DNA of 64,000 nucleotides. Source: Planctomycetota bacterium (GTDB lineage: Bacteria > Planctomycetota > Phycisphaerae > UBA1845 > UTPLA1). Numbering within the stretch: position 1 is the stretch's first letter; each line of letters begins with the position of its first letter. The stretch is taken from contig JAATGM010000042.1 in NCBI GenBank assembly GCA_015654675.1, forward strand, positions 1-64,000. Direction: 5' to 3'. The position numbers and the translations under genes are program-made. Below are positions 1 to 64,000 of this stretch, one piece after another. Under the pieces are notes generated by a model that was given only the letters and a program-made list of their open reading frames with translations, was not told the DNA's origin and ran no database searches.

Positions 1-4
1 CCGA

Positions 5-34
5 TTGCCGACCGCCGCCACATGCGGCTACTAT
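5..34 (+). promoter_or_regulatory. possible sigma-70 type promoter for the first ferredoxin
   Basis: TTGCCG at 5-10 and TACTAT at 29-34 are separated by 18 bases and lie about 45 bases upstream of the ferredoxin start. The match to the consensus is only fair, and the region could equally be the tail of an upstream gene cut by the window edge. There is no other support. Confidence 0.2.
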
Positions 35-39
35 CAATT

Positions 40-65
40 CGATGATCGCAACGCGGCGATCATCG
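40..65 (+). promoter_or_regulatory. perfect inverted repeat next to the ferredoxin ribosome binding site
   Basis: CGATGATCGC (40-49) and GCGATCATCG (56-65) are perfect 10-base arms around a 6-base loop. The right arm touches the GAGGTG ribosome binding site (65-70) of the ferredoxin gene. In DNA this could be an operator. In mRNA it could be a hairpin that limits translation. The structure is visible; the role is inference. Confidence 0.45.
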
Positions 66-77
66 AGGTGATGCTCC

Positions 78-341
78 ATGACCCACATCATTGGCCAGAC
101 CTGCATCGGCGTGAAAGACACCGCCTGTGTGAACGTCTGTCCGGTTGATTGCATCCACCCCACCAAAGAAAACCGGGCTTTCGCCGCAGCCACCCAGCTC
201 TATATCGACCCCGAAACCTGCATCGACTGCGGATTGTGCGTCGATGAATGCCCGGTCCGTGCCATCTTTCCGCAGGACGAGTTGCCGGCCGAGTGGGCCG
301 AGTACGTCCAGATTAACGCCGACTATTTCGCGAAAAAGTGA
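78..341 (+). CDS. 4Fe-4S ferredoxin, YfhL/FdxA-like
   Basis: This 87-residue soluble ferredoxin probably carries electrons between cytoplasmic redox enzymes. It has a CxxxCP motif near residues 17-23 and a canonical CIDCGLCVDECP motif near residues 49-60. The spacing suggests one complete 4Fe-4S cluster and a second, possibly 3Fe-4S or modified, as in FdxA-type seven/eight-iron ferredoxins. The ATG at 78 is preceded by GAGGTG at 8 bases. Its stop overlaps the GTG start of the dUTPase-like gene, so the two are likely translationally coupled. A longer relative of the same family lies at 7971-8324. The specific redox partner cannot be told from the sequence. Confidence 0.9.
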   Translation: MTHIIGQTCIGVKDTACVNVCPVDCIHPTKENRAFAAATQLYIDPETCIDCGLCVDECPVRAIFPQDELPAEWAEYVQINADYFAKK

Positions 342-826
342 CTATGCTCGATCAACTCTTCGAACACCAGGCCGCCCTCAACAAACGCATCGGTTTCGAT
401 CCCGAGAAGCTGCACGCCCGGTTTGACCCGCAGCTGGCCGGCGAATGGCTGAATAACTACATCGACGCCGCATCCAACGAGTTGGAAGAGCTGCGCAACT
501 GCACCTTCTGGAAACACTGGTGCGCCGAGGCGAAGCGCGGCGAGCGCTTCAAGCTGCACGACCTTCAGAACGCCCGCGTCGAAGTGATCGACCTGCTCTT
601 CTTCTGGATCAGCATGGCCCAGTGCCTCGGCATGGACGCGCACGACGTGCTCGACCTCTACCATCAAAAGCTGCAGGTCAATCAGCGCCGCCAGGATCAG
701 AACTATTCGATGGCCGGCAAGAATGAAGCTGACAATAAAACGATAAAGCTCTCGCGCCGCGATGCCCGACCCGCCGCCGCGAAGTCCAAACCCGCCCAGC
801 GAAAAGCTCGCAGCCGTAGCAAATAA
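338..826 (+). CDS. dimeric-type dUTP diphosphatase (all-alpha NTP pyrophosphatase family)
   Basis: The 162-residue product looks like an all-alpha NTP pyrophosphohydrolase of the dUTPase_2 family, which hydrolyses dUTP to dUMP and pyrophosphate. The metal-binding pattern is visible as E48xxE51 in the helix before FWKHW and E82xxD85 in VEVIDLLFFW, as expected for the ExxE...ExxD fold. The C-terminal 35 residues are a basic, Lys/Arg/Ala-rich tail without predicted structure. The start is GTG at 338, overlapping the ferredoxin stop (GTGA); an ATG at 344 is an alternative. The substrate (dUTP or another NTP) is inferred from family resemblance. Confidence 0.75.
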   Translation: MTMLDQLFEHQAALNKRIGFDPEKLHARFDPQLAGEWLNNYIDAASNELEELRNCTFWKHWCAEAKRGERFKLHDLQNARVEVIDLLFFWISMAQCLGMDAHDVLDLYHQKLQVNQRRQDQNYSMAGKNEADNKTIKLSRRDARPAAAKSKPAQRKARSRSK

Positions 827-876
827 CCCCCGAATCCACTGATCACGTCCGCAGCGCACCGCTGCGCCCCGGCGTT

Positions 877-1530
877 TCAGCGCGCCTCCAACTTCGAAAG
901 GCGATCCCGCAACGTCTCGAGCTCCGCCTCAAGCCGTTCAACCCGCGCCGAAAGCGACGCGTCGGCCGCGGGCTCGGCGTGTGGCGCCTCCGCCGCAGAT
1001 GCCGCGACCACGGAATACTCGCGCGGCTCGTCAGCCGGATAGAACAAGTGGTCGTAGCGGACCACGCTTTTTCCCGGCTGGCGCGGCAGCTCGCGAATAA
1101 AGGCCGGCTCGCGCCCCGCCAGCGCACCCAGCAGCTCGCTCACATAGTGAATGTCTTCCAGCGGCGTCATCCGCGAGCCGTTGCCCTTCAGCTCGCCGAT
1201 CGTCTGCGGGCCGCGCAGCAGCAATTCCGCCATCAGTGCCCGCTCGCGCGTCCCCCAACCGAACCGCGCCTCAACCGCATGGATGAATCGATTTGACCGG
1301 GAATTGCGGTCCGGCGGCGCCTGTGTCACCAGTTGCAACATCTGCAGGTCGTGCACCGCCTTCGCCACATCGCCCTCCGAAAGCGACATGACCGGGTCCC
1401 GGCACGTCAGCTGATTCGCGCCGGTCACGATGGAATTGAGCGTCAGCGGGTACTGCCCCGGCGTCGTCATCGATTTCTCGATCAAGACACCCAGCACGCG
1501 ACGTAGATGTGTATTCAGCTCTGGCAGCAC
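877..1530 (-). CDS. YceH family protein (DUF480)
   Basis: This 217-residue protein matches the YceH/DUF480 family, whose fold consists of two winged-helix domains. The N-terminus (LRRVLGVLIEKSMTTPGQYP) and the TLNSIVTGANQ block are the typical family signature. The second domain contains LLLRGPQTIGEL. The last 30 residues form a heptad-rich coiled coil. The molecular role of the family is not settled, and binding of nucleic acid is only suggested by the fold. The gene is transcribed away from nuoA, and the 165 bases between them hold the nuo control region. Confidence 0.88.
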   Translation of the reverse strand: MLPELNTHLRRVLGVLIEKSMTTPGQYPLTLNSIVTGANQLTCRDPVMSLSEGDVAKAVHDLQMLQLVTQAPPDRNSRSNRFIHAVEARFGWGTRERALMAELLLRGPQTIGELKGNGSRMTPLEDIHYVSELLGALAGREPAFIRELPRQPGKSVVRYDHLFYPADEPREYSVVAASAAEAPHAEPAADASLSARVERLEAELETLRDRLSKLEAR

Positions 1531-1645
1531 GCCTCACCTCCGTTGGCTACTCCACCGCGCCGCCCAACACGTTGCGTGCAGACGCGCAACTCGCGGACCG
1601 CAAAGTCGTTATGCAACTCCTCTTCCGCCATCCGCCCGTCCGATC

Positions 1646-1651
1646 TATGAT
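1646..1651 (+). promoter_or_regulatory. possible -10 element for nuoABC
   Basis: TATGAT lies 44 bases upstream of the nuoA ATG and just upstream of a perfect palindrome at 1663-1678. No convincing -35 box is present; TTCCGC, 17 bases upstream, is a poor match. Transcription would begin near 1658. Confidence 0.35.
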
Positions 1652-1662
1652 ATGACCTACTT

Positions 1663-1678
1663 CGTGAAAGTTTTCACG
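1663..1678 (+). promoter_or_regulatory. GTGAAA-TTTCAC palindrome, Rex-like operator of nuoABC
   Basis: CGTGAAA (1663-1669) and TTTCACG (1672-1678) are perfect 7-base arms around two central bases, 17 bases before the nuoA start and just downstream of a possible -10 box. Known Rex sites follow the pattern TTGTGAANNNNTTCACAA, and Rex commonly represses respiratory NADH dehydrogenase genes when NADH is high. The match to the core of that pattern plus the position suggests a Rex-type redox switch. The factor itself is not in the window. Confidence 0.45.
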
Positions 1679-1695
1679 ACCCCGGGAATCTGAAA

Positions 1696-2142
1696 ATGAC
1701 TTCGCTCGCCCAATCCGCCGGCTCGCTTTCGCCCGGCTTCGGCCCCATTCTCTTCCTGCTCATTGTCGCGCTCGGACTCGCCGCCGCGATCATGCTCATC
1801 TCGCACATCCCGTTCAAGCTTCGCCGGACCGGCCGCGTCAAGGAAACAACCTACGAATCTGGAATGCCCCCCATCGGTGATGCTCGCCGACGGTTCAATG
1901 TCCGCTTCTACCTGGTGGCCATGCTCTTTCTGCTCTTCGATGTCGAGCTGGTCTTCATGTATCCATGGGCGGTCGTCTTCTTCCGCACGGCCAAGACCGG
2001 CGCGTCCACTGATTGGGCAATCCCCTTCATCGGAAACGCCGGGTTGACCGGCTTTCTCTTCGCCGAAATGGCCGTGTTCTTTGCCATACTGCTGATCGGA
2101 TATGTCTACGCTTGGCGAAAGGGCGTCTTTCGCTGGGAATAG
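1696..2142 (+). CDS. nuoA: NADH-quinone oxidoreductase subunit A
   Basis: The 148-residue product is the NuoA membrane subunit of respiratory complex I. Three membrane helices are visible, near residues 15-36, 70-96 and 116-138. The conserved YESGMPP loop (E54) follows the first helix, and the second helix carries the acidic FDVELVF motif (D82, E84). It is the first gene of a nuoA-nuoB-nuoC set and starts 24 bases before nuoB. The start ATG lies just downstream of the Rex-like palindrome. Length and motifs agree with the family. Confidence 0.95.
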   Translation: MTSLAQSAGSLSPGFGPILFLLIVALGLAAAIMLISHIPFKLRRTGRVKETTYESGMPPIGDARRRFNVRFYLVAMLFLLFDVELVFMYPWAVVFFRTAKTGASTDWAIPFIGNAGLTGFLFAEMAVFFAILLIGYVYAWRKGVFRWE

Positions 2143-2166
2143 TTCCGGCGGGCGTCGAGACAACAG

Positions 2167-2763
2167 ATGCTGAAGCACGAATACAACCCGCACTCCACCT
2201 CGAACGACGACGTCGTTACCACGCGCCTCGACAAACTCGTCAATTTCTTCAGCAACACCGGTCCGGCCTGGGCCCGCAAAAACTCGCTCTGGCCGTTGCC
2301 CTTTGCCACGGCCTGCTGCGGCATCGAACTGATGGCCACCGGAGCCAGCCGCTACGACATCGGCCGCTTCGGCGCCGAGGCCATGCGGTTCAGCCCGCGT
2401 CAGAGCGACCTGCTCATCTGCGCCGGCCGCGTGGCGATCAAAATGATGCCCGTCCTGCAGCGCATCTATCAGCAGATGACCGAGCCGAAGTGGGTCATCT
2501 CGATGGGCGCCTGCGCCTCAACCGGCGGCGTCTTCGACACATACGCGGTGGTGCAGGGCGTCGATCAATTCCTTCCAGTTGATGTTTACGTGCCCGGATG
2601 CCCACCCCGGCCCGAAACGCTGATAGAAGGCGTAATGGCCATCCAGCGCATGCTCGACAGCGGCGAACTCAAGAACAGCGCCGAACGCGGCCGCGGCCTG
2701 CGCATGGTCGTCGAGCCGCTCGTTCAGGTCGCCGTCCCCAATTCCGCCGCGGAGCTTCGCTAA
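2167..2763 (+). CDS. nuoB: NADH-quinone oxidoreductase subunit B
   Basis: The 198-residue NuoB subunit sits in the hydrophilic arm of complex I and ligates cluster N2, the last iron-sulfur cluster before quinone. The N2 ligand pattern is intact: adjacent cysteines in [10 protein letters not shown], a cysteine in [10 protein letters not shown] and one in VPGCPPRPE. An arginine-rich [10 protein letters not shown] block matches the family. Length is usual for NuoB. The gene lies 24 bases after nuoA and five bases before nuoC, so the three are very probably cotranscribed. Confidence 0.96.
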
Positions 2764-2768
2764 GCACC

Positions 2769-3302
2769 ATGGCCACTCAACAGGAAATTATCGACATCCT
2801 CGCACAGCGATTTGGCGATATCGACTTCGCCCCAGCTCCGCTCCTGCTGCGTGGCAAGCTGGCCGGCCGCCAGATGCACGTGCGCGTGCCGGCCGGTCGC
2901 CTGATCGAAGTCCTGACCTATCTTCGCGACGAGCCGCGCTGCCGGTTTGAGCAACTCATCGACCTGACCTGCGTCGATTACCTCAACTTCCCGGACGCAA
3001 CGGATCGCTTCGGCGTCATCTACTCGCTCCTCTCACTGACGCACAATCACCGCATCTGGCTGAAGTGCTTTGTCAACGATCCCAATCCGACGGTCCCGAC
3101 CGCCACAAAGATCTGGAAGGGCGCCGAATGGATGGAGCGCGAGGTCTTCGACATGTTCGGCGTCCGCTTCGAAGGACATCCCGACCTCCGCCGCATCCTG
3201 ACCTGGGACAGCTTCGAAGCCCATCCGCTCCGCAAGGACTATCCGCTCCGCGGCAAGGGCGAGCGCGAGAATTACGAAGTCATCTCCCGCGACAGCGCCT
3301 AA
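2769..3302 (+). CDS. nuoC: NADH-quinone oxidoreductase subunit C
   Basis: The 177-residue product is the stand-alone NuoC (30 kDa) subunit of the complex I hydrophilic arm, not fused to NuoD. The family signature WMEREVFDMFGVRFEGHPDL is near residue 122, followed by RRILTWDSFEAHPLRKDYPL. I chose the ATG at 2769, five bases after the nuoB stop, although the frame is open upstream. No nuoD or later subunit follows: the next gene is convergent and unrelated. The remaining complex I genes must therefore be elsewhere. Confidence 0.95.
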   Translation: MATQQEIIDILAQRFGDIDFAPAPLLLRGKLAGRQMHVRVPAGRLIEVLTYLRDEPRCRFEQLIDLTCVDYLNFPDATDRFGVIYSLLSLTHNHRIWLKCFVNDPNPTVPTATKIWKGAEWMEREVFDMFGVRFEGHPDLRRILTWDSFEAHPLRKDYPLRGKGERENYEVISRDSA

Positions 3303-4165
3303 TCAAACATCTCTCCGACGAATCCCTGAACGTCTCGCCCATCCACGACGCCATCGTCATTCATGTCGCCCCGCAAGATATCGCAACCCTGATGCGTCGC
3401 GACATAGGCCGACGGATTGACCGCCGCCTGAATGAATGCCACTCGATCGGCGGCGTCAAAAAATGTTCCGTTGCAATCCATGTCGCCCTTCACAACCGGC
3501 GAAACAAGCGTCGATTCGGCGACCGTAATCGCCGTCTGAAACAGCTCGTCGTCGATCTCCACGCCCTTGCCGAGCAATAGATAGAAAGTCTCCGAACTCG
3601 CAAGCGATGTACTTCTAAGACTAAGAGGGATCGCATACACGCCCGCCGGGCCGTCGCTCGCGCTCACTCCGTCGCCAAGCAGCGTGTACGACAAATGCGA
3701 ATGATCCCCGATGCCATGAAACGTAAAGAACGCAAACCCACCGACAGGGCCGGCAGCCGTCGCGCGAACTTCGCTGCCGAGCGAGATCGCCAGTTGAGGA
3801 ATCGGCCCCGGCTGCGGCGGCCCAAACATGATCTGGGTAGTGATGTAACTGCCGCTTGATTCATCGAAATACAGCGCCGGCCCATCGATATCGAATGCGA
3901 ACGTCGTCTCGCCGACGACGTCCCCACCCGTCCTCCGCACCTCATAGCCGGGGAAATCAGTCGTGAAGATCCCGCCAAGGTCCTCCAACTCCGTCGCAAA
4001 CACGCGCGATGGCGTGTAGGTGCTGGGACTCGCATCGTTGTCGCTCGTAAACGTCGTGATCCGCCCGCCAACATTCCCGATCCACACCCGTGGACCGACA
4101 TGCGCCTCAACCGGCGCGACCCAAAGAGTGACGAAAAGACAAACACTTAGAAATGCGGAACGCAT
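3299..4165 (-). CDS. secreted protein with C-terminal dockerin-like repeats
   Basis: The 288-residue protein has an N-terminal signal peptide (cleavage likely after VEA near residue 21) and a beta-rich, Gly/Thr/Ser-rich body of unknown function. Residues 226-288 hold two EF-hand-like dockerin type repeats, beginning GDMDCNGTFFDAADR and GDMNDDGVVDGRDVQGF. Dockerin-like endings of this kind are frequent in planctomycete secreted proteins and may bind calcium and anchor proteins to one another. The gene is convergent with nuoC and overlaps its stop by four bases. I do not recognise the main domain. Confidence 0.75.
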   Translation of the reverse strand: MRSAFLSVCLFVTLWVAPVEAHVGPRVWIGNVGGRITTFTSDNDASPSTYTPSRVFATELEDLGGIFTTDFPGYEVRRTGGDVVGETTFAFDIDGPALYFDESSGSYITTQIMFGPPQPGPIPQLAISLGSEVRATAAGPVGGFAFFTFHGIGDHSHLSYTLLGDGVSASDGPAGVYAIPLSLRSTSLASSETFYLLLGKGVEIDDELFQTAITVAESTLVSPVVKGDMDCNGTFFDAADRVAFIQAAVNPSAYVATHQGCDILRGDMNDDGVVDGRDVQGFVGEMFD

Positions 4166-4195
4166 ATTCCCTCTCCAGTAAAGGCCCGGCTCGAA

Positions 4196-4903
4196 TCAGT
4201 GCGTCCAGAGCCCGGGATCAAATAGGTTGTTTGTCGGATTCGTGTAAACCTGCCGGATGGGCTGCGACTCGGCATGCCCATCCAGATAGCTGAAGTTCAG
4301 CACCGAATCCCATGATTGTGCCTGCCCGCCATGCCGGCCGAGCGGCAACTGTTTATCGATCAGCGAAATCGTGATCTGCGGCGCAACGGCCAGATAGAAA
4401 TCCTGAACGTGGACATGATCGCTGCCCGCGTACGATCCTTTTTCCGCCAATTCGACGAGATGAATCACATTCGATGATCGAACGACCTGCGTAAGCTTCC
4501 GGATCGGCTCAACGCCGAACGGAGCATGGGTGGGTGAGACATAGTTATTGATGGCGTAACTGGTCGTCCGCAGGCGGGGCGGATCCATGCCCGGAAGCGG
4601 TTCCGAATAGTACGGACTCGTGTCCGATGGACATCGCCGCACCGCCGCCGTCCCGCCATAAGGCGCAAGCGGCGCCATCCACGACCCCTGCTCGCTGCCG
4701 TCACCGGCCGCGAGAATGAGGTCCTCGTGGCTGGTTGCGTAGGAAACCTGGGCCACTTCCAGTTGCCGGATGTTCGACAAACACCGCGTCCGAATCGCGA
4801 TCTGCCGCGCCTTTGAAAGCGACGGAAGCAGAATTGCAATCAGCGACCCGATGATGGCGACGGAAACCAGCAGCTCAATGAGCGTAAAGCCGCGCCGAGA
4901 CAT
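4196..4903 (-). CDS. prepilin-like protein with N-terminal methylation domain and DGH ending
   Basis: The 235-residue protein begins with a type IV pilin/type II secretion leader: SRRGFTLIELLVSVAIIGSL gives the GFTLIE cleavage and methylation site followed by a hydrophobic helix. The C-terminus has LGRHGG and, 18 residues after the His, FSYLDGHAES, resembling the H-x-DG pseudopilins that planctomycetes carry in many copies but with a longer spacer. The ATG at 4903 is preceded by GGAGGG at 4 bases; the open frame extends upstream to 5017 but is not needed. Its pilus or secretion partner is not in the window. Confidence 0.82.
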   Translation of the reverse strand: MSRRGFTLIELLVSVAIIGSLIAILLPSLSKARQIAIRTRCLSNIRQLEVAQVSYATSHEDLILAAGDGSEQGSWMAPLAPYGGTAAVRRCPSDTSPYYSEPLPGMDPPRLRTTSYAINNYVSPTHAPFGVEPIRKLTQVVRSSNVIHLVELAEKGSYAGSDHVHVQDFYLAVAPQITISLIDKQLPLGRHGGQAQSWDSVLNFSYLDGHAESQPIRQVYTNPTNNLFDPGLWTH

Positions 4904-4958
4904 ATACCCTCCGCTGAACACCAGAGGTTCGTCATCAAAACCAAAACTATGGAGATGT

Positions 4959-5423
4959 TTAGCAGTCCCGCGGAGGGGGATGGTCCGGCAGGAGTGACTC
5001 AGACTTGGGAATTGCAACCGACAAAACGGCCGGCCGCGACGGATTCACGAACAACCGCGGCTCGAACCGTGCAAACGGAACGATCCAGAACGATGCTTTC
5101 ACGAACTGGAAATCTGTTCCACCCGAGCAACCGGGCGAACGAATCGAAAGGGCGACAGACGTTTGAGCTTCATCATGATGTGAGCAGCATCCGCCCTTCG
5201 CGAGCGTCGCAGCCGCCCGAATCTCTTTCTTGTCGCAGCAGCAACTCGTCCGGCACATCTCCGCCGAGACGCATCCGCACAAGTGCGCCTTGCAGGGAAA
5301 CCACTCATCCGAGTAGGCCGGAGCCGGGTGCGGACGCTGCACAACCAGAACGATGCCGCTCGACGCAAGCACCGTCGCAACGACCAGACCAAGAGCCAGA
5401 CTTCGTCGAACCAGGCGAATCAT
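4959..5423 (-). CDS. cysteine-rich exported protein of unknown function
   Basis: The 154-residue protein has a positively charged N-terminus and one hydrophobic helix (about residues 9-28), so it is exported or membrane-anchored. Residues 44-66 contain CKAHLCGCVSAEMCRTSCCC and, further on, GGCCSHHDEA; together they give ten cysteines and nearby histidines that could bind metal. I recall a similar CGCxxxxxC...CCC pattern in short planctomycete proteins of unknown function. The C-terminal half has no recognisable domain. A role in copper, zinc or mercury binding is a guess. Confidence 0.55.
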   Translation of the reverse strand: MIRLVRRSLALGLVVATVLASSGIVLVVQRPHPAPAYSDEWFPCKAHLCGCVSAEMCRTSCCCDKKEIRAAATLAKGGCCSHHDEAQTSVALSIRSPGCSGGTDFQFVKASFWIVPFARFEPRLFVNPSRPAVLSVAIPKSESLLPDHPPPRDC

Positions 5424-5472
5424 TCAGGCCACTCGGGAACAGAGCATCAGACTAGCCCGTCCACTCGTGCTG

Positions 5473-6429
5473 TCAACGCGGCGTGCCATCGCCCCCCAGC
5501 AGCATCTCGGCCGCCCCCTCCACCACTCCCCCGAGTTCGGTATCTGCGGCCAGATCAATCCACTGCGGCTCGCGAATGCGTCGAAACCATGTCCGCTGGT
5601 GTTTCGCCAGCCGTCGCGTGTTGATCTTGATCGCCTCGACCGCCTCATCCAGCGTGCACCGGCCGCGCAGATGTTCGATGATCTCCGAATAGCCCACCGC
5701 CGCACCCGCCTGCTCCGAGAGCCCGCTCGGTTCCGCCAGCAGGCCACGAACTTCATCCACCAGCCCGGCCGCCATCATCACCTTCACCCGCGCATTAATC
5801 CGATGCGACTGATCCTCGCGCTCACGCCGCAAGCCCAACGCACGGAATGAGTATCGCGGCGGCCCAGCCCACTGCCGCTGCTGCTCAGAAATGGGTCGGC
5901 CCGTGATTTCGAACACCTCCAGCGCCCGCTCGATCCGCCGCAGATCATTGGGATGAATCCGCTCCGCGGCAGCCGGATCGACCCGCGCCAACTCCGCATG
6001 CAGCGCGGCCGTGCCCTCCTGGGTCGCCTGTTCCCGGATGCGTTCCCGGATCGCCGCATCGGCTGAAGGCCCGTCGAACAGGCCATACAAGAGCCCCATC
6101 AAGTAAAGCGGTGTGCCCGCCACCGCCAGAATCGACCGGCCGCGACTCCCAGCTTCGGCGACAGCCCGGTCGGCCGCCTCCACAAACCTCGCCACGCTGA
6201 ACGCCTCGTTCGGCTCGGCCACGTCCACCAGGTGATGCCGCACGCGTGCCTGCTCCGCCGCGCTCGGCTTGGCCGTACCGACATCCATCCGCCGATATAC
6301 CTGCATCGAGTCAACGCTGAGGATTTCCGCCCCAAGCCGCTCCGCCAGCGGCAGCGCAAGCTCGGACTTGCCGGCCGCCGTGCAACCGAGCAAAACATAC
6401 AACTGGCAGCCCGTTGATTCTCGCGGCAT
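5473..6429 (-). CDS. miaA: tRNA dimethylallyltransferase
   Basis: MiaA transfers a dimethylallyl group to N6 of A37 in tRNAs that read UNN codons. The 318-residue product shows the P-loop GCTAAGKSELA near residue 15, the substrate loop SVDSMQVYRRMDVGTAKPS, VAGTPLYLMGLL and the C-terminal INTRRLAKHQRTWFRR block, all typical. The P-loop begins GC instead of the usual GP, a mild variant. I chose the ATG at 6429, preceded by GAGAGG, rather than the longer frame to 6471. It is divergent from the lipoprotein gene at 6493. Confidence 0.93.
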   Translation of the reverse strand: MPRESTGCQLYVLLGCTAAGKSELALPLAERLGAEILSVDSMQVYRRMDVGTAKPSAAEQARVRHHLVDVAEPNEAFSVARFVEAADRAVAEAGSRGRSILAVAGTPLYLMGLLYGLFDGPSADAAIRERIREQATQEGTAALHAELARVDPAAAERIHPNDLRRIERALEVFEITGRPISEQQRQWAGPPRYSFRALGLRREREDQSHRINARVKVMMAAGLVDEVRGLLAEPSGLSEQAGAAVGYSEIIEHLRGRCTLDEAVEAIKINTRRLAKHQRTWFRRIREPQWIDLAADTELGGVVEGAAEMLLGGDGTPR

Positions 6430-6492
6430 AATCCTCTCGTTCACGCGGCAACGGTCGCGACAGCCGGCCACCCGACAGGAGACGATAATATC

Positions 6493-6777
6493 ATGCGTCG
6501 ATTGCCCTTCGCAGCCACCGTCGTGCTTGGATTGCTGGTCCTTTCCTCATGCGTCAACGTCAAAGCCCCCGAAAACATCGACATCGGTAGCGGCGGCGGG
6601 CGGTCCTACTCGAACAGTTCGCGCAATCCGAACCCACAGACGCTCGACGAGGCCAAGGCCGAGCTGAATAAGGCCTACGCCCGAATCGACTACCTCGAAA
6701 AGAAGAACGCCGATCTCGAGCAGGACAAGCAGAAGTACAAAGACAAATACAAGCAAGCCAAGAAACAATCCGATTAA
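6493..6777 (+). CDS. small coiled-coil lipoprotein
   Basis: The 94-residue protein has a signal peptide with a lipobox VLSSC (Cys20), so it is predicted to be lipid-anchored. After a Gly/Ser/Asn-rich linker, residues 52-94 form a highly charged helix with heptad spacing (LNKAYARIDYLEKKNADLEQ and onward), a likely coiled coil, as in Lpp-like or structural lipoproteins. ATG 6493 lies 63 bases from the divergent miaA start. It may have a structural role in the cell envelope; function unknown. Confidence 0.7.
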   Translation: MRRLPFAATVVLGLLVLSSCVNVKAPENIDIGSGGGRSYSNSSRNPNPQTLDEAKAELNKAYARIDYLEKKNADLEQDKQKYKDKYKQAKKQSD

Positions 6778-6835
6778 ATTCCCCTCGACCCCGCATCCCC
6801 AGCACGCGCGGCGTGATCTGCTGCGAATACGCGAC

Positions 6836-7861
6836 ATGACCCCGCGCACCCGCAAACATCTCGGCACGGCTATCCGGCTCACCATTTGTGCCGCGATGGT
6901 GACGTGGGTCGCATCACAGCTCAAATGGACCGATGTTCGCAGTGCGATCGCAAACGCTGATTGGCGCTGGCTCGCCGGCTCGTTAATCACGCTCGCCCCC
7001 GTCAATTTCGCCATGGCACTGCGCCTTCAGTGGCTGCTTGGCGCAAACAATATCCCGATCACGTTCGCGCGCTCAGTGGGAATCACCTTCGCCGGCGCCT
7101 TCGCCAATTTCGTCCTCCCTGGCCAGACCGGTGGTGATGTGCTGAAGGCCGTCTTCATCGCCCGCGACACCGACCGACGCCACGAAGCCGCGACGGTGGT
7201 CCTATTCGATCGCGCCCTCGGACTCGCCTGCATCGTCATGCTCTCCGGAGCGATGCTGCTGGCCAACTGGCACGATCCCGCCCTGAAGAAGTGGGGCCGC
7301 CCTATGGGCATTGCCTTCGCTGCAATGATCGCCCCCGCCTTCCTCTACTTCTCGCTCTGGTTCCGCCGTCTCATCCGCTGGGACTGGATGTTGACCAAGC
7401 TCCCGCTCGGGCAGCACCTTCGCCGAATCGACGATGCCATTCTGATCTACCGCCAACATCCGGACGTCATCTTCCGATGCATGCTGGTCACGTGGCTGCT
7501 CCAGGCCGTCGCCATCCTCGCAACCCTTCAAGTCGGACGCGCCATCGGCATGGCCGGCGTTTCGAATGTGTACACCTTTAAGATGTATTACCTCTACGTC
7601 CCGCTCTGCTGGATGGCCGGCGCGTTGCCGATCTCGCCGCAAGGGCTGGGCGTCGTCGAAGCGGCATACGACGAATTGCTGCACAAAGTTGCCGGGTTCG
7701 GCACGTCGAGCAGCGCCGTCATTCTGTCGCTCCTCATCCGCCTCGAATACCTCCTTTGGGCGTTGCCCGGACTCGCCTACTACCTCAAAATGGGCGGACG
7801 AAAGCCGGGCAAAGCCGACCTGGCGACACCTCCTGTCGCCTCCGATCGAGTCGCTCCTTAG
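6836..7861 (+). CDS. YbhN/UPF0104 family membrane protein (LPG synthase transmembrane-like)
   Basis: The 341-residue integral membrane protein has about eight hydrophobic segments. It matches the flippase-like domain found in lysylphosphatidylglycerol synthase and in YbhN. The signature FANFVLPGQTGGDVLKA (about residues 92-108) and the later SPQGLGVVEAAYDELL block are characteristic of that family. No aminoacyl-transferase domain is attached, so it is not a full MprF. A role in lipid or glycolipid translocation is inferred from the family. Confidence 0.85.
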   Translation: MTPRTRKHLGTAIRLTICAAMVTWVASQLKWTDVRSAIANADWRWLAGSLITLAPVNFAMALRLQWLLGANNIPITFARSVGITFAGAFANFVLPGQTGGDVLKAVFIARDTDRRHEAATVVLFDRALGLACIVMLSGAMLLANWHDPALKKWGRPMGIAFAAMIAPAFLYFSLWFRRLIRWDWMLTKLPLGQHLRRIDDAILIYRQHPDVIFRCMLVTWLLQAVAILATLQVGRAIGMAGVSNVYTFKMYYLYVPLCWMAGALPISPQGLGVVEAAYDELLHKVAGFGTSSSAVILSLLIRLEYLLWALPGLAYYLKMGGRKPGKADLATPPVASDRVAP

Positions 7862-7970
7862 CCCGTTTCGGAGTGGATGGTGAATCCCCGCTGAGTCGAT
7901 ATAGTAGCCGGGCCCGATGGGCCCGCGGGTCGGACGAGGACGTCCGAAGCGAAGTGAAGGGAGCTCGAAA

Positions 7971-8324
7971 ATGACCCATGTCGTCGTCGGCCGCTGCGTC
8001 GATTGCCGTTACACCGATTGCTGCGCCGTCTGCCCGGTCGATTGTTTTTACGAAACAACCAACCCCGCCATGCTGGTGATCGACCCCGACACCTGCATCG
8101 ACTGCGGTCTCTGCATCCCGGAGTGCCCGATTCACGCCATCTACCCCGAAGACGAGACGCCCGACCCCTACAAGGACTGGATTCAGAAGAACAAGGACTT
8201 GTTCAAGGGCGCCGCCAACATCACCACCAAGAAGGATGCCCTCAGCGGAGCCCTCTCGCTGGAGCAGATTCAGCAGAAGGAAAAAGCACAGGGCTGGGAC
8301 GTCAGCGAGCCGACCGGTGCCTGA
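7971..8324 (+). CDS. seven/eight-iron ferredoxin, FdxA type
   Basis: The 117-residue ferredoxin has CVDCRYTDCCAVCPVDCF near the N-terminus and CIDCGLCIPECP near residues 42-53, the FdxA arrangement. It is longer than the first ferredoxin (78-341) because of a 45-residue C-terminal extension ending in a charged helix. I chose the ATG at 7971, preceded by GAAGGGAG at 8 bases, rather than the upstream in-frame start at 7917. It is the last gene before the sigma factor; the electron partner is unknown. Confidence 0.92.
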   Translation: MTHVVVGRCVDCRYTDCCAVCPVDCFYETTNPAMLVIDPDTCIDCGLCIPECPIHAIYPEDETPDPYKDWIQKNKDLFKGAANITTKKDALSGALSLEQIQQKEKAQGWDVSEPTGA

Positions 8325-8386
8325 ACGCGGGGCTTGAAGTCAATTTCGAGCTCCTCCCGATTTCCTGTACAATTTACATTCGGTCA

Positions 8387-8959
8387 ATGCCCATGACCGA
8401 ACCATCCCACGACGTGACGCAGGTGCTCGACGCCATCGCCATTGGCGATGACGCGGCCCGCGATCAACTTCTCTCCCTCGTTTACGACGAACTCCATCGG
8501 CTTGCGGCTGCGCTGATGCGCGGCGAGCGGCCCGACCACACCCTCCAGCCGACTGCGTTGTTGCACGAGGCATGGGTCCGGCTTCTTGGAGGTGTTTCAA
8601 CTCGTTGGGACAATCGCGCCCACTTCTTCGGTTCGGCGGCCGAGGTTATGCGGCGTGTGCTGGTCGATCACGCCCGGGCACGGCTCGCCGCTAAACGCGG
8701 CGCCGGCAAGCCGAACATCGTCCTGGCAGACGAGCCATCAGCCCGAACCGAGGACCCGGCTCGCCTGCTGGCAGTCAACGAAGCCCTCGACGCCCTTGCG
8801 GCCGAATCTCCGCAGCACGCCCAAGTTGTCAAACTCCGGTACTTCGCCGGCCTGAGCGTTGAAGAAACGGCCGCAGCCCTCGATCTGTCGCCGCGGACCG
8901 TGAAACGCCTGTGGCGCTACGCCCGGGCCTGGATGTTCCTTCGCCTCGCAGACCGCTGA
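8387..8959 (+). CDS. ECF-type RNA polymerase sigma factor
   Basis: The 190-residue protein matches the planctomycete ECF sigma family (Sigma70_ECF). Region 2 carries LVYDELHRLAAALMRGERP and LQPTALLHEAWVRLLG, and region 4 carries LRYFAGLSVEETAAALDLSP followed by RTVKRLWRYARAWMFLRL. The start could be ATG 8387 or the in-frame ATG 8393; neither has a strong ribosome binding site. The gene lies 61 bases upstream of a Ser/Thr kinase gene, a pairing common in planctomycetes in which the kinase is thought to act on the sigma factor. Confidence 0.9.
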   Translation: MPMTEPSHDVTQVLDAIAIGDDAARDQLLSLVYDELHRLAAALMRGERPDHTLQPTALLHEAWVRLLGGVSTRWDNRAHFFGSAAEVMRRVLVDHARARLAAKRGAGKPNIVLADEPSARTEDPARLLAVNEALDALAAESPQHAQVVKLRYFAGLSVEETAAALDLSPRTVKRLWRYARAWMFLRLADR

Positions 8960-9020
8960 TTCTGCGCCGTTCGTGGCCCCCGTGTGGGCCAAATCGCGCC
9001 ACGTTTGGGGAGGATTCGCC

Positions 9021-11090
9021 TTGGAGACCGCCCGGCACAAGCTGATTGAAACGCTTTTCGCCGACGCTGCCGAGCAGCCGCCGGCAGAGCGCGCCCGGTT
9101 CCTCGACAACGCCTGCAATGGCGATCGAGAGCTCCGTGAACAAATTGACGCCCTGCTCGACGCTGATTCCAGCGCAGGCGACTTTCTCGATGCTCCCCCC
9201 TTCGACCGTCCGAGCGAACCTCAGCCACGCCCGACGCCCTTCGATGGCGGGAGACGGATCGGCGCATACGACGTCACTCGGCTCATTGCCACTGGCGGCA
9301 TGGGCACCGTCTTCGAAGCTCGCCAGGATCACCCCCACCGCACCGTCGCCCTTAAGGTCATGCGCTCCGCCGTCAATTCCAAGGAGGCCCAGCGCCGCTT
9401 CCGCTACGAAGCCGAACTTCTCGGCCGGCTCCGCCATCCACATATCGCCCAGATTTTCGAAGCCGGGATCCACCGCGAAGGCGCCGCCGACGTGCCCTAT
9501 TTCGCGATGGAGTTCGTCCCCGATGCGACCACGCTCACTGAATTCGCTGAATCCCGCGCCCTCGACGCCCGCGCCCGGCTGGCGCTCTTCATCAAAGTCT
9601 GCGATGCGGTTCAGCACGGCCACGAAAAGGGTGTCATTCACCGCGACCTCAAACCCGCCAATATTCTCGTGGACGCCTCGGGCGAACCCAAAGTCATTGA
9701 CTTCGGCGTTGCCCGTGCCACTCACCACGACGTCCCCCTCACCACCGTCCAGACGAACATCGGCCAACTCGTCGGCACGCTCGCCTACATGAGCCCCGAG
9801 CAGATCGGCGGTAACCCTGACGACGTCGACACCCGCTCCGATGTATACTCACTCGGCGTCATCCTTTACGAGCTCCTCGCCGGCCGGCGTCTCTTCGAAG
9901 TCGCCGGAAAACCGATGCTCGACGCCGCCCGCGCGATCGCCGACGGCGAACCGGCGCCGCTCGGAACGATCGACCGCGGCTTCAAGGGCGATCTCGATAC
10001 CATCGTTCAGACCGCACTCTTCCGCGAAAAGTCGCGGCGTTACGCGTCGGCCGCCGATCTCGCTGCCGACATCCGCCGCTACCTCAACGACGAGCCGATC
10101 TCTGCCCGCCCCCCGACGACTCTCTATCAACTTCGCAAGTTCGCGCGACGAAATCGTGCACTCGTCGTTGGCACCGCCATCGCAGCTGTTGGGCTCGTCG
10201 TCGGTGCGACTGCCGCCGTCTGGAAAGCCGTTGAAGCGACCGCCGAGCGCAATCACGCACGGCAGGAGGCCGCCAAGGCCGAACGCACACTCAAGTTCAT
10301 TCAGGAAACGCTGGGCGAGGCCGACCCCAACCGCGCGCCCGGCGACGTGACTGTCCGCCAGGCCCTCGATGTCGCCGCCCGCCGTGCCCAGGCCGATCTA
10401 GCCGACGAGCCCGAAGTCCTGGCTTCGATTGAACAAATGATCGGCTGCATTTACGTGCGCGTGCAGCGCGCCTACGACGGCCGGGAACACCTCATGAAGG
10501 CCCTTGAAATACGCAAGAGAATTGACGGACCTGATTCCATCGCAGTCGCCCGAATCCTCAGCGACCTCGCCTGGGTCTCCAACTGCGACGATCCGCGAAA
10601 GCCCGAAGAGCTCTTCGAGGAATCGCTTCGAATTCATCGCCAGGTATACGGTCCGGACCATCACCTCGTCGCCTGCACGATGAGCTACATCGCTTCGATG
10701 AAAAACATACGAAAGAACTTCGCCGATGCCGAACCGCTCGGTCGCGAAGCCCTGGCTCGGCTGCGTGCCGCTCACGGCGACAACCATCCCAGCGTCTCAT
10801 TCGCCATGAAGACGTACGCGATCTCGCTCGCAGGAATCGGACGGCCGGCCGAAGCCGAACCACTCTTCAAGCAGGCGTTGCAGATCGACCGGACCATGCT
10901 TGGACCGGACCATCCCGAACTCGGCATTACTTACAGTCTCTACGCAACATTCCTGGACGGCCAAAATCGCCACGTCGAAGCCGAAGCGGCCCGTGCTGAA
11001 TCCAAGCGAATCAGCGATCTCCGCATCGGCTCATCTACTTCCCCAGCTGGCTGCAAATCTCAAGCCCAACCGGCACGGCCCGCGTCGTAG
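9021..11090 (+). CDS. Ser/Thr protein kinase with membrane helix and TPR domain
   Basis: The protein (689 residues from the TTG at 9021) is a Hanks-type kinase. The Gly-rich loop IATGGMGTVFEA, the ATP lysine in VALKVM, catalytic HRDLKPAN, DFGVAR and SPEQ are all present between about residues 85 and 370. A hydrophobic helix (about 379-400) leads to tetratricopeptide-like repeats (about 470-650). I prefer TTG 9021 because GGGGAGG stands 7 bases upstream; a GTG at 8973 is the longest in-frame start. The TPR part would be outside the membrane or in the periplasm if the helix spans. It probably forms a signalling unit with the ECF sigma factor just upstream. Confidence 0.9.
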   Translation: METARHKLIETLFADAAEQPPAERARFLDNACNGDRELREQIDALLDADSSAGDFLDAPPFDRPSEPQPRPTPFDGGRRIGAYDVTRLIATGGMGTVFEARQDHPHRTVALKVMRSAVNSKEAQRRFRYEAELLGRLRHPHIAQIFEAGIHREGAADVPYFAMEFVPDATTLTEFAESRALDARARLALFIKVCDAVQHGHEKGVIHRDLKPANILVDASGEPKVIDFGVARATHHDVPLTTVQTNIGQLVGTLAYMSPEQIGGNPDDVDTRSDVYSLGVILYELLAGRRLFEVAGKPMLDAARAIADGEPAPLGTIDRGFKGDLDTIVQTALFREKSRRYASAADLAADIRRYLNDEPISARPPTTLYQLRKFARRNRALVVGTAIAAVGLVVGATAAVWKAVEATAERNHARQEAAKAERTLKFIQETLGEADPNRAPGDVTVRQALDVAARRAQADLADEPEVLASIEQMIGCIYVRVQRAYDGREHLMKALEIRKRIDGPDSIAVARILSDLAWVSNCDDPRKPEELFEESLRIHRQVYGPDHHLVACTMSYIASMKNIRKNFADAEPLGREALARLRAAHGDNHPSVSFAMKTYAISLAGIGRPAEAEPLFKQALQIDRTMLGPDHPELGITYSLYATFLDGQNRHVEAEAARAESKRISDLRIGSSTSPAGCKSQAQPARPAS

Positions 11091-11182
11091 CACCGCGTTG
11101 CCCGCTCCCCTCTCCACCCGTAACATTTCGTCACGTCCGCGCCGCGGCATTCTTCGCGGCCCGAATCGTCGTGCGAGGTGCC

Positions 11183-13210
11183 ATGAACCCCGTCGTTGAA
11201 ACGATCCTCCTGGTCGGCTTTTGGGGCTGGTTCTTCGTTCAAATCTCCAAACGCTGGAAACTCCTCAATGCCGCCACCCCCGAAAACCGCTTCGATCGCA
11301 TCCCTGAACGGATTCGTCGCACTTGGGAATACGCCTTTGCCCAGAAGCGTATGCGGCGCTACTGGTGGGCGGGTATGGCTCATCAACTCATCTTCGTCGG
11401 CTTCGTCGTCCTACTGCTTCGTACGCTCATTCTTTGGGGTCGCGGCTACAACGAAAACTTCAACGGCTGGATCTTCGGCGTCCATCAACCGCTCGGCGCC
11501 GTCTACTCCGTACTAAAGGATGTCTTCTCGGTCCTCGTCATCCTCGGCACGCTTGTCTTCTTCTACTACCGCCTCGTCCTCAAACCCTGGCGCATCTCAA
11601 AGGGCTTTGAAGGCGTCCTGATCCTTCTCATCATCGCGACCATGATGCTCGCCGACATCACTTACGACGGCGCCGGCCTCGTCCGCGCCGCCCGCGCGGC
11701 CCACATACCCGTCACGTTCCACGGCGTCGAGCCCGCCGGCTCGACAGCCGCTCTCGCCATGCAGAATCTCTCAGACGGATCCCTGAAATTCCTCTGGCAT
11801 GCCGGCTTCTGGACGCACGGCACCCTCGTCCTGCTCTTCTTGAACCTGCTGCCGAACTCGAAACACTTCCACGTCATCACCGGCATCCCTAATGTCTTCT
11901 TCTCCGACCTGGCGCCGCGCGGCCGCCTCAAGCCCATCGTCGACATCGAAGGCAAGCTCGAACGCGAGGAAACGCTCGGCATCAAGCGCATCGAGCAGTT
12001 CTCGTGGAAGTCGGTCCTCGACTTCTACACCTGCACCGAGTGCGGCCGCTGCTCCGATTTCTGCCCCGCGACCAAGACCGGCAAGCTGCTCTCCCCCAAA
12101 CACCTGACCCTCGATCTCCGCGACCACCTCTATTCGCGCATGGACGAACTGGCCGGCTCCAACGGCGAGAAGAAGCAGATCGATCTCGTCGGCGACGTCA
12201 TCAAACCCGAGGTCCTCTGGGCATGCACCACCTGCCGCGCTTGCGAAACCGAGTGCCCGGTCTTCATCACCTATGTCGACAAGATCGTCGACATGCGCCG
12301 CAACCTCGTCATGGAGAAATCCGAATTCCCCGCCGAATTGCAAAACGCCTTCCGCGGCATGGAATCCTCCGGCAACCCCTGGAGCTTCCCGGCCACCGAT
12401 CGCGCCGCATGGACGACCGGCCTCGACGTCCCGATGATCGACGAAAAGCCCGACGCCGAAATCCTCTTCTGGGTCGGCTGCTCACCCAGCTTCGATGACC
12501 GCGCCCGCAAGATCGCCCGCGCCACAGCTCAGCTTCTCAAGGCCGCCGGCGTGAACTTCGCCATCCTCGGCCAGTCCGAAACCTGCACCGGCGACCCAGC
12601 CCGCCGCGCCGGAAATGAGTTTCTTTTCCAGATGCTGGCCCAGATGAACGTCGAAACCCTGAACAACGCCGGCGTGAAAAAAATCGTCACCACTTGTCCG
12701 CACTGTTTCAACACGCTGGCCAACGAATACCCCGACTTCGGCGGCAAATACGAGGTCGTCCACCACGCCGATTACCTCTCGTCGCTCGTCAAACAGGGCC
12801 GCCTCAAGCCGCGCAACCGCATCGACGGCCGCGTCGTCTTCCACGACTCCTGCTACCTTGGCCGCTACAACGACATCTACGAATCCCCGCGCGAAGTCCT
12901 CCGCTCAATACCCGGGCTCGTCGTTTTGGAAGCAACCGCCAACCGCGACCGCGGCATGTGCTGCGGCGCCGGCGGTGCCCAGATGTTCAAAGAAGAGGAG
13001 CACGGCAACAAGCGTCTCCCGGTTGACCAGCGCGTCAACATCGCCCGCACCGAGCAACTCCTGGAAACCGAGCCCGACCGAGTCGCCTCGGCCTGCCCCT
13101 TCTGCCAGCGAATGCTCATCGACGGCCTGGCCTCCAAAGGCAAGGAAGCCGTCAAACAGCAGGACATCGCCGAGTTGCTTTGGGAGGCCTGCTCCGAACC
13201 GGCGGTCTGA
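11183..13210 (+). CDS. membrane-bound Fe-S oxidoreductase (HdrD/GlpC-like with NarI-like membrane domain)
   Basis: This 675-residue protein couples an N-terminal membrane domain (five or six helices in residues 1-250, resembling the cytochrome b/NarI gamma-type domain) to a soluble Fe-S part. Two 4Fe-4S motifs are seen, CTECGRCSDFCP and CTTCRACETECP. Two CCG-type domains follow, with TTCPHC, HDSCYLGR, MCCGAGG and ACPFC. Such proteins are thought to pass electrons between a quinone or heme and thiol, lactate or acyl-CoA dehydrogenase partners. The ATG at 11183 follows GAGG. All cysteine positions are ordinary Cys, not TGA. The partner is unknown. Confidence 0.85.
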   Translation: MNPVVETILLVGFWGWFFVQISKRWKLLNAATPENRFDRIPERIRRTWEYAFAQKRMRRYWWAGMAHQLIFVGFVVLLLRTLILWGRGYNENFNGWIFGVHQPLGAVYSVLKDVFSVLVILGTLVFFYYRLVLKPWRISKGFEGVLILLIIATMMLADITYDGAGLVRAARAAHIPVTFHGVEPAGSTAALAMQNLSDGSLKFLWHAGFWTHGTLVLLFLNLLPNSKHFHVITGIPNVFFSDLAPRGRLKPIVDIEGKLEREETLGIKRIEQFSWKSVLDFYTCTECGRCSDFCPATKTGKLLSPKHLTLDLRDHLYSRMDELAGSNGEKKQIDLVGDVIKPEVLWACTTCRACETECPVFITYVDKIVDMRRNLVMEKSEFPAELQNAFRGMESSGNPWSFPATDRAAWTTGLDVPMIDEKPDAEILFWVGCSPSFDDRARKIARATAQLLKAAGVNFAILGQSETCTGDPARRAGNEFLFQMLAQMNVETLNNAGVKKIVTTCPHCFNTLANEYPDFGGKYEVVHHADYLSSLVKQGRLKPRNRIDGRVVFHDSCYLGRYNDIYESPREVLRSIPGLVVLEATANRDRGMCCGAGGAQMFKEEEHGNKRLPVDQRVNIARTEQLLETEPDRVASACPFCQRMLIDGLASKGKEAVKQQDIAELLWEACSEPAV

Positions 13211-13374
13211 CAACGCGTTCCGTTCCAACTTTTTCAGCCGACCGCACAGACAAGCGCTACAATCCCTCACAAGTGCCGAGCGGCCCACCCAGGTCCGCGC
13301 GGCCGCACGCCTGGCGCACTCCGCGCGACCCGCCGACCTGCCACGCCGTCTCCGCCAAAGCAAAGGAGAATGCC

Positions 13375-13830
13375 ATGAACGTCGAGCAAGTCCTCTTAGA
13401 TCGGCAGGTGCCCTACGTCCGGCTGGTTCACCATCCCGTCTTCTCCGCCCAAGAACTCGCCGCGCGTGAGCATGTCCCCGGAATGAAAGTCGCCAAGCCA
13501 GTGTTGGTGCGGGCCGACAGCGAATACATCCTTTGTGTTCTGCCCGCGACGACGCACGTGGACCTTGATCGCGTGGCCCGTATCAGCGGCCACCGCCACG
13601 TAGCCCTCGCCCGCGAGGCCGAGCTGGCTCAGGTTTTCGACGATTGCGAAGTGGGTGCCGAGCCGCCGTTCGGCGAGCCGTATGGCGTGCCGACGTGGAT
13701 GGATACCACCCTCCAGGCCGACGACTATGTCGTCTTCCAGGCGGGGACGCATCACCACGCGGTGAAAATCGCGCGAACAGACTATGAGCGGCTCGCGCGC
13801 CCGCGCATCGCGGAGTTCGCCCGCGTCTAG
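13375..13830 (+). CDS. YbaK/EbsC-type aminoacyl-tRNA deacylase
   Basis: The 151-residue protein belongs to the YbaK/ProRS-editing family, which hydrolyses mischarged aminoacyl-tRNA. It shows the fold signature HPVFSAQELAAREHVPG followed by AKPVLVRADSEYILCVLPA (the lysine is the usual catalytic residue) and the GEPYGVPTWMD segment near the C-terminus. ATG 13375 is preceded by AAGGAG at 7 bases. The frame is open from 13180, but that region does not look coding. The amino-acid specificity is not apparent. Confidence 0.88.
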   Translation: MNVEQVLLDRQVPYVRLVHHPVFSAQELAAREHVPGMKVAKPVLVRADSEYILCVLPATTHVDLDRVARISGHRHVALAREAELAQVFDDCEVGAEPPFGEPYGVPTWMDTTLQADDYVVFQAGTHHHAVKIARTDYERLARPRIAEFARV

Positions 13831-13853
13831 CCGGCGCGAACGCGGACATCTAA

Positions 13854-14264
13854 TCAGGCCGTGAGATCCAATACCAGCCCGGCGACGGGCATCGGCGACT
13901 CCGCAATCATGACCGGCTGCCCCGGCAACGTGACCCGCTGAATTCGAAATGGCCATTCCCGTAGCGGCTCGCGCCGGTGGCGTTCTTCCCCGACCCTGAT
14001 TGCCAGGTCGATGACATCAACTGCCCGATCACTCTTCGCCGACGGGTCAGTTCTGACTACTCCGGAACGCTCCCCCGGCGCCCAGGCCCACACCGGCCGG
14101 CGAATCCAGGGTATCCATTCCCAATAGCATCGCCGCGCGAGACCGCCGCTCCACGGACGGCAGCACACCGCCGCCCAGCTCGCTCGCGCAATTCCGCCAC
14201 ACATACCCCGTGCCCTCCGAACGGATGGAAGGGCAAGGGCCGTACCAGCCCGAGCAATATGCAA
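13854..14264 (-). CDS. uncertain ORF, possibly a decayed or frameshifted gene
   Basis: The 590 bases between the deacylase and the receiver gene hold no clear gene. On the minus strand this frame stays open for 136 codons from a TTG, and the part from about residue 45 (RCYWEWIPWIRRPVWAWAPG and onward) looks protein-like with G/C-rich third positions. Overlapping frames at 14047-14490 and 14057-14353 also look coding upstream, which suggests one gene broken by a frameshift near 14050-14250. No start with a good ribosome binding site and no known domain were seen. It may be a short real protein, a pseudogene, or chance. Confidence 0.25.
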   Translation of the reverse strand: MHIARAGTALALPSVRRARGMCGGIARASWAAVCCRPWSGGLARRCYWEWIPWIRRPVWAWAPGERSGVVRTDPSAKSDRAVDVIDLAIRVGEERHRREPLREWPFRIQRVTLPGQPVMIAESPMPVAGLVLDLTA

Positions 14265-14420
14265 TGGAATGCCAACTCGCGCGCAATGCTTGCAGCGGTC
14301 GCGATTTCCGCGATTCGAATATTTCGTCTGGTATGAAGAGGAAATCCGGCCATACCGGCGTGTTGCGTTTCAGCAACATTCCGGTGCGATCGTGTTGAAG
14401 AAAAGAAACGAAGGAGCGAC

Positions 14421-14957
14421 TTAGCTCGCCGTCTCCTGCGAGGCCACTTTCTGAGCCAATCGTCGATAGGCGGCTACCAGGTCGCGGCAAAGCAGGTCGA
14501 TCCGCTGCCGTAGCGCCCGCCGGTCGCGAATCATTCGCGACGACAGTTCCCGCAGTCGCTTGCGTCGAATCTCGTCCTGCCGTGCGCCTTGTCGAACTTC
14601 AAGAGTCGCTTCCACCACCTGTTGAAGATGGCAGAAATCGATCGGCTGCGTGAGAACATCGACCACGCCGGCCCGCAGAGCAGCCAGGACGCGCTCCGCC
14701 TGAAGCTGGTTTTCAATCAAAACGGTCGCCAAACCGCTCGCGGTCGTCTCAGCGATCAGCGGGGCCAGATCGACGTCGTCGAGTGTTCCGTCCGCGAACA
14801 ACATCTCGAACTCAGACTTCGCGATCAACTCGCGCGCCGATTCGACCGTGTCAGTCGCGATCACGCGTGCCTCAAACCCCTCGTCCAAGGCGTCGCACAA
14901 CTCGGCAACGAGCATGGCATCGGTGGTCACGACGAGAATATGCGGTACGCTGTCCAT
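14421..14957 (-). CDS. receiver-domain protein with degenerate active site and coiled-coil tail
   Basis: The product (178 residues from ATG 14957; in-frame starts up to 15017 exist) has a CheY-like receiver domain in residues 1-122. A candidate phosphorylated aspartate lies in MLFADGTLDD. The N-terminal acidic pair is reduced (VVTTDAM), and the usual TKP lysine is replaced by glutamine (LTQPID). Residues 130-178 form a charged helix, probably a coiled coil. No DNA-binding or enzymatic output domain is present. It is the last gene of a three-gene two-component operon and may be an atypical receiver or partner of the upstream kinase. Confidence 0.75.
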   Translation of the reverse strand: MDSVPHILVVTTDAMLVAELCDALDEGFEARVIATDTVESARELIAKSEFEMLFADGTLDDVDLAPLIAETTASGLATVLIENQLQAERVLAALRAGVVDVLTQPIDFCHLQQVVEATLEVRQGARQDEIRRKRLRELSSRMIRDRRALRQRIDLLCRDLVAAYRRLAQKVASQETAS

Positions 14958-15026
14958 CGAGCATGCCCCCGAAGCCGCCTCCATGCGGGTCCCTGTGCCG
15001 GCGGGTAGAGCGGGCAATGCCCCGGT

Positions 15027-17042
15027 TCAGTCGACGTGGCTGACGGGCAGCGTCACCTCGACCACCGTTCCGCGACCAACTTCGCTCTTCAGCCGAACTT
15101 GGCCGCCGTTGAGCGTCGCCAGTCGTCGGACACGCGAGAGCCCCAGCCCTCGCCCTCGACCCGCCGGTCGTCGCGAGAAAAACGGGTCAAACGCCCGCTC
15201 TCGCACTTCCGGCTCCATCCCCCGGCCGTTGTCGACCACGGAGATGACGACCTGCTCATCGGTTCGATCGCGCACTGCCTTAATGGTCAATCGTCGCTCA
15301 AGTCCTGTCGTCGCCTCGATTGCGTTGGACAGCAATTCTCGAAGCACGATGCGAAGGTGATCCGCATCGACGGTGATCGGCGGCAAGTCGTCCGATATCT
15401 CCACGCAACACTCCGCCGCGCCGAAATCGCCGGATGCGATGCTTGCCATACTCGTCGCCCGCAACACCGCTCCAACATCGATGGCGGTTGGCTGCGGCGC
15501 AGCAGGATCGGCAAAGGCCGCCAATTCGTTCACAATCTCAGCGCATCGCCCGGCATGCTCGCGAATGGCCGACACCGCCCGCGCCAATTCTGGATCCAGT
15601 TCCCATGAGAGCAGTTGGTCCGACCGGCCGACGATCACCGCCAAAGGCGTGTTCAGCTCGTGGGCCGCGCCCGACGCGAACTCCGCCATCGCCGTCGCAC
15701 TCCGAACGCCCGCCGCGGCCCGCCTTGCCTCACTCAACCGTCTGGCCCCAGAGGCCAACTCTTCGCCACGAGCGGCACTCGCATCCGCCGCGATGGCCTG
15801 CCCGATCATCGCCGGCAACAAGGCGAGCAACGAGGCATCGGGCGTCTCGTCAGATGTGAAATCGCGCACGCTTGCCGCACCCGCGCGTAGCAACAGCGCT
15901 CCAACCACCCGCCCCCCATCGAGTAGCGCCATCGCCCAGCCCGCCACCCCATTCGATGGACCGCAGAACCGCTCCAGAATCGCGCCGCACTGCGGCGGAA
16001 TCGGCAGAATCCGGGCCCCACAAACGCGCAATCCAGCTATCTCGGACAACGGCGATCGATCCGTAATCAGCGGCAGCCGATCCCACACAGGCCCATCGGC
16101 CGTCGCCGCACCAATTTCGAGCAGATCACTTCCGTCCGCCGCCGCGATGATGCACGCCCCGGAGAGTCCCAGACCCGTTGCGACCGCCTCCGCCGCGTTC
16201 GCGCATAGTTCCGCGATCGAATCCCCACGGCGAGCCGACCGCGTCAATTGCAACAGCGCCGACAACACCCGTGCGCTCGACGAATCCGCCGATTCGACCG
16301 CCGGACGGCGCTCAACCAATGCCACCAGCGGTTTCACGTCCTCGGCCAGATCATTCTCCACGCTGGCAAGCGTGGCGGGGCTCAACCCCAGTTGAGCGGC
16401 ATGCTCAGCCGCAGAGTCGCTTCCCGCTCCCCATCCGGCCCATCGGCCGCGCGCCACCGAATCCGCGACGGCGACAACCATGACAAGCTCACGAGTGGCT
16501 CGCTCCGGCAGCGATTCGGCCGGCTGATGGTGCAGCCAGATCGCATCGACGATTGATCGCGGCAGGCTCCACGCCTCCGCCAGGCGTCGCCCGGCCGAAG
16601 TATGGTCAACGCCGAACAGCGATGACTCAGTGTCCAGAATCGCGGCGCCGCGCTCGATCGCGATTTCAATCGCCCGCGCGTAACTGCGCGGAAACCGCCG
16701 CGCCAGCGAAAGCTTGCCGAGATCGTGCAGAAATCCTGCCGCGAATGCCGTCCGCGAATCCGCCACGCTGCTCGACGCCGCAAGTCGCGCCGCCGCGCAT
16801 CCCGTGGCGCAGGCATGCAACCAGAAGTCGCTCCATTTCAATCCGTCTCCGCCCGCGTCACCCCCTGGCGTCAGTTCGCGCACACACTCACGCGCCAGCC
16901 GTTCGCGCCAGGCGACCGAATCCGCAACGTTTTCTTCCAGTAAGTCGATCAGCCGCGCGGGCGGCCCGATCGAATCGCCCGGCCGAACCGCCGCCTGCCG
17001 CCCTACATCCGTCCCGGCTTCGCGCTCCGTCGCAATCGCCAT
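15027..17042 (-). CDS. hybrid sensor histidine kinase with N-terminal HDOD domain
   Basis: The 671-residue protein starts with an HDOD domain (about 30-245) with FLHDLGKLSLARRFP and DHTSAGRRLAEAWSLP followed by LHHQP. A GAF-like region (about 265-410) leads to a dimerisation domain with the phosphorylated histidine in GAAHELNTPLAVIVGRSD. The HATPase carries the N box LLSNAIEATTG, VDNGRGMEP and GLGLSRVRRLATLNGG. There are no clear membrane helices, so it is probably cytosolic. It sits 21 bases downstream of the HTH-receiver gene and upstream of a second receiver gene, forming a signalling operon. Confidence 0.9.
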   Translation of the reverse strand: MAIATEREAGTDVGRQAAVRPGDSIGPPARLIDLLEENVADSVAWRERLARECVRELTPGGDAGGDGLKWSDFWLHACATGCAAARLAASSSVADSRTAFAAGFLHDLGKLSLARRFPRSYARAIEIAIERGAAILDTESSLFGVDHTSAGRRLAEAWSLPRSIVDAIWLHHQPAESLPERATRELVMVVAVADSVARGRWAGWGAGSDSAAEHAAQLGLSPATLASVENDLAEDVKPLVALVERRPAVESADSSSARVLSALLQLTRSARRGDSIAELCANAAEAVATGLGLSGACIIAAADGSDLLEIGAATADGPVWDRLPLITDRSPLSEIAGLRVCGARILPIPPQCGAILERFCGPSNGVAGWAMALLDGGRVVGALLLRAGAASVRDFTSDETPDASLLALLPAMIGQAIAADASAARGEELASGARRLSEARRAAAGVRSATAMAEFASGAAHELNTPLAVIVGRSDQLLSWELDPELARAVSAIREHAGRCAEIVNELAAFADPAAPQPTAIDVGAVLRATSMASIASGDFGAAECCVEISDDLPPITVDADHLRIVLRELLSNAIEATTGLERRLTIKAVRDRTDEQVVISVVDNGRGMEPEVRERAFDPFFSRRPAGRGRGLGLSRVRRLATLNGGQVRLKSEVGRGTVVEVTLPVSHVD

Positions 17043-17063
17043 GATCGTGCTTCCCTGTTCGCG

Positions 17064-17627
17064 CTAGACGCCGAGCAATACCGACATCCGCCCCACCAGA
17101 TTCGTCAGGTTAAACGGCTTCTGGATGAACTCGTTCGCCCCGGCCGCCAGCAGTCCGTCGATCTCCGTCTGTCGAACCGCCCCCGAAACGATAATGATCT
17201 TGGTCTCTGCCAGCTCCGTGTTCTGTCGAATCCGCTGGCAGACCACGTTCCCATTCACATCCGGCAGCAGATAGTCGAGCAAAATGATGTCCGGTCGAAA
17301 CTCGACCGTCGCCATGCCCGCGTCATACCCGGTCGTGGCCGAGCGCACCTCGAATCGCCCGTCGCCCGTCAGATACTCGCTCAGCAGATCGACGATTCCC
17401 GCGTCGTCGTCGACAATGAGAACCCGCCGCTTGCCGGTATCGAGCCGGTCCAGCGGAATCTGGTGGTCCTTCATGAACTCAATCAGGGAATCGCGCGGAA
17501 TCCGACGGAACTTGGAACCCGGAACCCGGTAACCGCGCAGTCGGCCGCCATCAAAACAGCGAATCACGGTTTGCTGACTGACCGAGCAGATTTGGGCGAC
17601 TTCGCCGGTCGAAAAGACGTCCTTCAC
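17064..17627 (-). CDS. response regulator with N-terminal excisionase/MerR-like helix-turn-helix
   Basis: The 187-residue protein has an unusual order: an N-terminal DNA-binding helix-turn-helix of the excisionase/BldC type (FSTGEVAQICSVSQQTVIRC, then GGRLRGYRVPGSKFRRIPR) and a C-terminal receiver (about 68-187). The receiver shows VDDDAG, phosphorylatable Asp in DIILLDYLLPD, IVSGA and the lysine in FIQKPF. The start is GTG 17627 with GAGGAG 7 bases upstream, although the frame is open to 17771. It is the first gene of the operon with the HDOD kinase. HTH-receiver fusions in this order are well represented in planctomycetes, to my knowledge. Confidence 0.87.
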   Translation of the reverse strand: MKDVFSTGEVAQICSVSQQTVIRCFDGGRLRGYRVPGSKFRRIPRDSLIEFMKDHQIPLDRLDTGKRRVLIVDDDAGIVDLLSEYLTGDGRFEVRSATTGYDAGMATVEFRPDIILLDYLLPDVNGNVVCQRIRQNTELAETKIIIVSGAVRQTEIDGLLAAGANEFIQKPFNLTNLVGRMSVLLGV

Positions 17628-17798
17628 TGGCGACTCCTCGCCGCGCAAGGAACGATGGGCTGGCCGCCCGCACGTCCCTGCGCTGCGGACGCGGCATTCT
17701 ACCCAATTGCCCCAGCTTCTCCAGATGATGGGAGTGATGAATGTTTTGAGGAGCGTGCGAAGGATATCCAACCCAGCTTCAAGCCCGATGACATGCCG

Positions 17799-18236
17799 TC
17801 AATCGTGTGCGCTAATATCCTCGCTGAACAACGCTTGCACGAATGCCCCCTCCCCCTCCTCGTGCTTTCTGAGTTCCGCCAGCATCGCCCGAATTTCCGC
17901 CCCGACCCGCTCACCCGTCTTCGAATCGTTTGCCGACGAAGCCGCCCGAAGCGCCGTCAAAACGTCAGCCGCCCGATTCGCCAACGCATGATGCTCCGCC
18001 CGAAAGCGAGCCGCCTCGCGCGACTTATCCGGTCGATCGATGGTCACGGCGTGCAGGAATCCCTCGGTGTCTTCCAGCGCGAAAAGCTTGATCATGTGTG
18101 CCCGAAGGTGCTCAAACGTCGGCACCAGCTTTGTCCACCCGGAGGGGTTCGCCAGCGAGTCGGTCAGCCGCCGCTCGATCTCCTGAAGCGTGCGATATTC
18201 CTGCCCACTCTTGCGGACGAATTCGCTCGGCGCCAT
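17799..18236 (-). CDS. hemerythrin-like protein
   Basis: The 145-residue all-helical protein matches the hemerythrin cation-binding family, which holds a non-heme diiron centre. Histidines and acids are seen in HLRAHMIKLFALED, AEHHALANRAADVL and LRKHEEGEGAFVQALF, spaced as expected for the four-helix bundle. The ATG at 18236 follows a near-perfect AGGAGGT at 7 bases. It lies 11 bases downstream of the cupin gene and is likely cotranscribed with it and ndk. A role in oxygen or nitric oxide sensing or iron storage is possible but not shown. Confidence 0.75.
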   Translation of the reverse strand: MAPSEFVRKSGQEYRTLQEIERRLTDSLANPSGWTKLVPTFEHLRAHMIKLFALEDTEGFLHAVTIDRPDKSREAARFRAEHHALANRAADVLTALRAASSANDSKTGERVGAEIRAMLAELRKHEEGEGAFVQALFSEDISAHD

Positions 18237-18247
18237 CGGCCGACCTC

Positions 18248-18601
18248 CTATCGGGAACAATCCTTGGGCGCCGGAATCAGGCAGATAAACTCCAGCGGAG
18301 TGCCGCCGGTGTTGGCAAACTGGTGCATCTCGTTCGGCGGAACCCAGATCACATCACCCGCCTTGAACGATCGCTCGCCCGACGCACTCTTCGCCGTCCC
18401 GCTCCCCTTCAAAATGACTATTTCATGCTCATAGTCATGCTGATGGTGCGGCGTATGCCCGCCCGGCTCGACCTCGAAATGACGCATGTGGAAGTTCGAC
18501 GCCCCCTCCGCCGGCCCAACCAGCATCCGCATCCGGGTCTGCGTCGCCCCCGGCATTTCCACCGGCTTCTGCTCAATCTCGTCGATTCGTGCGACCTTCA
18601 T
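18248..18601 (-). CDS. single-domain cupin protein
   Basis: The 117-residue protein is a cupin with metal-binding motif 1 in PGGHTPHHQHDYEHEIVILK and motif 2 in AGDVIWVPPNEMHQFANTG, giving three His and one Glu ligands typical of Fe or Mn sites. Such small cupins include dioxygenases, isomerases and sugar-binding proteins, so the activity cannot be named. It lies 23 bases downstream of ndk and 11 bases upstream of the hemerythrin gene. Confidence 0.85.
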   Translation of the reverse strand: MKVARIDEIEQKPVEMPGATQTRMRMLVGPAEGASNFHMRHFEVEPGGHTPHHQHDYEHEIVILKGSGTAKSASGERSFKAGDVIWVPPNEMHQFANTGGTPLEFICLIPAPKDCSR

Positions 18602-18624
18602 ATCTCACCCGTGCGTCGATCCGA

Positions 18625-19095
18625 CTATTGCGGCTCGCCGCCGCTCGTATCATAGGTCCAGCGATCGCTCTGGCGTTCATATCCCAGTAATTCATCCGCC
18701 TTGAAATAAAGCGCGATCTCGGTCGCGGCCGACTCCGGCGCATCGCTCCCGTGGATCAGATTAAACGTCTTCGAGACGCCCAGGTCGCCCCGGATCGTCC
18801 CTGGCTCGGCATTGAACCCAAACGTCGCTCCCATCATCTTCCGTGAGACGGCGATTGCGTTCAGTCCCTCAAGCACCAGGACGACCACCGGCCCCGCAGT
18901 GATGTAATTAATCAGTCCGGGGTAAAATGGTTTGCCCTTGTGCGGCGCGTAATGCCGCTCGGCCAGCTCCCGGCTGATCTTCATCAATTTCATCGCCGCC
19001 AGCTTCAGCCCTTTGGCCTCAAAGCGGCCCACGATCTGCCCGCAAAGCCCGCGCTGTACGGTGTCCGGTTTCAAAATAATCAGCGTGCGTTCCAC
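18625..19095 (-). CDS. ndk: nucleoside diphosphate kinase
   Basis: NDK transfers the gamma phosphate from ATP to nucleoside diphosphates. The 156-residue product begins with ERTLIILKPDTVQRGLCGQI and carries the catalytic histidine in NLIHGSDAPESAATEIALYF, with RKMMGATFGFNAEPGTIRGD before it, all hallmarks of the family. The start is GTG 19095, preceded by AAGGA. The open frame extends to 19452 but the extra part is not NDK. Slightly longer C-terminus than the usual 140-150. Confidence 0.95.
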   Translation of the reverse strand: MERTLIILKPDTVQRGLCGQIVGRFEAKGLKLAAMKLMKISRELAERHYAPHKGKPFYPGLINYITAGPVVVLVLEGLNAIAVSRKMMGATFGFNAEPGTIRGDLGVSKTFNLIHGSDAPESAATEIALYFKADELLGYERQSDRWTYDTSGGEPQ

Positions 19096-19171
19096 GCAAT
19101 TTCCTTTCAATTCGGTGTCTGCCGCGCCAAAGCCGGCGGCGTTCAAGGCGATTCTAACGCCCCCGCCGGGC

Positions 19172-20230
19172 TCACTCCAATCGTCCGCCCACTGACCGCC
19201 ACGCCTGGCGAAGCCGTTTGTCAAAGTCCGATCCCACGCCGCTGACGACCGCCCGCAACCGGCCGCCTTCATCCAATATGAGCACCACCGGAAGACTGCG
19301 AATCCCCCACGCCGTCGCCAGTTCCGATTGCCAGCCCCGGCCGTCACAGCAGACCGTCGCCCTGACTCCGACCTTTTCCAGGAATGTAGCCGCTTCCGCC
19401 GGTTGCCGATCCAAACTGATCGCCACCATCGCCGCCCGGTCCGATCCACCAAACCCTGGCCAACTCGCTATCTGCCTCAGTGCCCGCTGCGACGCCACAT
19501 CCCACGACGCCCAGAACACCACCACCACCGGCTTCCCCCGCATGGCTGCCCAGTCCACACCAATGCCGCTCGTATCCGTGATGTTCGGCGACCACACCTC
19601 CCCGATCGCGCGCCGCAATCGGTCGCCGCCCACGAGGGCCTTCGTTGTCGGGTGATCCGCAAAATCTCGCTTCAATCGACCAAGCAATCGGTCAACCGAA
19701 TCAAAATCGCGCGATCCATAGGCCGCATCGATGACCTCCTCGATCAGAACCGCCGCATACGGCGAACGCGGGTGCGAATCGAGATACTGCTCAACCAGTT
19801 TCAGCGCCACCCCCGCCGCCGGTTGCGATCCGGTGCGACGGTCGGACTGCGAAAGGGCGACCCGCAGCCGCCAGTAATCCGCGGCCGTGGCGAGCGATTC
19901 CCCCGGCTCATGCGATCGGGCCTCCATCGCGAGATTGTCCAGCGGTTCGAGACCCCGCCCTTCGAGTGTCAACAACTCGAACAGAACCGCCATCTTCTCG
20001 ACAAGCAGCCGATCGTGTTCTTCGCGACTGCTCGCCCCCAACTCATCGTCAATCTCACCCATTCGCGCCCGCAACCGGCCGATGTGCCCGGCGGCGATCA
20101 CCGAATAATCTTCAGGCGCGCCCGGCCGGCTCGTCGGTGCCGTACTCGGCCCCGCGAACACACCCGCGACAAACAAAAACGTCGAGCCAACCCCGGCGAC
20201 CCTGGCCACCCATCCTAGCGACCCGCTCAC
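19172..20230 (-). CDS. exported TlpA/thioredoxin-like protein lacking the CxxC motif
   Basis: The 352-residue protein begins at GTG 20230, overlapping the stop of the aminotransferase gene (GTGA). A signal peptide or anchor precedes residue 30. The middle is helical and resembles a repeat or TPR-like region. The C-terminal 140 residues have a thioredoxin/TlpA fold signature, VVVVFWASWDVASQRALRQI, but where WCxxC is expected the sequence reads WDVAS, so no redox cysteines are left there. Later cis-Pro (RSLPVVLILD) is kept. It may be a non-catalytic or altered family member. Confidence 0.75.
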   Translation of the reverse strand: MSGSLGWVARVAGVGSTFLFVAGVFAGPSTAPTSRPGAPEDYSVIAAGHIGRLRARMGEIDDELGASSREEHDRLLVEKMAVLFELLTLEGRGLEPLDNLAMEARSHEPGESLATAADYWRLRVALSQSDRRTGSQPAAGVALKLVEQYLDSHPRSPYAAVLIEEVIDAAYGSRDFDSVDRLLGRLKRDFADHPTTKALVGGDRLRRAIGEVWSPNITDTSGIGVDWAAMRGKPVVVVFWASWDVASQRALRQIASWPGFGGSDRAAMVAISLDRQPAEAATFLEKVGVRATVCCDGRGWQSELATAWGIRSLPVVLILDEGGRLRAVVSGVGSDFDKRLRQAWRSVGGRLE

Positions 20231-21408
20231 GCCCGCCCCAGCAGCTTTTCGAGCCGATCCATGCCCCGGTCGATGTCCGTCATGCTGCACGCAAACGACA
20301 GCCGCACATGATCGTCGCTGCCAAACGCAAGCCCGGGCACCAACGCGACGTGTGCATCCGCCAAAACCTTGTTCGCAAAGTCCACCGAGCCACGCACGCT
20401 CAACCGCGCGTACGCCTGCGAGACATTCGGAAAACAGTAAAACGCCCCCGTCGGCCGCACGCACGTCACCCCGCGCATCGCCGTCAGCCGCTCGTACATC
20501 CGCCGTCCGCGCCGCTCAAACTCGATCCGCATCTCCTCCACACACGACTGATCCGCCGTCAGCGCATGCCCGGTTGCCACTTCATTAAAAGTGCACGGCC
20601 CGCTGGTTGTGTGTGTCTGTAGTTTCGCCATCGCATCGATCAGCGGTTGCGGCCCCGCGGCATACCCAATCCGCCATCCCGTCATCGCGTAACTCTTGCT
20701 CGCTGCATTGATCGTAAGCGTCTTGTCGTACCACTCCGGACTGCACGCCGCGAAGCTGAATGCCGTCGTCCCATCAAACACCAGCCGGTCATACATCTCG
20801 TCCGAAATGACGACGATGTCCTTGCCCGCCAGCGCCGCCGCAATCTCGAGAACTTCCCCGCGCGTATAGGTGAATCCGCCCGGATTACTCGGGCTGTTGA
20901 AAATCAGCGCCCGTGTCCGCGAACTGACCGCTGCCGCGATCTGCTGCGGCGAAACCTTGAAACCCTTCGCCTCGTCGCCGCGCACAAAAACCGCCGTCGC
21001 GCCGCAAAGCTTGATCTGTTCAGGAAAACTCACCCAGTACGGAATCGGCAGCAACACTTCGTCGCCCGGATTCACCAGCGCCGCCAGCGCCAAAAATATC
21101 GCTTCCTTCCCACCGCAGGTCATCAATACCTGCGACGGCGCGTACTCAAGCCCGTTATCACGCTTCAGCTTCTGGCAGACCGCCTGCTTCGCCTCCAAAA
21201 CCCCGCTCGACGGCTGCGCATACTTGGTCCTTCCCGCCTCGATCGCCTCGCGCGCCGCCGCCTTCACATGCACGGGCGTATCAAAGTCCGGCTCGCCCGA
21301 CCCATACGAAACAACATCCACGCCGTTCCGCCGCATCTCCGCCGCCTTGGACGAAACCGCCATCGTTGCCGAGGACGTCAGTGCCGAAACTCGTTCCGAA
21401 AGCTGCAT
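20227..21408 (-). CDS. pyridoxal phosphate aminotransferase, aspartate aminotransferase type
   Basis: The 393-residue class I/II aminotransferase transfers amino groups using pyridoxal phosphate. The Schiff-base lysine is in TINAASKSYAMTGWRIGYA. The cofactor and substrate motifs SPSNPGG, VISDEMYDRL and RLSFACS are intact, and YGSGEPDFDTPVHVK at residue 35 is typical of the Thermus-type (I-gamma) aspartate aminotransferases. Aspartate is the likely substrate, but prephenate and other acceptors are possible. The stop overlaps the start of the next gene by four bases, so the two form an operon. Confidence 0.9.
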   Translation of the reverse strand: MQLSERVSALTSSATMAVSSKAAEMRRNGVDVVSYGSGEPDFDTPVHVKAAAREAIEAGRTKYAQPSSGVLEAKQAVCQKLKRDNGLEYAPSQVLMTCGGKEAIFLALAALVNPGDEVLLPIPYWVSFPEQIKLCGATAVFVRGDEAKGFKVSPQQIAAAVSSRTRALIFNSPSNPGGFTYTRGEVLEIAAALAGKDIVVISDEMYDRLVFDGTTAFSFAACSPEWYDKTLTINAASKSYAMTGWRIGYAAGPQPLIDAMAKLQTHTTSGPCTFNEVATGHALTADQSCVEEMRIEFERRGRRMYERLTAMRGVTCVRPTGAFYCFPNVSQAYARLSVRGSVDFANKVLADAHVALVPGLAFGSDDHVRLSFACSMTDIDRGMDRLEKLLGRA

Positions 21409-21498
21409 GAAGGGCTCCGCCGCGCCGCCGCGCTCGGCTAGAATCTATCCGCGCCGGCCCCGCCGGACAATCGAATACCTGCTCGCCCGGAGACCCGC

Positions 21499-21900
21499 AT
21501 GACCCGCTCACCCGCAAGACTGCTCGATGTCGGAAATTGCGATCCCGATCACGGCATGATTCGCCGAATGCTCGAACGACACTTCGATGTGCGGATCGAC
21601 CGCGTCATGTTCGTCGACGAAGCCGTCGACGCCATGAACAGAAACCCCTACGACCTCGTCCTCGTCAATCGACTGATCTTCGCCGACAGCAGCCCCGGAA
21701 TCGATCTCCACCGCCGCATCAAGGCCGACCCCGCACTCGCCGGAGTCGCCATCATGATGATCACCAACTTCCCCGAAGCCCAGGCCGACAGCGTCGCCGC
21801 CGGCGGAGTTCCGGGCTTCGGCAAATCGACCCTCGATCAATCGGATACCATCACGAAGCTGGCAACCTATCTCCCGCGTCGTGCCACCGTCGCGACCTGA
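21499..21900 (+). CDS. receiver-domain protein with missing phosphorylation aspartate
   Basis: The 133-residue protein is a stand-alone receiver domain. Acidic residues remain in GNCDPDHGM, but the phosphate acceptor position in DLVLVNRLIFADSSPG is Asn instead of Asp. The threonine region (MMITNFPE) and lysine (PGFGKS) are present. It is likely an atypical receiver that cannot be phosphorylated in the usual way, or one using a neighbouring aspartate. It lies 27 bases upstream of the SdiA-regulated-like gene. Confidence 0.75.
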   Translation: MTRSPARLLDVGNCDPDHGMIRRMLERHFDVRIDRVMFVDEAVDAMNRNPYDLVLVNRLIFADSSPGIDLHRRIKADPALAGVAIMMITNFPEAQADSVAAGGVPGFGKSTLDQSDTITKLATYLPRRATVAT

Positions 21901-21927
21901 AAATCGCCGGTGCAAAGGCCAATTAGC

Positions 21928-22869
21928 ATGTACCGATACGCCATAACACTCAGCATCATTTGCCTACTGATCCCACGCGTCGCGCGCTCGGCCGATCCAT
22001 GGCCCGCCGCCCCCATCGATTCGTCTCGAAACATCGGCGCGGCGCTCGCCGACTTCGAGCCCAGCGATGCCGTCTGGCATCCTGCCCGCCAGACGATTTT
22101 CGTCGTCGACGACGGTGGCCGACTGGCCGAGCTCGACTTGGCTGGAAATGTTAAACACATGCTCAAGATTGGCGGCGACCTCGAAGGCGTCACCCTCGCC
22201 GACACCGCAAACCCGAATGTCTACGTCGGCCGCGAGCGCGACGCGACCATCATCGAAGTCGACCCCGACAAAGGCGCGACCGGCCGCGTGTGGCGACTTT
22301 CTGAAATGGTCACCGGAAAGAAGAATCGCCGCCTCGAGTCGCTCACATTCGTGCCGAACGCCGCCTGCGCCGCCATCTCCGGCCCCGACGGAAGCCCCTA
22401 CAACAACGGCCGTGGCAGCAAGTTCGGTACGGGCGGCATCTTCCTCGCCGGCCACCAGGGTGACGGTCGGATCTATATCTATGATGTCGATCTAGCAAAG
22501 CCCGATTCGGTCACTTTCATCAACCGCATCGGCCCCTTCCGCGACAACGACGCGCCCCTCATCGATCTATCCGGCCTCTGCTTCCACCGCTCGACGCAGA
22601 CGCTCTATGCGATGTGGGACGAGGAAAACCGCGTCGCATCGATCGACATTTCCCGACCCGGATTCGCGGTCACGCGAATCTGGTCCCTACCGGCTGAAAC
22701 AATCGATCAGGAAGGCATCGCGCTGATTGACGACGGTTGCGAATCGAAGCAATCGCGCATCGTCATCGCGGAAGATGACAAACGGCGGCATCGTGTATGG
22801 CTGGTTCAGCGCTTTCCGGTGGGTCCGTGCGTTGCGGCCGCGCAGCCAACCACTCGGAAATCTGACTGA
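21928..22869 (+). CDS. exported SdiA-regulated-like beta-propeller protein
   Basis: The 313-residue protein has a signal peptide (ALLIS-type helix ending near VARSA, about residue 22). It matches the SdiA-regulated/phytase-like propeller family: SDAVWHPARQTIFVVDDGG, GGDLEGVTLADTANPNVYVG, RRLESLTFVP and DQEGIALIDDG. These proteins are of unclear function and some relatives bind or hydrolyse esters. ATG 21928 was preferred to the upstream in-frame start at 21910. Its last 107 bases overlap, in the opposite direction, the end of the glycosyltransferase gene. Confidence 0.72.
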   Translation: MYRYAITLSIICLLIPRVARSADPWPAAPIDSSRNIGAALADFEPSDAVWHPARQTIFVVDDGGRLAELDLAGNVKHMLKIGGDLEGVTLADTANPNVYVGRERDATIIEVDPDKGATGRVWRLSEMVTGKKNRRLESLTFVPNAACAAISGPDGSPYNNGRGSKFGTGGIFLAGHQGDGRIYIYDVDLAKPDSVTFINRIGPFRDNDAPLIDLSGLCFHRSTQTLYAMWDEENRVASIDISRPGFAVTRIWSLPAETIDQEGIALIDDGCESKQSRIVIAEDDKRRHRVWLVQRFPVGPCVAAAQPTTRKSD

Positions 22870-23971
22870 CACGCGCCTCCCATCCCTCGCCGACAACAGC
22901 CGCGCGCCGCCGAGCACGCGAAGCCACATCAGCAGACGCGAGCGCCCGTTCACAAGCCGCCAAATACTCGCCGGTCGTTCCGCCCAGTTCGACCAGCCCG
23001 CCGAATACGCCCATCTCGGGCAACGGCGTCGCCGCCACGGCCAGCCCTGCAGCAAGATATTCGCGCAGCTTGATGGGGTTCACCGCCCGCGTCAGGGCAT
23101 TCAACCGAAACGGTATGAGCCCCGCATCGAACCGCCGGCAATACCCGGGCAACTTCGCATAAGGCCGCCGCCCGAGCAGCCGCACATTGCGAATCCCGTT
23201 CAATCGCGAGACATCGCATCGCGCCTCGCCAATCAGCACGATCGTCCAATCCGGCCGCTCCCGTGCGACCGCCGCAAGCAACTCCAGATCCACCCACTCA
23301 GCGATCAGACCGAAAAATCCCAGCACCGGACCGCGCAAGTCAGCAACATCATCCGGAATCGCTGCCGCGTCCGACGCTGCAAAATGCTCAAAGTCGACAC
23401 CGTGCGGAACATGGAGGACGATGCGATGGCTCCTCCGCTTCGCCTCAAACAGCGGCCGCGATGTCGTCACCACCAGGTCCGCGGCCGCCAATGTCGCGGC
23501 CTCGGCCTGCCGAATCGCGTCCCGGTCATACCCCGCGAACTCCGCGAACTCATCCACGCAGTAATAGAGAAACAGCTCCTCGCCGAACTCCCCGCGCATC
23601 GACGCCACATCCGGCGCAAACGACCAGACCTGCACCGGCCGCGCCGGCAAATCCCGCAACACGGCCCGCACCTGCCAACTGAGCAACAGTCGATTCAGCC
23701 GTTCCGCGGCCGCAATTCCGGGCAGTGGCACGACAGCCGGCGTAATCACCGTCATGTTTGCAGCCACCCGCCGTGGCCCGCGCACGAACTGCCCCAGCTT
23801 CCCCGCAATGGCCGACAAATCAGCCGCCGAAGCCGTCGGCCGACGTGACCCGTGATAGTTCACCCAGATGATCTGATTATCGCGCGACAACGTCCGCATG
23901 AGATGATGCTTGCTGGTCGGATCGTAGAACCAGTTGCTCGCGAAACAGACAATGTTCCGGCCGGCGATCAT
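22763..23971 (-). CDS. glycosyltransferase, GT4-like
   Basis: The 402-residue protein resembles family 4 type glycosyltransferases of the two-Rossmann (GT-B) fold. The N-terminal half carries RDNQIIWVNYHG and FLYYCVDEFAEFAGYD. The C-terminal half shows VPHGVDFEHF, GPVLGFFGLIAEWVDLEL and NPIKLREYLAAGLAVAATPL, where the EX7E-like nucleotide-sugar region is expected. It starts with ATG 23971 overlapping the stop of the upstream glycosyltransferase (ATGA), so the two are cotranscribed. Its C-terminal end overlaps the convergent propeller gene by 107 bases. Confidence 0.85.
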   Translation of the reverse strand: MIAGRNIVCFASNWFYDPTSKHHLMRTLSRDNQIIWVNYHGSRRPTASAADLSAIAGKLGQFVRGPRRVAANMTVITPAVVPLPGIAAAERLNRLLLSWQVRAVLRDLPARPVQVWSFAPDVASMRGEFGEELFLYYCVDEFAEFAGYDRDAIRQAEAATLAAADLVVTTSRPLFEAKRRSHRIVLHVPHGVDFEHFAASDAAAIPDDVADLRGPVLGFFGLIAEWVDLELLAAVARERPDWTIVLIGEARCDVSRLNGIRNVRLLGRRPYAKLPGYCRRFDAGLIPFRLNALTRAVNPIKLREYLAAGLAVAATPLPEMGVFGGLVELGGTTGEYLAACERALASADVASRARRRAAVVGEGWEARVSQISEWLAARPQRTDPPESAEPAIHDAAVCHLPR

Positions 23972-25194
23972 CGCGCCACGACCGCGCGATACGCCGCCAG
24001 TGTCTCTCGCGCCACGTCATCCCACGATCGACCCGCCCCGCATGCCCGGATCGCCGCCCGGTCCCAAGTCCGCGACAGTCCTTGGATAATCGCGTCGGCC
24101 AGCGACCCGATGTCATGCGGCACACACACGAAACCCAAATCAGGCGATCGAACCGTCTCGCGGTTCGCGCCGACATCCGTCACGACCGCCGGCGTGCCAA
24201 CCGCGAGCGACTCAATCAGGGCGTTGCAACATCCCTCCGACCGCGACGCCAGCGCGAAAAGGTCCGCCGCATTCAACGCGTCATTCACGGTGCGCGGCTC
24301 CACCCGGCCCAGAAGCTCCACCCATTCCGCCACACCCAATCGCCGCGCCTGCCGTCGTAGACTTCGCTCAAATCCCGGCTCGCCCGCCCCACCGCCCACC
24401 AGCGCCAGCCGCACGTCCCCCAGCGCACGCCGCACGCCCGGCAGCGCCGCCACCAACAAATCGAACCCCTTCAGTTTCTGCAAGTGCCCCACCGAAACGA
24501 TCCACCGCGATCCCGGCGACCACCCCAGTCGCGCCCGCGATACAAGTCGGTCACCCGGTTGAAATGCATCCGCATCGACGCCATTAGGAATGATGGCAAT
24601 GTCCAGCCGCCGTCCCGCGATCTCTTCCGCCAGCCGCGCCAACGGCGCTCCGACCGCAATCAACCCGTCCGCATCGCGAAGCATTCGAGCAAGCTCGCGC
24701 CGCCGCGATCCGTAGTTGGATTGACTCACAAGCTTCCCGCGCAGCGTGACATTCACCCGCAAGCCAAGCGATCGAGCGGCCATCCAGGCCCCCACGCCGT
24801 CCGGCCACTCAAACTGGGCGTCGACGAGATCGATCGGTCCGTCAGCGAACATGCCACGCAATCCGCGATCAGCAGCCCGGGCAAACCAGCGTGCATCCAG
24901 CGATTTCGCGACGCCCGGCAGGTAAAACATCCGCGCGTCGCTGACAGCAACCCCGTCGTCCGCACCTCGATCCTCGCCATACGGCCGCAGAATTGGAAAC
25001 CAAGGTCTCACCCGCAACACCCTGACTTCGGTCAGACGTGCAATGCCGCACATCCTCCGCCGCACGAACAATCCCCGCTGCGGCTGCCCGGCCGTCGGAT
25101 AGCACATGGTTACGGCCACCACGCGCGGTCCTTCCACCGCCCGCAGACTCGCCCGGTCGACAACCCTCCCGGCCTCAATCGATGACGCAATCAC
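23968..25194 (-). CDS. glycosyltransferase family 4
   Basis: The 408-residue GT-B type glycosyltransferase has the nucleotide-sugar motif SRSEGCCNALIESLAVGTP, giving E-x7-E, and IIPNGVDADAFQPGDR and IVSVGHLQKLKGFDLL. The N-terminal domain includes TMCYPTAGQPQRGLFVRRRM, typical of transferases in exopolysaccharide assembly. It is followed directly by a second glycosyltransferase gene with a four-base overlap, and the pair is divergent from greA. The sugar and acceptor are not known. Confidence 0.9.
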   Translation of the reverse strand: MIASSIEAGRVVDRASLRAVEGPRVVAVTMCYPTAGQPQRGLFVRRRMCGIARLTEVRVLRVRPWFPILRPYGEDRGADDGVAVSDARMFYLPGVAKSLDARWFARAADRGLRGMFADGPIDLVDAQFEWPDGVGAWMAARSLGLRVNVTLRGKLVSQSNYGSRRRELARMLRDADGLIAVGAPLARLAEEIAGRRLDIAIIPNGVDADAFQPGDRLVSRARLGWSPGSRWIVSVGHLQKLKGFDLLVAALPGVRRALGDVRLALVGGGAGEPGFERSLRRQARRLGVAEWVELLGRVEPRTVNDALNAADLFALASRSEGCCNALIESLAVGTPAVVTDVGANRETVRSPDLGFVCVPHDIGSLADAIIQGLSRTWDRAAIRACGAGRSWDDVARETLAAYRAVVAR

Positions 25195-25297
25195 ACTCTA
25201 CTTATCGACGCCGCCGCCACCCCGGGCGAGCCAGCCGGTCGACAACCAGCCCCGGATCGGCGACAATCTCCCGTCTGTCTTTTCACACGGGAGACCC

Positions 25298-27526
25298 ATG
25301 GGACTCGACAACTTGATGACGCTCGCCAAGGCGAGCCGGTGGAATGAATTGGAACAACAGTGGATGGCGACCGTCGAGTCGCTGCCCCCCGACGCCCTGA
25401 CCGCCGAGCTGCTGGCCCCACTCGAAACCGCTGTGAAGGGTGGTCAGGGTACGCTAGCCGAAACCCTTGGCTGGGCATGGCTCAGTGCCGCAAAAAGCAA
25501 GGCCACCGCCGACGCCGCTCTGCTCATCGCCCGCGAACTCCTCATGCGGCTCCCGAGCGGCGAAGATCTTCGCGCCGAAGTCCTGACCCTCTACCGACAG
25601 ACCCACGCCGACGAAAAATACCTGGAGCACTGGGTTGAAGCGTCCGGTCTCGTCGGCGGAAAATCCGTCAAACGTGCCCTGCGGTTCCTCGATGTCGGCC
25701 TCAAACTGAAACCCGGCGCGTTCCTGCTCCACCGGACTGAGGACGAACCGGCCGAGCTGCTCGAAGCCGATCCCAAATCCGACACGTTCGTGATCCGCAC
25801 GCCGCGCCGCTCGCAGACCCTCTCCGCCGACCAGCTCATTGACGCTTACGGCATCATCTCCGGTGACGATTTCCGCGTTCTCCAGATCCTGCGACCCGAC
25901 CGCATCAAGGAACTCGTTGCCAACGACCCCGAGTCGCTTCTCATGGGAATCGCTCGCGGTCACCGCAATCGAATCGATCGCGACGAGCTCAAGCTGCTGC
26001 TCTCCCCGAAGTACATCCCCCTCGATCAATGGACCAACTGGTGGAACAAGGCCCGCGATGCCATCAAGAAGTCGAAGCATCTCCGCATCGAAGGCCGATC
26101 GCCGATGATGATCCTCTTCGAGCCCAAGGGAATGACGCTCGAGGCCGAAACCTGGGCCGCCTTCGAAAAGGCCGATTCCCCGCGCGCCTGGCTCGAACTC
26201 GTCGAGGGCTACCTCCGCGAAACCCGCGGCAAGGACGCCAAACGCGACCCCGCCTTCCTCGAAAAAATCCAATCAACGCTTGTCGCACACGCCCGCAGAT
26301 TCACCAAGCACGAGCCGCTCAACGCGTTTGCGACATCTCTGATTACTGAACGGCTCGCCGGCGAAGGCCTGCCCGTTCACGCGGAGGCTCATGGCGTCGC
26401 CATCGAGATGCTCAAGGCCGTCAAGAAGCCGGCCGTCCTCGTGATCGACCTGCCCGATGCCGCCCTCTGGTCGCTCGCACTGCCCACCGTCAAACAGGCC
26501 TTGCCCGAAAAATGGCCCGAGGTCTACGCCGAACTGATGCGCGCCGCCCCCGTCGGCCAGCTCGACACCTTGGGCAAGTCGCTCGAGGAAGCCGGCCGTG
26601 GCGATCTCATTCCACCCCGCATCGAAGCCGCCCTCGCCGCGCCCGCCGATCACGGCGACCTTGTCATGTGGGTCTGGCGCGGACCGGGCATCAAAACGCC
26701 CATTCCGGCGCCGCCTCGCCTCGAACTCTTCAATCGCATCCTCTCCCTCGTCGGCACCGCCCGCCAACGAACAGGCCAGGCCGAGCGTGGCGCCGATGTA
26801 AACGCCCTGCGCGCCAAAGTCCGCGCCGGCCTTTCGCACCGCGACTATGCCGGCTATCGCGAGCTGCTCGGCCAGATCGATCAATCCATGGCCCTCGCCT
26901 TCCGCCGCCAGATCGAACGTTCCGACGGCCTCGGTCCGGTCGTGCAGGAAGAAATGATGACCATCCTCCGCGAGTACTTCCCCGGCCTCTACGCCAAGGT
27001 GAAGCTGCCGCAGTGGGAGGAGGAAGGCGTCCTCTATGTCACGCGCCAGGGTTATAAGGTCCGCCAGGCCGAACTCGACGAGCTCGTAAACGTCAAGATG
27101 CGCGAAAACGCCAAGGCCATCGGCGCAGCCGCCGAGCTCGGCGACCTCAGCGAAAACTCCGAGTACAAGTTCGCACTCGAAGAACGCGATCTGCTCCGCG
27201 CCAGAGTTGCCCAGATTCAGTCGGAGATTTCCATCGCGAAAATCATGGAAGCCGAAGACCTCCCGGAAGACCATGTCGGCATCGGACATCGCGTCCGACT
27301 CGATCCCGCATCAAGTTCAGGCGATCCGATCGAACTCACCATCCTCGGCCCATGGGAGTCTGACTTGGCGCGCCGCATCTTCTCCTATCAGACCCCCCTC
27401 GCCCGCCGGGTTCTCGGAAAGAAAATCGGCGACGCCATCACCCTGCCTCTCGAAGGCACCGAATACTCGATGGTCATCGCCGCCTTCGAACCCGCCATCG
27501 ACGCGGCCGTCGTAAAGGCCGTTTAG
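25298..27526 (+). CDS. greA: transcription elongation factor GreA with long N-terminal extension
   Basis: GreA rescues stalled RNA polymerase by stimulating transcript cleavage in the secondary channel. The last 160 residues of the 742-residue protein are a GreA unit with coiled-coil tip GDLSENSEYKFALEERD, bearing the acidic pair that activates cleavage, and the C-terminal globular domain. About 580 residues stand before it. They are largely helical, lack a recognised domain and contain a stretch resembling a beta-barrel (TFVIRTPRRSQTLSADQL). Typical GreA is about 158 residues. I recall that chlamydial GreA is likewise about 700 residues. ATG 25298 follows GGGAG at 5 bases. Confidence 0.9.
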   Translation: MGLDNLMTLAKASRWNELEQQWMATVESLPPDALTAELLAPLETAVKGGQGTLAETLGWAWLSAAKSKATADAALLIARELLMRLPSGEDLRAEVLTLYRQTHADEKYLEHWVEASGLVGGKSVKRALRFLDVGLKLKPGAFLLHRTEDEPAELLEADPKSDTFVIRTPRRSQTLSADQLIDAYGIISGDDFRVLQILRPDRIKELVANDPESLLMGIARGHRNRIDRDELKLLLSPKYIPLDQWTNWWNKARDAIKKSKHLRIEGRSPMMILFEPKGMTLEAETWAAFEKADSPRAWLELVEGYLRETRGKDAKRDPAFLEKIQSTLVAHARRFTKHEPLNAFATSLITERLAGEGLPVHAEAHGVAIEMLKAVKKPAVLVIDLPDAALWSLALPTVKQALPEKWPEVYAELMRAAPVGQLDTLGKSLEEAGRGDLIPPRIEAALAAPADHGDLVMWVWRGPGIKTPIPAPPRLELFNRILSLVGTARQRTGQAERGADVNALRAKVRAGLSHRDYAGYRELLGQIDQSMALAFRRQIERSDGLGPVVQEEMMTILREYFPGLYAKVKLPQWEEEGVLYVTRQGYKVRQAELDELVNVKMRENAKAIGAAAELGDLSENSEYKFALEERDLLRARVAQIQSEISIAKIMEAEDLPEDHVGIGHRVRLDPASSSGDPIELTILGPWESDLARRIFSYQTPLARRVLGKKIGDAITLPLEGTEYSMVIAAFEPAIDAAVVKAV

Positions 27527-27609
27527 AAAAATTGCTCCGATTCCTACCCGGCTGCCCGCCGCGCCGATGAAATCGCGCTGCTAGAATCTCCGCGCAAACG
27601 GAGACCACT

Positions 27610-28317
27610 GTGTTTCTAGACCCCGTCTATTTCCTGTTCATCGCCCCGGCCGTGCTGCTGGCCATCTACGCCCAGGTCCGCGTCAAATCGACATATCACG
27701 AGGCCAGCCAGATTCCCACGCGCGGCGGACTCACCGGCGCGGAAGCCGCCCGCCGACTCCTCGATGCCGACGGCCTGACCAACGTCCGCGTCGAGCCCGT
27801 CGACGGATTCCTCAGCGACCACTACGATCCCCGCTCCGAGACGCTTCGGCTAAGCCCCGATGTGTTTGAAGGCCGAAGTCTCGCCGCCGTCGGCATCGCC
27901 GCCCACGAAGCCGGCCATGCCCTGCAGAAGGCCCACCACTACGGCCCGCTCGCGATTCGCAATGGACTGGTCCCACTGGCTTCCACGGGAAGTCAGATTT
28001 CTTTTGTATTGTTCTCGATTGGATTGGTCTTGTCGGCTGCGAGCGGGCTTGGAAGGGCAATGCTGCTGGCGAGCATCGCCCTGTTTACGATTTCCGTGCT
28101 GTTTCAACTCGTGAATTTACCGGTCGAGTTTGACGCCAGCCGCCGCGCCAAACTCGTCCTCGTTCAGAACGGAATCATCTCGGCCGACGAGTTGCAGCCA
28201 GTTAATCGCGTCCTGAGTGCGGCCGCCCTCACCTATGTGGCTGCCACGCTTAGCGCCATCATGCAGCTGCTCTATTTTCTCTGGCGCGCCGGCCTTCTCA
28301 GCAGCCGGCGCGACTGA
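27610..28317 (+). CDS. YugP-type zinc metallopeptidase, membrane-embedded
   Basis: The 235-residue membrane protein has the zinc motif HEAGH in GIAAHEAGHALQKAHHYG (about residues 95-113) and matches the YugP/DUF232 family of membrane metallopeptidases. Hydrophobic segments lie at residues 2-20, about 130-150, 155-175 and 205-225. The NLPVEFDASRRAK block is typical for the family. GTG 27610 follows GGAG at 6 bases. The substrate is unknown. Confidence 0.9.
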   Translation: MFLDPVYFLFIAPAVLLAIYAQVRVKSTYHEASQIPTRGGLTGAEAARRLLDADGLTNVRVEPVDGFLSDHYDPRSETLRLSPDVFEGRSLAAVGIAAHEAGHALQKAHHYGPLAIRNGLVPLASTGSQISFVLFSIGLVLSAASGLGRAMLLASIALFTISVLFQLVNLPVEFDASRRAKLVLVQNGIISADELQPVNRVLSAAALTYVAATLSAIMQLLYFLWRAGLLSSRRD

Positions 28318-28326
28318 CCCCGCTAA

Positions 28327-28623
28327 TCACGTCCCGTTCAAACTCGGCGCGCCCTGGTTATTCCCAAAGCTGCTCAAGCTGCGCGGCGTAATCAAAGCGC
28401 TGAATGCTTGCACAAACGACGCCGCAAACTGCGAAAAGATATCGCGGATCGGCTCGTCGCCCTCCAAGGCCGACACCACGCCATCAGAAAGCCCTTCCGT
28501 GAACCCCTCGCGGAATCGCAGGGCAGGCGCGCCGTCCGCCGAAAGGAGACACCCTTGAAACACCGTCCCAGCGGCAAGTGCAATCAGCATGGCATGGCGG
28601 ACGCGGCGGTAGTGACGAATCAT
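28327..28623 (-). CDS. small exported protein, possible lipoprotein
   Basis: The 98-residue product starts at ATG 28623 after AAGGAGAG, a strong ribosome binding site, while the frame is open to 28680. The N-terminus is basic with a hydrophobic stretch (AMLIALAAGTVFQG) and a Cys at residue 25 that could be lipidated, though the lipobox VFQGC is not ideal. The rest has a repeat of FREGFTEGLSDGVVSALEGD with no known domain. It is convergent with the zinc peptidase gene, ten bases away, and divergent from the large secreted protein. Confidence 0.6.
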   Translation of the reverse strand: MIRHYRRVRHAMLIALAAGTVFQGCLLSADGAPALRFREGFTEGLSDGVVSALEGDEPIRDIFSQFAASFVQAFSALITPRSLSSFGNNQGAPSLNGT

Positions 28624-28795
28624 GGGTCTCTCCTTTGGCTCGATGCGGGTCGGTTTTCCTACCCTCCCCATCGGGAGCATCGCGCCCGCTCCGACAGCGA
28701 CCGAAAATCAGCCGCGCAATTACCCGCCGAGACGCCGCAAATCCTGCGCCGACACTGGTCTCAACGTTGCCACTGCGCGCTCCGATAAGCGTAAT

Positions 28796-31327
28796 ATGCC
28801 CTTGTCACTCGCCACCCCGCGCCTGCACTTAGCCATCATCGCCCTCACGTTCGCCGGTTCAGCGCCCGCCGAAGCCGACTCGTTCGAAGATCGCGCCGCC
28901 CGTCCATTCGCAACCGGCTCGACTTCCAACCGCACCATCAAGTCCTTCGATTTTGACGAGGAGCGACTCGGCAACTTTGAACCCGCCCCGATGAACTGGC
29001 AGCCGATCATCTCGCGCGGCTTCCCGCCTTTTCAGCGCGCCGTCCTCGACAAGCAATTCGGCCACGCAAACCCGCCCAGCATGCGCCTCTCCATCAGCGT
29101 CGGAAGTGCCGGCGCCGCCTATACCGCCCGCGATATCCCGATCGATCCGGGCTGTGACTATCGCGTGCGCGGCTGGATTCGCACCGATCGTCTCCGCCGC
29201 GCCGCCGCGACCATCCGCGCAACGCTGCTCGACCAAACCGGCGCGCCCATCGCCGGGTCGTCCAGCGAAACAACCGCACGTCGCTCGGCCGACACGCACG
29301 ATGAATGGACTCAAACCGAATTGATCTTGTCCGGCGACTTCCCCGCCGCGCGCTTTATCCAGATTTCCGCCCTCGTCGTTCAGCCCGACGCCACCGCCCC
29401 GACCGTTCGACTCGAAGACACCTACGCCGGCGCATGGTTTGACGACATTACCATCGACCGCCTGCCGCGCGTGGCCTTCGTAAGCAGCCCCGGCAAGGAA
29501 ATTCTCTCCGGCGAATCGCCTGAACTCACCGTCTCGGTCCACGACGCCGATTCGTCCGACCTCTCCGCCCGAGTCACCATCACCGACACCGCTGGCCGTC
29601 GCTTCCTCGATGCCACGCTCGAACTCGCAACCGTCGCCGGCGACGTGCGCGTCGCAACCGGACCCCTGCCGGCAGGTTGGTATCGCGCCATTCTCACGGT
29701 CGCCTCGCCCGAGGGACCGCTCGCCTCGGCCGAGCGCGTCTTCATCCGTGACGCCGCCGGAAATAAATCCCTCGAGCGATCATTCATCGGCCTCACCATT
29801 CCACCCGCCGACCCGACGACCACGTCTCCAGATATCGCGCCATTCGTCACGTGGCTCGCCCCCGGCGCTCTCTCCCTTCCACTCGCACCCATCCGCGGCT
29901 CCGAATCGCTCCTGGCGCGACTGCACCAGGACAATCGCTCCGTAGTCGGCCGCCTCGACGCGTCCAATCCAACCGCGCTCACCGACGTCATCATGCGCTA
30001 CGGCCCGATGATCGACGTCTGGCGCATCTCGTCCCCGTCGGCCGACGCAACTGGCGCCCTGCTCCCGCGCATTCGCCGGCTCGCCGGCCCGACGCCAATC
30101 GCAATGTCCTGCGACGCATCAACTGATTCCCCAATCACCGCCCCCGCGCCGGATATTCTCATCATCAACGTGCCCGACCAGATCCCCTCCGCTCGCATTC
30201 CAGCGCAACTAGCACATTTCAAGCAGCGCGCAAGCCAGAGAATCTGGGCCGAACTCGCCACACCGCGATCCAACGACCCGTCCGCCATCGCCGATTGGAC
30301 ACGCCGCGTCATCCTCGCGCGACAAGCCGGCGCCGAGCAGGTCTTCGTCCCCGCTCCATGGAAATCGGACCGCGCCTCCACATCGCCATCGCCCGAGCCG
30401 CACGCCCTCGCCCTGCGCGCCCTGTCGGCCCTCATCGGAAATCAGCCGCCCTTGCGAACCATCGACCTGGACGACGCCATTCACGCGGTCCTCTTCGCGA
30501 GTCCAGGCGCCGCCAACGGAACACTCGTCGCGTGGGCCGATGACGCCGCCAACGCACCCCGCCGCCTCAACCTCCCGCTCGGAGCGGGCGCCCGCGCCTT
30601 TGACACTCAGGGCCAGCCCATCACCAGCATGAACCCCGACTCCGGCTTCTGGCTGACCGACGCCCCAACCTATATCACCGGCGTCAGCGTTCCCGAACTG
30701 CAATTCGCCGACGCCATCGCCATCGAAGGCCTGCCGCTCGAAGTCGGCCGCGAAACCCAGACCCGCACGCTCCGACTCAACAATCCAACCCCGCTGCGCC
30801 TGGAAGCCACGCTCAAACTCACACCGCCCACCGGCTGGCAACTCAGCCCCAAAACCATCAAGCTCACGATCGCTCCCAATGCCGCCGCCACCGCCGACAT
30901 CGAATTCCGCCTCCCACGAAATGCCCCCGCCGGCTCGACCCCCATCCCCATCGACCTCGCCTTCGAAAGCGGCCCAAAGCCCTTGCATCTCCAGGCGTCC
31001 GCCAGAGTTGGCCTGGCAGATCTCGACGTCCGTGTACTCTGGCGCGTCGAAGGCGGCCGCCTCGTCATTCAGCAGCTCGTCACCAACCTTGCCACCAAGC
31101 CCGTCAGTCTCCGCGCCGTCGTACGTTCACCCAATCACCCGCGCGAAACCCGCTCAATCGAAAACCTTGACCCCGGGCGCACCGCCATCCGCGAGTTCGT
31201 GCTCGACAACGCCGCGTCGCTGATCGACCACTCGATCCGCGTCACCCTCGCCCGCGCCGGCGGGACCGAACTCGCCAATCACATTATTCGACTGGAATCA
31301 TCGCCCGGCTTGGGCCACGAACGGTAG
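28796..31327 (+). CDS. large secreted protein with NEW3-like domain
   Basis: The 843-residue protein has a signal peptide (hydrophobic IIALTFAGSAPAEA, cleavage near residue 28). Residues 90-230 look like a carbohydrate-binding jelly roll (PGCDYRVRGWIRTDRLRRAA). Around residues 650-760 the sequence TLRLNNPTPLRLEATLKLTP and onward resembles the alpha-galactosidase NEW3 domain. The middle is probably a glycosidase-like or barrel region without visible catalytic motifs. I chose ATG 28796; the frame is open from 28622. The function may be polysaccharide binding or cell-surface structure. Confidence 0.6.
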   Translation: MPLSLATPRLHLAIIALTFAGSAPAEADSFEDRAARPFATGSTSNRTIKSFDFDEERLGNFEPAPMNWQPIISRGFPPFQRAVLDKQFGHANPPSMRLSISVGSAGAAYTARDIPIDPGCDYRVRGWIRTDRLRRAAATIRATLLDQTGAPIAGSSSETTARRSADTHDEWTQTELILSGDFPAARFIQISALVVQPDATAPTVRLEDTYAGAWFDDITIDRLPRVAFVSSPGKEILSGESPELTVSVHDADSSDLSARVTITDTAGRRFLDATLELATVAGDVRVATGPLPAGWYRAILTVASPEGPLASAERVFIRDAAGNKSLERSFIGLTIPPADPTTTSPDIAPFVTWLAPGALSLPLAPIRGSESLLARLHQDNRSVVGRLDASNPTALTDVIMRYGPMIDVWRISSPSADATGALLPRIRRLAGPTPIAMSCDASTDSPITAPAPDILIINVPDQIPSARIPAQLAHFKQRASQRIWAELATPRSNDPSAIADWTRRVILARQAGAEQVFVPAPWKSDRASTSPSPEPHALALRALSALIGNQPPLRTIDLDDAIHAVLFASPGAANGTLVAWADDAANAPRRLNLPLGAGARAFDTQGQPITSMNPDSGFWLTDAPTYITGVSVPELQFADAIAIEGLPLEVGRETQTRTLRLNNPTPLRLEATLKLTPPTGWQLSPKTIKLTIAPNAAATADIEFRLPRNAPAGSTPIPIDLAFESGPKPLHLQASARVGLADLDVRVLWRVEGGRLVIQQLVTNLATKPVSLRAVVRSPNHPRETRSIENLDPGRTAIREFVLDNAASLIDHSIRVTLARAGGTELANHIIRLESSPGLGHER

Positions 31328-31891
31328 CGTCAGCCGCGGTGTCGCACGCGCCGAAGCCAGCCGCCGGTACCGCCCTCGGTCGATGGCCATTCGCAGCAGC
31401 GACTCCGATCGGCCGCGATGCTCGAAGTGCTTGATCTCTTCCCCCGCGCGTCGAAACCCCACCCGCTCATAACACCGCACGGCCCGCGTATTCTCCGGAA
31501 AGACGAGCAACAACACCTGCTGTGCTAGAAATCGTTCAAACGCCAGTTCCAGCAACGATTCGGTGATGACGACGCTCAATCCCCGCCCGCGCATCCCCGG
31601 CGCAATCACCAGATGCCCCACCCACATCTGCTCGTGCGTCGGCGTCAGGTAATCCAGTTCCACGTACGCCGCCGCTCGCCCGGGAATCGACTCCCAGACA
31701 ACAAACCGATGCTGCTCCGCCCGTGACCAGCCGTCCACTTTCTCTGCCGTCAGCGGTGGCGGCGTCGCCGGTGCAAGCCAGAGCAGTTCGCGCGCCTCGC
31801 GTACCCAGGACGCAATCACCCCGGCATGCTCGCGCGAGTAATGCGTCAGGCATAACCGGCCTAGATCAAACGCCATCGGTGCGGTCGCCAT
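31298..31891 (-). CDS. GNAT family acetyltransferase
   Basis: The 197-residue protein has the acetyl-CoA binding pattern VGHLVIAPGMRGRGLSVVIT (motif A, R/Q-x-x-G-x-G/A) and LLLVFPENTRAVRCYERVGF followed by an aromatic-rich motif B, typical of GNAT N-acetyltransferases. The substrate is unknown. It is convergent with, and overlaps by 30 bases, the large secreted protein. The remaining 45 C-terminal residues are variable. Confidence 0.85.
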   Translation of the reverse strand: MATAPMAFDLGRLCLTHYSREHAGVIASWVREARELLWLAPATPPPLTAEKVDGWSRAEQHRFVVWESIPGRAAAYVELDYLTPTHEQMWVGHLVIAPGMRGRGLSVVITESLLELAFERFLAQQVLLLVFPENTRAVRCYERVGFRRAGEEIKHFEHRGRSESLLRMAIDRGRYRRLASARATPRLTLPFVAQAGR

Positions 31892-32021
31892 GCTTTCCCT
31901 ATTCTACCCTCGCGCGCGTCGCGAAACCCGCCAGTGAAAGCGCCGCGCAACGCTTTCGTTTGCCTCAAGTAGCGGTTGCCATATCCTCAGCCGCAATGCT
32001 GGCTAACACCGGAGCCCGACA

Positions 32022-34088
32022 ATGAAACGCCCATCGATTCTTGCCGCTCCAACATTGTGCTTTCTTGTGCTTGTCGCGGCCTCGCACGCCAAGCCGCCCG
32101 GTTACGCCATCGTCGGCGTCAACGTCGTCGATGTCGAAGCAGGCAAGCTCATACCCGCCCAAACGGTTCTCATCGCGGGAGACAAGATCGGACGCATAGG
32201 CCCCAGCGCCGATCTCACGATTCCAGACGCCTATGAAAAAATTGAGGCGGCCGGGAAGTTTCTCATCCCCGGCCTGTTCGACGCCCACGTCCACTACGTC
32301 GACCCCGACACCTACGGCCGCATGATGATCGCCAACGGCGTCACCTTCGTCCGCGACATGGCCGGCTTCACCGCGCCCACCATCGAACTTCGCGACAAAC
32401 TCAATTCCGGCCGATTGCTCGGCCCCGAAATGATCTGCACAGGGGCCATCCTCGATGGTAACCCGCCCATCTGGCCCTTCTCCGAAGTCTGTGAGACACC
32501 CGAGCAAGGCCGCGCGGCCGTGAACAAACTGGCCGACGCCGGCGTGAACCAGATCAAGGTCTACTCGAATCTGAAGAAGGCGCCCTACATCGCGATCTGC
32601 GATGAGGCCCGCAAGCGCGGACTCAAACCCGTCGGTCATGTCCCCGAAGCCGTGACGCTCGAAGACGCACTCAAAGCGGGCCAGGCCTCCTGCGAGCACC
32701 TGACCGGCTTCGGCGCCGCAATCGCCCGATTAGCCGATCACCCGATTTCCCCAACCACTCAGGCCCTCCGTTCGCACGTCGAGGGCTTCAAGGCCTGGTC
32801 TCTTCTTCCGACAATTGAAAAATCGAAGCTCGATGCATTCGCCAGGCAAGTCCGCGATTCCGGAATAGTGCAATGCCCGACGCTGGTTGTCTTTCAGGGC
32901 ATCTCCCGACTGAACGATTCGAGCGCTGCCAAGGACAAACGCCTCCGCTACGTTTCGGCCGCCATGCAGACATTCTGGAACGCCGGAAGATTGGGCGACT
33001 TCGCGAAATACGCCGCCGCGGGTATCCCATACATGAAGCAAATGATCGCCGCACTCCATCGCGCCGGCGTCCCGCTCATCTGCGGAACCGATCTCGCCAA
33101 CCCCTATGTCTTCGCCGGTTTCTCACTGCACGATGAAATGGCCATGTTTCAAGACGCCGGAATTCCTCCGGCCGACGTCCTCAAGTCGGCCACGCTGGTT
33201 CCAGCCCAATTCTGCGGCGTCGGCGATCGACTGGGCCGCGTCGCCGAAGGAAAGACCTCGTCACTCGTGCTCTTGAATGCCAACCCGCTGTCCGACATCG
33301 CCAACGCAAAGCAAATCGAAGCTGTCTTCCTCCGCGGCCGATACTTCGATCGCACGCGGCTCAGCAAACTTCTTCGCGAGGCTCGCGAACAGGTGGCCGG
33401 CGCGGCCCCCATTGACGTCGCAACCAAGCTCGAAGTCCCGGGCAAAGAACTGATCCGCGGCCGTTACACGTCCACTTTCAACGAAATGGATGCCGGCGAC
33501 GAGGAGTTCGTCATCAGCCAGGCCGATGATGGATTCCATCTCATGGCGCATGTGCGGCCGAAGGGCGGCTGGGCCGTCCCGTCCGTCACCGAAATGCACG
33601 TCGATCCGGCCTACGCCCTCCGTACTCTCAACTGGCACGAGATGAAAAAGGAACCGACCGAGGCCAAATGGGTCGCTAAGGATGGCAAAGTCGAAGGCAA
33701 CGCCTCGCTCGCTGGTGGCAAGACAGAATCCCAGTCATTCGCGCTTCCAGCGAACGTCGTCATCTCCGGCCCCGCCAGCGCGATGGACTTCTTCGCGAAC
33801 AATCTCCAGCCGCTCGCGGTGGGAGAAACCAGGGAATTACATCTCGCCGGCTTCGGCTTTGAGGGCTGGAAAATGCAGATCGCCACGGCAAAGCTGACGC
33901 GAAAGCCCGATGTCGATCTGACGCTCGCCAATGGCAAGTCCGTCAAAGCGCGCTACTTCGAATCAACCATGCAAATCCCCATCGGAACGATCGAAACGCG
34001 CACATGGACCGATGATCGCGGACTCACGCTGAAAACAATTAGCAAGATGCCGTTCGGAACAGTCGCCGTCGTGCTCGATCAGAAATGA
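32022..34088 (+). CDS. exported amidohydrolase with C-terminal beta-domain
   Basis: The 688-residue protein has a signal peptide (cleavage after ASHA near residue 24). It carries an amidohydrolase-superfamily domain (about 30-445) with the metal motif GLFDAHVHYVD, histidine in PVGHVPEAVT, VPLICGTDLANP and ADVLKSATLVPAQFCG. The last 230 residues are a beta-rich domain (FNEMDAGDEEFVISQADDGF and onward) not usual in the family, possibly a lipocalin-like domain. A periplasmic peptidase, dipeptidase-like or imidazolonepropionase-like hydrolase is likely. Confidence 0.85.
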   Translation: MKRPSILAAPTLCFLVLVAASHAKPPGYAIVGVNVVDVEAGKLIPAQTVLIAGDKIGRIGPSADLTIPDAYEKIEAAGKFLIPGLFDAHVHYVDPDTYGRMMIANGVTFVRDMAGFTAPTIELRDKLNSGRLLGPEMICTGAILDGNPPIWPFSEVCETPEQGRAAVNKLADAGVNQIKVYSNLKKAPYIAICDEARKRGLKPVGHVPEAVTLEDALKAGQASCEHLTGFGAAIARLADHPISPTTQALRSHVEGFKAWSLLPTIEKSKLDAFARQVRDSGIVQCPTLVVFQGISRLNDSSAAKDKRLRYVSAAMQTFWNAGRLGDFAKYAAAGIPYMKQMIAALHRAGVPLICGTDLANPYVFAGFSLHDEMAMFQDAGIPPADVLKSATLVPAQFCGVGDRLGRVAEGKTSSLVLLNANPLSDIANAKQIEAVFLRGRYFDRTRLSKLLREAREQVAGAAPIDVATKLEVPGKELIRGRYTSTFNEMDAGDEEFVISQADDGFHLMAHVRPKGGWAVPSVTEMHVDPAYALRTLNWHEMKKEPTEAKWVAKDGKVEGNASLAGGKTESQSFALPANVVISGPASAMDFFANNLQPLAVGETRELHLAGFGFEGWKMQIATAKLTRKPDVDLTLANGKSVKARYFESTMQIPIGTIETRTWTDDRGLTLKTISKMPFGTVAVVLDQK

Positions 34089-34095
34089 AACCGCT

Positions 34096-34869
34096 CTAGT
34101 TCGTCACCCGCCGCACCGCCGCGACGACATCGTCCGGGTCCGTCCGGTCCTGGACCTTGGTCGCAATGTGCCGCCACAAAATCTTCCCATCGTGATCAAC
34201 CAGGATGTCCGCCGGAATCGCGATCTCGCTGCCCCCCGGCCCGCCCCCTTTGTGAACCAGCCCATATTCCCGAATCACCGTGCGATCCGCATCGCTCAGA
34301 ATCGGGAACGGCAGCTTGTTCCGTGTGACAACTCTCGCCGACTCAGCCGGTGAGTCCACCGACACGGCGATCATCCGCACCCCCATCTTCTGCAATTCGT
34401 CATGAATAGCCCCGAGCCCGCGGAGCTCCGCAACGCAGGACATTCACCAGTGCCCGCGATAGAAAATCAGCAGAGCCCGGTCCTTTTCTCTCACACTACG
34501 GAGCGAAACCGGCGTTCCAGTCTGATCAGGCAGCGTGAAATCCGGTGCGATGGACGCTGTCTGAATCGTCGTCGCCGCCGGCAACCCCATCGCAAACAGG
34601 AACATCGCCGTGAAGGCGGTTCCCAGCAACAGCGTCAGCGAGGACATGATCCATGTCCCCCACCGGCCGCGCCGCCATGCAACCAGGGCCAGCAGGCACC
34701 CGACTCCAAATAGCACGAACGCCGGCAAGGCCGTCCGTCGCAGAAAGGCGTTGTCGATCAACAGCATGTAAACCGGAAGCGCCCCCAGGGCGAAAAGCAG
34801 TCCCAGCAACGCCAAAGTCCACCCACGCCTGGGTTTCTTCAAATCGGTCTGAACAGGTGATTCGGACAT
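34096..34869 (-). CDS. candidate selenoprotein: membrane-anchored peroxiredoxin-like protein with UxxC motif
   Basis: Read with UGA (34444-34446) as selenocysteine, the frame gives one 257-residue protein. Residues 1-100 hold three membrane helices (about 17-38, 48-66, 71-94), placing the rest in the periplasm. The AhpC/TSA domain starts at SIAPDFTLPDQTGTPVSL. Then comes LIFYRGHW, the TGA at residue 142, and MSCVAELRGL: relatives read FYRGxWCPxC here, so the TGA falls exactly on the first Cys of WCxxC, giving UxxC. The second half (VDSPAESARVVTRNKLPFPI, ILSDADRTVIREYG) completes the fold. A SECIS-like hairpin follows the TGA. With an ordinary stop there would be two half-genes, neither containing the complete active site. 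A nonsense mutation is the alternative. Confidence 0.85.
34418..34433 (-). promoter_or_regulatory. candidate bacterial SECIS hairpin of the peroxiredoxin-like selenoprotein
   Basis: Downstream of the TGA the minus strand forms TTGCGG-AGCT-CCGCGG, with four G-C pairs and two U-G pairs. The apical loop begins 16 bases after the TGA and has G at its second position. Published rules for bacterial SECIS, as I recall them, ask for a loop of 3-14 bases, 16-37 bases from the UGA, with a G in the first two bases; this meets them at the lower limit of distance. The short tetraloop and palindromic core make it weaker than the second candidate. Confidence 0.6.
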
Positions 34870-34986
34870 GTTTTCAACCAGCCCGCATCATACCACCATG
34901 CAATTCCACAACCACCCCTCCGATCAGAGTGGCCGTAGGCCGCTGCCCGAACAATAATCCCCGGCAGCAAGAAAGGCGGCCCAGCA

Positions 34987-36282
34987 ATGTCCCGCATCGA
35001 TCCCAAGATCCCCCCCTACGGCACTTGGCAGGAGCGTCTCGCCTACGTCGACGAGACGATGCGCGAGCTCAGCCGCCAGACCGACCCGCAGGAAATGGTC
35101 CGCATCTACGGCGAGCACACCGAACGCATCAACCCCATCGATCGTTTCGTCGCCCTCAGCCGCCGCGGACTCGAACATCCACTCTATCGAATCACGCGCA
35201 GCGATATATGGAAGGAAGAAATCAATCCCTGGCAGCAGAGAGATCGCCTCCCCCTCCTAAATGGCGGACTCCTCGGCGAACTGATCTACGCCGACGCACC
35301 CCGCATCATCAACGACCTGCGCGTCGCCGCTGACGATCCCGCCGCCGAGTACTTCGCCGGCCAGCGCTCGCTGATGGCCATCCCCCACTACGACGCCGGC
35401 ATCGCCCGAAACATGGTCATCCTCATGCGCGAGAAGCCGGATGCATTCGATGTGGAAAAACTTCCCGATGCTGTCCTCACCAGCAATCTCTTCGGCCGCG
35501 CCACACACAACCTAGTGCTCCGTGACGAGGCCCGTCGCGCCTACGAAGCTGTCGATCGAGAAATGCAGGTGGTCGCCGGCATCCAGCGATCACTCTTACC
35601 GGCCGAGCTGCCAAAAATTCCGACGCTCGACCTCGCCTCCCACTACGAAACCTCCACCCAGGCCGGCGGCGACTACTACGACTTCTTCCCGTTGCCCGAC
35701 GGCCGCTGGGGCATCTTCATCGCCGATGTCACCGGCCACGGCACGCCCGCCGCTGTGGTGATGGCCATCACCCACGCCGTCGCCCACACGTTCCCGGGGC
35801 CGCCCGCGCCCCCCAGCCGAATGCTGAACTACCTGAATGAAAAGCTCTTTGCCCACTACACGAGTGGATCGAGCACCTTCGTGACCGCGTATTACGGCAT
35901 CTACGATCCCGCCTCGCGCCGCCTGACCTACGCCTGCGCTGGCCACCCGCCGCCGCGCCTCAAGCGCTGTGATGACGGCACCATGGCCGCACTCGACAAA
36001 GTTCACGATCTGCCGCTCGGAATCGATGGAAGCGTGCGCTACGAAGAGGCCGAGCACATACTCCACGTCGGCGACCAGATCGTTTTCTTTACCGACGGAA
36101 TCAGCGAGGCATTCAACCCGCAGGGCGAGCAGTTTGGCGTCGATCGCCTCGATCAGGTTCTCGGCGCATGTCGTCCGGGCGCTAAAGTGCTCATCCAGGC
36201 CGTACTCGACTCGATAGAGAAATTCACCGCTGGCCGTCCAGCCGACGATGACCGAACGCTCCTCGTCGCAAAAGTGATCTAA
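34987..36282 (+). CDS. SpoIIE/RsbU-type PP2C phosphatase with N-terminal GAF-like domain
   Basis: The 431-residue protein has a probable GAF-like sensor domain (about 1-170), a short coiled-coil linker (REMQVVAGIQRSLLPAELPK, the typical junction of RsbU proteins) and a SpoIIE-type PP2C domain. Metal-binding motifs are seen in QAGGDYYDFFPL, FIADVTGHGTPAAVVMAITH, YACAGHPPPRL, FTDGISEAF and DDDRTLLVAKV. It would dephosphorylate anti-anti-sigma factors in a partner-switching system. No anti-anti-sigma or HATPase switch kinase is next to it. Confidence 0.9.
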   Translation: MSRIDPKIPPYGTWQERLAYVDETMRELSRQTDPQEMVRIYGEHTERINPIDRFVALSRRGLEHPLYRITRSDIWKEEINPWQQRDRLPLLNGGLLGELIYADAPRIINDLRVAADDPAAEYFAGQRSLMAIPHYDAGIARNMVILMREKPDAFDVEKLPDAVLTSNLFGRATHNLVLRDEARRAYEAVDREMQVVAGIQRSLLPAELPKIPTLDLASHYETSTQAGGDYYDFFPLPDGRWGIFIADVTGHGTPAAVVMAITHAVAHTFPGPPAPPSRMLNYLNEKLFAHYTSGSSTFVTAYYGIYDPASRRLTYACAGHPPPRLKRCDDGTMAALDKVHDLPLGIDGSVRYEEAEHILHVGDQIVFFTDGISEAFNPQGEQFGVDRLDQVLGACRPGAKVLIQAVLDSIEKFTAGRPADDDRTLLVAKVI

Positions 36283-36292
36283 TTTGCGGAAC

Positions 36293-38284
36293 TCATGCCG
36301 GCCGGGTCGCCAGCAGTCGTAACCCATTCGCGACCACGACCAGCGTGCTCCCCTCATGGCCGATCACCCCGAACGGCAGCTTCAGACCAAATCCAAAAGT
36401 CGCGACCACCAGCCCGACAATTACCAACAATGCGAAGGTGATATTCTGCCACACGATCCGCCGCGATCGTCGTGCCAGCATCAGCGCATAGGGAATCTTT
36501 GACAGATCATCCGACATCAACACCAGGTCTGCCGTCTCGAGGGCAACATCCGACCCGGCCGCTCCCATCGCCGCGCCGACGTTCGCCACCGCCAGCGCCG
36601 GCGCATCGTTCACGCCGTCGCCCACCATGAGCACCGGCCCGTACCGATCGCGCAGCCGCTTTATCGCGCCCACTTTTTCTTCCGGCAGCAGTTCCGCGAG
36701 ATACTCGTCAACACCCAACTCGCTCGCGATAGTCGCTGCCACGTCGCGGTTGTCGCCCGTCAGCATCACCGTCCGCTGAACTCCCATTTCCTTCAGCCGC
36801 GAAATTGTCTCGCGCGCCTCGGGTCGCACCGTGTCGGCCACGGCAATCAAGCCCAGCCAGCCGCCCGTCTGCTCATGCCTTCCAACGTCGTCATTCCGCG
36901 ACAGCTCCCGATGCAGGATCAGAACGGTCTTACCCTCGCGCTCCAGCCGCCGCTTTTCATCGTCCAGCTCCGACGGCACGTTTTCGCCGTGCTCATCGAA
37001 CATCCGCGACCCGCCGATCCAGACAAGATATCCGTCCGTTCGCGCGTGAATGCCCCGGCCCGCCAGGTTCTTAAAGTCGCTCAGCTCGGGCAGTGCCAGC
37101 CCCTTGGTTTTGGCCGCCGCTACCACCGCCCGCGCGATTGGATGTTCAGAACGAGACTCGAGCGCGGCCGCCGTGGCCAGAAGTTCGTCGGACCCGAAAC
37201 CCTCCGGAGCCCCGCCCGCCGGAAAGATGTCGGTCACGCGCAGTCGGCCGCGCGTCAATGTTCCGGTCTTATCGAAAGCGACCACCGCGATCTCAGCCAG
37301 ACTCTCCAGATGCGCCCCGCCCTTGAACAACACTCCCCGCCGCGCTCCGTTCGCAATCGCGGACAAGATCGACGCCGGCGTCGAGATAATCAGCGCACAC
37401 GGCGAAGCCACCACCAGCAGGACCATCGCACGATAAAATGTCGGCGCGAACTCGTGCTTCATCAGCAGCCACGGCACGACGATCGCCAGCATTGATGCGG
37501 TCACGACGAATCCCGCGTAATACCCCTCAAACGCATCTAGAAATCGCTGCGTCCGCGCTTTCTGCCCCTGCGCCGTCTCCACCAGTTGAATGATCCGCGC
37601 CAGCGTCGAATCACTCGCCGTCCGGCTCACTTCAATCTCCAGCGCTCCGGCTCCGTTTAATGTCCCCGCGAAAACCTTCTCGCCCGCGCCCTTCTCAATC
37701 GGCACCGACTCACCGGTAATCGACGCCTGGTTCAAGTCCGACATCCCATTCACGATCACGCCGTCGGCCGCCACCATCTCTCCCGGCCGGACCAATACCA
37801 CGTCGCCGGTCCGCAAAGACTCGACCGCCACCCGCACTTCCACGCCGCCGCGCAATACCGCCGCCTCGATCGGACGAAGCTTCATCAACCGCGAAATTGC
37901 ATTCCGCGCCCGCTCCATGGCGAATTCCTGGAGCGTGTTCGACAGCGAAAAAAGGAACAACAACGTCGCGCCATCGTGCCACTGGTCGATCAGCGCCGCC
38001 CCGATCGCCGCGATCACCATCAGAAAATCGATATTAAGCCGGCCTCTCAGAATGGCGCGAGCCGCCGCCCGCACCCCGAACCACCCCCCCGTGATGTACG
38101 AGAGAATATTCAGCCCCAGTATTGTTCGAGCAGGCCAGCCCGCCCGTTCGCCGGCCCAGCTCACCAGCAGCAGCACAAGCGTCGCAACAGTGCATGCGAC
38201 CTCGATGCTTCGATGATTCAGCTCTCGCGGCGTCGCCGCGGAACGTTGAATGGTCGCCGTGCTGACGCTCGTCCCGTCCGACAA
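36293..38284 (-). CDS. P1B-type heavy-metal (Zn/Cd/Pb-like) ATPase
   Basis: The 663-residue transporter uses ATP to move soft metal ions out of the cytoplasm. The transmembrane metal-site motif is VVASPCALII (an SPC variant of CPC), with the actuator ITGES, phosphorylated Asp in DKTGTLT, SEHPIARAV and GDGVNDAPAL. No N-terminal HMA metal-binding domain is present. The SPC triplet is shared by P1B-4 (CoaT/CtpD-like) ATPases, so cobalt or zinc, rather than copper, would be expected. The start TTG at 38284 (GGAG upstream) is tentative; the open frame extends to 38521. Confidence 0.88.
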   Translation of the reverse strand: MSDGTSVSTATIQRSAATPRELNHRSIEVACTVATLVLLLVSWAGERAGWPARTILGLNILSYITGGWFGVRAAARAILRGRLNIDFLMVIAAIGAALIDQWHDGATLLFLFSLSNTLQEFAMERARNAISRLMKLRPIEAAVLRGGVEVRVAVESLRTGDVVLVRPGEMVAADGVIVNGMSDLNQASITGESVPIEKGAGEKVFAGTLNGAGALEIEVSRTASDSTLARIIQLVETAQGQKARTQRFLDAFEGYYAGFVVTASMLAIVVPWLLMKHEFAPTFYRAMVLLVVASPCALIISTPASILSAIANGARRGVLFKGGAHLESLAEIAVVAFDKTGTLTRGRLRVTDIFPAGGAPEGFGSDELLATAAALESRSEHPIARAVVAAAKTKGLALPELSDFKNLAGRGIHARTDGYLVWIGGSRMFDEHGENVPSELDDEKRRLEREGKTVLILHRELSRNDDVGRHEQTGGWLGLIAVADTVRPEARETISRLKEMGVQRTVMLTGDNRDVAATIASELGVDEYLAELLPEEKVGAIKRLRDRYGPVLMVGDGVNDAPALAVANVGAAMGAAGSDVALETADLVLMSDDLSKIPYALMLARRSRRIVWQNITFALLVIVGLVVATFGFGLKLPFGVIGHEGSTLVVVANGLRLLATRPA

Positions 38285-38309
38285 TCGATTGGCTCCAGCT
38301 TCCGTCCGT

Positions 38310-39677
38310 TCAGGGAATATCGAATTCCTTGAGCTTCCGATACAGCGTCCGCGCGCCGATTCCGAGTTGCTTCGCGGCCCGCTCGCGGTTGCCCTGATGC
38401 TGCCGCAGCGCTGCCTGAATCGCCAGTTTCTCAAGTTCGTGCAGCGTTGGAGTACCGATCCCGACATGCGATGTCGGCACGATATCGGTCGTCCCCCGGA
38501 TCGCCGGATCGGTGATGTCATCCACGTCGAGTTGTTCCCGATCCGCCAGCACCACCATGTTGTTGATCACGTTCGCAAGCTGCCGCACATTTCCCGGCCA
38601 GTTGTATCGAACCAGCAACCGAATCGCCTCCGGCGTGATCTTCTTCACTTGCGTCCCGTGCCGCTCATTCGCCTCCTGAATGAAGTGCTGCACCAGCGGA
38701 GGAATGTCCTCACGCCGATCTCGGAGCGGGTCCAGATGAATCGTCGCCTGGTTCAGTCTCCAGAAAACGTCGTCGCGAAACTTCCCCTGCGCTACCAGGT
38801 CCTTCAAGACCTTGTTCGTTGCCGCCACCACGCGCACATCGACGTGAATCGCCCGGTTACTCCCAACCCGGACGATCTCGCCGTCTTCCAACGTCCGTAG
38901 AAGCTTCGCCTGCATCGTCGGCGGCATATCGCCGATCTCATCCAGAAACAGCGTCCCGCCGTCCGCCTCTTCAAACAATCCGCGCCGATCGTTCACCGCC
39001 CCCGTGAACGCCCCCTTCACATGCCCAAACAGCTCGCTCTCCAGCACCCCTTCCGAAAACCCGGCGCAGTTCGCGGCCAGCAACCGCTTGCCGCGCCGGT
39101 CCGAGAGCGTATGAATCGCCCGCGCGACCAGATCCTTCCCGGTCCCACTCTCACCATAAATCAGCACGGTCAGTTTGCTGTTCGCCAGCCGCCGCACCCG
39201 CGCGATCACGTTCAACATGCTCGCACTGGTCGCGATGATCCCCTCCAGCGGCTTCACTTCCCCCATCTGTCGCCGAATCGCGTCCGCGTCGCGCTCGGCG
39301 CGCGAAGACCGCGCCGCATCCGCCACGACTTCCCGCAGCGTGTCCAGGTTGATCGGCTTCGTCAGGTAGTCAAACGCCCCGTGCTGCTTCAGCGAATCGC
39401 GCGCCAGTTTCTCGTCCCCGTACGCGGTAATCAGAATCACCGCCGTCGAAGGGCTCATCTCCCGCGCTTTCTTCAGAACATCCAGCCCCGATATGTCGCC
39501 GGGAAGGCGATAGTCGGTAACGATCACGTCCGGCCGCCGCCGACGGATCGACTCAATCGCCTCCTCGCCTGTCTCAACCAGCACGCACGCGTGGCCCGCC
39601 CGGCGCAATCCCTCCGCCACCGCCTCGCCATGCGGCTTCTCGTCCTCAACAATCAGGATAAACGCCGTCTCCGACAC
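38310..39677 (-). CDS. NtrC-type sigma-54 dependent response regulator
   Basis: The 455-residue activator has a receiver domain (VEDE pocket, phosphorylatable Asp in [16 protein letters not shown]), an AAA+ domain with Walker A GESGTGKD, the sigma-54 contact loop GAFTGA, Walker B FLDEIGD and R-finger region [19 protein letters not shown], and a C-terminal Fis-type HTH ([20 protein letters not shown]). It would activate sigma-54 promoters on phosphorylation. It sits 25 bases upstream of the metal ATPase gene in the same direction, so a link to metal stress is possible. No cognate kinase is adjacent. Confidence 0.95.
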
Positions 39678-39750
39678 GTCCGTAATGATAGGAGATCACG
39701 TCGGCGCGTCGAGGCGGGCCCTATCCGCCCGAATCAGACAGCCGCCTCCC

Positions 39751-40332
39751 TCACCAGGCCGCTGGACTGCCCATCGCATCCGACAACAGCCGCATGTACT
39801 TCGGCCGGGGAATCTCGACCACCCCGAAGCGCTCCAAATGGTCCGTCGCAAACTGAACATCCAGGAGCTTGAGCCCGTTTCGCCGCATCCGATCCACCAG
39901 CGCCATTAACGCCAGTTTGCTGGCGTCACGCCGGCGATGAAACATCGACTCCCCGAAAAACGCCCCGCCCAATTGGACGCCGTATAGCCCCCCGGCCAGC
40001 TCCCCCTCCTGCCAGATCTCCAGCGAATGCGCCAATCCCATCTCGAACAACCGGCAGTACGCCGCCACAATCTCCTCGGATATCCACGTCCCTTCCGGCC
40101 GCTCCCCGCACGCCAGCATCACCTCCCGAAACCGCGTATCCGACCGGATCTCGAACCGCCCCTGCCGCCAAAGCTGCCGAAGCGTCGCCGAGGCATGAAA
40201 CCCGTCCAACGGCAAAATCGCCCGCGGATTGGGCGAAAACCACCGAATTTCCCCATCAACGTCCATCGGAAACAGGCCCTGCGAATAGGCCTGAATCAAG
40301 GTATCCGGATTGAGATCAAGCTCCCGCTTCAT
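39751..40332 (-). CDS. aat: leucyl/phenylalanyl-tRNA-protein transferase
   Basis: Aat attaches Leu or Phe from tRNA to N-terminal Arg or Lys of proteins, marking them for ClpAP degradation (N-degron pathway). The 193-residue product has the signature LIQAYSQGLFPMDVDGEIRW (residue 12 on), NPRAILPLDGFH, ETGERPEGTWIS-type segment CGERPEGTWISEEIVAAYCR, GLAHSLEIWQEGELAGGLYG and FGESMFHRRRDASKLALMAL. These are clear for the family. Length is slightly shorter than the E. coli enzyme. ATG 40332 has a weak ribosome binding site. Confidence 0.95.
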   Translation of the reverse strand: MKRELDLNPDTLIQAYSQGLFPMDVDGEIRWFSPNPRAILPLDGFHASATLRQLWRQGRFEIRSDTRFREVMLACGERPEGTWISEEIVAAYCRLFEMGLAHSLEIWQEGELAGGLYGVQLGGAFFGESMFHRRRDASKLALMALVDRMRRNGLKLLDVQFATDHLERFGVVEIPRPKYMRLLSDAMGSPAAW

Positions 40333-40375
40333 TGGACACGGCCCGCAGCACGACTATACTCATCCTAACAAATAG

Positions 40376-40402
40376 TGCGGTCCATTTGGCGAGTAGACCG
40401 CA
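40376..40402 (+). repeat. inverted repeat in the aat-thioredoxin gap
   Basis: TGCGGTC (40376-40382) and GACCGCA (40396-40402) are perfect 7-base arms separated by 13 bases, between the divergent aat and thioredoxin-family genes. It has no U-run, so it is not an obvious terminator. An operator for one of the two genes is possible. Confidence 0.35.
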
Positions 40403-40566
40403 AAACGGGCGTTCCTACCGCAATCAGGTCGGACTCCCGTCGTTAATGTGGGAAGAATGCACCCTGTAGAATCCCCGACCGTACAAATCTGATGAATAGT
40501 AACCGGCCGCTTCGTTCCGCATGTGTCGGCGCGACGGTCGGAATGAGTCTCTCAGGAGTTTCGATC

Positions 40567-41196
40567 ATGCGGAAAAGTTGGAAGGTAATGGGCCTGGCGG
40601 CCTCGTTTGCCGTCGCGACAAGCGTCGGAATCGCAGTCGCCGGCGACAACCACAAACATGCCAAGGGCGACAAGAGCACCCATGCGGCCGCCGCCAAGAT
40701 CGGCCAGCCGGCCCCTGCCTTCTCGCTCACCGGCTACGATGGCAAGACCTACGAGCTCTCGAACTACAAGGACAAAATCGTCGTCCTCGAGTGGTTCAAC
40801 AAGGATTGCCCCGTCTGCCAGAAGTACATGCCCACCATGAAGGAGACCGCCGAGAAGTACGCCAAGAAGGGCGTCATCTGGCTCGCGATCGACAGCACCA
40901 ATAGCCGCACTGCCAAGCAGAACGCCGACGTTGCCAAGGAAGAGAAGATCCCCTATCCGATCCTCTCCGACTTCGACGGCAAGACCGGCCACAGCTACGG
41001 CGCGACCAGCACGCCACACATGTTCGTCATCAACAAGGGCACCCTGGCCTACGCCGGCGCCATCGATGACAGCAAGGGCCACGGCGAAGCCAAGAAGAAC
41101 TACGTCTCCGACGCCCTGGATTCGGTCCTGGCCGGCAAGCCCGTCGCCACCGCCGAAACCAAGTCGTTCGGCTGCAGCGTGAAGTACAAGAAGTAA
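40567..41196 (+). CDS. exported redoxin with C-terminal Cys (Cys form of a tandem pair)
   Basis: The 209-residue exported thioredoxin-fold protein has a signal peptide (residues 1-25, cleavage near GIAVA). Its redoxin domain carries FSLTGYDGKTYELSNYKDK, the active-site motif FNKDCPVCQKYMP (CxxC), YPILSDFDGKTGHSYGA and a cis-Pro TPHMFVI. The C-terminal FGCSVKYKK holds a third cysteine (C203, codon TGC at 41173-41175), which could resolve or relay the disulfide. ATG 40567 follows CAGGAG at 9 bases. It is adjacent to a paralogue (41310) in which this Cys codon is TGA. Confidence 0.9.
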   Translation: MRKSWKVMGLAASFAVATSVGIAVAGDNHKHAKGDKSTHAAAAKIGQPAPAFSLTGYDGKTYELSNYKDKIVVLEWFNKDCPVCQKYMPTMKETAEKYAKKGVIWLAIDSTNSRTAKQNADVAKEEKIPYPILSDFDGKTGHSYGATSTPHMFVINKGTLAYAGAIDDSKGHGEAKKNYVSDALDSVLAGKPVATAETKSFGCSVKYKK

Positions 41197-41220
41197 ATCA
41201 CGCCCCAGTTAGGTCTAATA

Positions 41221-41253
41221 AAGGCCCGCGATCACCCGATCGCGGGTCTTTTT
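41221..41253 (+). terminator. rho-independent terminator of the Cys redoxin gene
   Basis: CCCGCGAT and ATCGCGGG form the core stem, extended by AAGG/TCTT pairs, and are followed by a run of T (41249-41253). It stands 25 bases after the stop. A nearly identical hairpin ends the second redoxin gene. Confidence 0.85.
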
Positions 41254-41309
41254 CATTTCCCACCAACCGCGTCGATATTCTGGTATGAGTCAACAAAGGA
41301 GGCCCCTCC

Positions 41310-41909
41310 ATGATTCGCCGACTGTTTTCGACCGGTGCGATTCTCACAATCGCCGCGGCCCTCATCGCCGCCGACAAACCCGCCGCTGAGAAACCAGCCG
41401 AGAAAGCCCCGAAGGTCGCCAAGCTGGGCAAGCCCGCCCCGACATTCAAGCTCAGCGACTTCAGCGGCAAGTCCTACGACCTCGCCGACTACCAGGACAA
41501 AATCGTCGTCCTTGAGTGGTTCAACAAGGATTGCCCATTCTGTAAGATGTTCTGCGAGGACCTTAAGAAAACCGCCGCCGACTACGCCACCAAGGGCGTC
41601 GTCTGGCTCGCGATTGACAGCACCAACTTCCGCAAGAATGAAGAAAACGCCGCCTACGCAAAAGAGCACAAGATCGACTATCCGATCCTCAGCGATTTCG
41701 ACGGAAAAGTCGGCCGGCAGTTTGACGCGAAGACAACACCTCACGTCTTCATCATCGATAAGGGAAAACTCGTCTACGCCGGCGCATTCGTCGACATGGG
41801 CAAAAAGAAAACCTACGTCGCCAACGCCCTAGATGCCCTTCTCGCCGGCAAGCAGCCAAGCCCGTCAAAAACAAAGCCGTTTGGCTGACCGGTGAAGTAC
41901 AAGAAGTAG
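41310..41909 (+). CDS. candidate selenoprotein: exported redoxin with C-terminal selenocysteine
   Basis: Reading UGA at 41886-41888 as selenocysteine gives a 199-residue protein ending FG-Sec-PVKYKK with stop TAG at 41907. The tandem paralogue ends FGCSVKYKK, so Sec193 sits exactly where it has Cys203, and the five codons after TGA (VKYKK) are still conserved. The body has a signal peptide (residues 1-21), redoxin fold FKLSDFSGKSYDLADYQDK, DCPFCKMFC, YPILSDFDGKVGRQFDAKT and cis-Pro TPHVFII. The ATG at 41310 follows AAAGGAGG. A hairpin with GG in its loop follows at 22 bases. An ordinary stop would remove only seven codons but leave conserved codons behind it. Confidence 0.85.
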
Positions 41910-41922
41910 CGGTTCGCTACTT
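41904..41922 (+). promoter_or_regulatory. bacterial SECIS candidate of the C-terminal Sec redoxin
   Basis: AAGTAGC (41904-41910) pairs perfectly with GCTACTT (41916-41922) around the loop GGTTC. The loop starts 22 bases after the TGA and begins with GG, closely like the E. coli fdhF SECIS loop GGUCU. The stem spans the following TAG stop, so it is not under pressure to code. The Cys paralogue has no hairpin at this position. This is the most convincing SECIS in the window. Confidence 0.75.
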
Positions 41923-41939
41923 GAAACGCCGAAAACAAA

Positions 41940-41969
41940 AAGGCCCGCGACCAATCGATCGCGGGCCTT
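41940..41969 (+). terminator. rho-independent terminator-like hairpin of the Sec redoxin gene
   Basis: AAGGCCCGCGA and TCGCGGGCCTT are perfect 11-base arms around 8 bases. Only a short T-run (TTGTC) follows on the plus strand, and the A-run before it gives T's on the minus strand, so it may act in both directions, serving also the convergent HtrA gene. Confidence 0.75.
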
Positions 41970-41992
41970 GTCATTTCATGCTGACGCGTGCG

Positions 41993-43540
41993 TCAATTCG
42001 ATCGTAATACCAGCGACCGCGACCCCTCCGAAGTCCTGACCGTCATCCGAACCCCCTTCAATACGGCCTGCTCAGTCAGCGCCCCCTTTAGTTCCTTGAT
42101 CCCGCGCACACTCTTCTTGTCCGCCTGCACGATCACGTCGCCTCGTCGCAAACCGGCGTGCCAGGCATCGCTCATCGGCTCAACCCGAACCACCACAGCC
42201 CCGCTATCCACGCCCTTAAGTCTGAGCCCATCCGCCAGTTCCTGCGTCAACGCCGTCACCGAGAAGCCAAGTTCGCGGAGTCGATAAACACTGACCTTCT
42301 CGTCCGATTCGCCCGACTCCTCGCTGACGTCATCATCGCGCGAGCGCTCCGGCGCCAGCCGCCGTCCGGGCCGAGTCGAAAACCCTTCCGGCTGCTGCCC
42401 AACAATCACATCCATCTCAAGTGTCACGCCGTCGCGCCAAATCTTCATGCGAACCTTTGTGTTCGGCGAAACACCGCCGATCGCCTCGGTTAGCCCCCGG
42501 CTGTTCCCGACCGGCTTGCCATCTACCTCGAGCACGATGTCGCCATAGCTGATGCCCGCGCGCCCTGCCGGGCCGTCCTTCTGCACTTCCTCAATCTGCG
42601 CCCCCTGCGGATACTCAAGTCCCATCGCCTCGATGGTTCCCGCCGCCACTTCGCCGATAGACACACCCAGGAAGCCGCGCTCGATCTTCTTCCCGCTGAT
42701 CAGTTGCTCCGCAATCCGCCGAACCTTGTTCGCCGGAATCGAGAATCCCACGCCCATATACCCGCCATTTTCGGTGGCAATGGCCGTGTTGATCCCGATC
42801 ACTTCGCCATGAATATTGACCAGCGGTCCACCCGAATTCCCCGGATTGATGGGCGCGTCGGTCTGCAGAAAGTCCTGGTAGTCGATATCGAGCGATTCAA
42901 CATTCCGCCCCTTCGCGCTGATGATCCCATGCGAGACCGTCTGATCCAGCCGGAACGGGCTCCCCACCGCCAGCACGATGTCACCCACCTTCACGCCGTC
43001 CGAATCACCAAAGCTCGCCGGATGCAGCCGCGTCGTCTCGATCTTCACGACCGCCACATCCGTCATCCGATCCGCCCCGATCAGCTTCGCCTTGTACTGC
43101 CGCCCGTCCGCCAGCGTCACATCCACGCGCTCGGCCGTCCCAACCACATGGTTGTTCGTAATGATGTATCCCTGATCGTCGAACACCACCCCGCTACCCG
43201 TGCCCACGCTGTAGCTCGGCGGAACCGGCAGGTGCTGCTCTCCGAAGAACCGCTTCACCCGCTCGTCCGACTCCTCATCGCTCTTGATGCGTGCCTGAAT
43301 ATTCACCACCGACGGCTTCACCACCGCCGACACCGTGTTGAACGCCCGCGACAATCCCTCCAGCGCCGCGACCTCTTGCGACGAGATCCGCGTCAGGTGC
43401 TCCTGATCCGCCTTGATCCGCCCGCGCTCCAGCGCGTAGGCCACATGACCGATCACATCAAAATGAGCCGCCGCCGCCCCGACCACGGCCACAGCAAACA
43501 CCGACCACAATCCTCGTCGCACGCTAGTTGGCTGGCTCAT
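41993..43540 (-). CDS. HtrA/DegP-type serine protease with two PDZ domains
   Basis: The 515-residue protein has an N-terminal membrane anchor or signal (about residues 9-27) and a trypsin-like protease domain with catalytic His in ITNNHVVG, Asp in MTDVAVVKI and Ser in NPGNSGGPLV. Two PDZ domains follow: one with YPQGAQIEEVQKDGPAGRAG, and one near the C-terminus with VVRVEPMSDAWHAGLRRGDV. Between them lies a linker rich in acidic residues. It would degrade or refold misfolded envelope proteins. ATG 43540 was preferred; the frame is open to 43615. Confidence 0.93.
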   Translation of the reverse strand: MSQPTSVRRGLWSVFAVAVVGAAAAHFDVIGHVAYALERGRIKADQEHLTRISSQEVAALEGLSRAFNTVSAVVKPSVVNIQARIKSDEESDERVKRFFGEQHLPVPPSYSVGTGSGVVFDDQGYIITNNHVVGTAERVDVTLADGRQYKAKLIGADRMTDVAVVKIETTRLHPASFGDSDGVKVGDIVLAVGSPFRLDQTVSHGIISAKGRNVESLDIDYQDFLQTDAPINPGNSGGPLVNIHGEVIGINTAIATENGGYMGVGFSIPANKVRRIAEQLISGKKIERGFLGVSIGEVAAGTIEAMGLEYPQGAQIEEVQKDGPAGRAGISYGDIVLEVDGKPVGNSRGLTEAIGGVSPNTKVRMKIWRDGVTLEMDVIVGQQPEGFSTRPGRRLAPERSRDDDVSEESGESDEKVSVYRLRELGFSVTALTQELADGLRLKGVDSGAVVVRVEPMSDAWHAGLRRGDVIVQADKKSVRGIKELKGALTEQAVLKGVRMTVRTSEGSRSLVLRSN

Positions 43541-43746
43541 CGCACCCTGCCTCCGTCCCGCGTCCCGGCCTTCGCCGCGCAGACTTCCCCATGATACGGA
43601 CGACCCGCATCGCACTTCCCGGTCATCTATTGTCCCAATGCCAGGAGTAATTTTCGATACGCGCGGCTCATTCGATTCAAGAGACGCCCACCATCAAAGT
43701 CAATCGCGCCCCATCCTGCCCCCATAAGCTACGCTCGCAACAATGA

Positions 43747-44595
43747 TTATGATCCATCGCCCAGCTTGGCCGCCTCGCCTGCCGTCATCGAGTACCAATG
43801 TTCCGTCGCCGGATACACCCCCGACCGAATCTCTGCCAGATACGCGCCAATCGCCCGCGCCATCTCCGTGCGCATGTCCGCGTAGCGCTTCACGAATCGC
43901 GGCGCAGCACCATTCGTCAGCCCAACCATGTCGTGCAACACCACCACCTGCCCGTCGCAGGCCGGACCTGCGCCACACCCAATCACCGGCAGCCGCGTCC
44001 CCTCCGAAACAATCCGCGCCGGTTCAGGCGGCACAGCCTCCAGCAACAACAAGCACGCCCCGGCCTGCTCCATGGCTCGCGCATCGCCAATCAGTCGCCG
44101 CGCCGACTCAGCGTCCCGCGCTTGCGCCCGATATCCGCCTGCCATGTGCACCGCCTGTGGCCGCAATCCCAGATGCGCGCAAACCGGAATGCTCGCTCGC
44201 GCCAACGCCTCGACCGTTGCAACCATTCCCCCGTCAACTTCAACCTTCACCGCATCGCAACCCGCCTCGGCCATGAATCGCCCCGCATTGCGGATCGCAT
44301 CCTCCACATTCACATGGTACGAAAGATACGGCATGTCCCCGATCAGAAACGCCCCCGGCGCCCCGCGCCGCACCGCGCCCGCCAGCGTCACCAGAAAATC
44401 CATCGTCGCCGGCAGCGTCGTCGAGTGCCCCAATATCACCTGCGCCGCCGAATCCCCGACCAGAATCGCATCAACCCCCGCTTCTTCCTCAATCAACGCA
44501 TGGGTGTAGTCGTAGCAGGTCAATACGGCGAACTTCTGATGCGAGCGCTTCCGCTCCAGAAGCGTCGTCAGCGTGACTTTGTCGCGGGTGGACAC
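43747..44595 (-). CDS. panB: 3-methyl-2-oxobutanoate hydroxymethyltransferase
   Basis: PanB transfers a hydroxymethyl group from 5,10-methylene-THF to alpha-ketoisovalerate, giving ketopantoate for pantothenate and CoA. The 282-residue protein has the family blocks KFAVLTCYDYTHALIEEEAG, ILVGDSAAQVILGHSTTLPA, VKVEVDGGMVATVEAL, CAHLGLRPQAVHMAGGYRAQ and VIGCGAGPACDGQVVVLHDM. Catalytic Glu and Asp (metal) residues are present. The neighbours give no further pantothenate genes. Confidence 0.96.
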   Translation of the reverse strand: MSTRDKVTLTTLLERKRSHQKFAVLTCYDYTHALIEEEAGVDAILVGDSAAQVILGHSTTLPATMDFLVTLAGAVRRGAPGAFLIGDMPYLSYHVNVEDAIRNAGRFMAEAGCDAVKVEVDGGMVATVEALARASIPVCAHLGLRPQAVHMAGGYRAQARDAESARRLIGDARAMEQAGACLLLLEAVPPEPARIVSEGTRLPVIGCGAGPACDGQVVVLHDMVGLTNGAAPRFVKRYADMRTEMARAIGAYLAEIRSGVYPATEHWYSMTAGEAAKLGDGS

Positions 44596-44643
44596 GAAAC
44601 GATTCTAGTTGCCCCAACCGGCCCCTTCAAACCAGGCCGGCCC

Positions 44644-45261
44644 TCAGCCCCCCTCGGTCACTTGCGTCGTGGTCGGCGGAAATTCCGCCGGCTGATACTC
44701 GTAGGTCTGCGACTGCTGCATGATCATCCCCAGCAGCTTGCCTTCCAGCGCCGGGTCGCGCCCCATCGGCTCAAGATAGTTTCCGCTCCCGCGCGCCAGC
44801 AATTGCCCCTCGCCCGTCGGAAGCTGCGACGAAAACGCCTCCAGCCCCGAAGAACTTGCGGTAATTTGCCGCTCCGGCTGCTGCAGCCGATACACGTCGA
44901 CTTCGACATCCACCTGCCACTGCTTCGGCTCGCCGATCTTCCGAAACCGCACGATCACCTTCCGCTGCATCGTCTGCAGGTTCGCCTGCGTCTGCGAATA
45001 CTGATCGGCCACGTCCTCCCGCCAGACTTCCCATATCTGCTTCGTGGTGATCGGCATGGTCTCGATCAAACCCGTCGCGCGGTCCTGCCGGTCCGGACGA
45101 AACTCAATCCGCCGCAGCACCGCCAGCGTCGCGTCCCACAACGCGTCCAGGTCCGCATCCGGAACATTCACCGCCGTCGGCGTCGTCGGCTGCGCCGGCC
45201 GCACACAGGCGCCCGCATGCAACGCCGCGCCCGCCGCAAAAATCACCATCGATCGCCTCAT
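44644..45261 (-). CDS. lipoprotein of unknown function
   Basis: The 205-residue protein has a signal peptide with lipobox LHAGAC (Cys19), so it is predicted to be membrane-anchored by lipid. The body is soluble, with ADLDALWDATLAVLRRIEFR, and a mixed alpha/beta region including VEVDVYRLQQPERQITASSS. It lies 48 bases upstream of panB in the same direction. ATG 45261 was preferred; the open frame reaches 45411. No domain is recognised. Confidence 0.6.
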   Translation of the reverse strand: MRRSMVIFAAGAALHAGACVRPAQPTTPTAVNVPDADLDALWDATLAVLRRIEFRPDRQDRATGLIETMPITTKQIWEVWREDVADQYSQTQANLQTMQRKVIVRFRKIGEPKQWQVDVEVDVYRLQQPERQITASSSGLEAFSSQLPTGEGQLLARGSGNYLEPMGRDPALEGKLLGMIMQQSQTYEYQPAEFPPTTTQVTEGG

Positions 45262-45449
45262 GCCGCGGATGATACCCGCGCACCTCGCCCCCGCAATCCG
45301 GCCGCCTCCGCTAACAGAACGCTCGCGAATACCGGCCCTTGTCCAGCCGTATACTTCGCAACCCCCTCCCGCCCAATCCGTAGAAGCTTCGGAACCGCGG
45401 CTAAGAACCACCGTCTAACAAACGTAGTAGTCTCTGGCGGGAGCCCGAT

Positions 45450-46112
45450 ATGGCCGTGCAGTTGGACATTCTAAGCAACGTCAGAATCGCATCGCCCTGC
45501 GAGGCCTCCTGGTCCGCGATGCACGGTGACGACCGTGTCCGTTTCTGCGACCTGTGCAAACTAAACGTCTTCAACATCTCTGCCCTCAGCCGGCACGAAG
45601 CGGAACAACTCATCATCGAAAAGCAGGGCAAGCTCTGCGTCCGCTATTTCCAGCGCACCGACGGCACGATTCTCACCCAGGACTGCCCCCGCGGCATGGC
45701 CCGCGTAAGCCAGGCATTCCGACGCCTGATCTTCCGCGGCGCGGCCGCGTGCCTCTCGCTCTTCGCTGCCATCACAGCCCTCGCCTCCATGCCGCGCGGC
45801 GCAAGACAATTGTCTCTCCGCGCCTACGACCCCTTTCGAATCACTTCTTCATGGATCTGGCGAATGGAGCAACGCATTCGCAATGCTCTTTCTCCGCAAT
45901 CCTTTACCGGCACTCCGTTGATGGGCGACATCGCGATGCCGAACAAAGCCGAACTTAGCTCGCTGACGCCAGACCAACTCGCGGAAGTCGAAGCAATCGC
46001 GCATGAGTGTGAACTTCGGTCTCCCGCCGGCTGCGCTGGCATGGACGCCGACCAGAGGCGGCTATCTGCGTTCACGATCTGGCAGTACCGAATACCCCGA
46101 AAGGCCCGCTGA
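45450..46112 (+). CDS. membrane protein with conserved Cys-rich N-terminal domain
   Basis: The 220-residue protein starts with IASPCEASWSAMHGDDRVRF and then CDLCKLNVFNISALSRHEAE, CVRYFQRTDGTILTQDCPRG, a cysteine pattern that I recall from a family of planctomycete and other proteins of unknown function and that could bind metal. A membrane helix (about 96-112) follows, then a soluble tail. It begins 188 bases from the divergent lipoprotein gene. The role is unknown. Confidence 0.6.
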   Translation: MAVQLDILSNVRIASPCEASWSAMHGDDRVRFCDLCKLNVFNISALSRHEAEQLIIEKQGKLCVRYFQRTDGTILTQDCPRGMARVSQAFRRLIFRGAAACLSLFAAITALASMPRGARQLSLRAYDPFRITSSWIWRMEQRIRNALSPQSFTGTPLMGDIAMPNKAELSSLTPDQLAEVEAIAHECELRSPAGCAGMDADQRRLSAFTIWQYRIPRKAR

Positions 46113-46129
46113 GGACTCTGGTCAGCGAC

Positions 46130-46627
46130 ATGCGATTTTTCACCACCGCCACCATGCTCCCCTGCCTCGCCATGTTCGCCTGGCTCGAGTGGTCCGTCGG
46201 CCGTTTCGGCGTCATGCGAATCAGCGAACACCTCACCCTCGCCCTCATGCTCGTCGTCCTCCCGCTCACCATGATCTGGTTCGCCCGTGGCCTCGCCGAA
46301 CGCCGCCTCCAACGCCGCTTTCTAAGCTCAGCCGGCCATCACACCCGAACCACCACCGCCCTCGGCCTCGTCAACGCCGTTTTCAGCTCCGCGATCGTCC
46401 TGCTGGCCGCCTACTTCCTGCCCAAAGTCCACGAGTCCGCCCTGATCGCCGCCACGCTCTTCGCCACAAGTTATTTCATCATCCGCCTGACACCCGCCCG
46501 CCAACCCGGCCGCTGCGAATCCTGCAACTACGACCTGCGCGGCTCGCTAAACTCCGCGCGCTGCCCGGAATGCGGAACCAAACTCGCCCCGACCGAGCAG
46601 CCACCTCATTCAGAGCCGCGCACGTAA
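46130..46627 (+). CDS. membrane protein with C-terminal zinc ribbon
   Basis: The 165-residue protein has several hydrophobic segments (about 8-25, 32-52, 76-95, 101-117) and ends with a zinc-ribbon-like motif: CESCNYDLRGSLNSARCPEC (CxxC...CxxC). It lies 17 bases downstream of the Cys-rich gene. The same type of ending appears in fragments near 48.1 and 50.1 kb. The function is unknown. Confidence 0.7.
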   Translation: MRFFTTATMLPCLAMFAWLEWSVGRFGVMRISEHLTLALMLVVLPLTMIWFARGLAERRLQRRFLSSAGHHTRTTTALGLVNAVFSSAIVLLAAYFLPKVHESALIAATLFATSYFIIRLTPARQPGRCESCNYDLRGSLNSARCPECGTKLAPTEQPPHSEPRT

Positions 46628-46963
46628 GTAAGCGGCGCGCGACATTCAGCCACGTTGGACGATCCGCATCGCCCAAGAACCTAACCACTGCGCCAGCCAA
46701 TTCGCCCCAACGGGGCGACGGACTGTAGCCACGCGGTGAAGCGCGGCCGCCCCGGCCGCGCGCAACCCGTGGACCCCGGGCCCCCGGGTTCTCCCGCCCC
46801 GGCAGGGGCGGAGGAAATCCCAACACCCCAGCGCCGACCAGGATCAGGCCCTCTCAAGGATAGCGCATCGCAAATTGTCGAAAACCGTAGCACTCAGAGC
46901 CCCCGGCAAAGCCGGGACTCATCGCGCCCGCCCAAAGATGGCGCCACACTCAACAGACTCCCC
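46628..46963. other. 336-base gap rich in inverted repeats, no gene seen
   Basis: The gap between the zinc-ribbon membrane protein and the convergent gene at 46964 holds short GC-rich palindromes (see the repeat at 46702-46816) and no frame that looks coding. A dispersed, REP-like element is the best explanation. Confidence 0.5.
46702..46816. repeat. cluster of GC-rich palindromes, REP-like
   Basis: CGCCCC (46703-46708) pairs with GGGGCG (46712-46717). GCGCGGCCG (46741-46749) pairs with CGGCCGCGC (46753-46761) within an outer CCACG (46729-46733)/CGTGG (46768-46772) stem. CCCGGGCCCCCGGG and CGCCCCGGCAGGGGCG follow. Similar strings of palindromes occur as dispersed repeats in planctomycete genomes, to my knowledge. 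Confidence 0.5.
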
Positions 46964-47584
46964 TCAACCAGAAATGCCCGCGCCCCCCTTACCCATCGAC
47001 TTCTTCGCGACGTCCCGCCGTTCGCACTCTGTTGCCGTCAATCCCACGTCCAGGCCTTCGATCTCCGCAAGCAAATCCAATAGCCGAGCATACTGTTTCT
47101 CCTTCCATGCTTCATAAGCAAGGTCGCGGAGGTTGGCCGCGCGCCATCGCGCTCGCTTCGCGTCAATGACCGAGCCCGGGACTCGCGGATCGCGAACCAT
47201 TTTCAGATCGCCTCGCAGGATCGGCGCGGCATACTTGATCACCGCCTCGCGCCATTGCTCCAGCGCGCTCCGCAGCCCATCGAGTTGAACTACATAAAGC
47301 GGTAGCCCCACTTCACTGGAAAGGTGCCCGGAACACTCGATGATTAGGCGAATTTCGACGAATCGCTGCCTTCGCCAGAATCTCTTGGATTCGCGAAACC
47401 CAATCATGAATCCGAACGACGGCACGTGTTCGATTCCCACCACAAACTCAACATCGCGCCGCGTGTAATTGAGGCCTGCATCGCCATCGGCCGCACGCGA
47501 AAACCCGTGCTCCGCCATCACGCCATCAAAGACCTCTGCCGCGATTCGACGGAAGTCCTCATTAGTCGCAATGCCGCCACCCAT
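46964..47584 (-). CDS. hypothetical protein
   Basis: The 206-residue soluble protein begins GGGIATNEDFRRIAAEVFDG and has alternating alpha/beta segments, including VGIEHVPSFGFMIGFRESKR and LRDLAYEAWKEKQYARLLDL, with a conserved-looking GGDAGLNYTRRDVEF-type segment. No catalytic motif or domain is recognised. It could be an immunity or DUF-type protein, but nothing shows this. Confidence 0.55.
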   Translation of the reverse strand: MGGGIATNEDFRRIAAEVFDGVMAEHGFSRAADGDAGLNYTRRDVEFVVGIEHVPSFGFMIGFRESKRFWRRQRFVEIRLIIECSGHLSSEVGLPLYVVQLDGLRSALEQWREAVIKYAAPILRGDLKMVRDPRVPGSVIDAKRARWRAANLRDLAYEAWKEKQYARLLDLLAEIEGLDVGLTATECERRDVAKKSMGKGGAGISG

Positions 47585-47663
47585 GCCGCAATTCCATTCT
47601 TAGCCGTCTCATCGCCAGCCGAGAATCTTAGTTAAGCTCCCCGCCACGCGATACAATTCAACT

Positions 47664-48163
47664 ATGCACATCAACCCGAAACACCGCCGAGTTGCAAAAT
47701 GGACATGGCTGCTCGCAACGAGCATATGCTTGGGCCTCTATATCAGCACGCTCCCGGCCGCCCTCGTCTGGAGCGGCCAGCGTCGCGACCGCCGCACCGA
47801 CTTCGTTCTCACCGCGGGCAGCGGGTTACTCTGGACCTGGGGACCATCCTCGCAACAAATCTCCGGTGGATGGCGCATCGATCACGCAGCTGCGGCCTTC
47901 GATTGGCCCAACATCGCCTGGCTGCCTCGATTCTCCAGTAGCCCGCGCGGCTGGGCGCTGCGCCTTCCGCTCTGGCCACCGATCCTGATCTCCGCCATCA
48001 CGGCCGCAATCCTTTGGTACCGCGACCGCCCTGCCCCCTCCCCGGCCACTGCACGCGCTGCAACTACAACCTAACCGGCAACCAGTCCGGCAAATGCCCC
48101 GAATGCGGCACCCCGGCCCCAAAACCCGAACCGGCCGCCCCCAAGTCCGAGCCGGTGCCGTAA
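47664..48163 (+). pseudogene. membrane protein with zinc-ribbon tail, interrupted by a frameshift
   Basis: The first frame (47664-48074, 136 residues) has hydrophobic segments near residues 13-35 and 100-120 and then runs into the reading of a different frame. In the -1 frame, from about 48044, the DNA encodes GHCTRCNYNLTGNQSGKCPE and CGTPAP, a complete zinc ribbon as in the preceding membrane protein, ending TAA at 48161. One base inserted or lost in the run CCCCCTCCCC (48034-48043) would join the two. A sequencing error, real decay or programmed slippage are all possible. Confidence 0.55.
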
Positions 48164-48211
48164 GGCCCGGGCCCGAGACGAACGCCCACCAACCCGCCTT
48201 CGACTAAACCA
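48041..48211 (+). repeat. direct repeat, copy 1 (zinc-ribbon tail)
   Basis: About 170 bases are repeated at 50002-50172 with roughly 95 % identity and without indels (offset 1961). The repeat includes the zinc-ribbon codons and about 48 bases after the TAA. It brackets the complete 48326-49996 gene, as expected from a duplication or from insertion between two copies. Confidence 0.85.
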
Positions 48212-48325
48212 GCCGCATTTTGGCAGATCCCCAAACTCGTCGAGGTGCCTCTCACACTGCAACTCGCGATGACCGAGCGGGCAAGCATCGCTAGACTCGT
48301 GCCTGCCAACGGACCCATGCCCGCG

Positions 48326-49996
48326 ATGAATCGAGATAGTCAGTCCACAGATGCAAGCCAACCGAACGTAACGGCGTCGCGCCCCAATCGCACAGAGCTG
48401 TACTGCGCGCAGTGCGGCTACAACCTGCGCGGCTTGACGACCACCGGAACATGCCCTGAATGCAACTTTGAAATATCGAAATCACTGGACACCACGGCTC
48501 ACCACGGCTTCCGCGATGCCTCCCACCTTCACCAAACCCTTCGACGCCTGGGGTTCGTCGGCGCCCTCCTCGCTGCAATCGCAGTATTCCAATCAACGCT
48601 ACCCGGTCACTGGCTGTCTCAAACCGGTCCCGTCAGCGCCGGCTACACGCACACGCTCATCACTCATCTCCTCGATCCGGTAGTCGGCCTCGCGCTCCTC
48701 GGCGCCCTGTTCATCGCCTGCCGGCGGCTATCTGAGGCGGTTAACGGTCTCCAATCCTCGAAGCAAAATCCCATTTGGCTCGCTACGTTAGTCATTTTGG
48801 GAATTCAGATACTGCTGATGACCATTTACATCCTGATCGATTTATCAATCCTCACGTCGACGCCGCGCTCGACCATGCAATATCTGCTAAATACTTGTTT
48901 CTGGATGATTTGGCATGAGGCGCCTCCGTTCTTCCTAGCAATGCTGGCGTTTGTTCTTTGGGGAATACTCGACGACTGCGCGATCATTGCGACACGTCAA
49001 TCGCGTCCGATTTGGTTTCGACGACTGCAGCTCGCGCGATGGATCGCAACTGTTTCCATCACAGCGTGCGCCGCGCTGGCGATCGCGTGGATACTCTTGC
49101 CATTTGTGAATCGAGGCTCTGCAGCAATTCCACAGTTCCTTTACCGCTCGGAAAGCGCGGTCGCTTCGATTGCCGCCGCCGGGATCACCGCCGCAACCGC
49201 GGTGCTTCTTGCCTTCATAGGAACTGTGCGACCCGTTGCCGTCCGCAGTACTGTTGAGACCGCGGAATCGACCGATTTCTACCGGCAGCTGCTGCGAACC
49301 ACTACGGCCGCCCTCGCCGCCGCATCGTGCCCCCTGTGCTTCGCACTACTGCTCCTCGGCTTCACGCTTTTCCCACCACCAATAGAACCCAAGACGAAAT
49401 TGGCGGAATTTCTTGCACCCGCGCTTGCTTTCGGAAACCTGGCCGGCTTATTGATCGCCGAGTCACTGGTTTTTCTGCGTTCCAGACGACTGCGATCGTT
49501 TGACCCAGGTTGGAACAGTTCGGTTCGAACAATGGCCGCAATCCGAGCCGGCTATCTCGTCGCCCTCGTCTTTTATCTGACATTGGAGGGAATTGGATAC
49601 AGATATCCCGTCAACGAGGGGATGATCATCATGGCCCGGGCGGCGCTTGCCCTCTTCCTGTGGCTGTCTTGGAGATTGCTGACCGAGTTGTGGAAGAAAT
49701 CCGCCCCTATTCCAAATTCTCGCCTTGGCAAAATGTTTATCGTGACTCTCCTAGCATACATCTTACTTCGCTATCTGGATTTCGCGTTTCGTCGCGCAGT
49801 CGGCGGCGAACTCGGTCTGGCAACCAAATCCGGCGCAATACTCGGATACGTCGATCAAACGCTGAGTCTTCTTGCAGAGCTGGCCCTGGCCGCGACTTTT
49901 GGCTCGCTGGCCGTTGCCGCATTCCGCGCGAGAAAAGCGGCCCATTCCAATCTGCTATCGCTTGAGCGTGGATCTATGGCAGAAGCACACACCTAG
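48326..49996 (+). CDS. polytopic membrane protein with N-terminal zinc ribbon
   Basis: The protein (556 residues from ATG 48326; ATG 48245 and 48317 also fit) starts with a zinc ribbon, ELYCAQCGYNLRGLTTTGTC plus PEC, and then has about ten hydrophobic helices (for example FVGALLAAIAVFQSTL and WIATVSITACAALAIAWILL). It has no recognised domain. The ribbon at the N-terminus contrasts with the C-terminal ribbons of nearby proteins. It lies between two copies of a 170-base direct repeat. Third-position G/C is weaker than in flanking genes, which hints at a different origin. Confidence 0.6.
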   Translation: MNRDSQSTDASQPNVTASRPNRTELYCAQCGYNLRGLTTTGTCPECNFEISKSLDTTAHHGFRDASHLHQTLRRLGFVGALLAAIAVFQSTLPGHWLSQTGPVSAGYTHTLITHLLDPVVGLALLGALFIACRRLSEAVNGLQSSKQNPIWLATLVILGIQILLMTIYILIDLSILTSTPRSTMQYLLNTCFWMIWHEAPPFFLAMLAFVLWGILDDCAIIATRQSRPIWFRRLQLARWIATVSITACAALAIAWILLPFVNRGSAAIPQFLYRSESAVASIAAAGITAATAVLLAFIGTVRPVAVRSTVETAESTDFYRQLLRTTTAALAAASCPLCFALLLLGFTLFPPPIEPKTKLAEFLAPALAFGNLAGLLIAESLVFLRSRRLRSFDPGWNSSVRTMAAIRAGYLVALVFYLTLEGIGYRYPVNEGMIIMARAALALFLWLSWRLLTELWKKSAPIPNSRLGKMFIVTLLAYILLRYLDFAFRRAVGGELGLATKSGAILGYVDQTLSLLAELALAATFGSLAVAAFRARKAAHSNLLSLERGSMAEAHT

Positions 49997-50001
49997 GCGC
50001 C

Positions 50002-50172
50002 CCCGACCACTGCACGAACTGCAACTACAACCTAACCGGCAACCAATCCGGCAAATGCCCCGAATGCGGAATACCCACCCCAAAACCCGAACCGGCCGCC
50101 CCCAAGTCCGAGCCGGTGCCGTAAGGCCCGGGCCCGAGACGAACGCCCACCAACCCGCTTTCCACTCAACCA
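50002..50172 (+). repeat. direct repeat, copy 2 (orphan zinc-ribbon tail)
   Basis: This is the second copy of the repeat at 48041-48211. The coding frame HCTNCNYNLTGNQSGKCPEC is open to TAA at 50122, but no start or upstream gene joins it: the preceding gene stops at 49996 in another frame. It appears to be an untranslated gene fragment. Confidence 0.8.
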
Positions 50173-50336
50173 ACCACGCACTGCTCATTGCGAACAATTC
50201 GAGAAGTCGCTCTTGACTTCCGATTTGCGCTGAATAAAACAATATCCGAACACGCCCCGGGAGACGGGTCGGGGGCGATCCGGGGTCTCATTGCGCAAAA
50301 CCCGACCCAAAGGGAATCGCCAGGTCCCCGCCTATT

Positions 50337-50363
50337 CCCCTCTCCCCATTCGGGGGAGAGGGG
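50337..50363. repeat. perfect 11-base palindrome, dispersed-repeat type
   Basis: CCCCTCTCCCC (50337-50347) and GGGGAGAGGGG (50353-50363) are perfect arms around 5 bases, followed by TCGGGGTGAGGG. The whole string matches a repeat that I recall as widespread in bacterial intergenic regions. It may function as a transcript-end or mRNA-stability structure. Confidence 0.7.
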
Positions 50364-50447
50364 TCGGGGTGAGGGTTCGCGCAAGCGAAAGCTCTTTGAA
50401 AAGTGAATCACCTGCGGCCCACTTGAGCGGATTGAACGATTACTTGC

Positions 50448-50466
50448 CCTGAGCGTGTCGAAGGGT
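50448..50466. repeat. dispersed CCTGAGC-GAAGGG repeat
   Basis: CCTGAGCGTGTCGAAGGGTC is a known type of short dispersed intergenic repeat (CCTGAGCnnnnCGAAGGG) found in many high-GC bacteria. It lies in the long gap upstream of the phosphoesterase gene. Confidence 0.55.
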
Positions 50467-50605
50467 CACTGATTATCACTTTTATCACTTGCAGCCTGTG
50501 GCCTGTCGCTCGCGGCTGCGGGTTCCCTGGGCCGCATTATCACGTTTAGCACCGATGGGCTGGAACGGGTGCCTGAACAGATATCAAACAAATCGGGCCA
50601 CCCCA

Positions 50606-50762
50606 AATCTCACGAATCTCATCCGCCAACCGCGTTCTCCACCCCAAAATCGAGGTCGTCTCAAAAATCTCATCGAGACGACTCAACGCCCAATGCTCAA
50701 CGCCCAGCCCCCCGGCCTCGCCAATCTCATCCCGGCGTCTCGCCCGCGTCTCACGAATCTCA
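50606..50762. repeat. irregular cluster of AATCTCA / GTCTCA motifs
   Basis: AATCTCA occurs five times (50606, 50615, 50666, 50723, 50756) together with several GTCTCA copies. Spacing is irregular (9, 51, 57, 33 bases). It is either a low-complexity repeat or a cluster of sites for a DNA-binding protein (TGAGATT on the minus strand). Confidence 0.4.
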
Positions 50763-50940
50763 CTCGTCTCACGCAGCACCACCCGCTCAATCCTCCGTCC
50801 CTTCATCTCCCCGCGTCCTGTTCCCAGTTCCCTGTTCCCTCCCTCGCTCCCCAGTTGTCCGCCCCCGGCCCAGCGGCCAAGATGGCCCGAATTACCAAAC
50901 TCGGATCGCCAACGATCCAGGAAGAAGGAGGGATCCCGTT

Positions 50941-52578
50941 ATGTCCGAAATCTCACGTCGCGACTTCATCCGCGCCGCCTCGGCCGCCGCCGGTGCAGGC
51001 GCCCTCGGCGCGCTCCCCGGCTGCTGTGTCCCGGGACTCTCTTCCGACCCGCTCTTCGGCCAGTTCGAATACGTGGTCGTCCTCATGATGGAAAACCGCT
51101 CCTTCGACAACCTCCTCGGCTACCTCTACGACCCCGCTACCCTGCCCCCCGGCGTCACCTATAACGGCGTCATCGGTAAGAACCTGTCGAACCCGATCCC
51201 CTCCGACGCCGACCCGGACGGTCGCCTCGTCGTCCCCTTCGAACCGGCATTCGTCTACGACAACCCCAACCCCGACCCCGGCGAGCCCTACCCCCACGTC
51301 AACACCCAGCTCTTCAATACCGTCATCCCCGATTCAAATCGCTATAAGGCCGTCGGGCACATGGAACCGCCCTTCAACCTGCCCAACCCCGTCCCCGGCG
51401 TGCCCCCCATGTCCGGCTTCGTCCGCGACTACATCGACAACTACGTCACCACCAACGGCCGCATGCCCACCTACGAAGAGTTCCGCATCATCATGCAGGG
51501 CTACCAGCCCGAAACACTGCCTGTCACCAACACCCTTGCCCGCCGCTTCGGCGTCTGCGACAACTGGCACTGCGCCGTCCCCAGCCAGACCTTCTGTAAC
51601 CGCTCGTTCTTCCACACCGGCCAGTCATCCGGCTTCGTCGTCAATGAGCCCTACTACCGCTGGCCGCTCCAGAACACTGCCGACACGATCTTCAACCGCA
51701 TCGACGAAGCCAGAAAATGCGAGCTCGAATGGGGCATCTACTTCGACCTCGAAGACATCATGTCCCTCACCGCCCTGCTCCACTTCCAGCGCCTGCAGCC
51801 GCTCCCCAATCCCCGCATCCGCTCAATGCAGCGCTTCTATCGAGACGTCGCTACAGGCAAGCTCCCGCGCTACACCTTCATCGAGCCGCGCCTCTTCCTG
51901 AACCACAACGACATGCACCCGCCCGTGAAGATCCTCGGCCACACTCAGCCGTCGAGTCTCCTGCCCGGCGAGATCCTCATCAACGACGTCTACAACGCCA
52001 TCCGCACCTCCGACTCCGCCCAGGGCAACAACTACCAGAACACCCTCTTCATCATCACCTTTGACGAACACGGCGGCTGCTTTGATCACGCCCCGCCCCC
52101 GGCCGCGGTCACGCCCGATCCGTCCGCTCCGGCCGGCCAGATGGGCTTCCGCTTCGACCGCCACGGCGTTCGCGTTCCCGCCATCTTCGTCTCGGCATTC
52201 ATCGAGTCACAGACGATCATCAACGCCCCATTGCACCACTGCTCGGTCATCAAGACCGTTTGCGAAAAATGGGGCTTGCCGGGCCTGACCGATCGCGACA
52301 AGACCGCCCCCGATCTGGCCGGCATTTTTAGCCGATCGACCCCGCGCTCGCGCGAAGATTGGCCGGTCATCACGCCGATCCCCATCCCACCCGACATCGA
52401 GACCGCCTCGCGCTCCGACGATCGACCCATCAACGACCTGCAACGCGCGATCATTGGGATGGCTGCCGCCGTCGCTGGGGGACCGACCAACGAAGCCCCG
52501 CCCATCACCACCGTCGGTGAGGCGACTGAGTACCTGCAGCATGCGGCTGACGCGATCGGATGGCGAATCGAGGAGTAA
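50941..52578 (+). CDS. Tat-exported phosphoesterase, phospholipase C family
   Basis: The 545-residue enzyme has a Tat signal with SRRDFIR (residues 5-11) and a hydrophobic AASAAAGAGALGAL stretch. It matches the phosphoesterase family that includes phospholipase C (PlcN-like) and acid phosphatases: VVLMMENRSFDNLLGYLYDP is the N-terminal metal motif, TFIEPRLFLNHNDMHPP and TFDEHGGCFDHAPPP are the later ones. Likely hydrolysis of phospholipids or other phosphodiesters in the periplasm. ATG 50941 follows GGAGGG. Upstream open frame is not coding. Confidence 0.9.
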   Translation: MSEISRRDFIRAASAAAGAGALGALPGCCVPGLSSDPLFGQFEYVVVLMMENRSFDNLLGYLYDPATLPPGVTYNGVIGKNLSNPIPSDADPDGRLVVPFEPAFVYDNPNPDPGEPYPHVNTQLFNTVIPDSNRYKAVGHMEPPFNLPNPVPGVPPMSGFVRDYIDNYVTTNGRMPTYEEFRIIMQGYQPETLPVTNTLARRFGVCDNWHCAVPSQTFCNRSFFHTGQSSGFVVNEPYYRWPLQNTADTIFNRIDEARKCELEWGIYFDLEDIMSLTALLHFQRLQPLPNPRIRSMQRFYRDVATGKLPRYTFIEPRLFLNHNDMHPPVKILGHTQPSSLLPGEILINDVYNAIRTSDSAQGNNYQNTLFIITFDEHGGCFDHAPPPAAVTPDPSAPAGQMGFRFDRHGVRVPAIFVSAFIESQTIINAPLHHCSVIKTVCEKWGLPGLTDRDKTAPDLAGIFSRSTPRSREDWPVITPIPIPPDIETASRSDDRPINDLQRAIIGMAAAVAGGPTNEAPPITTVGEATEYLQHAADAIGWRIEE

Positions 52579-52584
52579 GCAAGC

Positions 52585-53232
52585 GTGCTGAATTGGATGG
52601 GCTATCTCAAGTTCTTCGTCGCCCTGGTTGGCATCGCCAACCCGATCGGCGGAGTCCCCATCTTTCTCGCCCTCACCGCGGGTCAGAGCAAACAGCAACT
52701 AAGCCGTACCGCCCGACGCGCCGCCCAGACGGTCGCGGGTGTCCTCATCGTCTCCGCCGTCGCCGGCCAGCTCATCCTCAAGCTCTTCAGCATCAGCATC
52801 CCCGCCTTCCGGATCGCCGGCGGCATTCTGATCCTGCTCATGTCGATCGACATGCTCCTCGCCCGCGTCGGCCGGGCCAAACAAACCCCCGAGGAAGCCG
52901 AAGAAGCCGTTGACCGCGAAGCCCTGGGCGTCGTCCCGCTCGGCATGCCGATCATCGCCGGCCCCGCATCGATCAGCACCGTCATCCTCTACACGCAGCA
53001 ATCAACGAACTGGCGGCACGTCGTGGCCGTTTGTGCCGTCGCCTGTCTCGTCGCAATCGTCGTCTGGATCGCGCTTCGATCATCAGAGTGGACCGAACGG
53101 ATGCTCGGCCAGACAGGCGTCAACATTTTCACGCGCATCATGGGCCTGATTCTGGCCGCAGTCGGCGTCGAGTTCGTGACTTCCGGCCTCGGCGAGCTCT
53201 TCCCGGCCCTCTTGAAATCAGGAGCGGCATAA
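52585..53232 (+). CDS. MarC family integral membrane protein
   Basis: The 215-residue membrane protein has six hydrophobic segments and matches the MarC/UPF0056 family: the N-terminal VALVGIANPIGGVPIFLALT, the FRIAGGILILLMSIDML block, LGVVPLGMPIIAGPASISTV and MGLILAAVGVEFV are typical. The family is of unknown function. GTG 52585 begins six bases after the phosphoesterase stop. Confidence 0.9.
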   Translation: MLNWMGYLKFFVALVGIANPIGGVPIFLALTAGQSKQQLSRTARRAAQTVAGVLIVSAVAGQLILKLFSISIPAFRIAGGILILLMSIDMLLARVGRAKQTPEEAEEAVDREALGVVPLGMPIIAGPASISTVILYTQQSTNWRHVVAVCAVACLVAIVVWIALRSSEWTERMLGQTGVNIFTRIMGLILAAVGVEFVTSGLGELFPALLKSGAA

Positions 53233-53408
53233 TCGAGATGTGTGCTGTCAACCACAACTTCGCCCCCGCAGTGCAACGCTGCACGCGCCGCCCCACGATC
53301 GCTCACGAGCCGGCGATTCTAATTGACACGCATCTTCGAGATTCCTATTCTGAGACCCTCGCAGTCGCAGACGCGTCCCGCGCGTCGCCGGATCAAGGAG
53401 GACAGGGA

Positions 53409-54017
53409 ATGAAGAAGCTGCTCACCACATTTGTTCTTGCATCGCTGGCTGTCACCACGCCCGCGTTTTCCGCCATCACCATCGAGGCGTTCGGTACGGT
53501 CGCGGACAATTCGCTCGGCAGCGGACCGTGGGCCGCCGCCCAGATCGGCGACCCCGCGCATGTCATCTTTCAGGTTCCCGATACCGGCTTTGTCATCGAC
53601 CCAGGCCACTCCGAGAGCTACGAGCTCGACCGCCCCACTTTCTCAATGGAGGTCAATGGAATCCCCGTTGGTCTGCGATTGACCGGCATCGGCGTCACCG
53701 CGTTCGTCGGAAATGACTTTCCAGTCGCTGACGCCTTCGTGCTCGGGCCCGACTTCATCGCCATGACGCCGGGCAGCGGCTACAGCTTCAACTTCGAGCT
53801 TCACGACTCGACCGGCACCGCCTGGAACTCCGCTTCGCTCTCCGGTGACATCGGAACGTATGCAGCCGCGGCGTTCGACGACTACCTCTGGGGCGCCAAT
53901 AGTGAAAACGGCGGTCTCTCGATCGAGCTGAGCTCCTTCGTCATCGCCCCCGAGCCGACCACGCTCGCGCTGCTGGGCTTGGCCACCCTGGTCACGGCTC
54001 GCCGCCGGGCTCGCTGA
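53409..54017 (+). CDS. PEP-CTERM sorted exported protein
   Basis: The 202-residue protein has a signal peptide (KKLLTTFVLASLAVTTPAFS) and a C-terminal PEP-CTERM tail, APEPTTLALLGLATLVTARR, which targets proteins to the exosortase/archaeosortase-like system. The body is beta-rich with no known domain. ATG 53409 follows AAGGAGG; the frame is open from 53031 but upstream codons belong to marC in another frame. No exosortase is in the window. Confidence 0.85.
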   Translation: MKKLLTTFVLASLAVTTPAFSAITIEAFGTVADNSLGSGPWAAAQIGDPAHVIFQVPDTGFVIDPGHSESYELDRPTFSMEVNGIPVGLRLTGIGVTAFVGNDFPVADAFVLGPDFIAMTPGSGYSFNFELHDSTGTAWNSASLSGDIGTYAAAAFDDYLWGANSENGGLSIELSSFVIAPEPTTLALLGLATLVTARRRAR

Positions 54018-54023
54018 TACCGA

Positions 54024-55241
54024 CTACTTCTTCGGCTGGTCAGCCAATCCCAAGGCGCGCGTCGCCCAACGTACCGTCGCGCCCGGAATGATCGCGCTCA
54101 CGACGACGACAAAGAACACCAGATCAAACGCATTGAGCGTGTCCTGCAGCTCCGGCGACTGCCCGGGCGCTTGCAGCACCGGCATCGTCGCCAGGATGAT
54201 CGGCACCGCCCCGCGTAACCCCACCCACGAGATGTAGACGACCTCGCGCAGCGAGAATCGGAAGGGTATCAAGCACAACGACACCACCACCGGCCGCGCC
54301 ACAAACGCCAGCCAGAGCGCCAGTGCAGTTCCGGTGATCGCAACGCGCGGAAGCTGCTTCGGAAAGATAAGCAACCCCAGCATCAGAAACATCAATACCT
54401 GCGCTAGCCATGCAATCGATTCCTGAACCCGCGCCAGGTTTCGCCGTTGCCGCACTCGCCCGTTTCCGACGACGATCCCGGCCAGATAGACCGCGAGAAA
54501 CCCGCTTCCACCCAGCTTCGTTGCTCCGCCATACGTAACGAGCGCGATGGCCAGCGACATGGCCGGCACCAGCGCCGTCGTCGCGGGCTGTGTGATTCGC
54601 AGGAGCATCTGGCCGATGAGCCCGGCCCCGATTCCCGCCGCCGCCCCGAGTACCAGCTGATAGGCGATGGCTCCCAGCAGCGGTAGATGCACGTCGGCCG
54701 GGTGCAGCAGATGGAGAGTCGCCGCCGTGGTCAGAATGACCGCGACCGGGTCGTTCAATCCGCTCTCAAGCTCAAGCGTCAGTCCGACGCGCCGGCGCAG
54801 TGGCACGCCCTGCAACACCGCGAACACCGCAGCGGCATCGGTCGATGACATGATCGCACCGACCAGCAACGCTTCTTTCCAGGCAAGCCCGAGGAATCGC
54901 GCACCAGCGGCCGTCAGTCCGGCGATGCCCACCACGCCAAACGTCGCCAATACCGAGGCCGGCAGGAACGCCCCGCGCACTCGCGCCAGCGATGTGTTGA
55001 ATCCGCCGGCATATAGAATCACGACCAGCGCCAGCGTCCCGAAGATGTAAGCAAGGTCGTAACGCTCGAACGGAATTCGCCCCGGACCGTCCGAACCCGC
55101 CAGCATCCCAATGACCAGAAAGATGAGCGCGATCGGCACGCCAAATCGCGTCGTCAGCCGGCTCAGCATGCAGCTCACGCCGAGCAGCGCGCCGCCGATC
55201 AGCAGTGCAATAGCCGTCAGGTCTGGAACGTCCTCAAACAT
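54024..55241 (-). CDS. cation:proton antiporter, CPA1/NhaP-like
   Basis: The 405-residue membrane protein has about twelve helices and the hallmark motifs of the monovalent cation:proton antiporter family: RFGVPIALIFLVIGMLAGSD, IMSSTDAAAVFAVLQGVPLR, ELESGLNDPVAVILTTAATL and YISWVGLRGAVPIILATMPV. The ND pair in SGLNDP is the ion-binding site. It lacks the C-terminal TrkA-C domain of NhaP2. Sodium or potassium exchange for protons is expected. Confidence 0.9.
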   Translation of the reverse strand: MFEDVPDLTAIALLIGGALLGVSCMLSRLTTRFGVPIALIFLVIGMLAGSDGPGRIPFERYDLAYIFGTLALVVILYAGGFNTSLARVRGAFLPASVLATFGVVGIAGLTAAGARFLGLAWKEALLVGAIMSSTDAAAVFAVLQGVPLRRRVGLTLELESGLNDPVAVILTTAATLHLLHPADVHLPLLGAIAYQLVLGAAAGIGAGLIGQMLLRITQPATTALVPAMSLAIALVTYGGATKLGGSGFLAVYLAGIVVGNGRVRQRRNLARVQESIAWLAQVLMFLMLGLLIFPKQLPRVAITGTALALWLAFVARPVVVSLCLIPFRFSLREVVYISWVGLRGAVPIILATMPVLQAPGQSPELQDTLNAFDLVFFVVVVSAIIPGATVRWATRALGLADQPKK

Positions 55242-55298
55242 GCGGCGCGTAGACGAACGCCTAATTCGTCTGAGGTCAAAGCGCGTTTGAAAGGATTG

Positions 55299-56468
55299 CT
55301 ACTCGGTTGGCCGGAAGAGGGCGATGCTCGCCGTGTGGCCATGGATGAAGTTCTTGCTGCCGACCGGCCCGAACTCACCGGCGCAGAAGAAACCAGCGAT
55401 CGGAACATCTCCCACGCCAGCCCGCAGAGCCGAAATGTCGTGATTGGGTTGCTCAAAAAGCCGCGTTCCCCGGCCATTGCAGTTGAACAATAGCGCACCA
55501 GCCGGAGGCGGCTGTCGATGGCTGGCGAGCAGCTTCCGCAGGTCTTCCTCGGCTGTCTTGGCGTCCCGCACATGGAATTGAATCGTTCGACCGACCCGCG
55601 CGTAATCACCGATCATCAACGAACCGGTCCGCTGATCCGCCCCGATCATGTTGCGAATCAGGAAATCGCCGCGGCCAAACTCATCCTTGTATTCACTGAT
55701 GGCCGTCCCGACGAAAATCCCCTGTTGCATCAGCTTCTTCTCTTCGTCGTTCGCGGTCGTAAAGACCTCATTCAGCATCTGCATGGCCGGCTTGCCCCCA
55801 AGCAGCTTGATGACATTTTGCTCGGCCGATGTAATCACGAACGGCCGACCGATGGGCCGGCAACCCTGCGAAACAATCGTCTCGACCATTAATGATCCGC
55901 TCAGCGCGATTCCAACCGCACCCTCGTCGTAACATTCATCATCGCAAACCAGTCGAACCTGACCGGCCGCGTCCGCCCCGCTGGCCATTCCGCCGACGAC
56001 CGGGACACCCGCAAAGTGCTCCGTCACGGCATTCAGAAAATTAACAATATGAAAGCTGAACGGGTCAGCCAGCACGATGAACGTCAATCCAGGGGTGGGT
56101 CGCACGTCGAGCAAGTCCTGAAACTCCTCGACAGTGCTAACCTCTTCAAAGCTCTCCTGGTCGATTCGAAAGGGCTGAACATTGACGTTCGGCAGGTGCG
56201 CGAGCCAAAGCGCCATGGCTGGTTCACGTTCGATTTCGCCTTGGGGACCGATGATCCCTTCGCCCGTGCAGCCGATCAGATGGTCTGTCTCGGTTCTGAT
56301 TCGAATCCGCTCGGCGGCGTCCGCGAATTCGTCCTCGAAGTGGTTGGAAGCAAAAAACAAGGCGAGGTTTGGCTGCAGACCGGCCAGCGACGCCGAGGCA
56401 TTGTCGCAAATGGCCTCGACACCCTCCTTCCAACCGCTACAACGCGACACCGATGCGCCGATTTTCAT
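55299..56468 (-). CDS. FIST domain sensory protein
   Basis: The 389-residue soluble protein has FIST_N and FIST_C domains, thought to bind small ligands such as amino acids. Patterns: LALFFASNHFEDEFADAAER, LIGCTGEGIIGPQGEIER, GGMASGADAAGQVRLVCDDE, GVGDVPIAGFFCAGEFGPVG and FIHGHTASIALFRP. It carries no attached kinase, GGDEF or methyl-accepting domain, so it may work with a partner in trans. It is divergent from hflX. Confidence 0.9.
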   Translation of the reverse strand: MKIGASVSRCSGWKEGVEAICDNASASLAGLQPNLALFFASNHFEDEFADAAERIRIRTETDHLIGCTGEGIIGPQGEIEREPAMALWLAHLPNVNVQPFRIDQESFEEVSTVEEFQDLLDVRPTPGLTFIVLADPFSFHIVNFLNAVTEHFAGVPVVGGMASGADAAGQVRLVCDDECYDEGAVGIALSGSLMVETIVSQGCRPIGRPFVITSAEQNVIKLLGGKPAMQMLNEVFTTANDEEKKLMQQGIFVGTAISEYKDEFGRGDFLIRNMIGADQRTGSLMIGDYARVGRTIQFHVRDAKTAEEDLRKLLASHRQPPPAGALLFNCNGRGTRLFEQPNHDISALRAGVGDVPIAGFFCAGEFGPVGSKNFIHGHTASIALFRPTE

Positions 56469-56597
56469 GCCGGTAATCCCTTCCGTCCTCTACAATGGTA
56501 GACAGCAGGTGGACCCGCAGCCAAGCCGTATTCTATATTGCAGCGGAGCGGGACGTCGGGCAATAGCCGCTGTTAGGTTGGTCCGGATCGGAAGACT

Positions 56598-57929
56598 TTG
56601 AGCGACACGCCACGTAATCAAACCAGCGTTAGACAGGAACGCGCCGCGCTCGTCGGCCTGCTATTGCCGACCGACAAGGCGCCAAGCCGATACTGGGATC
56701 CGCTCGCGGAACTTGGCGCGCTCGCCGAGGCCGCCGGCGCGGACGTCGTCGATCGCGTCGTCCAGCGCCGCGACAAGATTTGCCCGGCCACCTACATCGG
56801 CAGCGGCAAGGTATTGGAATTGGCGGAACGCGTGATCGAAAAAGAGGCCGACGTGGTCATCTTCGACAACGACCTGTCGCCTTCTCAAATCCGCGAAATT
56901 GAAGAAGTGACGAAGCGCAAGGTCCTCGATCGGACCGAGTTGATCCTCGACATCTTCGCGTCACGGGCGCGCACCCATGCCGCGCGTCTTCAGGTCGAAC
57001 TGGCGCAGCTCGAATACACCGCTCCGCGCCTCCGCGGCATGTGGACCCACCTCGAACGCCAGGTCGGCGCCGCTGGCGGAAATTCGGCGGTGGGCGGCAT
57101 CGGCACGCGCGGGCCCGGCGAACGGCAGATCGAAATCGATCGCCGGATCGTCCAAAAGCGAATGAGTTTCTTGAAGGAACAGCTCCAGCAAATCGATGCA
57201 CGCAAGCTGCGCGAGGTTCGCAGCCGCGGGGAGCATTTCACGGTCTGCCTCGTGGGCTACACGAATGCCGGCAAGAGCACGCTGATGAATGCTCTGACCG
57301 ACGCCGGAGCGCTGGTCGAGAACAAGCTGTTCGCAACGCTCGATACGCTCACGCGCAAATGGACACTTTCAGGCGGACAGACCGCGCTGCTCTCCGACAC
57401 CGTCGGGTTCGTCCGCGATTTGCCTCACCACGTTGTCGCGTCGTTTCGGGCTACCCTGGAAGAGACGATTCACGCCGATTTACTCTTACACGTCGTCGAC
57501 TCGACTGCTCCGGATGCCCAGGCACAGATAGCTGCGGTCGAAGCGGTTCTGGCCGAGCTGGGCTGTGCCGAATCGCCGACCCTGCTTGTTCTGAATAAAG
57601 TGGACGCCGTCGCCGATCCGGCGGCATTGTCCGTGCTTCGCCTTCAATTCCCCGAAGCGGTCGAAATCTCTGCCCGGGCCGGCATTGGAATCGATCTGCT
57701 GACCGAGCGCGTCGCCGCACAGATGCGCGGGCGATACGCACTGGTCGAGGTCGAGGCCGACGCCGGCAACGGCAAACTGCTTGCCTACGTCAACCGCCAC
57801 GCGCACGTAATGAGTCGGCAATATCTGGATGGCCTGGTCCGTCTGTCGCTGCGAGTGTCTCCCGGGGAAGTTCCGAGAATCTGCGACATGGGCGCCCGCC
57901 TCGTGTCATCTGACGCACCTGCGAACTAG
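56598..57929 (+). CDS. hflX: HflX family ribosome-associated GTPase
   Basis: HflX binds stalled ribosomes and uses GTP to split them. The 443-residue protein has the N-terminal domain with YIGSGKVLELAERVIEKE, the conserved ERQIEIDRRIVQKRM linker with GTRGPGE and the G domain with GYTNAGKSTLMNALT, DTVGFVRDLPH and VLNKVDAVAD. Start TTG 56598 after GGAAG is tentative. The C-terminus ends with a domain typical for the family. It is divergent from the FIST gene. Confidence 0.95.
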   Translation: MSDTPRNQTSVRQERAALVGLLLPTDKAPSRYWDPLAELGALAEAAGADVVDRVVQRRDKICPATYIGSGKVLELAERVIEKEADVVIFDNDLSPSQIREIEEVTKRKVLDRTELILDIFASRARTHAARLQVELAQLEYTAPRLRGMWTHLERQVGAAGGNSAVGGIGTRGPGERQIEIDRRIVQKRMSFLKEQLQQIDARKLREVRSRGEHFTVCLVGYTNAGKSTLMNALTDAGALVENKLFATLDTLTRKWTLSGGQTALLSDTVGFVRDLPHHVVASFRATLEETIHADLLLHVVDSTAPDAQAQIAAVEAVLAELGCAESPTLLVLNKVDAVADPAALSVLRLQFPEAVEISARAGIGIDLLTERVAAQMRGRYALVEVEADAGNGKLLAYVNRHAHVMSRQYLDGLVRLSLRVSPGEVPRICDMGARLVSSDAPAN

Positions 57930-58083
57930 CCACCGGTCCAAAGCGCAATCACTGCCCCCGAGCGTAAGTGACATTTCCGATTTCGCATCTCAAGCATGGT
58001 CCGCAAAGGTCCGACCCACTTGGTGAGGACCGGCCTCGCCAACCGACTCAAATCGGGCACGGTCCGCCTCGGTGGGCCCATTC

Positions 58084-58794
58084 ATGCAATACGCCATCGA
58101 TATCAGCGAGCGACAGTCGCGCAGAGTGCTGGAACAAGGCGTGCGGATGCAGTCGCAGCTCTTGATTGAGCCGGTCGGCATTCCTGAGCGCACCATCCTC
58201 GGGTTCATCGCCTCGGGGGACTCCGATGTCCTCGTCGCGGAATTGACGGGCCCGCCACACCCATGGCTGCGCGAGCTGGTCGGCCGCAATGCCGGCGTCC
58301 AGCTTTTCCAGGAAGAGCGGTACCTCTTCAACAGCAAGATTCTGGGCGGCCCAACCTGGCATGAAGGCGAACAGATCACCCTTCAGTCCCCGCGCGTGCT
58401 CCAGGTCATGCAGCGCCGCCGATTCTGGCGGGCCAAGCTGGCACCATCCTCGATGGTCAATCTCCATTGGAACACGAACAGCCGGGCGCTTCACACGAAT
58501 GGTCCGTTGCTCAACGTGAGCAGCGAAGGGCTCGCGTGCAAGCTTGATGCCGGCGCTGCGCAATCCATCGGAATCGGCGGGCGGGTTCGCGCCGAGTTCA
58601 AAATCCCGCAATCCTCCAGTATTTTCCGATTCGAAGCCGTCATTCGAAACTGCTCGCCGGCCAGCGACGAGTCGTGGATTCTCGGTATGGAATTTCTGAC
58701 CGACGGAGACGAGGCACAGAGTGCCGCCCAGCAGCGCTTGCGCGATCTTCTCTATCAGTCGCGAATGGCCGAGTGCGAGGCCTCGTCAAAATGA
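58084..58794 (+). CDS. PilZ domain protein, YcgR-like
   Basis: The 236-residue protein has a YcgR-like N-terminal half (GNAGVQLFQEERYLF-type, residues about 70-90) and a C-terminal PilZ domain. The c-di-GMP motif RxxxR is seen as QRRRFWRAKL and the second motif as NVSSEGLACKL, a variant of DxSxxG. It should bind cyclic di-GMP and may affect motility or surface polymers. ATG 58084 is preferred to the GTG at 58072. It overlaps the next PilZ gene by four bases. Confidence 0.8.
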   Translation: MQYAIDISERQSRRVLEQGVRMQSQLLIEPVGIPERTILGFIASGDSDVLVAELTGPPHPWLRELVGRNAGVQLFQEERYLFNSKILGGPTWHEGEQITLQSPRVLQVMQRRRFWRAKLAPSSMVNLHWNTNSRALHTNGPLLNVSSEGLACKLDAGAAQSIGIGGRVRAEFKIPQSSSIFRFEAVIRNCSPASDESWILGMEFLTDGDEAQSAAQQRLRDLLYQSRMAECEASSK

Positions 58795-59564
58795 GCGATC
58801 AAGCAACGATCAACCACGCCGTCCGAAATCGAATCCTGCAGTGGGCGGTGCGCCGGCACGAACAGGTCAGTCTTACATTTCAGCGCGACGGCGATTGGAT
58901 CATCGGTCGGTCCAATCTCCTGTGGCTCGATGAGGCCTCGGAAAACCTCGGCGTCGCCTACCCCTCATTCGCCGCGCACGCCGCACCGCTCGAGATTTCG
59001 CATGGCGAATCGCTTGGAGTGTCGTTTCGTCGCGGACACAAGAAGTGCGTGTTCTCGTCGCGCGTCACAGCGCGGCAGCAGGGCGCCGACGGAATCGCGC
59101 ACCTGGCGCTGGCGTGCCCTGACGAGTTGCACGAATACCAGCGCCGTGCCTATCAGCGCGCGACGGTTCCACCCGGGCGCCGCATCCCCGTCCTCGTGCT
59201 CCGCAGCGATGAATCAAAACAACTTCTCTGTGCTGGCGACGTGCGCGACATTTCTGCCGGCGGCACGCAAATCGAACTGGACGCGCCCTACGACGCACAC
59301 ATGCGCGTCGGCGATGCCATTCGCCTCGAAATGACCCCCGATCCCCGGAGCCCGGCCCTCGTACTACCCGGCGTGTTCAGACATGCCAGCGCCCTGGCGT
59401 CGGGAAAAATCGCGATTGGAATACAGTTTCGCGGACTGGAAGCGAGCCGGGACGGCCACGTCGTCTTGTCGCTGATTTCCCGGCTCGTCAGTGACTTTCG
59501 CGGTCCCGCCAACCGCCGGACTCCCGCGGAGCAAGCAAACGAAATCCCGGAGCATGAGGGGTAA
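58791..59564 (+). CDS. PilZ domain protein, YcgR-like
   Basis: The 257-residue protein has the same layout as the gene before it. The RxxxR motif is present in YQRRAYQRATV, and DISAGGTQIEL is a full DxSxxG motif. Its ATG at 58791 overlaps the TGA of the previous gene (ATGA). The pair differ in sequence and appear to be old duplicates that may make different c-di-GMP responses. The C-terminal end is a short disordered tail. Confidence 0.8.
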   Translation: MSDQATINHAVRNRILQWAVRRHEQVSLTFQRDGDWIIGRSNLLWLDEASENLGVAYPSFAAHAAPLEISHGESLGVSFRRGHKKCVFSSRVTARQQGADGIAHLALACPDELHEYQRRAYQRATVPPGRRIPVLVLRSDESKQLLCAGDVRDISAGGTQIELDAPYDAHMRVGDAIRLEMTPDPRSPALVLPGVFRHASALASGKIAIGIQFRGLEASRDGHVVLSLISRLVSDFRGPANRRTPAEQANEIPEHEG

Positions 59565-59601
59565 AAAAAAGAAGGACCCGAGCTCGCCGTTACTCGGATC
59601 C
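59563..59601 (-). terminator. rho-independent terminator on the minus strand
   Basis: GGATCCGAG (59601-59593) pairs with CTCGGGTCC (59582-59574) with one G-U, followed by TTCTTTTTTTT. It faces the end of the plus-strand PilZ gene and probably ends the transcript of the possible small RNA. Confidence 0.7.
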
Positions 59602-59700
59602 TCCGTATCAGGCTGCCCCGCTAACAGCGGGAGACCCACAGCCTCGTTCGATGTATCGTCCTTAGCCAATCGCTCCTTGAAGCCGCCGGCGCGTTCGGCC
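59563..59700 (-). ncRNA. possible small structured RNA with terminator
   Basis: On the minus strand the DNA reads a nested hairpin (outer GGCTG/CAGCC at 59643-59611, inner CCCGC/GCGGG) and then a terminator stem GGATCCGAG...CTCGGGTCC with TTCTTTTTTTT (59573-59563). There is no gene on this strand to which it would belong. A 5' boundary and promoter were not identified, and a small unrecognised ORF is possible. The plus-strand PilZ gene ends immediately next to it. Confidence 0.3.
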
Positions 59701-59850
59701 AACTTCAACGGCAGTCGCTGCGCCGTCCGAGTAATTTCTGCCTAGCGCGACGGCAGCGAATTAATTCTCGGACCGGATTGACGCACGTTTTTTCAAATCG
59801 GATGATGAACGAGCGGGCGTTCTTTTCGTAGCGCCAATCGGAGCCATCTG

Positions 59851-60402
59851 ATGCGACGTAATTCCCTTCTTTTGATCCCGATCATTTGGATGCTGGCCGG
59901 TGGCTGCGAGAAACAGCCCGAGTTGCCGCCCGAGCTTCGTCAGGCCGAAGACCAAGCGCCAAACGTAGGTTTCACCGCCACGCTCAATGGACCGGAGCGC
60001 CTGGTGCTCGCAAACGTGTCATTGCAGTTTGGCCCCGGCGGAGACAGCGACTCGTCCGTGACGCTCTCCGGCCGCGGAGCTTCGGATGAGGCGATCGTGC
60101 TTTCAGCAAACGCAAAGCCCCGAAAAGGAGCTGCTACGATGCCCGGCGATCCTCTAACCAGCCGCAGCTTCGAGGTGACGGGGCCGGGCAAGACATGGCT
60201 CGGACCTACCGACGGGATCCGATCGATGCGTTCGCGGTATCAGGCGGAGACCGCCACAATTATCATCGATCGCGTCAACGGCGATGCCGCGACTGGCCGA
60301 ATCGAAGGCAAGTTTTGGCGTTTCGATCGACGCGACCCGGGGCTGCGCCCCCCCACGCCGGAGCAATTCGCCGGCTCGTTTACAGCGAAGATCATCCGCT
60401 GA
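59851..60402 (+). CDS. lipoprotein of unknown function
   Basis: The 183-residue protein has a signal peptide with lipobox MLAGGC (Cys19) and is predicted to be lipid-anchored. The body is beta-rich with FTATLNGPERLVLANVSLQF and a basic stretch SRSFEVTGPGKTW. No domain is recognised. It overlaps by 11 bases the convergent DUF2238 gene. Confidence 0.65.
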   Translation: MRRNSLLLIPIIWMLAGGCEKQPELPPELRQAEDQAPNVGFTATLNGPERLVLANVSLQFGPGGDSDSSVTLSGRGASDEAIVLSANAKPRKGAATMPGDPLTSRSFEVTGPGKTWLGPTDGIRSMRSRYQAETATIIIDRVNGDAATGRIEGKFWRFDRRDPGLRPPTPEQFAGSFTAKIIR

Positions 60403-61039
60403 TTCTCGAAAGTTCCAAACGGCGAAGTTCCCGATCGTGCGCGTGGCGCAACGCGACCTGCGAAGCCACGGCACCGCAAAGCGCTAGAAGCATGTCCCAC
60501 TGGGTGTCCCACGGATCGCCTTGCGTTCCCAGAAAGGCCTCCGCTGCAGTGCCAGTCGCGACCGCAACCCACCATTCGATCAATTCATAAAACGCGCTGA
60601 TGGCGAGGCAGACACAACACACCAGGACGAATAGCCATTTGCCGGGCCGAAGCGGTGACGTGCGGAGCAGTAACTCGCGTGACACAATTGCCGGAAAGAA
60701 ACCCTGCGCAACGTGACCGAGGCGATCAAAATGATTTCGCGACAAATGAAACGTGTCCCGTAGCCAATTGAACAACGGCACTTCGGCGTAGGTATAGTGG
60801 CCTCCGACAAGCAGAATCGCGGCGTGCAGCCAGATGCAGACATACGCGAGTCGCGTGAGCGGGAAACGCGAGCAGGTCGAGAGGAGCACCACCGCCGCGG
60901 CGATTGCCGGCGCAACTTCAAGCCACCAGGTCAACCGGTCGCGCGGGGCAATCGCCGACCAAACGAGGATCGCCACAAAGCTGATCAGTAATCCGAACTG
61001 AAGAAGACCATCGCGATCGTGGAACTTGGCAGCCGGCAT
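60392..61039 (-). CDS. DUF2238 family membrane protein (YjdF-like)
   Basis: The 215-residue membrane protein matches DUF2238: HYTYAEVPLFNWLRDTFHLS, RNHFDRLGHVAQGFFPAIVS and FLGTQGDPWDTQWDMLLALC are diagnostic. It has about six hydrophobic helices. Function unknown. ATG 61039 is preceded by a weak ribosome binding site. Confidence 0.88.
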   Translation of the reverse strand: MPAAKFHDRDGLLQFGLLISFVAILVWSAIAPRDRLTWWLEVAPAIAAAVVLLSTCSRFPLTRLAYVCIWLHAAILLVGGHYTYAEVPLFNWLRDTFHLSRNHFDRLGHVAQGFFPAIVSRELLLRTSPLRPGKWLFVLVCCVCLAISAFYELIEWWVAVATGTAAEAFLGTQGDPWDTQWDMLLALCGAVASQVALRHAHDRELRRLELSRISG

Positions 61040-61184
61040 TCCACCGGATGATACGGCGAATCCGCCCGGGATGAGTCTCGTAACTCGTGTGCATATCGAG
61101 AACTGCGCGGTTCAAACCATGCGTGTTCGCAAGTGTCCATTCATATAAGCAACGACGCCGACCGTTGCCACAAAGGAGAAGCAC

Positions 61185-61850
61185 ATGTTCGCGGACGGCA
61201 ATTTCAGCAGATCGCGGCGAATTGGCGTGCTGGCCACAATCCTTGGATTACTGACAGGGATTGAAGGTGCCCTGGGTGGCGAACAACGCCGTCCACCTCG
61301 ACCCGACGGGCGCGGCAGCATGCGCTGGATTGATCCAGTCTTTGAGACTCGATACCGCACGGTCGTCGATCCAGCCGTCTTCGAGACCCGCTCGGAGCGA
61401 ATCTGGATTGAGCCGCAATACCGGGAGCAGTCTGTGCGCGTTGTGGTTCCCGCCGTGTTTGAAGAGCAGACGCGTCGGGTCTGGCGCGAGCCGGTCGTTG
61501 AATACCGACCCATTGCGACCGCAGGGATCGGATTCAACGCAAAACGCATAGGAATTGCGATCGCTTGTGCAGCGCCCCAACCGGTCGTCGTCGTCCCCGG
61601 GCATTGGGAGAGCGTCTGTGAGCGTGTCTGCGTCCGTCCGGAGGCCGTTCGAATCGAGACGCAACGAGTCTGCGTTCAATCAGGACGATGGGAAGTTGTC
61701 GAGCGACGCATCTGCGTAAAGCCGGAATGCAGCCGCGTCGTTGCGGAACAGGTTTGCGTTGCTCCAGGACGGTGGACTTCGGACAACAATTGCGCCCCAC
61801 TAGCCAGCATCGGAACGGGATTTAACGTCAACTTCGCGTTCCGACGCTAA
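61185..61850 (+). CDS. exported protein with imperfect repeats
   Basis: The 221-residue protein has a signal peptide (GVLATILGLLTGIEGALG) and repeats based on PxVFExRxRxVVxPAVFExx: DPVFETRYRTVVDPAVFETR, EPQYREQSVRVVVPAVFEEQ and later CERVCVRPEAVRIETQRVCV, SGRWEVVERRICVKPECSRV. The second half adds several cysteines, each in a VCV or ICV context, so disulfides are probable. This kind of protein is not a known enzyme; a structural or envelope-coat role is possible. Confidence 0.65.
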   Translation: MFADGNFSRSRRIGVLATILGLLTGIEGALGGEQRRPPRPDGRGSMRWIDPVFETRYRTVVDPAVFETRSERIWIEPQYREQSVRVVVPAVFEEQTRRVWREPVVEYRPIATAGIGFNAKRIGIAIACAAPQPVVVVPGHWESVCERVCVRPEAVRIETQRVCVQSGRWEVVERRICVKPECSRVVAEQVCVAPGRWTSDNNCAPLASIGTGFNVNFAFRR

Positions 61851-61870
61851 CCTATCGATTCGAAGCATCG

Positions 61871-61906
61871 CGCCGGGCCGAGTTTTGAGACGAACTCGAC
61901 CCGGCG
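61871..61906 (+). terminator. strong hairpin after the repeat protein gene
   Basis: CGCCGGGCCGAGTT and AACTCGACCCGGCG pair over 14 bases with a single mismatch, around 8 bases. No T-run follows, so it may be a rho-type end, mRNA stabiliser or processing site rather than an intrinsic terminator. Confidence 0.5.
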
Positions 61907-62014
61907 ATCCTTCCGGGATGACGTTCGGCCACACGCCGGTTATACTCTGCTGGGAGGCGGGGTCGCGTTACCGACCCACAGACATAACCTTATTACCCAT
62001 TTGGAGTTGTCGCC

Positions 62015-62650
62015 ATGCCGCCGTCCAAGCCGGTTGTCGGCCTTGCGGGCGGAATCGGGTCAGGGAAGTCCGAAGTTGGCCGAATTCTGGCGTCGTTGGG
62101 TGCTGCGGTCATTTCGTCGGACCAGCTAAACCGGCAAGAGCTTGAAAATACTGAAGTTAAGGATACTTTGGCACGCTGGTGGGGTCCGCGGGTACTGGCC
62201 GATGACGGAAGCGTAGATCGGGCCGTCGTCTCGGAAATCATCTTTGCGGATGAGACCCAAAAATCGCGGCTGGAAGCCCTGACTCACCCTAGAATTGCCC
62301 AGCGACGGCAGCGCTTGATGGAGCAATACTCGCACGATTCGGGTGTTCCGCTCATTGTCATCGACTCGCCGCTGTTGTTTGAAACCCACCTTGATCGCCT
62401 CTGCGACCGGATCATCTTCGTTGAATCTGATCGAGCGATTCGTTTGGAGCGAGTTAGGGCATCTCGCGGCTGGTCGGCAGATGAACTGGATCGTCGAGAA
62501 AAAATGCAGCAGCCACTTGAATTCAAACGAGCCCGGGCTGATCATGTTTGTACAAACAATTCCGACGTGGGTGCGCTGAGACAGCAAGTCAAAGCGATCT
62601 TTTCCCGGATTGTTTCCGGCACAGGATTTTCGGTGCAAGACGCTGGTTGA
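62015..62650 (+). CDS. coaE: dephospho-CoA kinase
   Basis: CoaE phosphorylates dephospho-CoA, the last step of coenzyme A synthesis. The 211-residue protein has P-loop GLAGGIGSGKSEVGRILASL, SSDQLNRQELENTEVKD (the conserved D), HPRIAQRRQRLMEQYS and DSPLLFETHLDRLCDRIIFV, all typical. ATG 62015 follows GGAG at 7 bases. It is the second CoA-pathway gene in the window (with panB at 43747) but not clustered with it. It precedes rho. Confidence 0.95.
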   Translation: MPPSKPVVGLAGGIGSGKSEVGRILASLGAAVISSDQLNRQELENTEVKDTLARWWGPRVLADDGSVDRAVVSEIIFADETQKSRLEALTHPRIAQRRQRLMEQYSHDSGVPLIVIDSPLLFETHLDRLCDRIIFVESDRAIRLERVRASRGWSADELDRREKMQQPLEFKRARADHVCTNNSDVGALRQQVKAIFSRIVSGTGFSVQDAG

Positions 62651-62655
62651 CCTTG

Positions 62656-62686
62656 CCTCGACCCGTTCGGGTCGAATGCGTCGAGG
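62656..62686 (+). promoter_or_regulatory. two overlapping alternative hairpins in the coaE-rho gap
   Basis: TCGACCCG (62658-62665) pairs with CGGGTCGA (62668-62675), and alternatively CCTCGAC (62656-62662) pairs with GTCGAGG (62680-62686). The two use the same bases, so only one forms at a time. In E. coli rho is autoregulated in its leader; a similar switch could act here, but the first hairpin may just end the coaE transcript. Confidence 0.35.
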
Positions 62687-62781
62687 TTTCCCGAGTCGAT
62701 TCCCCCCAAACAATCAGGCGCGGGTCGATCAACCGGCTTCGTTAAACACCTGGCAGAGCATTTTCACACGGAGGTTTTTTC

Positions 62782-64000
62782 ATGGCCAAAACGCACGGTT
62801 CCACGCGAAGCCGGTCCTCGCATTCGCGTTCGAGTTCAAGCTCGAAGCCCGCGGCACCGAAACGCGAAGAATCGTTCGATGAAGGCCTGGACGACCCGGT
62901 CGCCACGGCCGCACCGGCAGCGCCGCCTCCGAAGCCCCAGACGCCGCCACCCAAGGTCGCACCGATTCAACCTCCACCGCCCCCCGCGCCGCCCGCCGAT
63001 TCAATCGACGATGTCGACGGGCCCGTCGACGCTGAAACGCATGAGAAGTACGAGCAGGTCAAGCGCGGCGAGTTGCACATCCGCGATCTACAGAAGATGA
63101 GCGTTACCGATCTTCACGAAGTCGCCCGGAAGGAAGGCATCTCGGATTTTGCATCGCTTAAGAAGCAGGACCTGATCTTCAAAATCCTCAAGGAGCGCAT
63201 CAACAAGAACGGCTTGATGTACGGCGAGGGCGTCCTCGAAGTCCTGCCAGACGGCTTCGGCTTCCTGCGCAGCCCGGAGTACAACTACCTACCATGCCCG
63301 GATGACATCTATGTCAGTCCGTCGCAAATTCGCCGATTCGGCTTGCGGACCGGCCACACGATTTCGGGGCAGATTCGCCCGCCAAAGGAATCCGAAAAAT
63401 ACTTCGCGTTGCTCCGAGTCGAAGCGATCAACTACGAAGATCCAAACGTTGTCACCGAGAAAACCCTATTTGAAGACCTTACTCCGTTGCATCCGACCCG
63501 GCGATTCATCCTCGAGACGGCCGCGGGTGAGGTGAACATGCGCGTGGTCGATCTGGTGACGCCCATCGGAATGGGCCAGCGCATGCTGATCGTCGCTCCG
63601 CCCCGCACGGGAAAGACCGTGCTGCTCCAGAAGATTGCCAACGCGATTTCCAAGAACCGCCCCGAGGTGGTCGTCATCATTCTGCTGATCGACGAACGCC
63701 CGGAAGAAGTGACCGAAATGCAGCGGCATACACAGGCCGAAGTCGTCAGCTCAACGTTTGATGAGCCGGCGTCGCGGCATGTTCAGGTCGCTGAAATGGT
63801 TATCGAAAAGGCCAAGCGTCTGGTCGAATATGGCAAGGAAGTCGTAATTCTTCTCGACTCAATCACTCGGCTCGCCCGCGCCTACAACACCGAAGTCCCG
63901 CACTCCGGCAAGATTCTGACGGGCGGAGTCGATGCCAATGCGCTTCAGAAGCCCAAGCGATTCTTCGGTGCAGCCCGCAATATCGAAGAGGGCGGCAGTC
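62782..64000 (+). CDS. rho: transcription termination factor Rho, truncated at window end
   Basis: The first 406 codons are in the window and the gene continues beyond it. Rho is a hexameric helicase that ends transcription at unstructured C-rich RNA. A Ser/Arg- and Pro-rich N-terminal extension (about residues 1-75) comes before the N-terminal domain and RNA-binding OSB fold ([20 protein letters not shown]). Walker A is in [16 protein letters not shown], Walker B in [16 protein letters not shown] and the Q-loop in [20 protein letters not shown]. The ATG at 62782 follows GGAGG at 8 bases. Confidence 0.97.

What the first reader, a model, noticed from the sequence alone, without database searches (positions are those of the whole stretch)
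34096..34869. Peroxiredoxin-like gene split by a TGA at the first Cys of its WCxxC motif
Two ORFs in the same frame (34444-34869 and 34096-34443) together give one membrane-anchored AhpC/TSA protein of 257 residues. The TGA is the only interruption and falls where family members have FYRGxWCPxC, giving W-Sec-x-x-C. The downstream hairpin begins its loop 16 bases later with G at position two. The two halves are each incomplete; read together the whole fold is present.
Basis: partly seen in the sequence, partly recalled or inferred. Interest (0 to 1): 0.92.

Follow-up and report, generated by a model that had tools for sequence, protein, structure and literature searches.

The report
Membrane-anchored selenocysteine redox protein
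A gene that looks broken by a stop codon is almost certainly one intact gene in which the bacterium reads that UGA as selenocysteine, giving a membrane-anchored redox protein; relatives in dozens of genomes keep the same UGA and the RNA hairpin that recodes it, but the general kind of protein is already known.

Summary
In detail: on the minus strand, 34096-34869 is one frame of 257 codons interrupted only by TGA at 34444-34446, at the first Cys position of FYRGxWCxxC (here W-U-M-S-C). It is a selenoprotein gene, not a pseudogene. The genome has selA, selB, selD and tRNA-Sec(UCA). In the order, 36 of 114 genomes carry a homologue and every one has exactly one in-frame TGA; the 30 read all have it at this codon. 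Sec forms continue across the phylum, with nested Cys exchanges. A SECIS hairpin follows in 50 of 52 Sec genes (synonymous shuffles: mean 9, maximum 18); its two main registers occur in 0 of 83 Cys homologues. The protein is three transmembrane helices plus an AhpC/TSA-fold domain whose active site is ResA-like (UxxC, Pro in place of the peroxiredoxin Arg). Best reading: a periplasmic, membrane-tethered Prx-like thiol:disulfide oxidoreductase, a subfamily of the known Prx-like UxxC selenoproteins. Enzyme activity is inferred only.

The parts
34096..34869 (-). Complete selenoprotein gene, 257 codons plus TAG stop, read with TGA = Sec
34444..34446 (-). UGA Sec codon, residue U142 of W-U-M-S-C
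   Evidence: exactly one in-frame TGA in all 36 homologues of the order, at this codon in all 30 read
34410..34425 (-). Conserved SECIS hairpin, CUCCG[CGGGCU]CGGGG (nt 22-37 from UGA; extends to 7 bp with AG/CU), loop 23 nt after UGA
34420..34431 (-).
34591..34824 (-). Membrane anchor: three predicted transmembrane helices (residues 16-37, 41-66, 71-93), hydrophobic segments also present in relatives; R-rich loop between helices 2 and 3
34174..34551 (-). AhpC/TSA (redoxin) domain, residues 107-232, with U142, C145 and P219

Best explanation
It is an intact selenoprotein gene. SelB with Sec-tRNA(UCA), held by the stem-loop just downstream of the UGA, reads UGA 142 as selenocysteine, so the ribosome makes one 257-residue protein instead of stopping after 141. 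The product has three N-terminal membrane helices and a redoxin domain that, by the positive-inside rule, faces the periplasm. The W-U-x-x-C motif sits at the N-terminus of a helix opposite a conserved Pro, as in ResA/TlpA-type thioredoxin-fold proteins. The selenolate of U142 probably attacks a disulfide or oxidised substrate, and C145 resolves it through a selenenylsulfide that is then reduced by an unidentified donor. Shown: machinery, conserved UGA, conserved hairpin, Cys exchange. Predicted: fold, topology. Inferred: reaction, donor and substrate.
For: Sec machinery: selB (340 bits joined, cut-off 242), selA just downstream (518 bits), selD (376 bits, itself with an in-frame TGA), tRNA-Sec anticodon TCA (67 bits, cut-off 47). 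Codon: exactly one in-frame TGA in 36/36 homologues of the order, at this codon in 30/30 read, never TAA or TAG, and in most of the matches across the phylum. Coupling: 33 of 36 carriers have selA; the three without are 75-89% complete assemblies. Cys at the same position in 83 homologues, with Cys forms nested in the Sec clade (L051, L137+L149, L145). SECIS: register A has 18 cells with two-sided changes and a covariation score reached by 0/500 shuffles; 44 of 52 Sec genes have a full register A or B against 0 of 83 Cys genes; 50 of 52 with a third register, against 9.3 +/- 2.9 (max 18 in 300 sets) when codons are swapped for synonyms. Leu at +7 is CTC in 27/30, while two conserved Leu before the UGA are mostly CTG (19/30, 22/30). 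Protein selection: changes concentrate at third codon positions both before and after the TGA. Fold: AlphaFold mean pLDDT 86.8, redoxin domain 91-98; nearest PDB folds PrxQ/Bcp and AhpE, ResA also near; WUMSC aligns with WCKPC of ResA and P219 with the Pro of its LPT, while PrxQ has Arg there.
Against: No protein or expression data. The anchor has moderate model confidence (pLDDT 63-78). No conserved gene neighbour names a reductant or substrate. C145 also sits where PrxQ has its peroxidatic Cys, so peroxidase activity is not excluded. Register A counted over all 48 sequences scores about as well in covariation when slid by one column, because the family uses more than one register. The third register was defined after looking at these same sequences, so the 50 of 52 count leans towards it.
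Confidence: 0.95

Rival explanations
1. Pseudogene or sequencing error: a real stop splits a dead gene.
For: Only that a standard reading gives two incomplete ORFs.
Against: Exactly one TGA in all homologues of the order, never another stop at this codon; both halves under protein-level selection; conserved hairpin that resists synonymous drift.
Confidence: 0.01
2. Two separate functional genes: a membrane protein and a short soluble half-domain started at ATG 34443.
For: ATG follows the TGA directly in the window.
Against: The codon after TGA is ATG in only 5 of 30 relatives; the others have CTG, CTT, CCG, ACC, ACG, ATC, GTG or GCG. The split would cut the redoxin fold at its active site.
Confidence: 0.01
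3. Read-through with an ordinary amino acid (Cys, Trp or Arg), by code change or suppression.
For: UGA stands for the Cys of homologues.
Against: 8 of 11 long window ORFs end in TGA, so TGA is a stop here; full Sec machinery; SECIS present.
Confidence: 0.01
4. Selenoprotein as claimed, but acting mainly as a membrane-bound peroxidase rather than a disulfide oxidoreductase.
For: PrxQ/Bcp and AhpE are the closest solved folds; C145 aligns with the peroxidatic Cys of PrxQ and E148 is kept.
Against: Sec stands at the Prx Thr, and the invariant Pro219 at the Prx Arg, as in ResA.
Confidence: 0.3

Closest known systems
Prx-like thiol:disulfide oxidoreductase selenoproteins (PF00578, UxxC/UxxU; listed as predicted with high confidence in PMC13188914; 'Prx-like 1' of PMC2398784)
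   Same: PF00578 domain with a single Sec in UxxC.
   Different: This group carries a three-helix membrane anchor and FYRGxWUxxC; the passages of those papers that I read do not mention either. The window protein reaches no NCBIfam cut-off.
SelL / SelL-related redox protein (NF040769)
   Same: Best-scoring NCBIfam model; Prx-like fold.
   Different: SelL has UxxU (own knowledge); here UxxC. 67.8 bits against a cut-off of 120.
PrxQ/Bcp peroxiredoxins (PDB 2cx3, 3hjp)
   Same: Closest solved fold.
   Different: Thr/Ser-x-x-Cys plus Arg in PrxQ; Sec-x-x-Cys plus Pro here.
ResA / TlpA membrane-tethered thiol-disulfide oxidoreductases (PDB 4nmu)
   Same: WCxxC at the same place, Pro opposite, anchored to the membrane outside the cytoplasm (anchoring of ResA from own knowledge).
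   Different: Three TM helices here; Sec instead of Cys; domain closer in sequence to PrxQ.
E. coli fdhF SECIS
   Same: Apical loop AGGUCU (own knowledge of the structure), identical in many family members; the 44-nt sequence was confirmed to lie in fdhF.
   Different: Window loop is CGGGCU; 23 nt rather than 17 nt from UGA.

Membership tests
Bacterial selenoprotein | In-frame UGA at a position where homologues have Cys | tested here: met
Bacterial selenoprotein | SECIS: apical loop 3-9 nt, stem 4-16 bp, G in first two loop positions, 16-37 nt from UGA (model in PMC13188914) | tested here: met
   Loop CGGGCU, 6 nt, 7 bp, 23 nt; conserved with covariation
Bacterial selenoprotein | selA, selB, selD and tRNA-Sec in the genome | tested here: met
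Bacterial selenoprotein | Sec present in the protein | not testable with these tools
   Needs 75Se labelling or mass spectrometry
Prx-like UxxC selenoproteins (PF00578) | PF00578 above gathering score with UxxC | tested here: met
   104.5 bits against 26; U142-x-x-C145
Prx-like UxxC selenoproteins (PF00578) | Thiol:disulfide oxidoreductase activity | not testable with these tools
   Inferred from UxxC and Pro219
SelL / NF040769 | Score above curated cut-off | tested here: not met
   67.8 against 120
SelL / NF040769 | UxxU motif | tested here: not met
   UxxC; C145 invariant in A1
Peroxiredoxin (PrxQ/PrxU) | TxxC or TxxU with catalytic Arg | tested here: not met
   Sec at the Thr position, Pro219 at the Arg position; PrxU model 43.6 against 270
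Membrane-anchored redoxin, domain outside the cytoplasm | Odd number of TM helices, positive N-terminus and second loop | tested here: inconclusive
   Three helices predicted; K+R 4.2 in loop 2 against 1.0 in loop 1 and 1.0 after TM3; prediction only

The most novel reading that the evidence does not exclude
A membrane-tethered Sec redoxin subfamily, Sec in every homologue found in the order, in which the SECIS moves between at least three overlapping stem registers as the coding sequence changes (ELRGL, ELVGL, ELQGL): a natural experiment on how SelB-recognised hairpins evolve inside a conserved reading frame.
Probability: 0.55. Interest if true: 0.55.

Novelty: new member of a known kind. 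Interest (0 to 1): 0.45.

Why it matters
Standard gene callers split this gene, so a conserved membrane redox protein is probably missing or broken in the annotation of many genomes in this phylum. The family gives a large natural set of SECIS elements with covariation and register changes, and nested Sec/Cys exchanges, useful for testing how Sec is gained and lost and for training Sec-gene finders.

Tried and rejected
Rfam on the whole window found nothing at gathering scores, so no ready SECIS model applied. Folding 81 nt around the site gave no excess stability (z -0.11; 47 nt from the UGA gave z -2.63), so covariation and synonymous shuffles were used instead. A generic SECIS rule with 5 bp also passes 26 of 83 Cys genes, so that rule alone is too weak. 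Predicted gene neighbourhoods in 20 relatives, compared by eye, showed no constant partner. Pseudogene, two-gene and code-change readings were rejected (see rivals). The Pfam hit to cytochrome bd subunit II (E 0.00065, below cut-off) was taken as a chance match of membrane helices. Literature searches for selenoproteins in Planctomycetes or Planctomycetota found no description of this group; that phylum was a guess of mine and the organism was not identified.

Full report
Observation. On the minus strand, 34869 to 34096 is one frame with a single internal TGA at 34446-34444. Read through, it gives 257 residues with FYRGHW-U-MSC. PF00578 runs across the TGA at E 4.6e-30.

Sec machinery. The genome (62 contigs, 96% complete; the window is the start of contig C50) has selB (340 bits joined, cut-off 242), selA immediately downstream of it (518 bits), selD (376 bits, with its own in-frame TGA) and a tRNA-Sec with anticodon TCA.

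Conservation of the codon. Of 114 genomes in the order, 36 have a homologue at E <= 1e-20 and every one has exactly one in-frame TGA. In the 30 read in full it lies at the same codon, always in FYRG[HFY]W-U-x-x-C, and never as TAA or TAG. 33 of the 36 carriers have selA; the three without are 75-89% complete assemblies. In a sample of 392 genomes of the phylum the Sec form continues well outside the order, with members that keep hydrophobic N-terminal segments but have Cys at the position (L137, L145, L149). Among 80 loci in other bacteria the position is Cys; that search used a Cys pattern, so it shows that Cys homologues exist, not their share. A tree of 105 domains groups most Sec forms, with Cys lineages nested among them and a few Sec forms among the Cys group; six changes of state are needed.

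SECIS. Sequences were compared without gaps from the UGA. The conserved element is CUCCG[NGGNYU]CGGAG at nt 22-37 (register A), with two-sided changes such as CUUCG/CGAAG and CUCCA/UGGGG. Members with ELVGL use GGAGCU[CGUNG]GGCUCC (register B), and several members with ELQGLQ use CUGCA[AGGUU]UGCAG. A full register A or B is present in 44 of 52 Sec genes and 0 of 83 Cys genes. With the third register it is 50 of 52, against a mean of 9.3 and a maximum of 18 in 300 sets where codons were replaced by synonyms; the third register was defined on these same sequences. Conserved residues in the stem keep unusual codons: Leu +7 is CTC in 27/30, Gly +11 is GGA in 20 of 22, Gly +9 is never GGC. In the window the stem is 7 bp with loop CGGGCU, 23 nt after the UGA, within the published bacterial model (PMC13188914). 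The loop AGGUCU of many relatives is that of E. coli fdhF (sequence confirmed in fdhF; loop assignment from own knowledge).

Protein. AlphaFold with 35 homologues gives helices 16-37, 41-66 and 71-93 and a confident redoxin domain. The nearest PDB folds are PrxQ/Bcp and AhpE, with ResA also among the best. Across the family P97, F136-G139, W141, U142, C145, E148, L149, P219 and R242 are among the invariant columns. In alignment with PrxQ (2cx3), U142 stands at the Thr/Ser position, C145 at the peroxidatic Cys and P219 at the Arg of AKRAVFI; with ResA (4nmu), WUMSC meets WCKPC and P219 meets the Pro of LPT. The roles of the Prx Thr, Cys and Arg and of the thioredoxin cis-Pro are established knowledge of those families. 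The fold is peroxiredoxin-like but the catalytic set is thioredoxin-like, which favours disulfide exchange over peroxide reduction. Charges (4.2 K+R in the second loop, about 1 in the first and after TM3) put the domain outside the cytoplasm. No constant neighbour points to a partner.

What it is. Bacterial Prx-like UxxC selenoproteins of PF00578 have been catalogued for years (PMC1794560, PMC2398784, PMC13188914). This gene meets those features. It fails the SelL and peroxiredoxin tests. The window protein reaches no NCBIfam cut-off, and the other members match the same general models. I found no description of a membrane-anchored FYRGxWUxxC selenoprotein, but the library lacks most subscription papers and I could not query NCBI's annotated proteins, so absence of a record is weak evidence. 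I file it as a new subfamily, that is a new member of a known kind.

Noticed in passing
G000:C50:151547-151912 (L180, about 950-1650), same contig, outside the window: A second likely selenoprotein: a TlpA/thioredoxin-like protein with DFWGFW-U-GGC and the frame open on both sides of the TGA.
   Followed up: partly
L017 1531 (G000:C1): The genome's SelD is itself a likely selenoprotein (NCAG-U-AGK) with a hairpin GCUCCC[UGU]GGGAGC just after the UGA, its loop 14 nt away, slightly nearer than the published model.
   Followed up: partly
window 40492-41196 and 41310-41888, +: Two neighbouring thioredoxin-fold proteins with WFNKDCPxC, ordinary Cys forms, possibly tandem duplicates.
   Followed up: no
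family alignment A2, nt 18-37 after UGA: The SECIS changes stem register within the family together with the amino acid at ELxGL (R, V or Q).
   Followed up: partly
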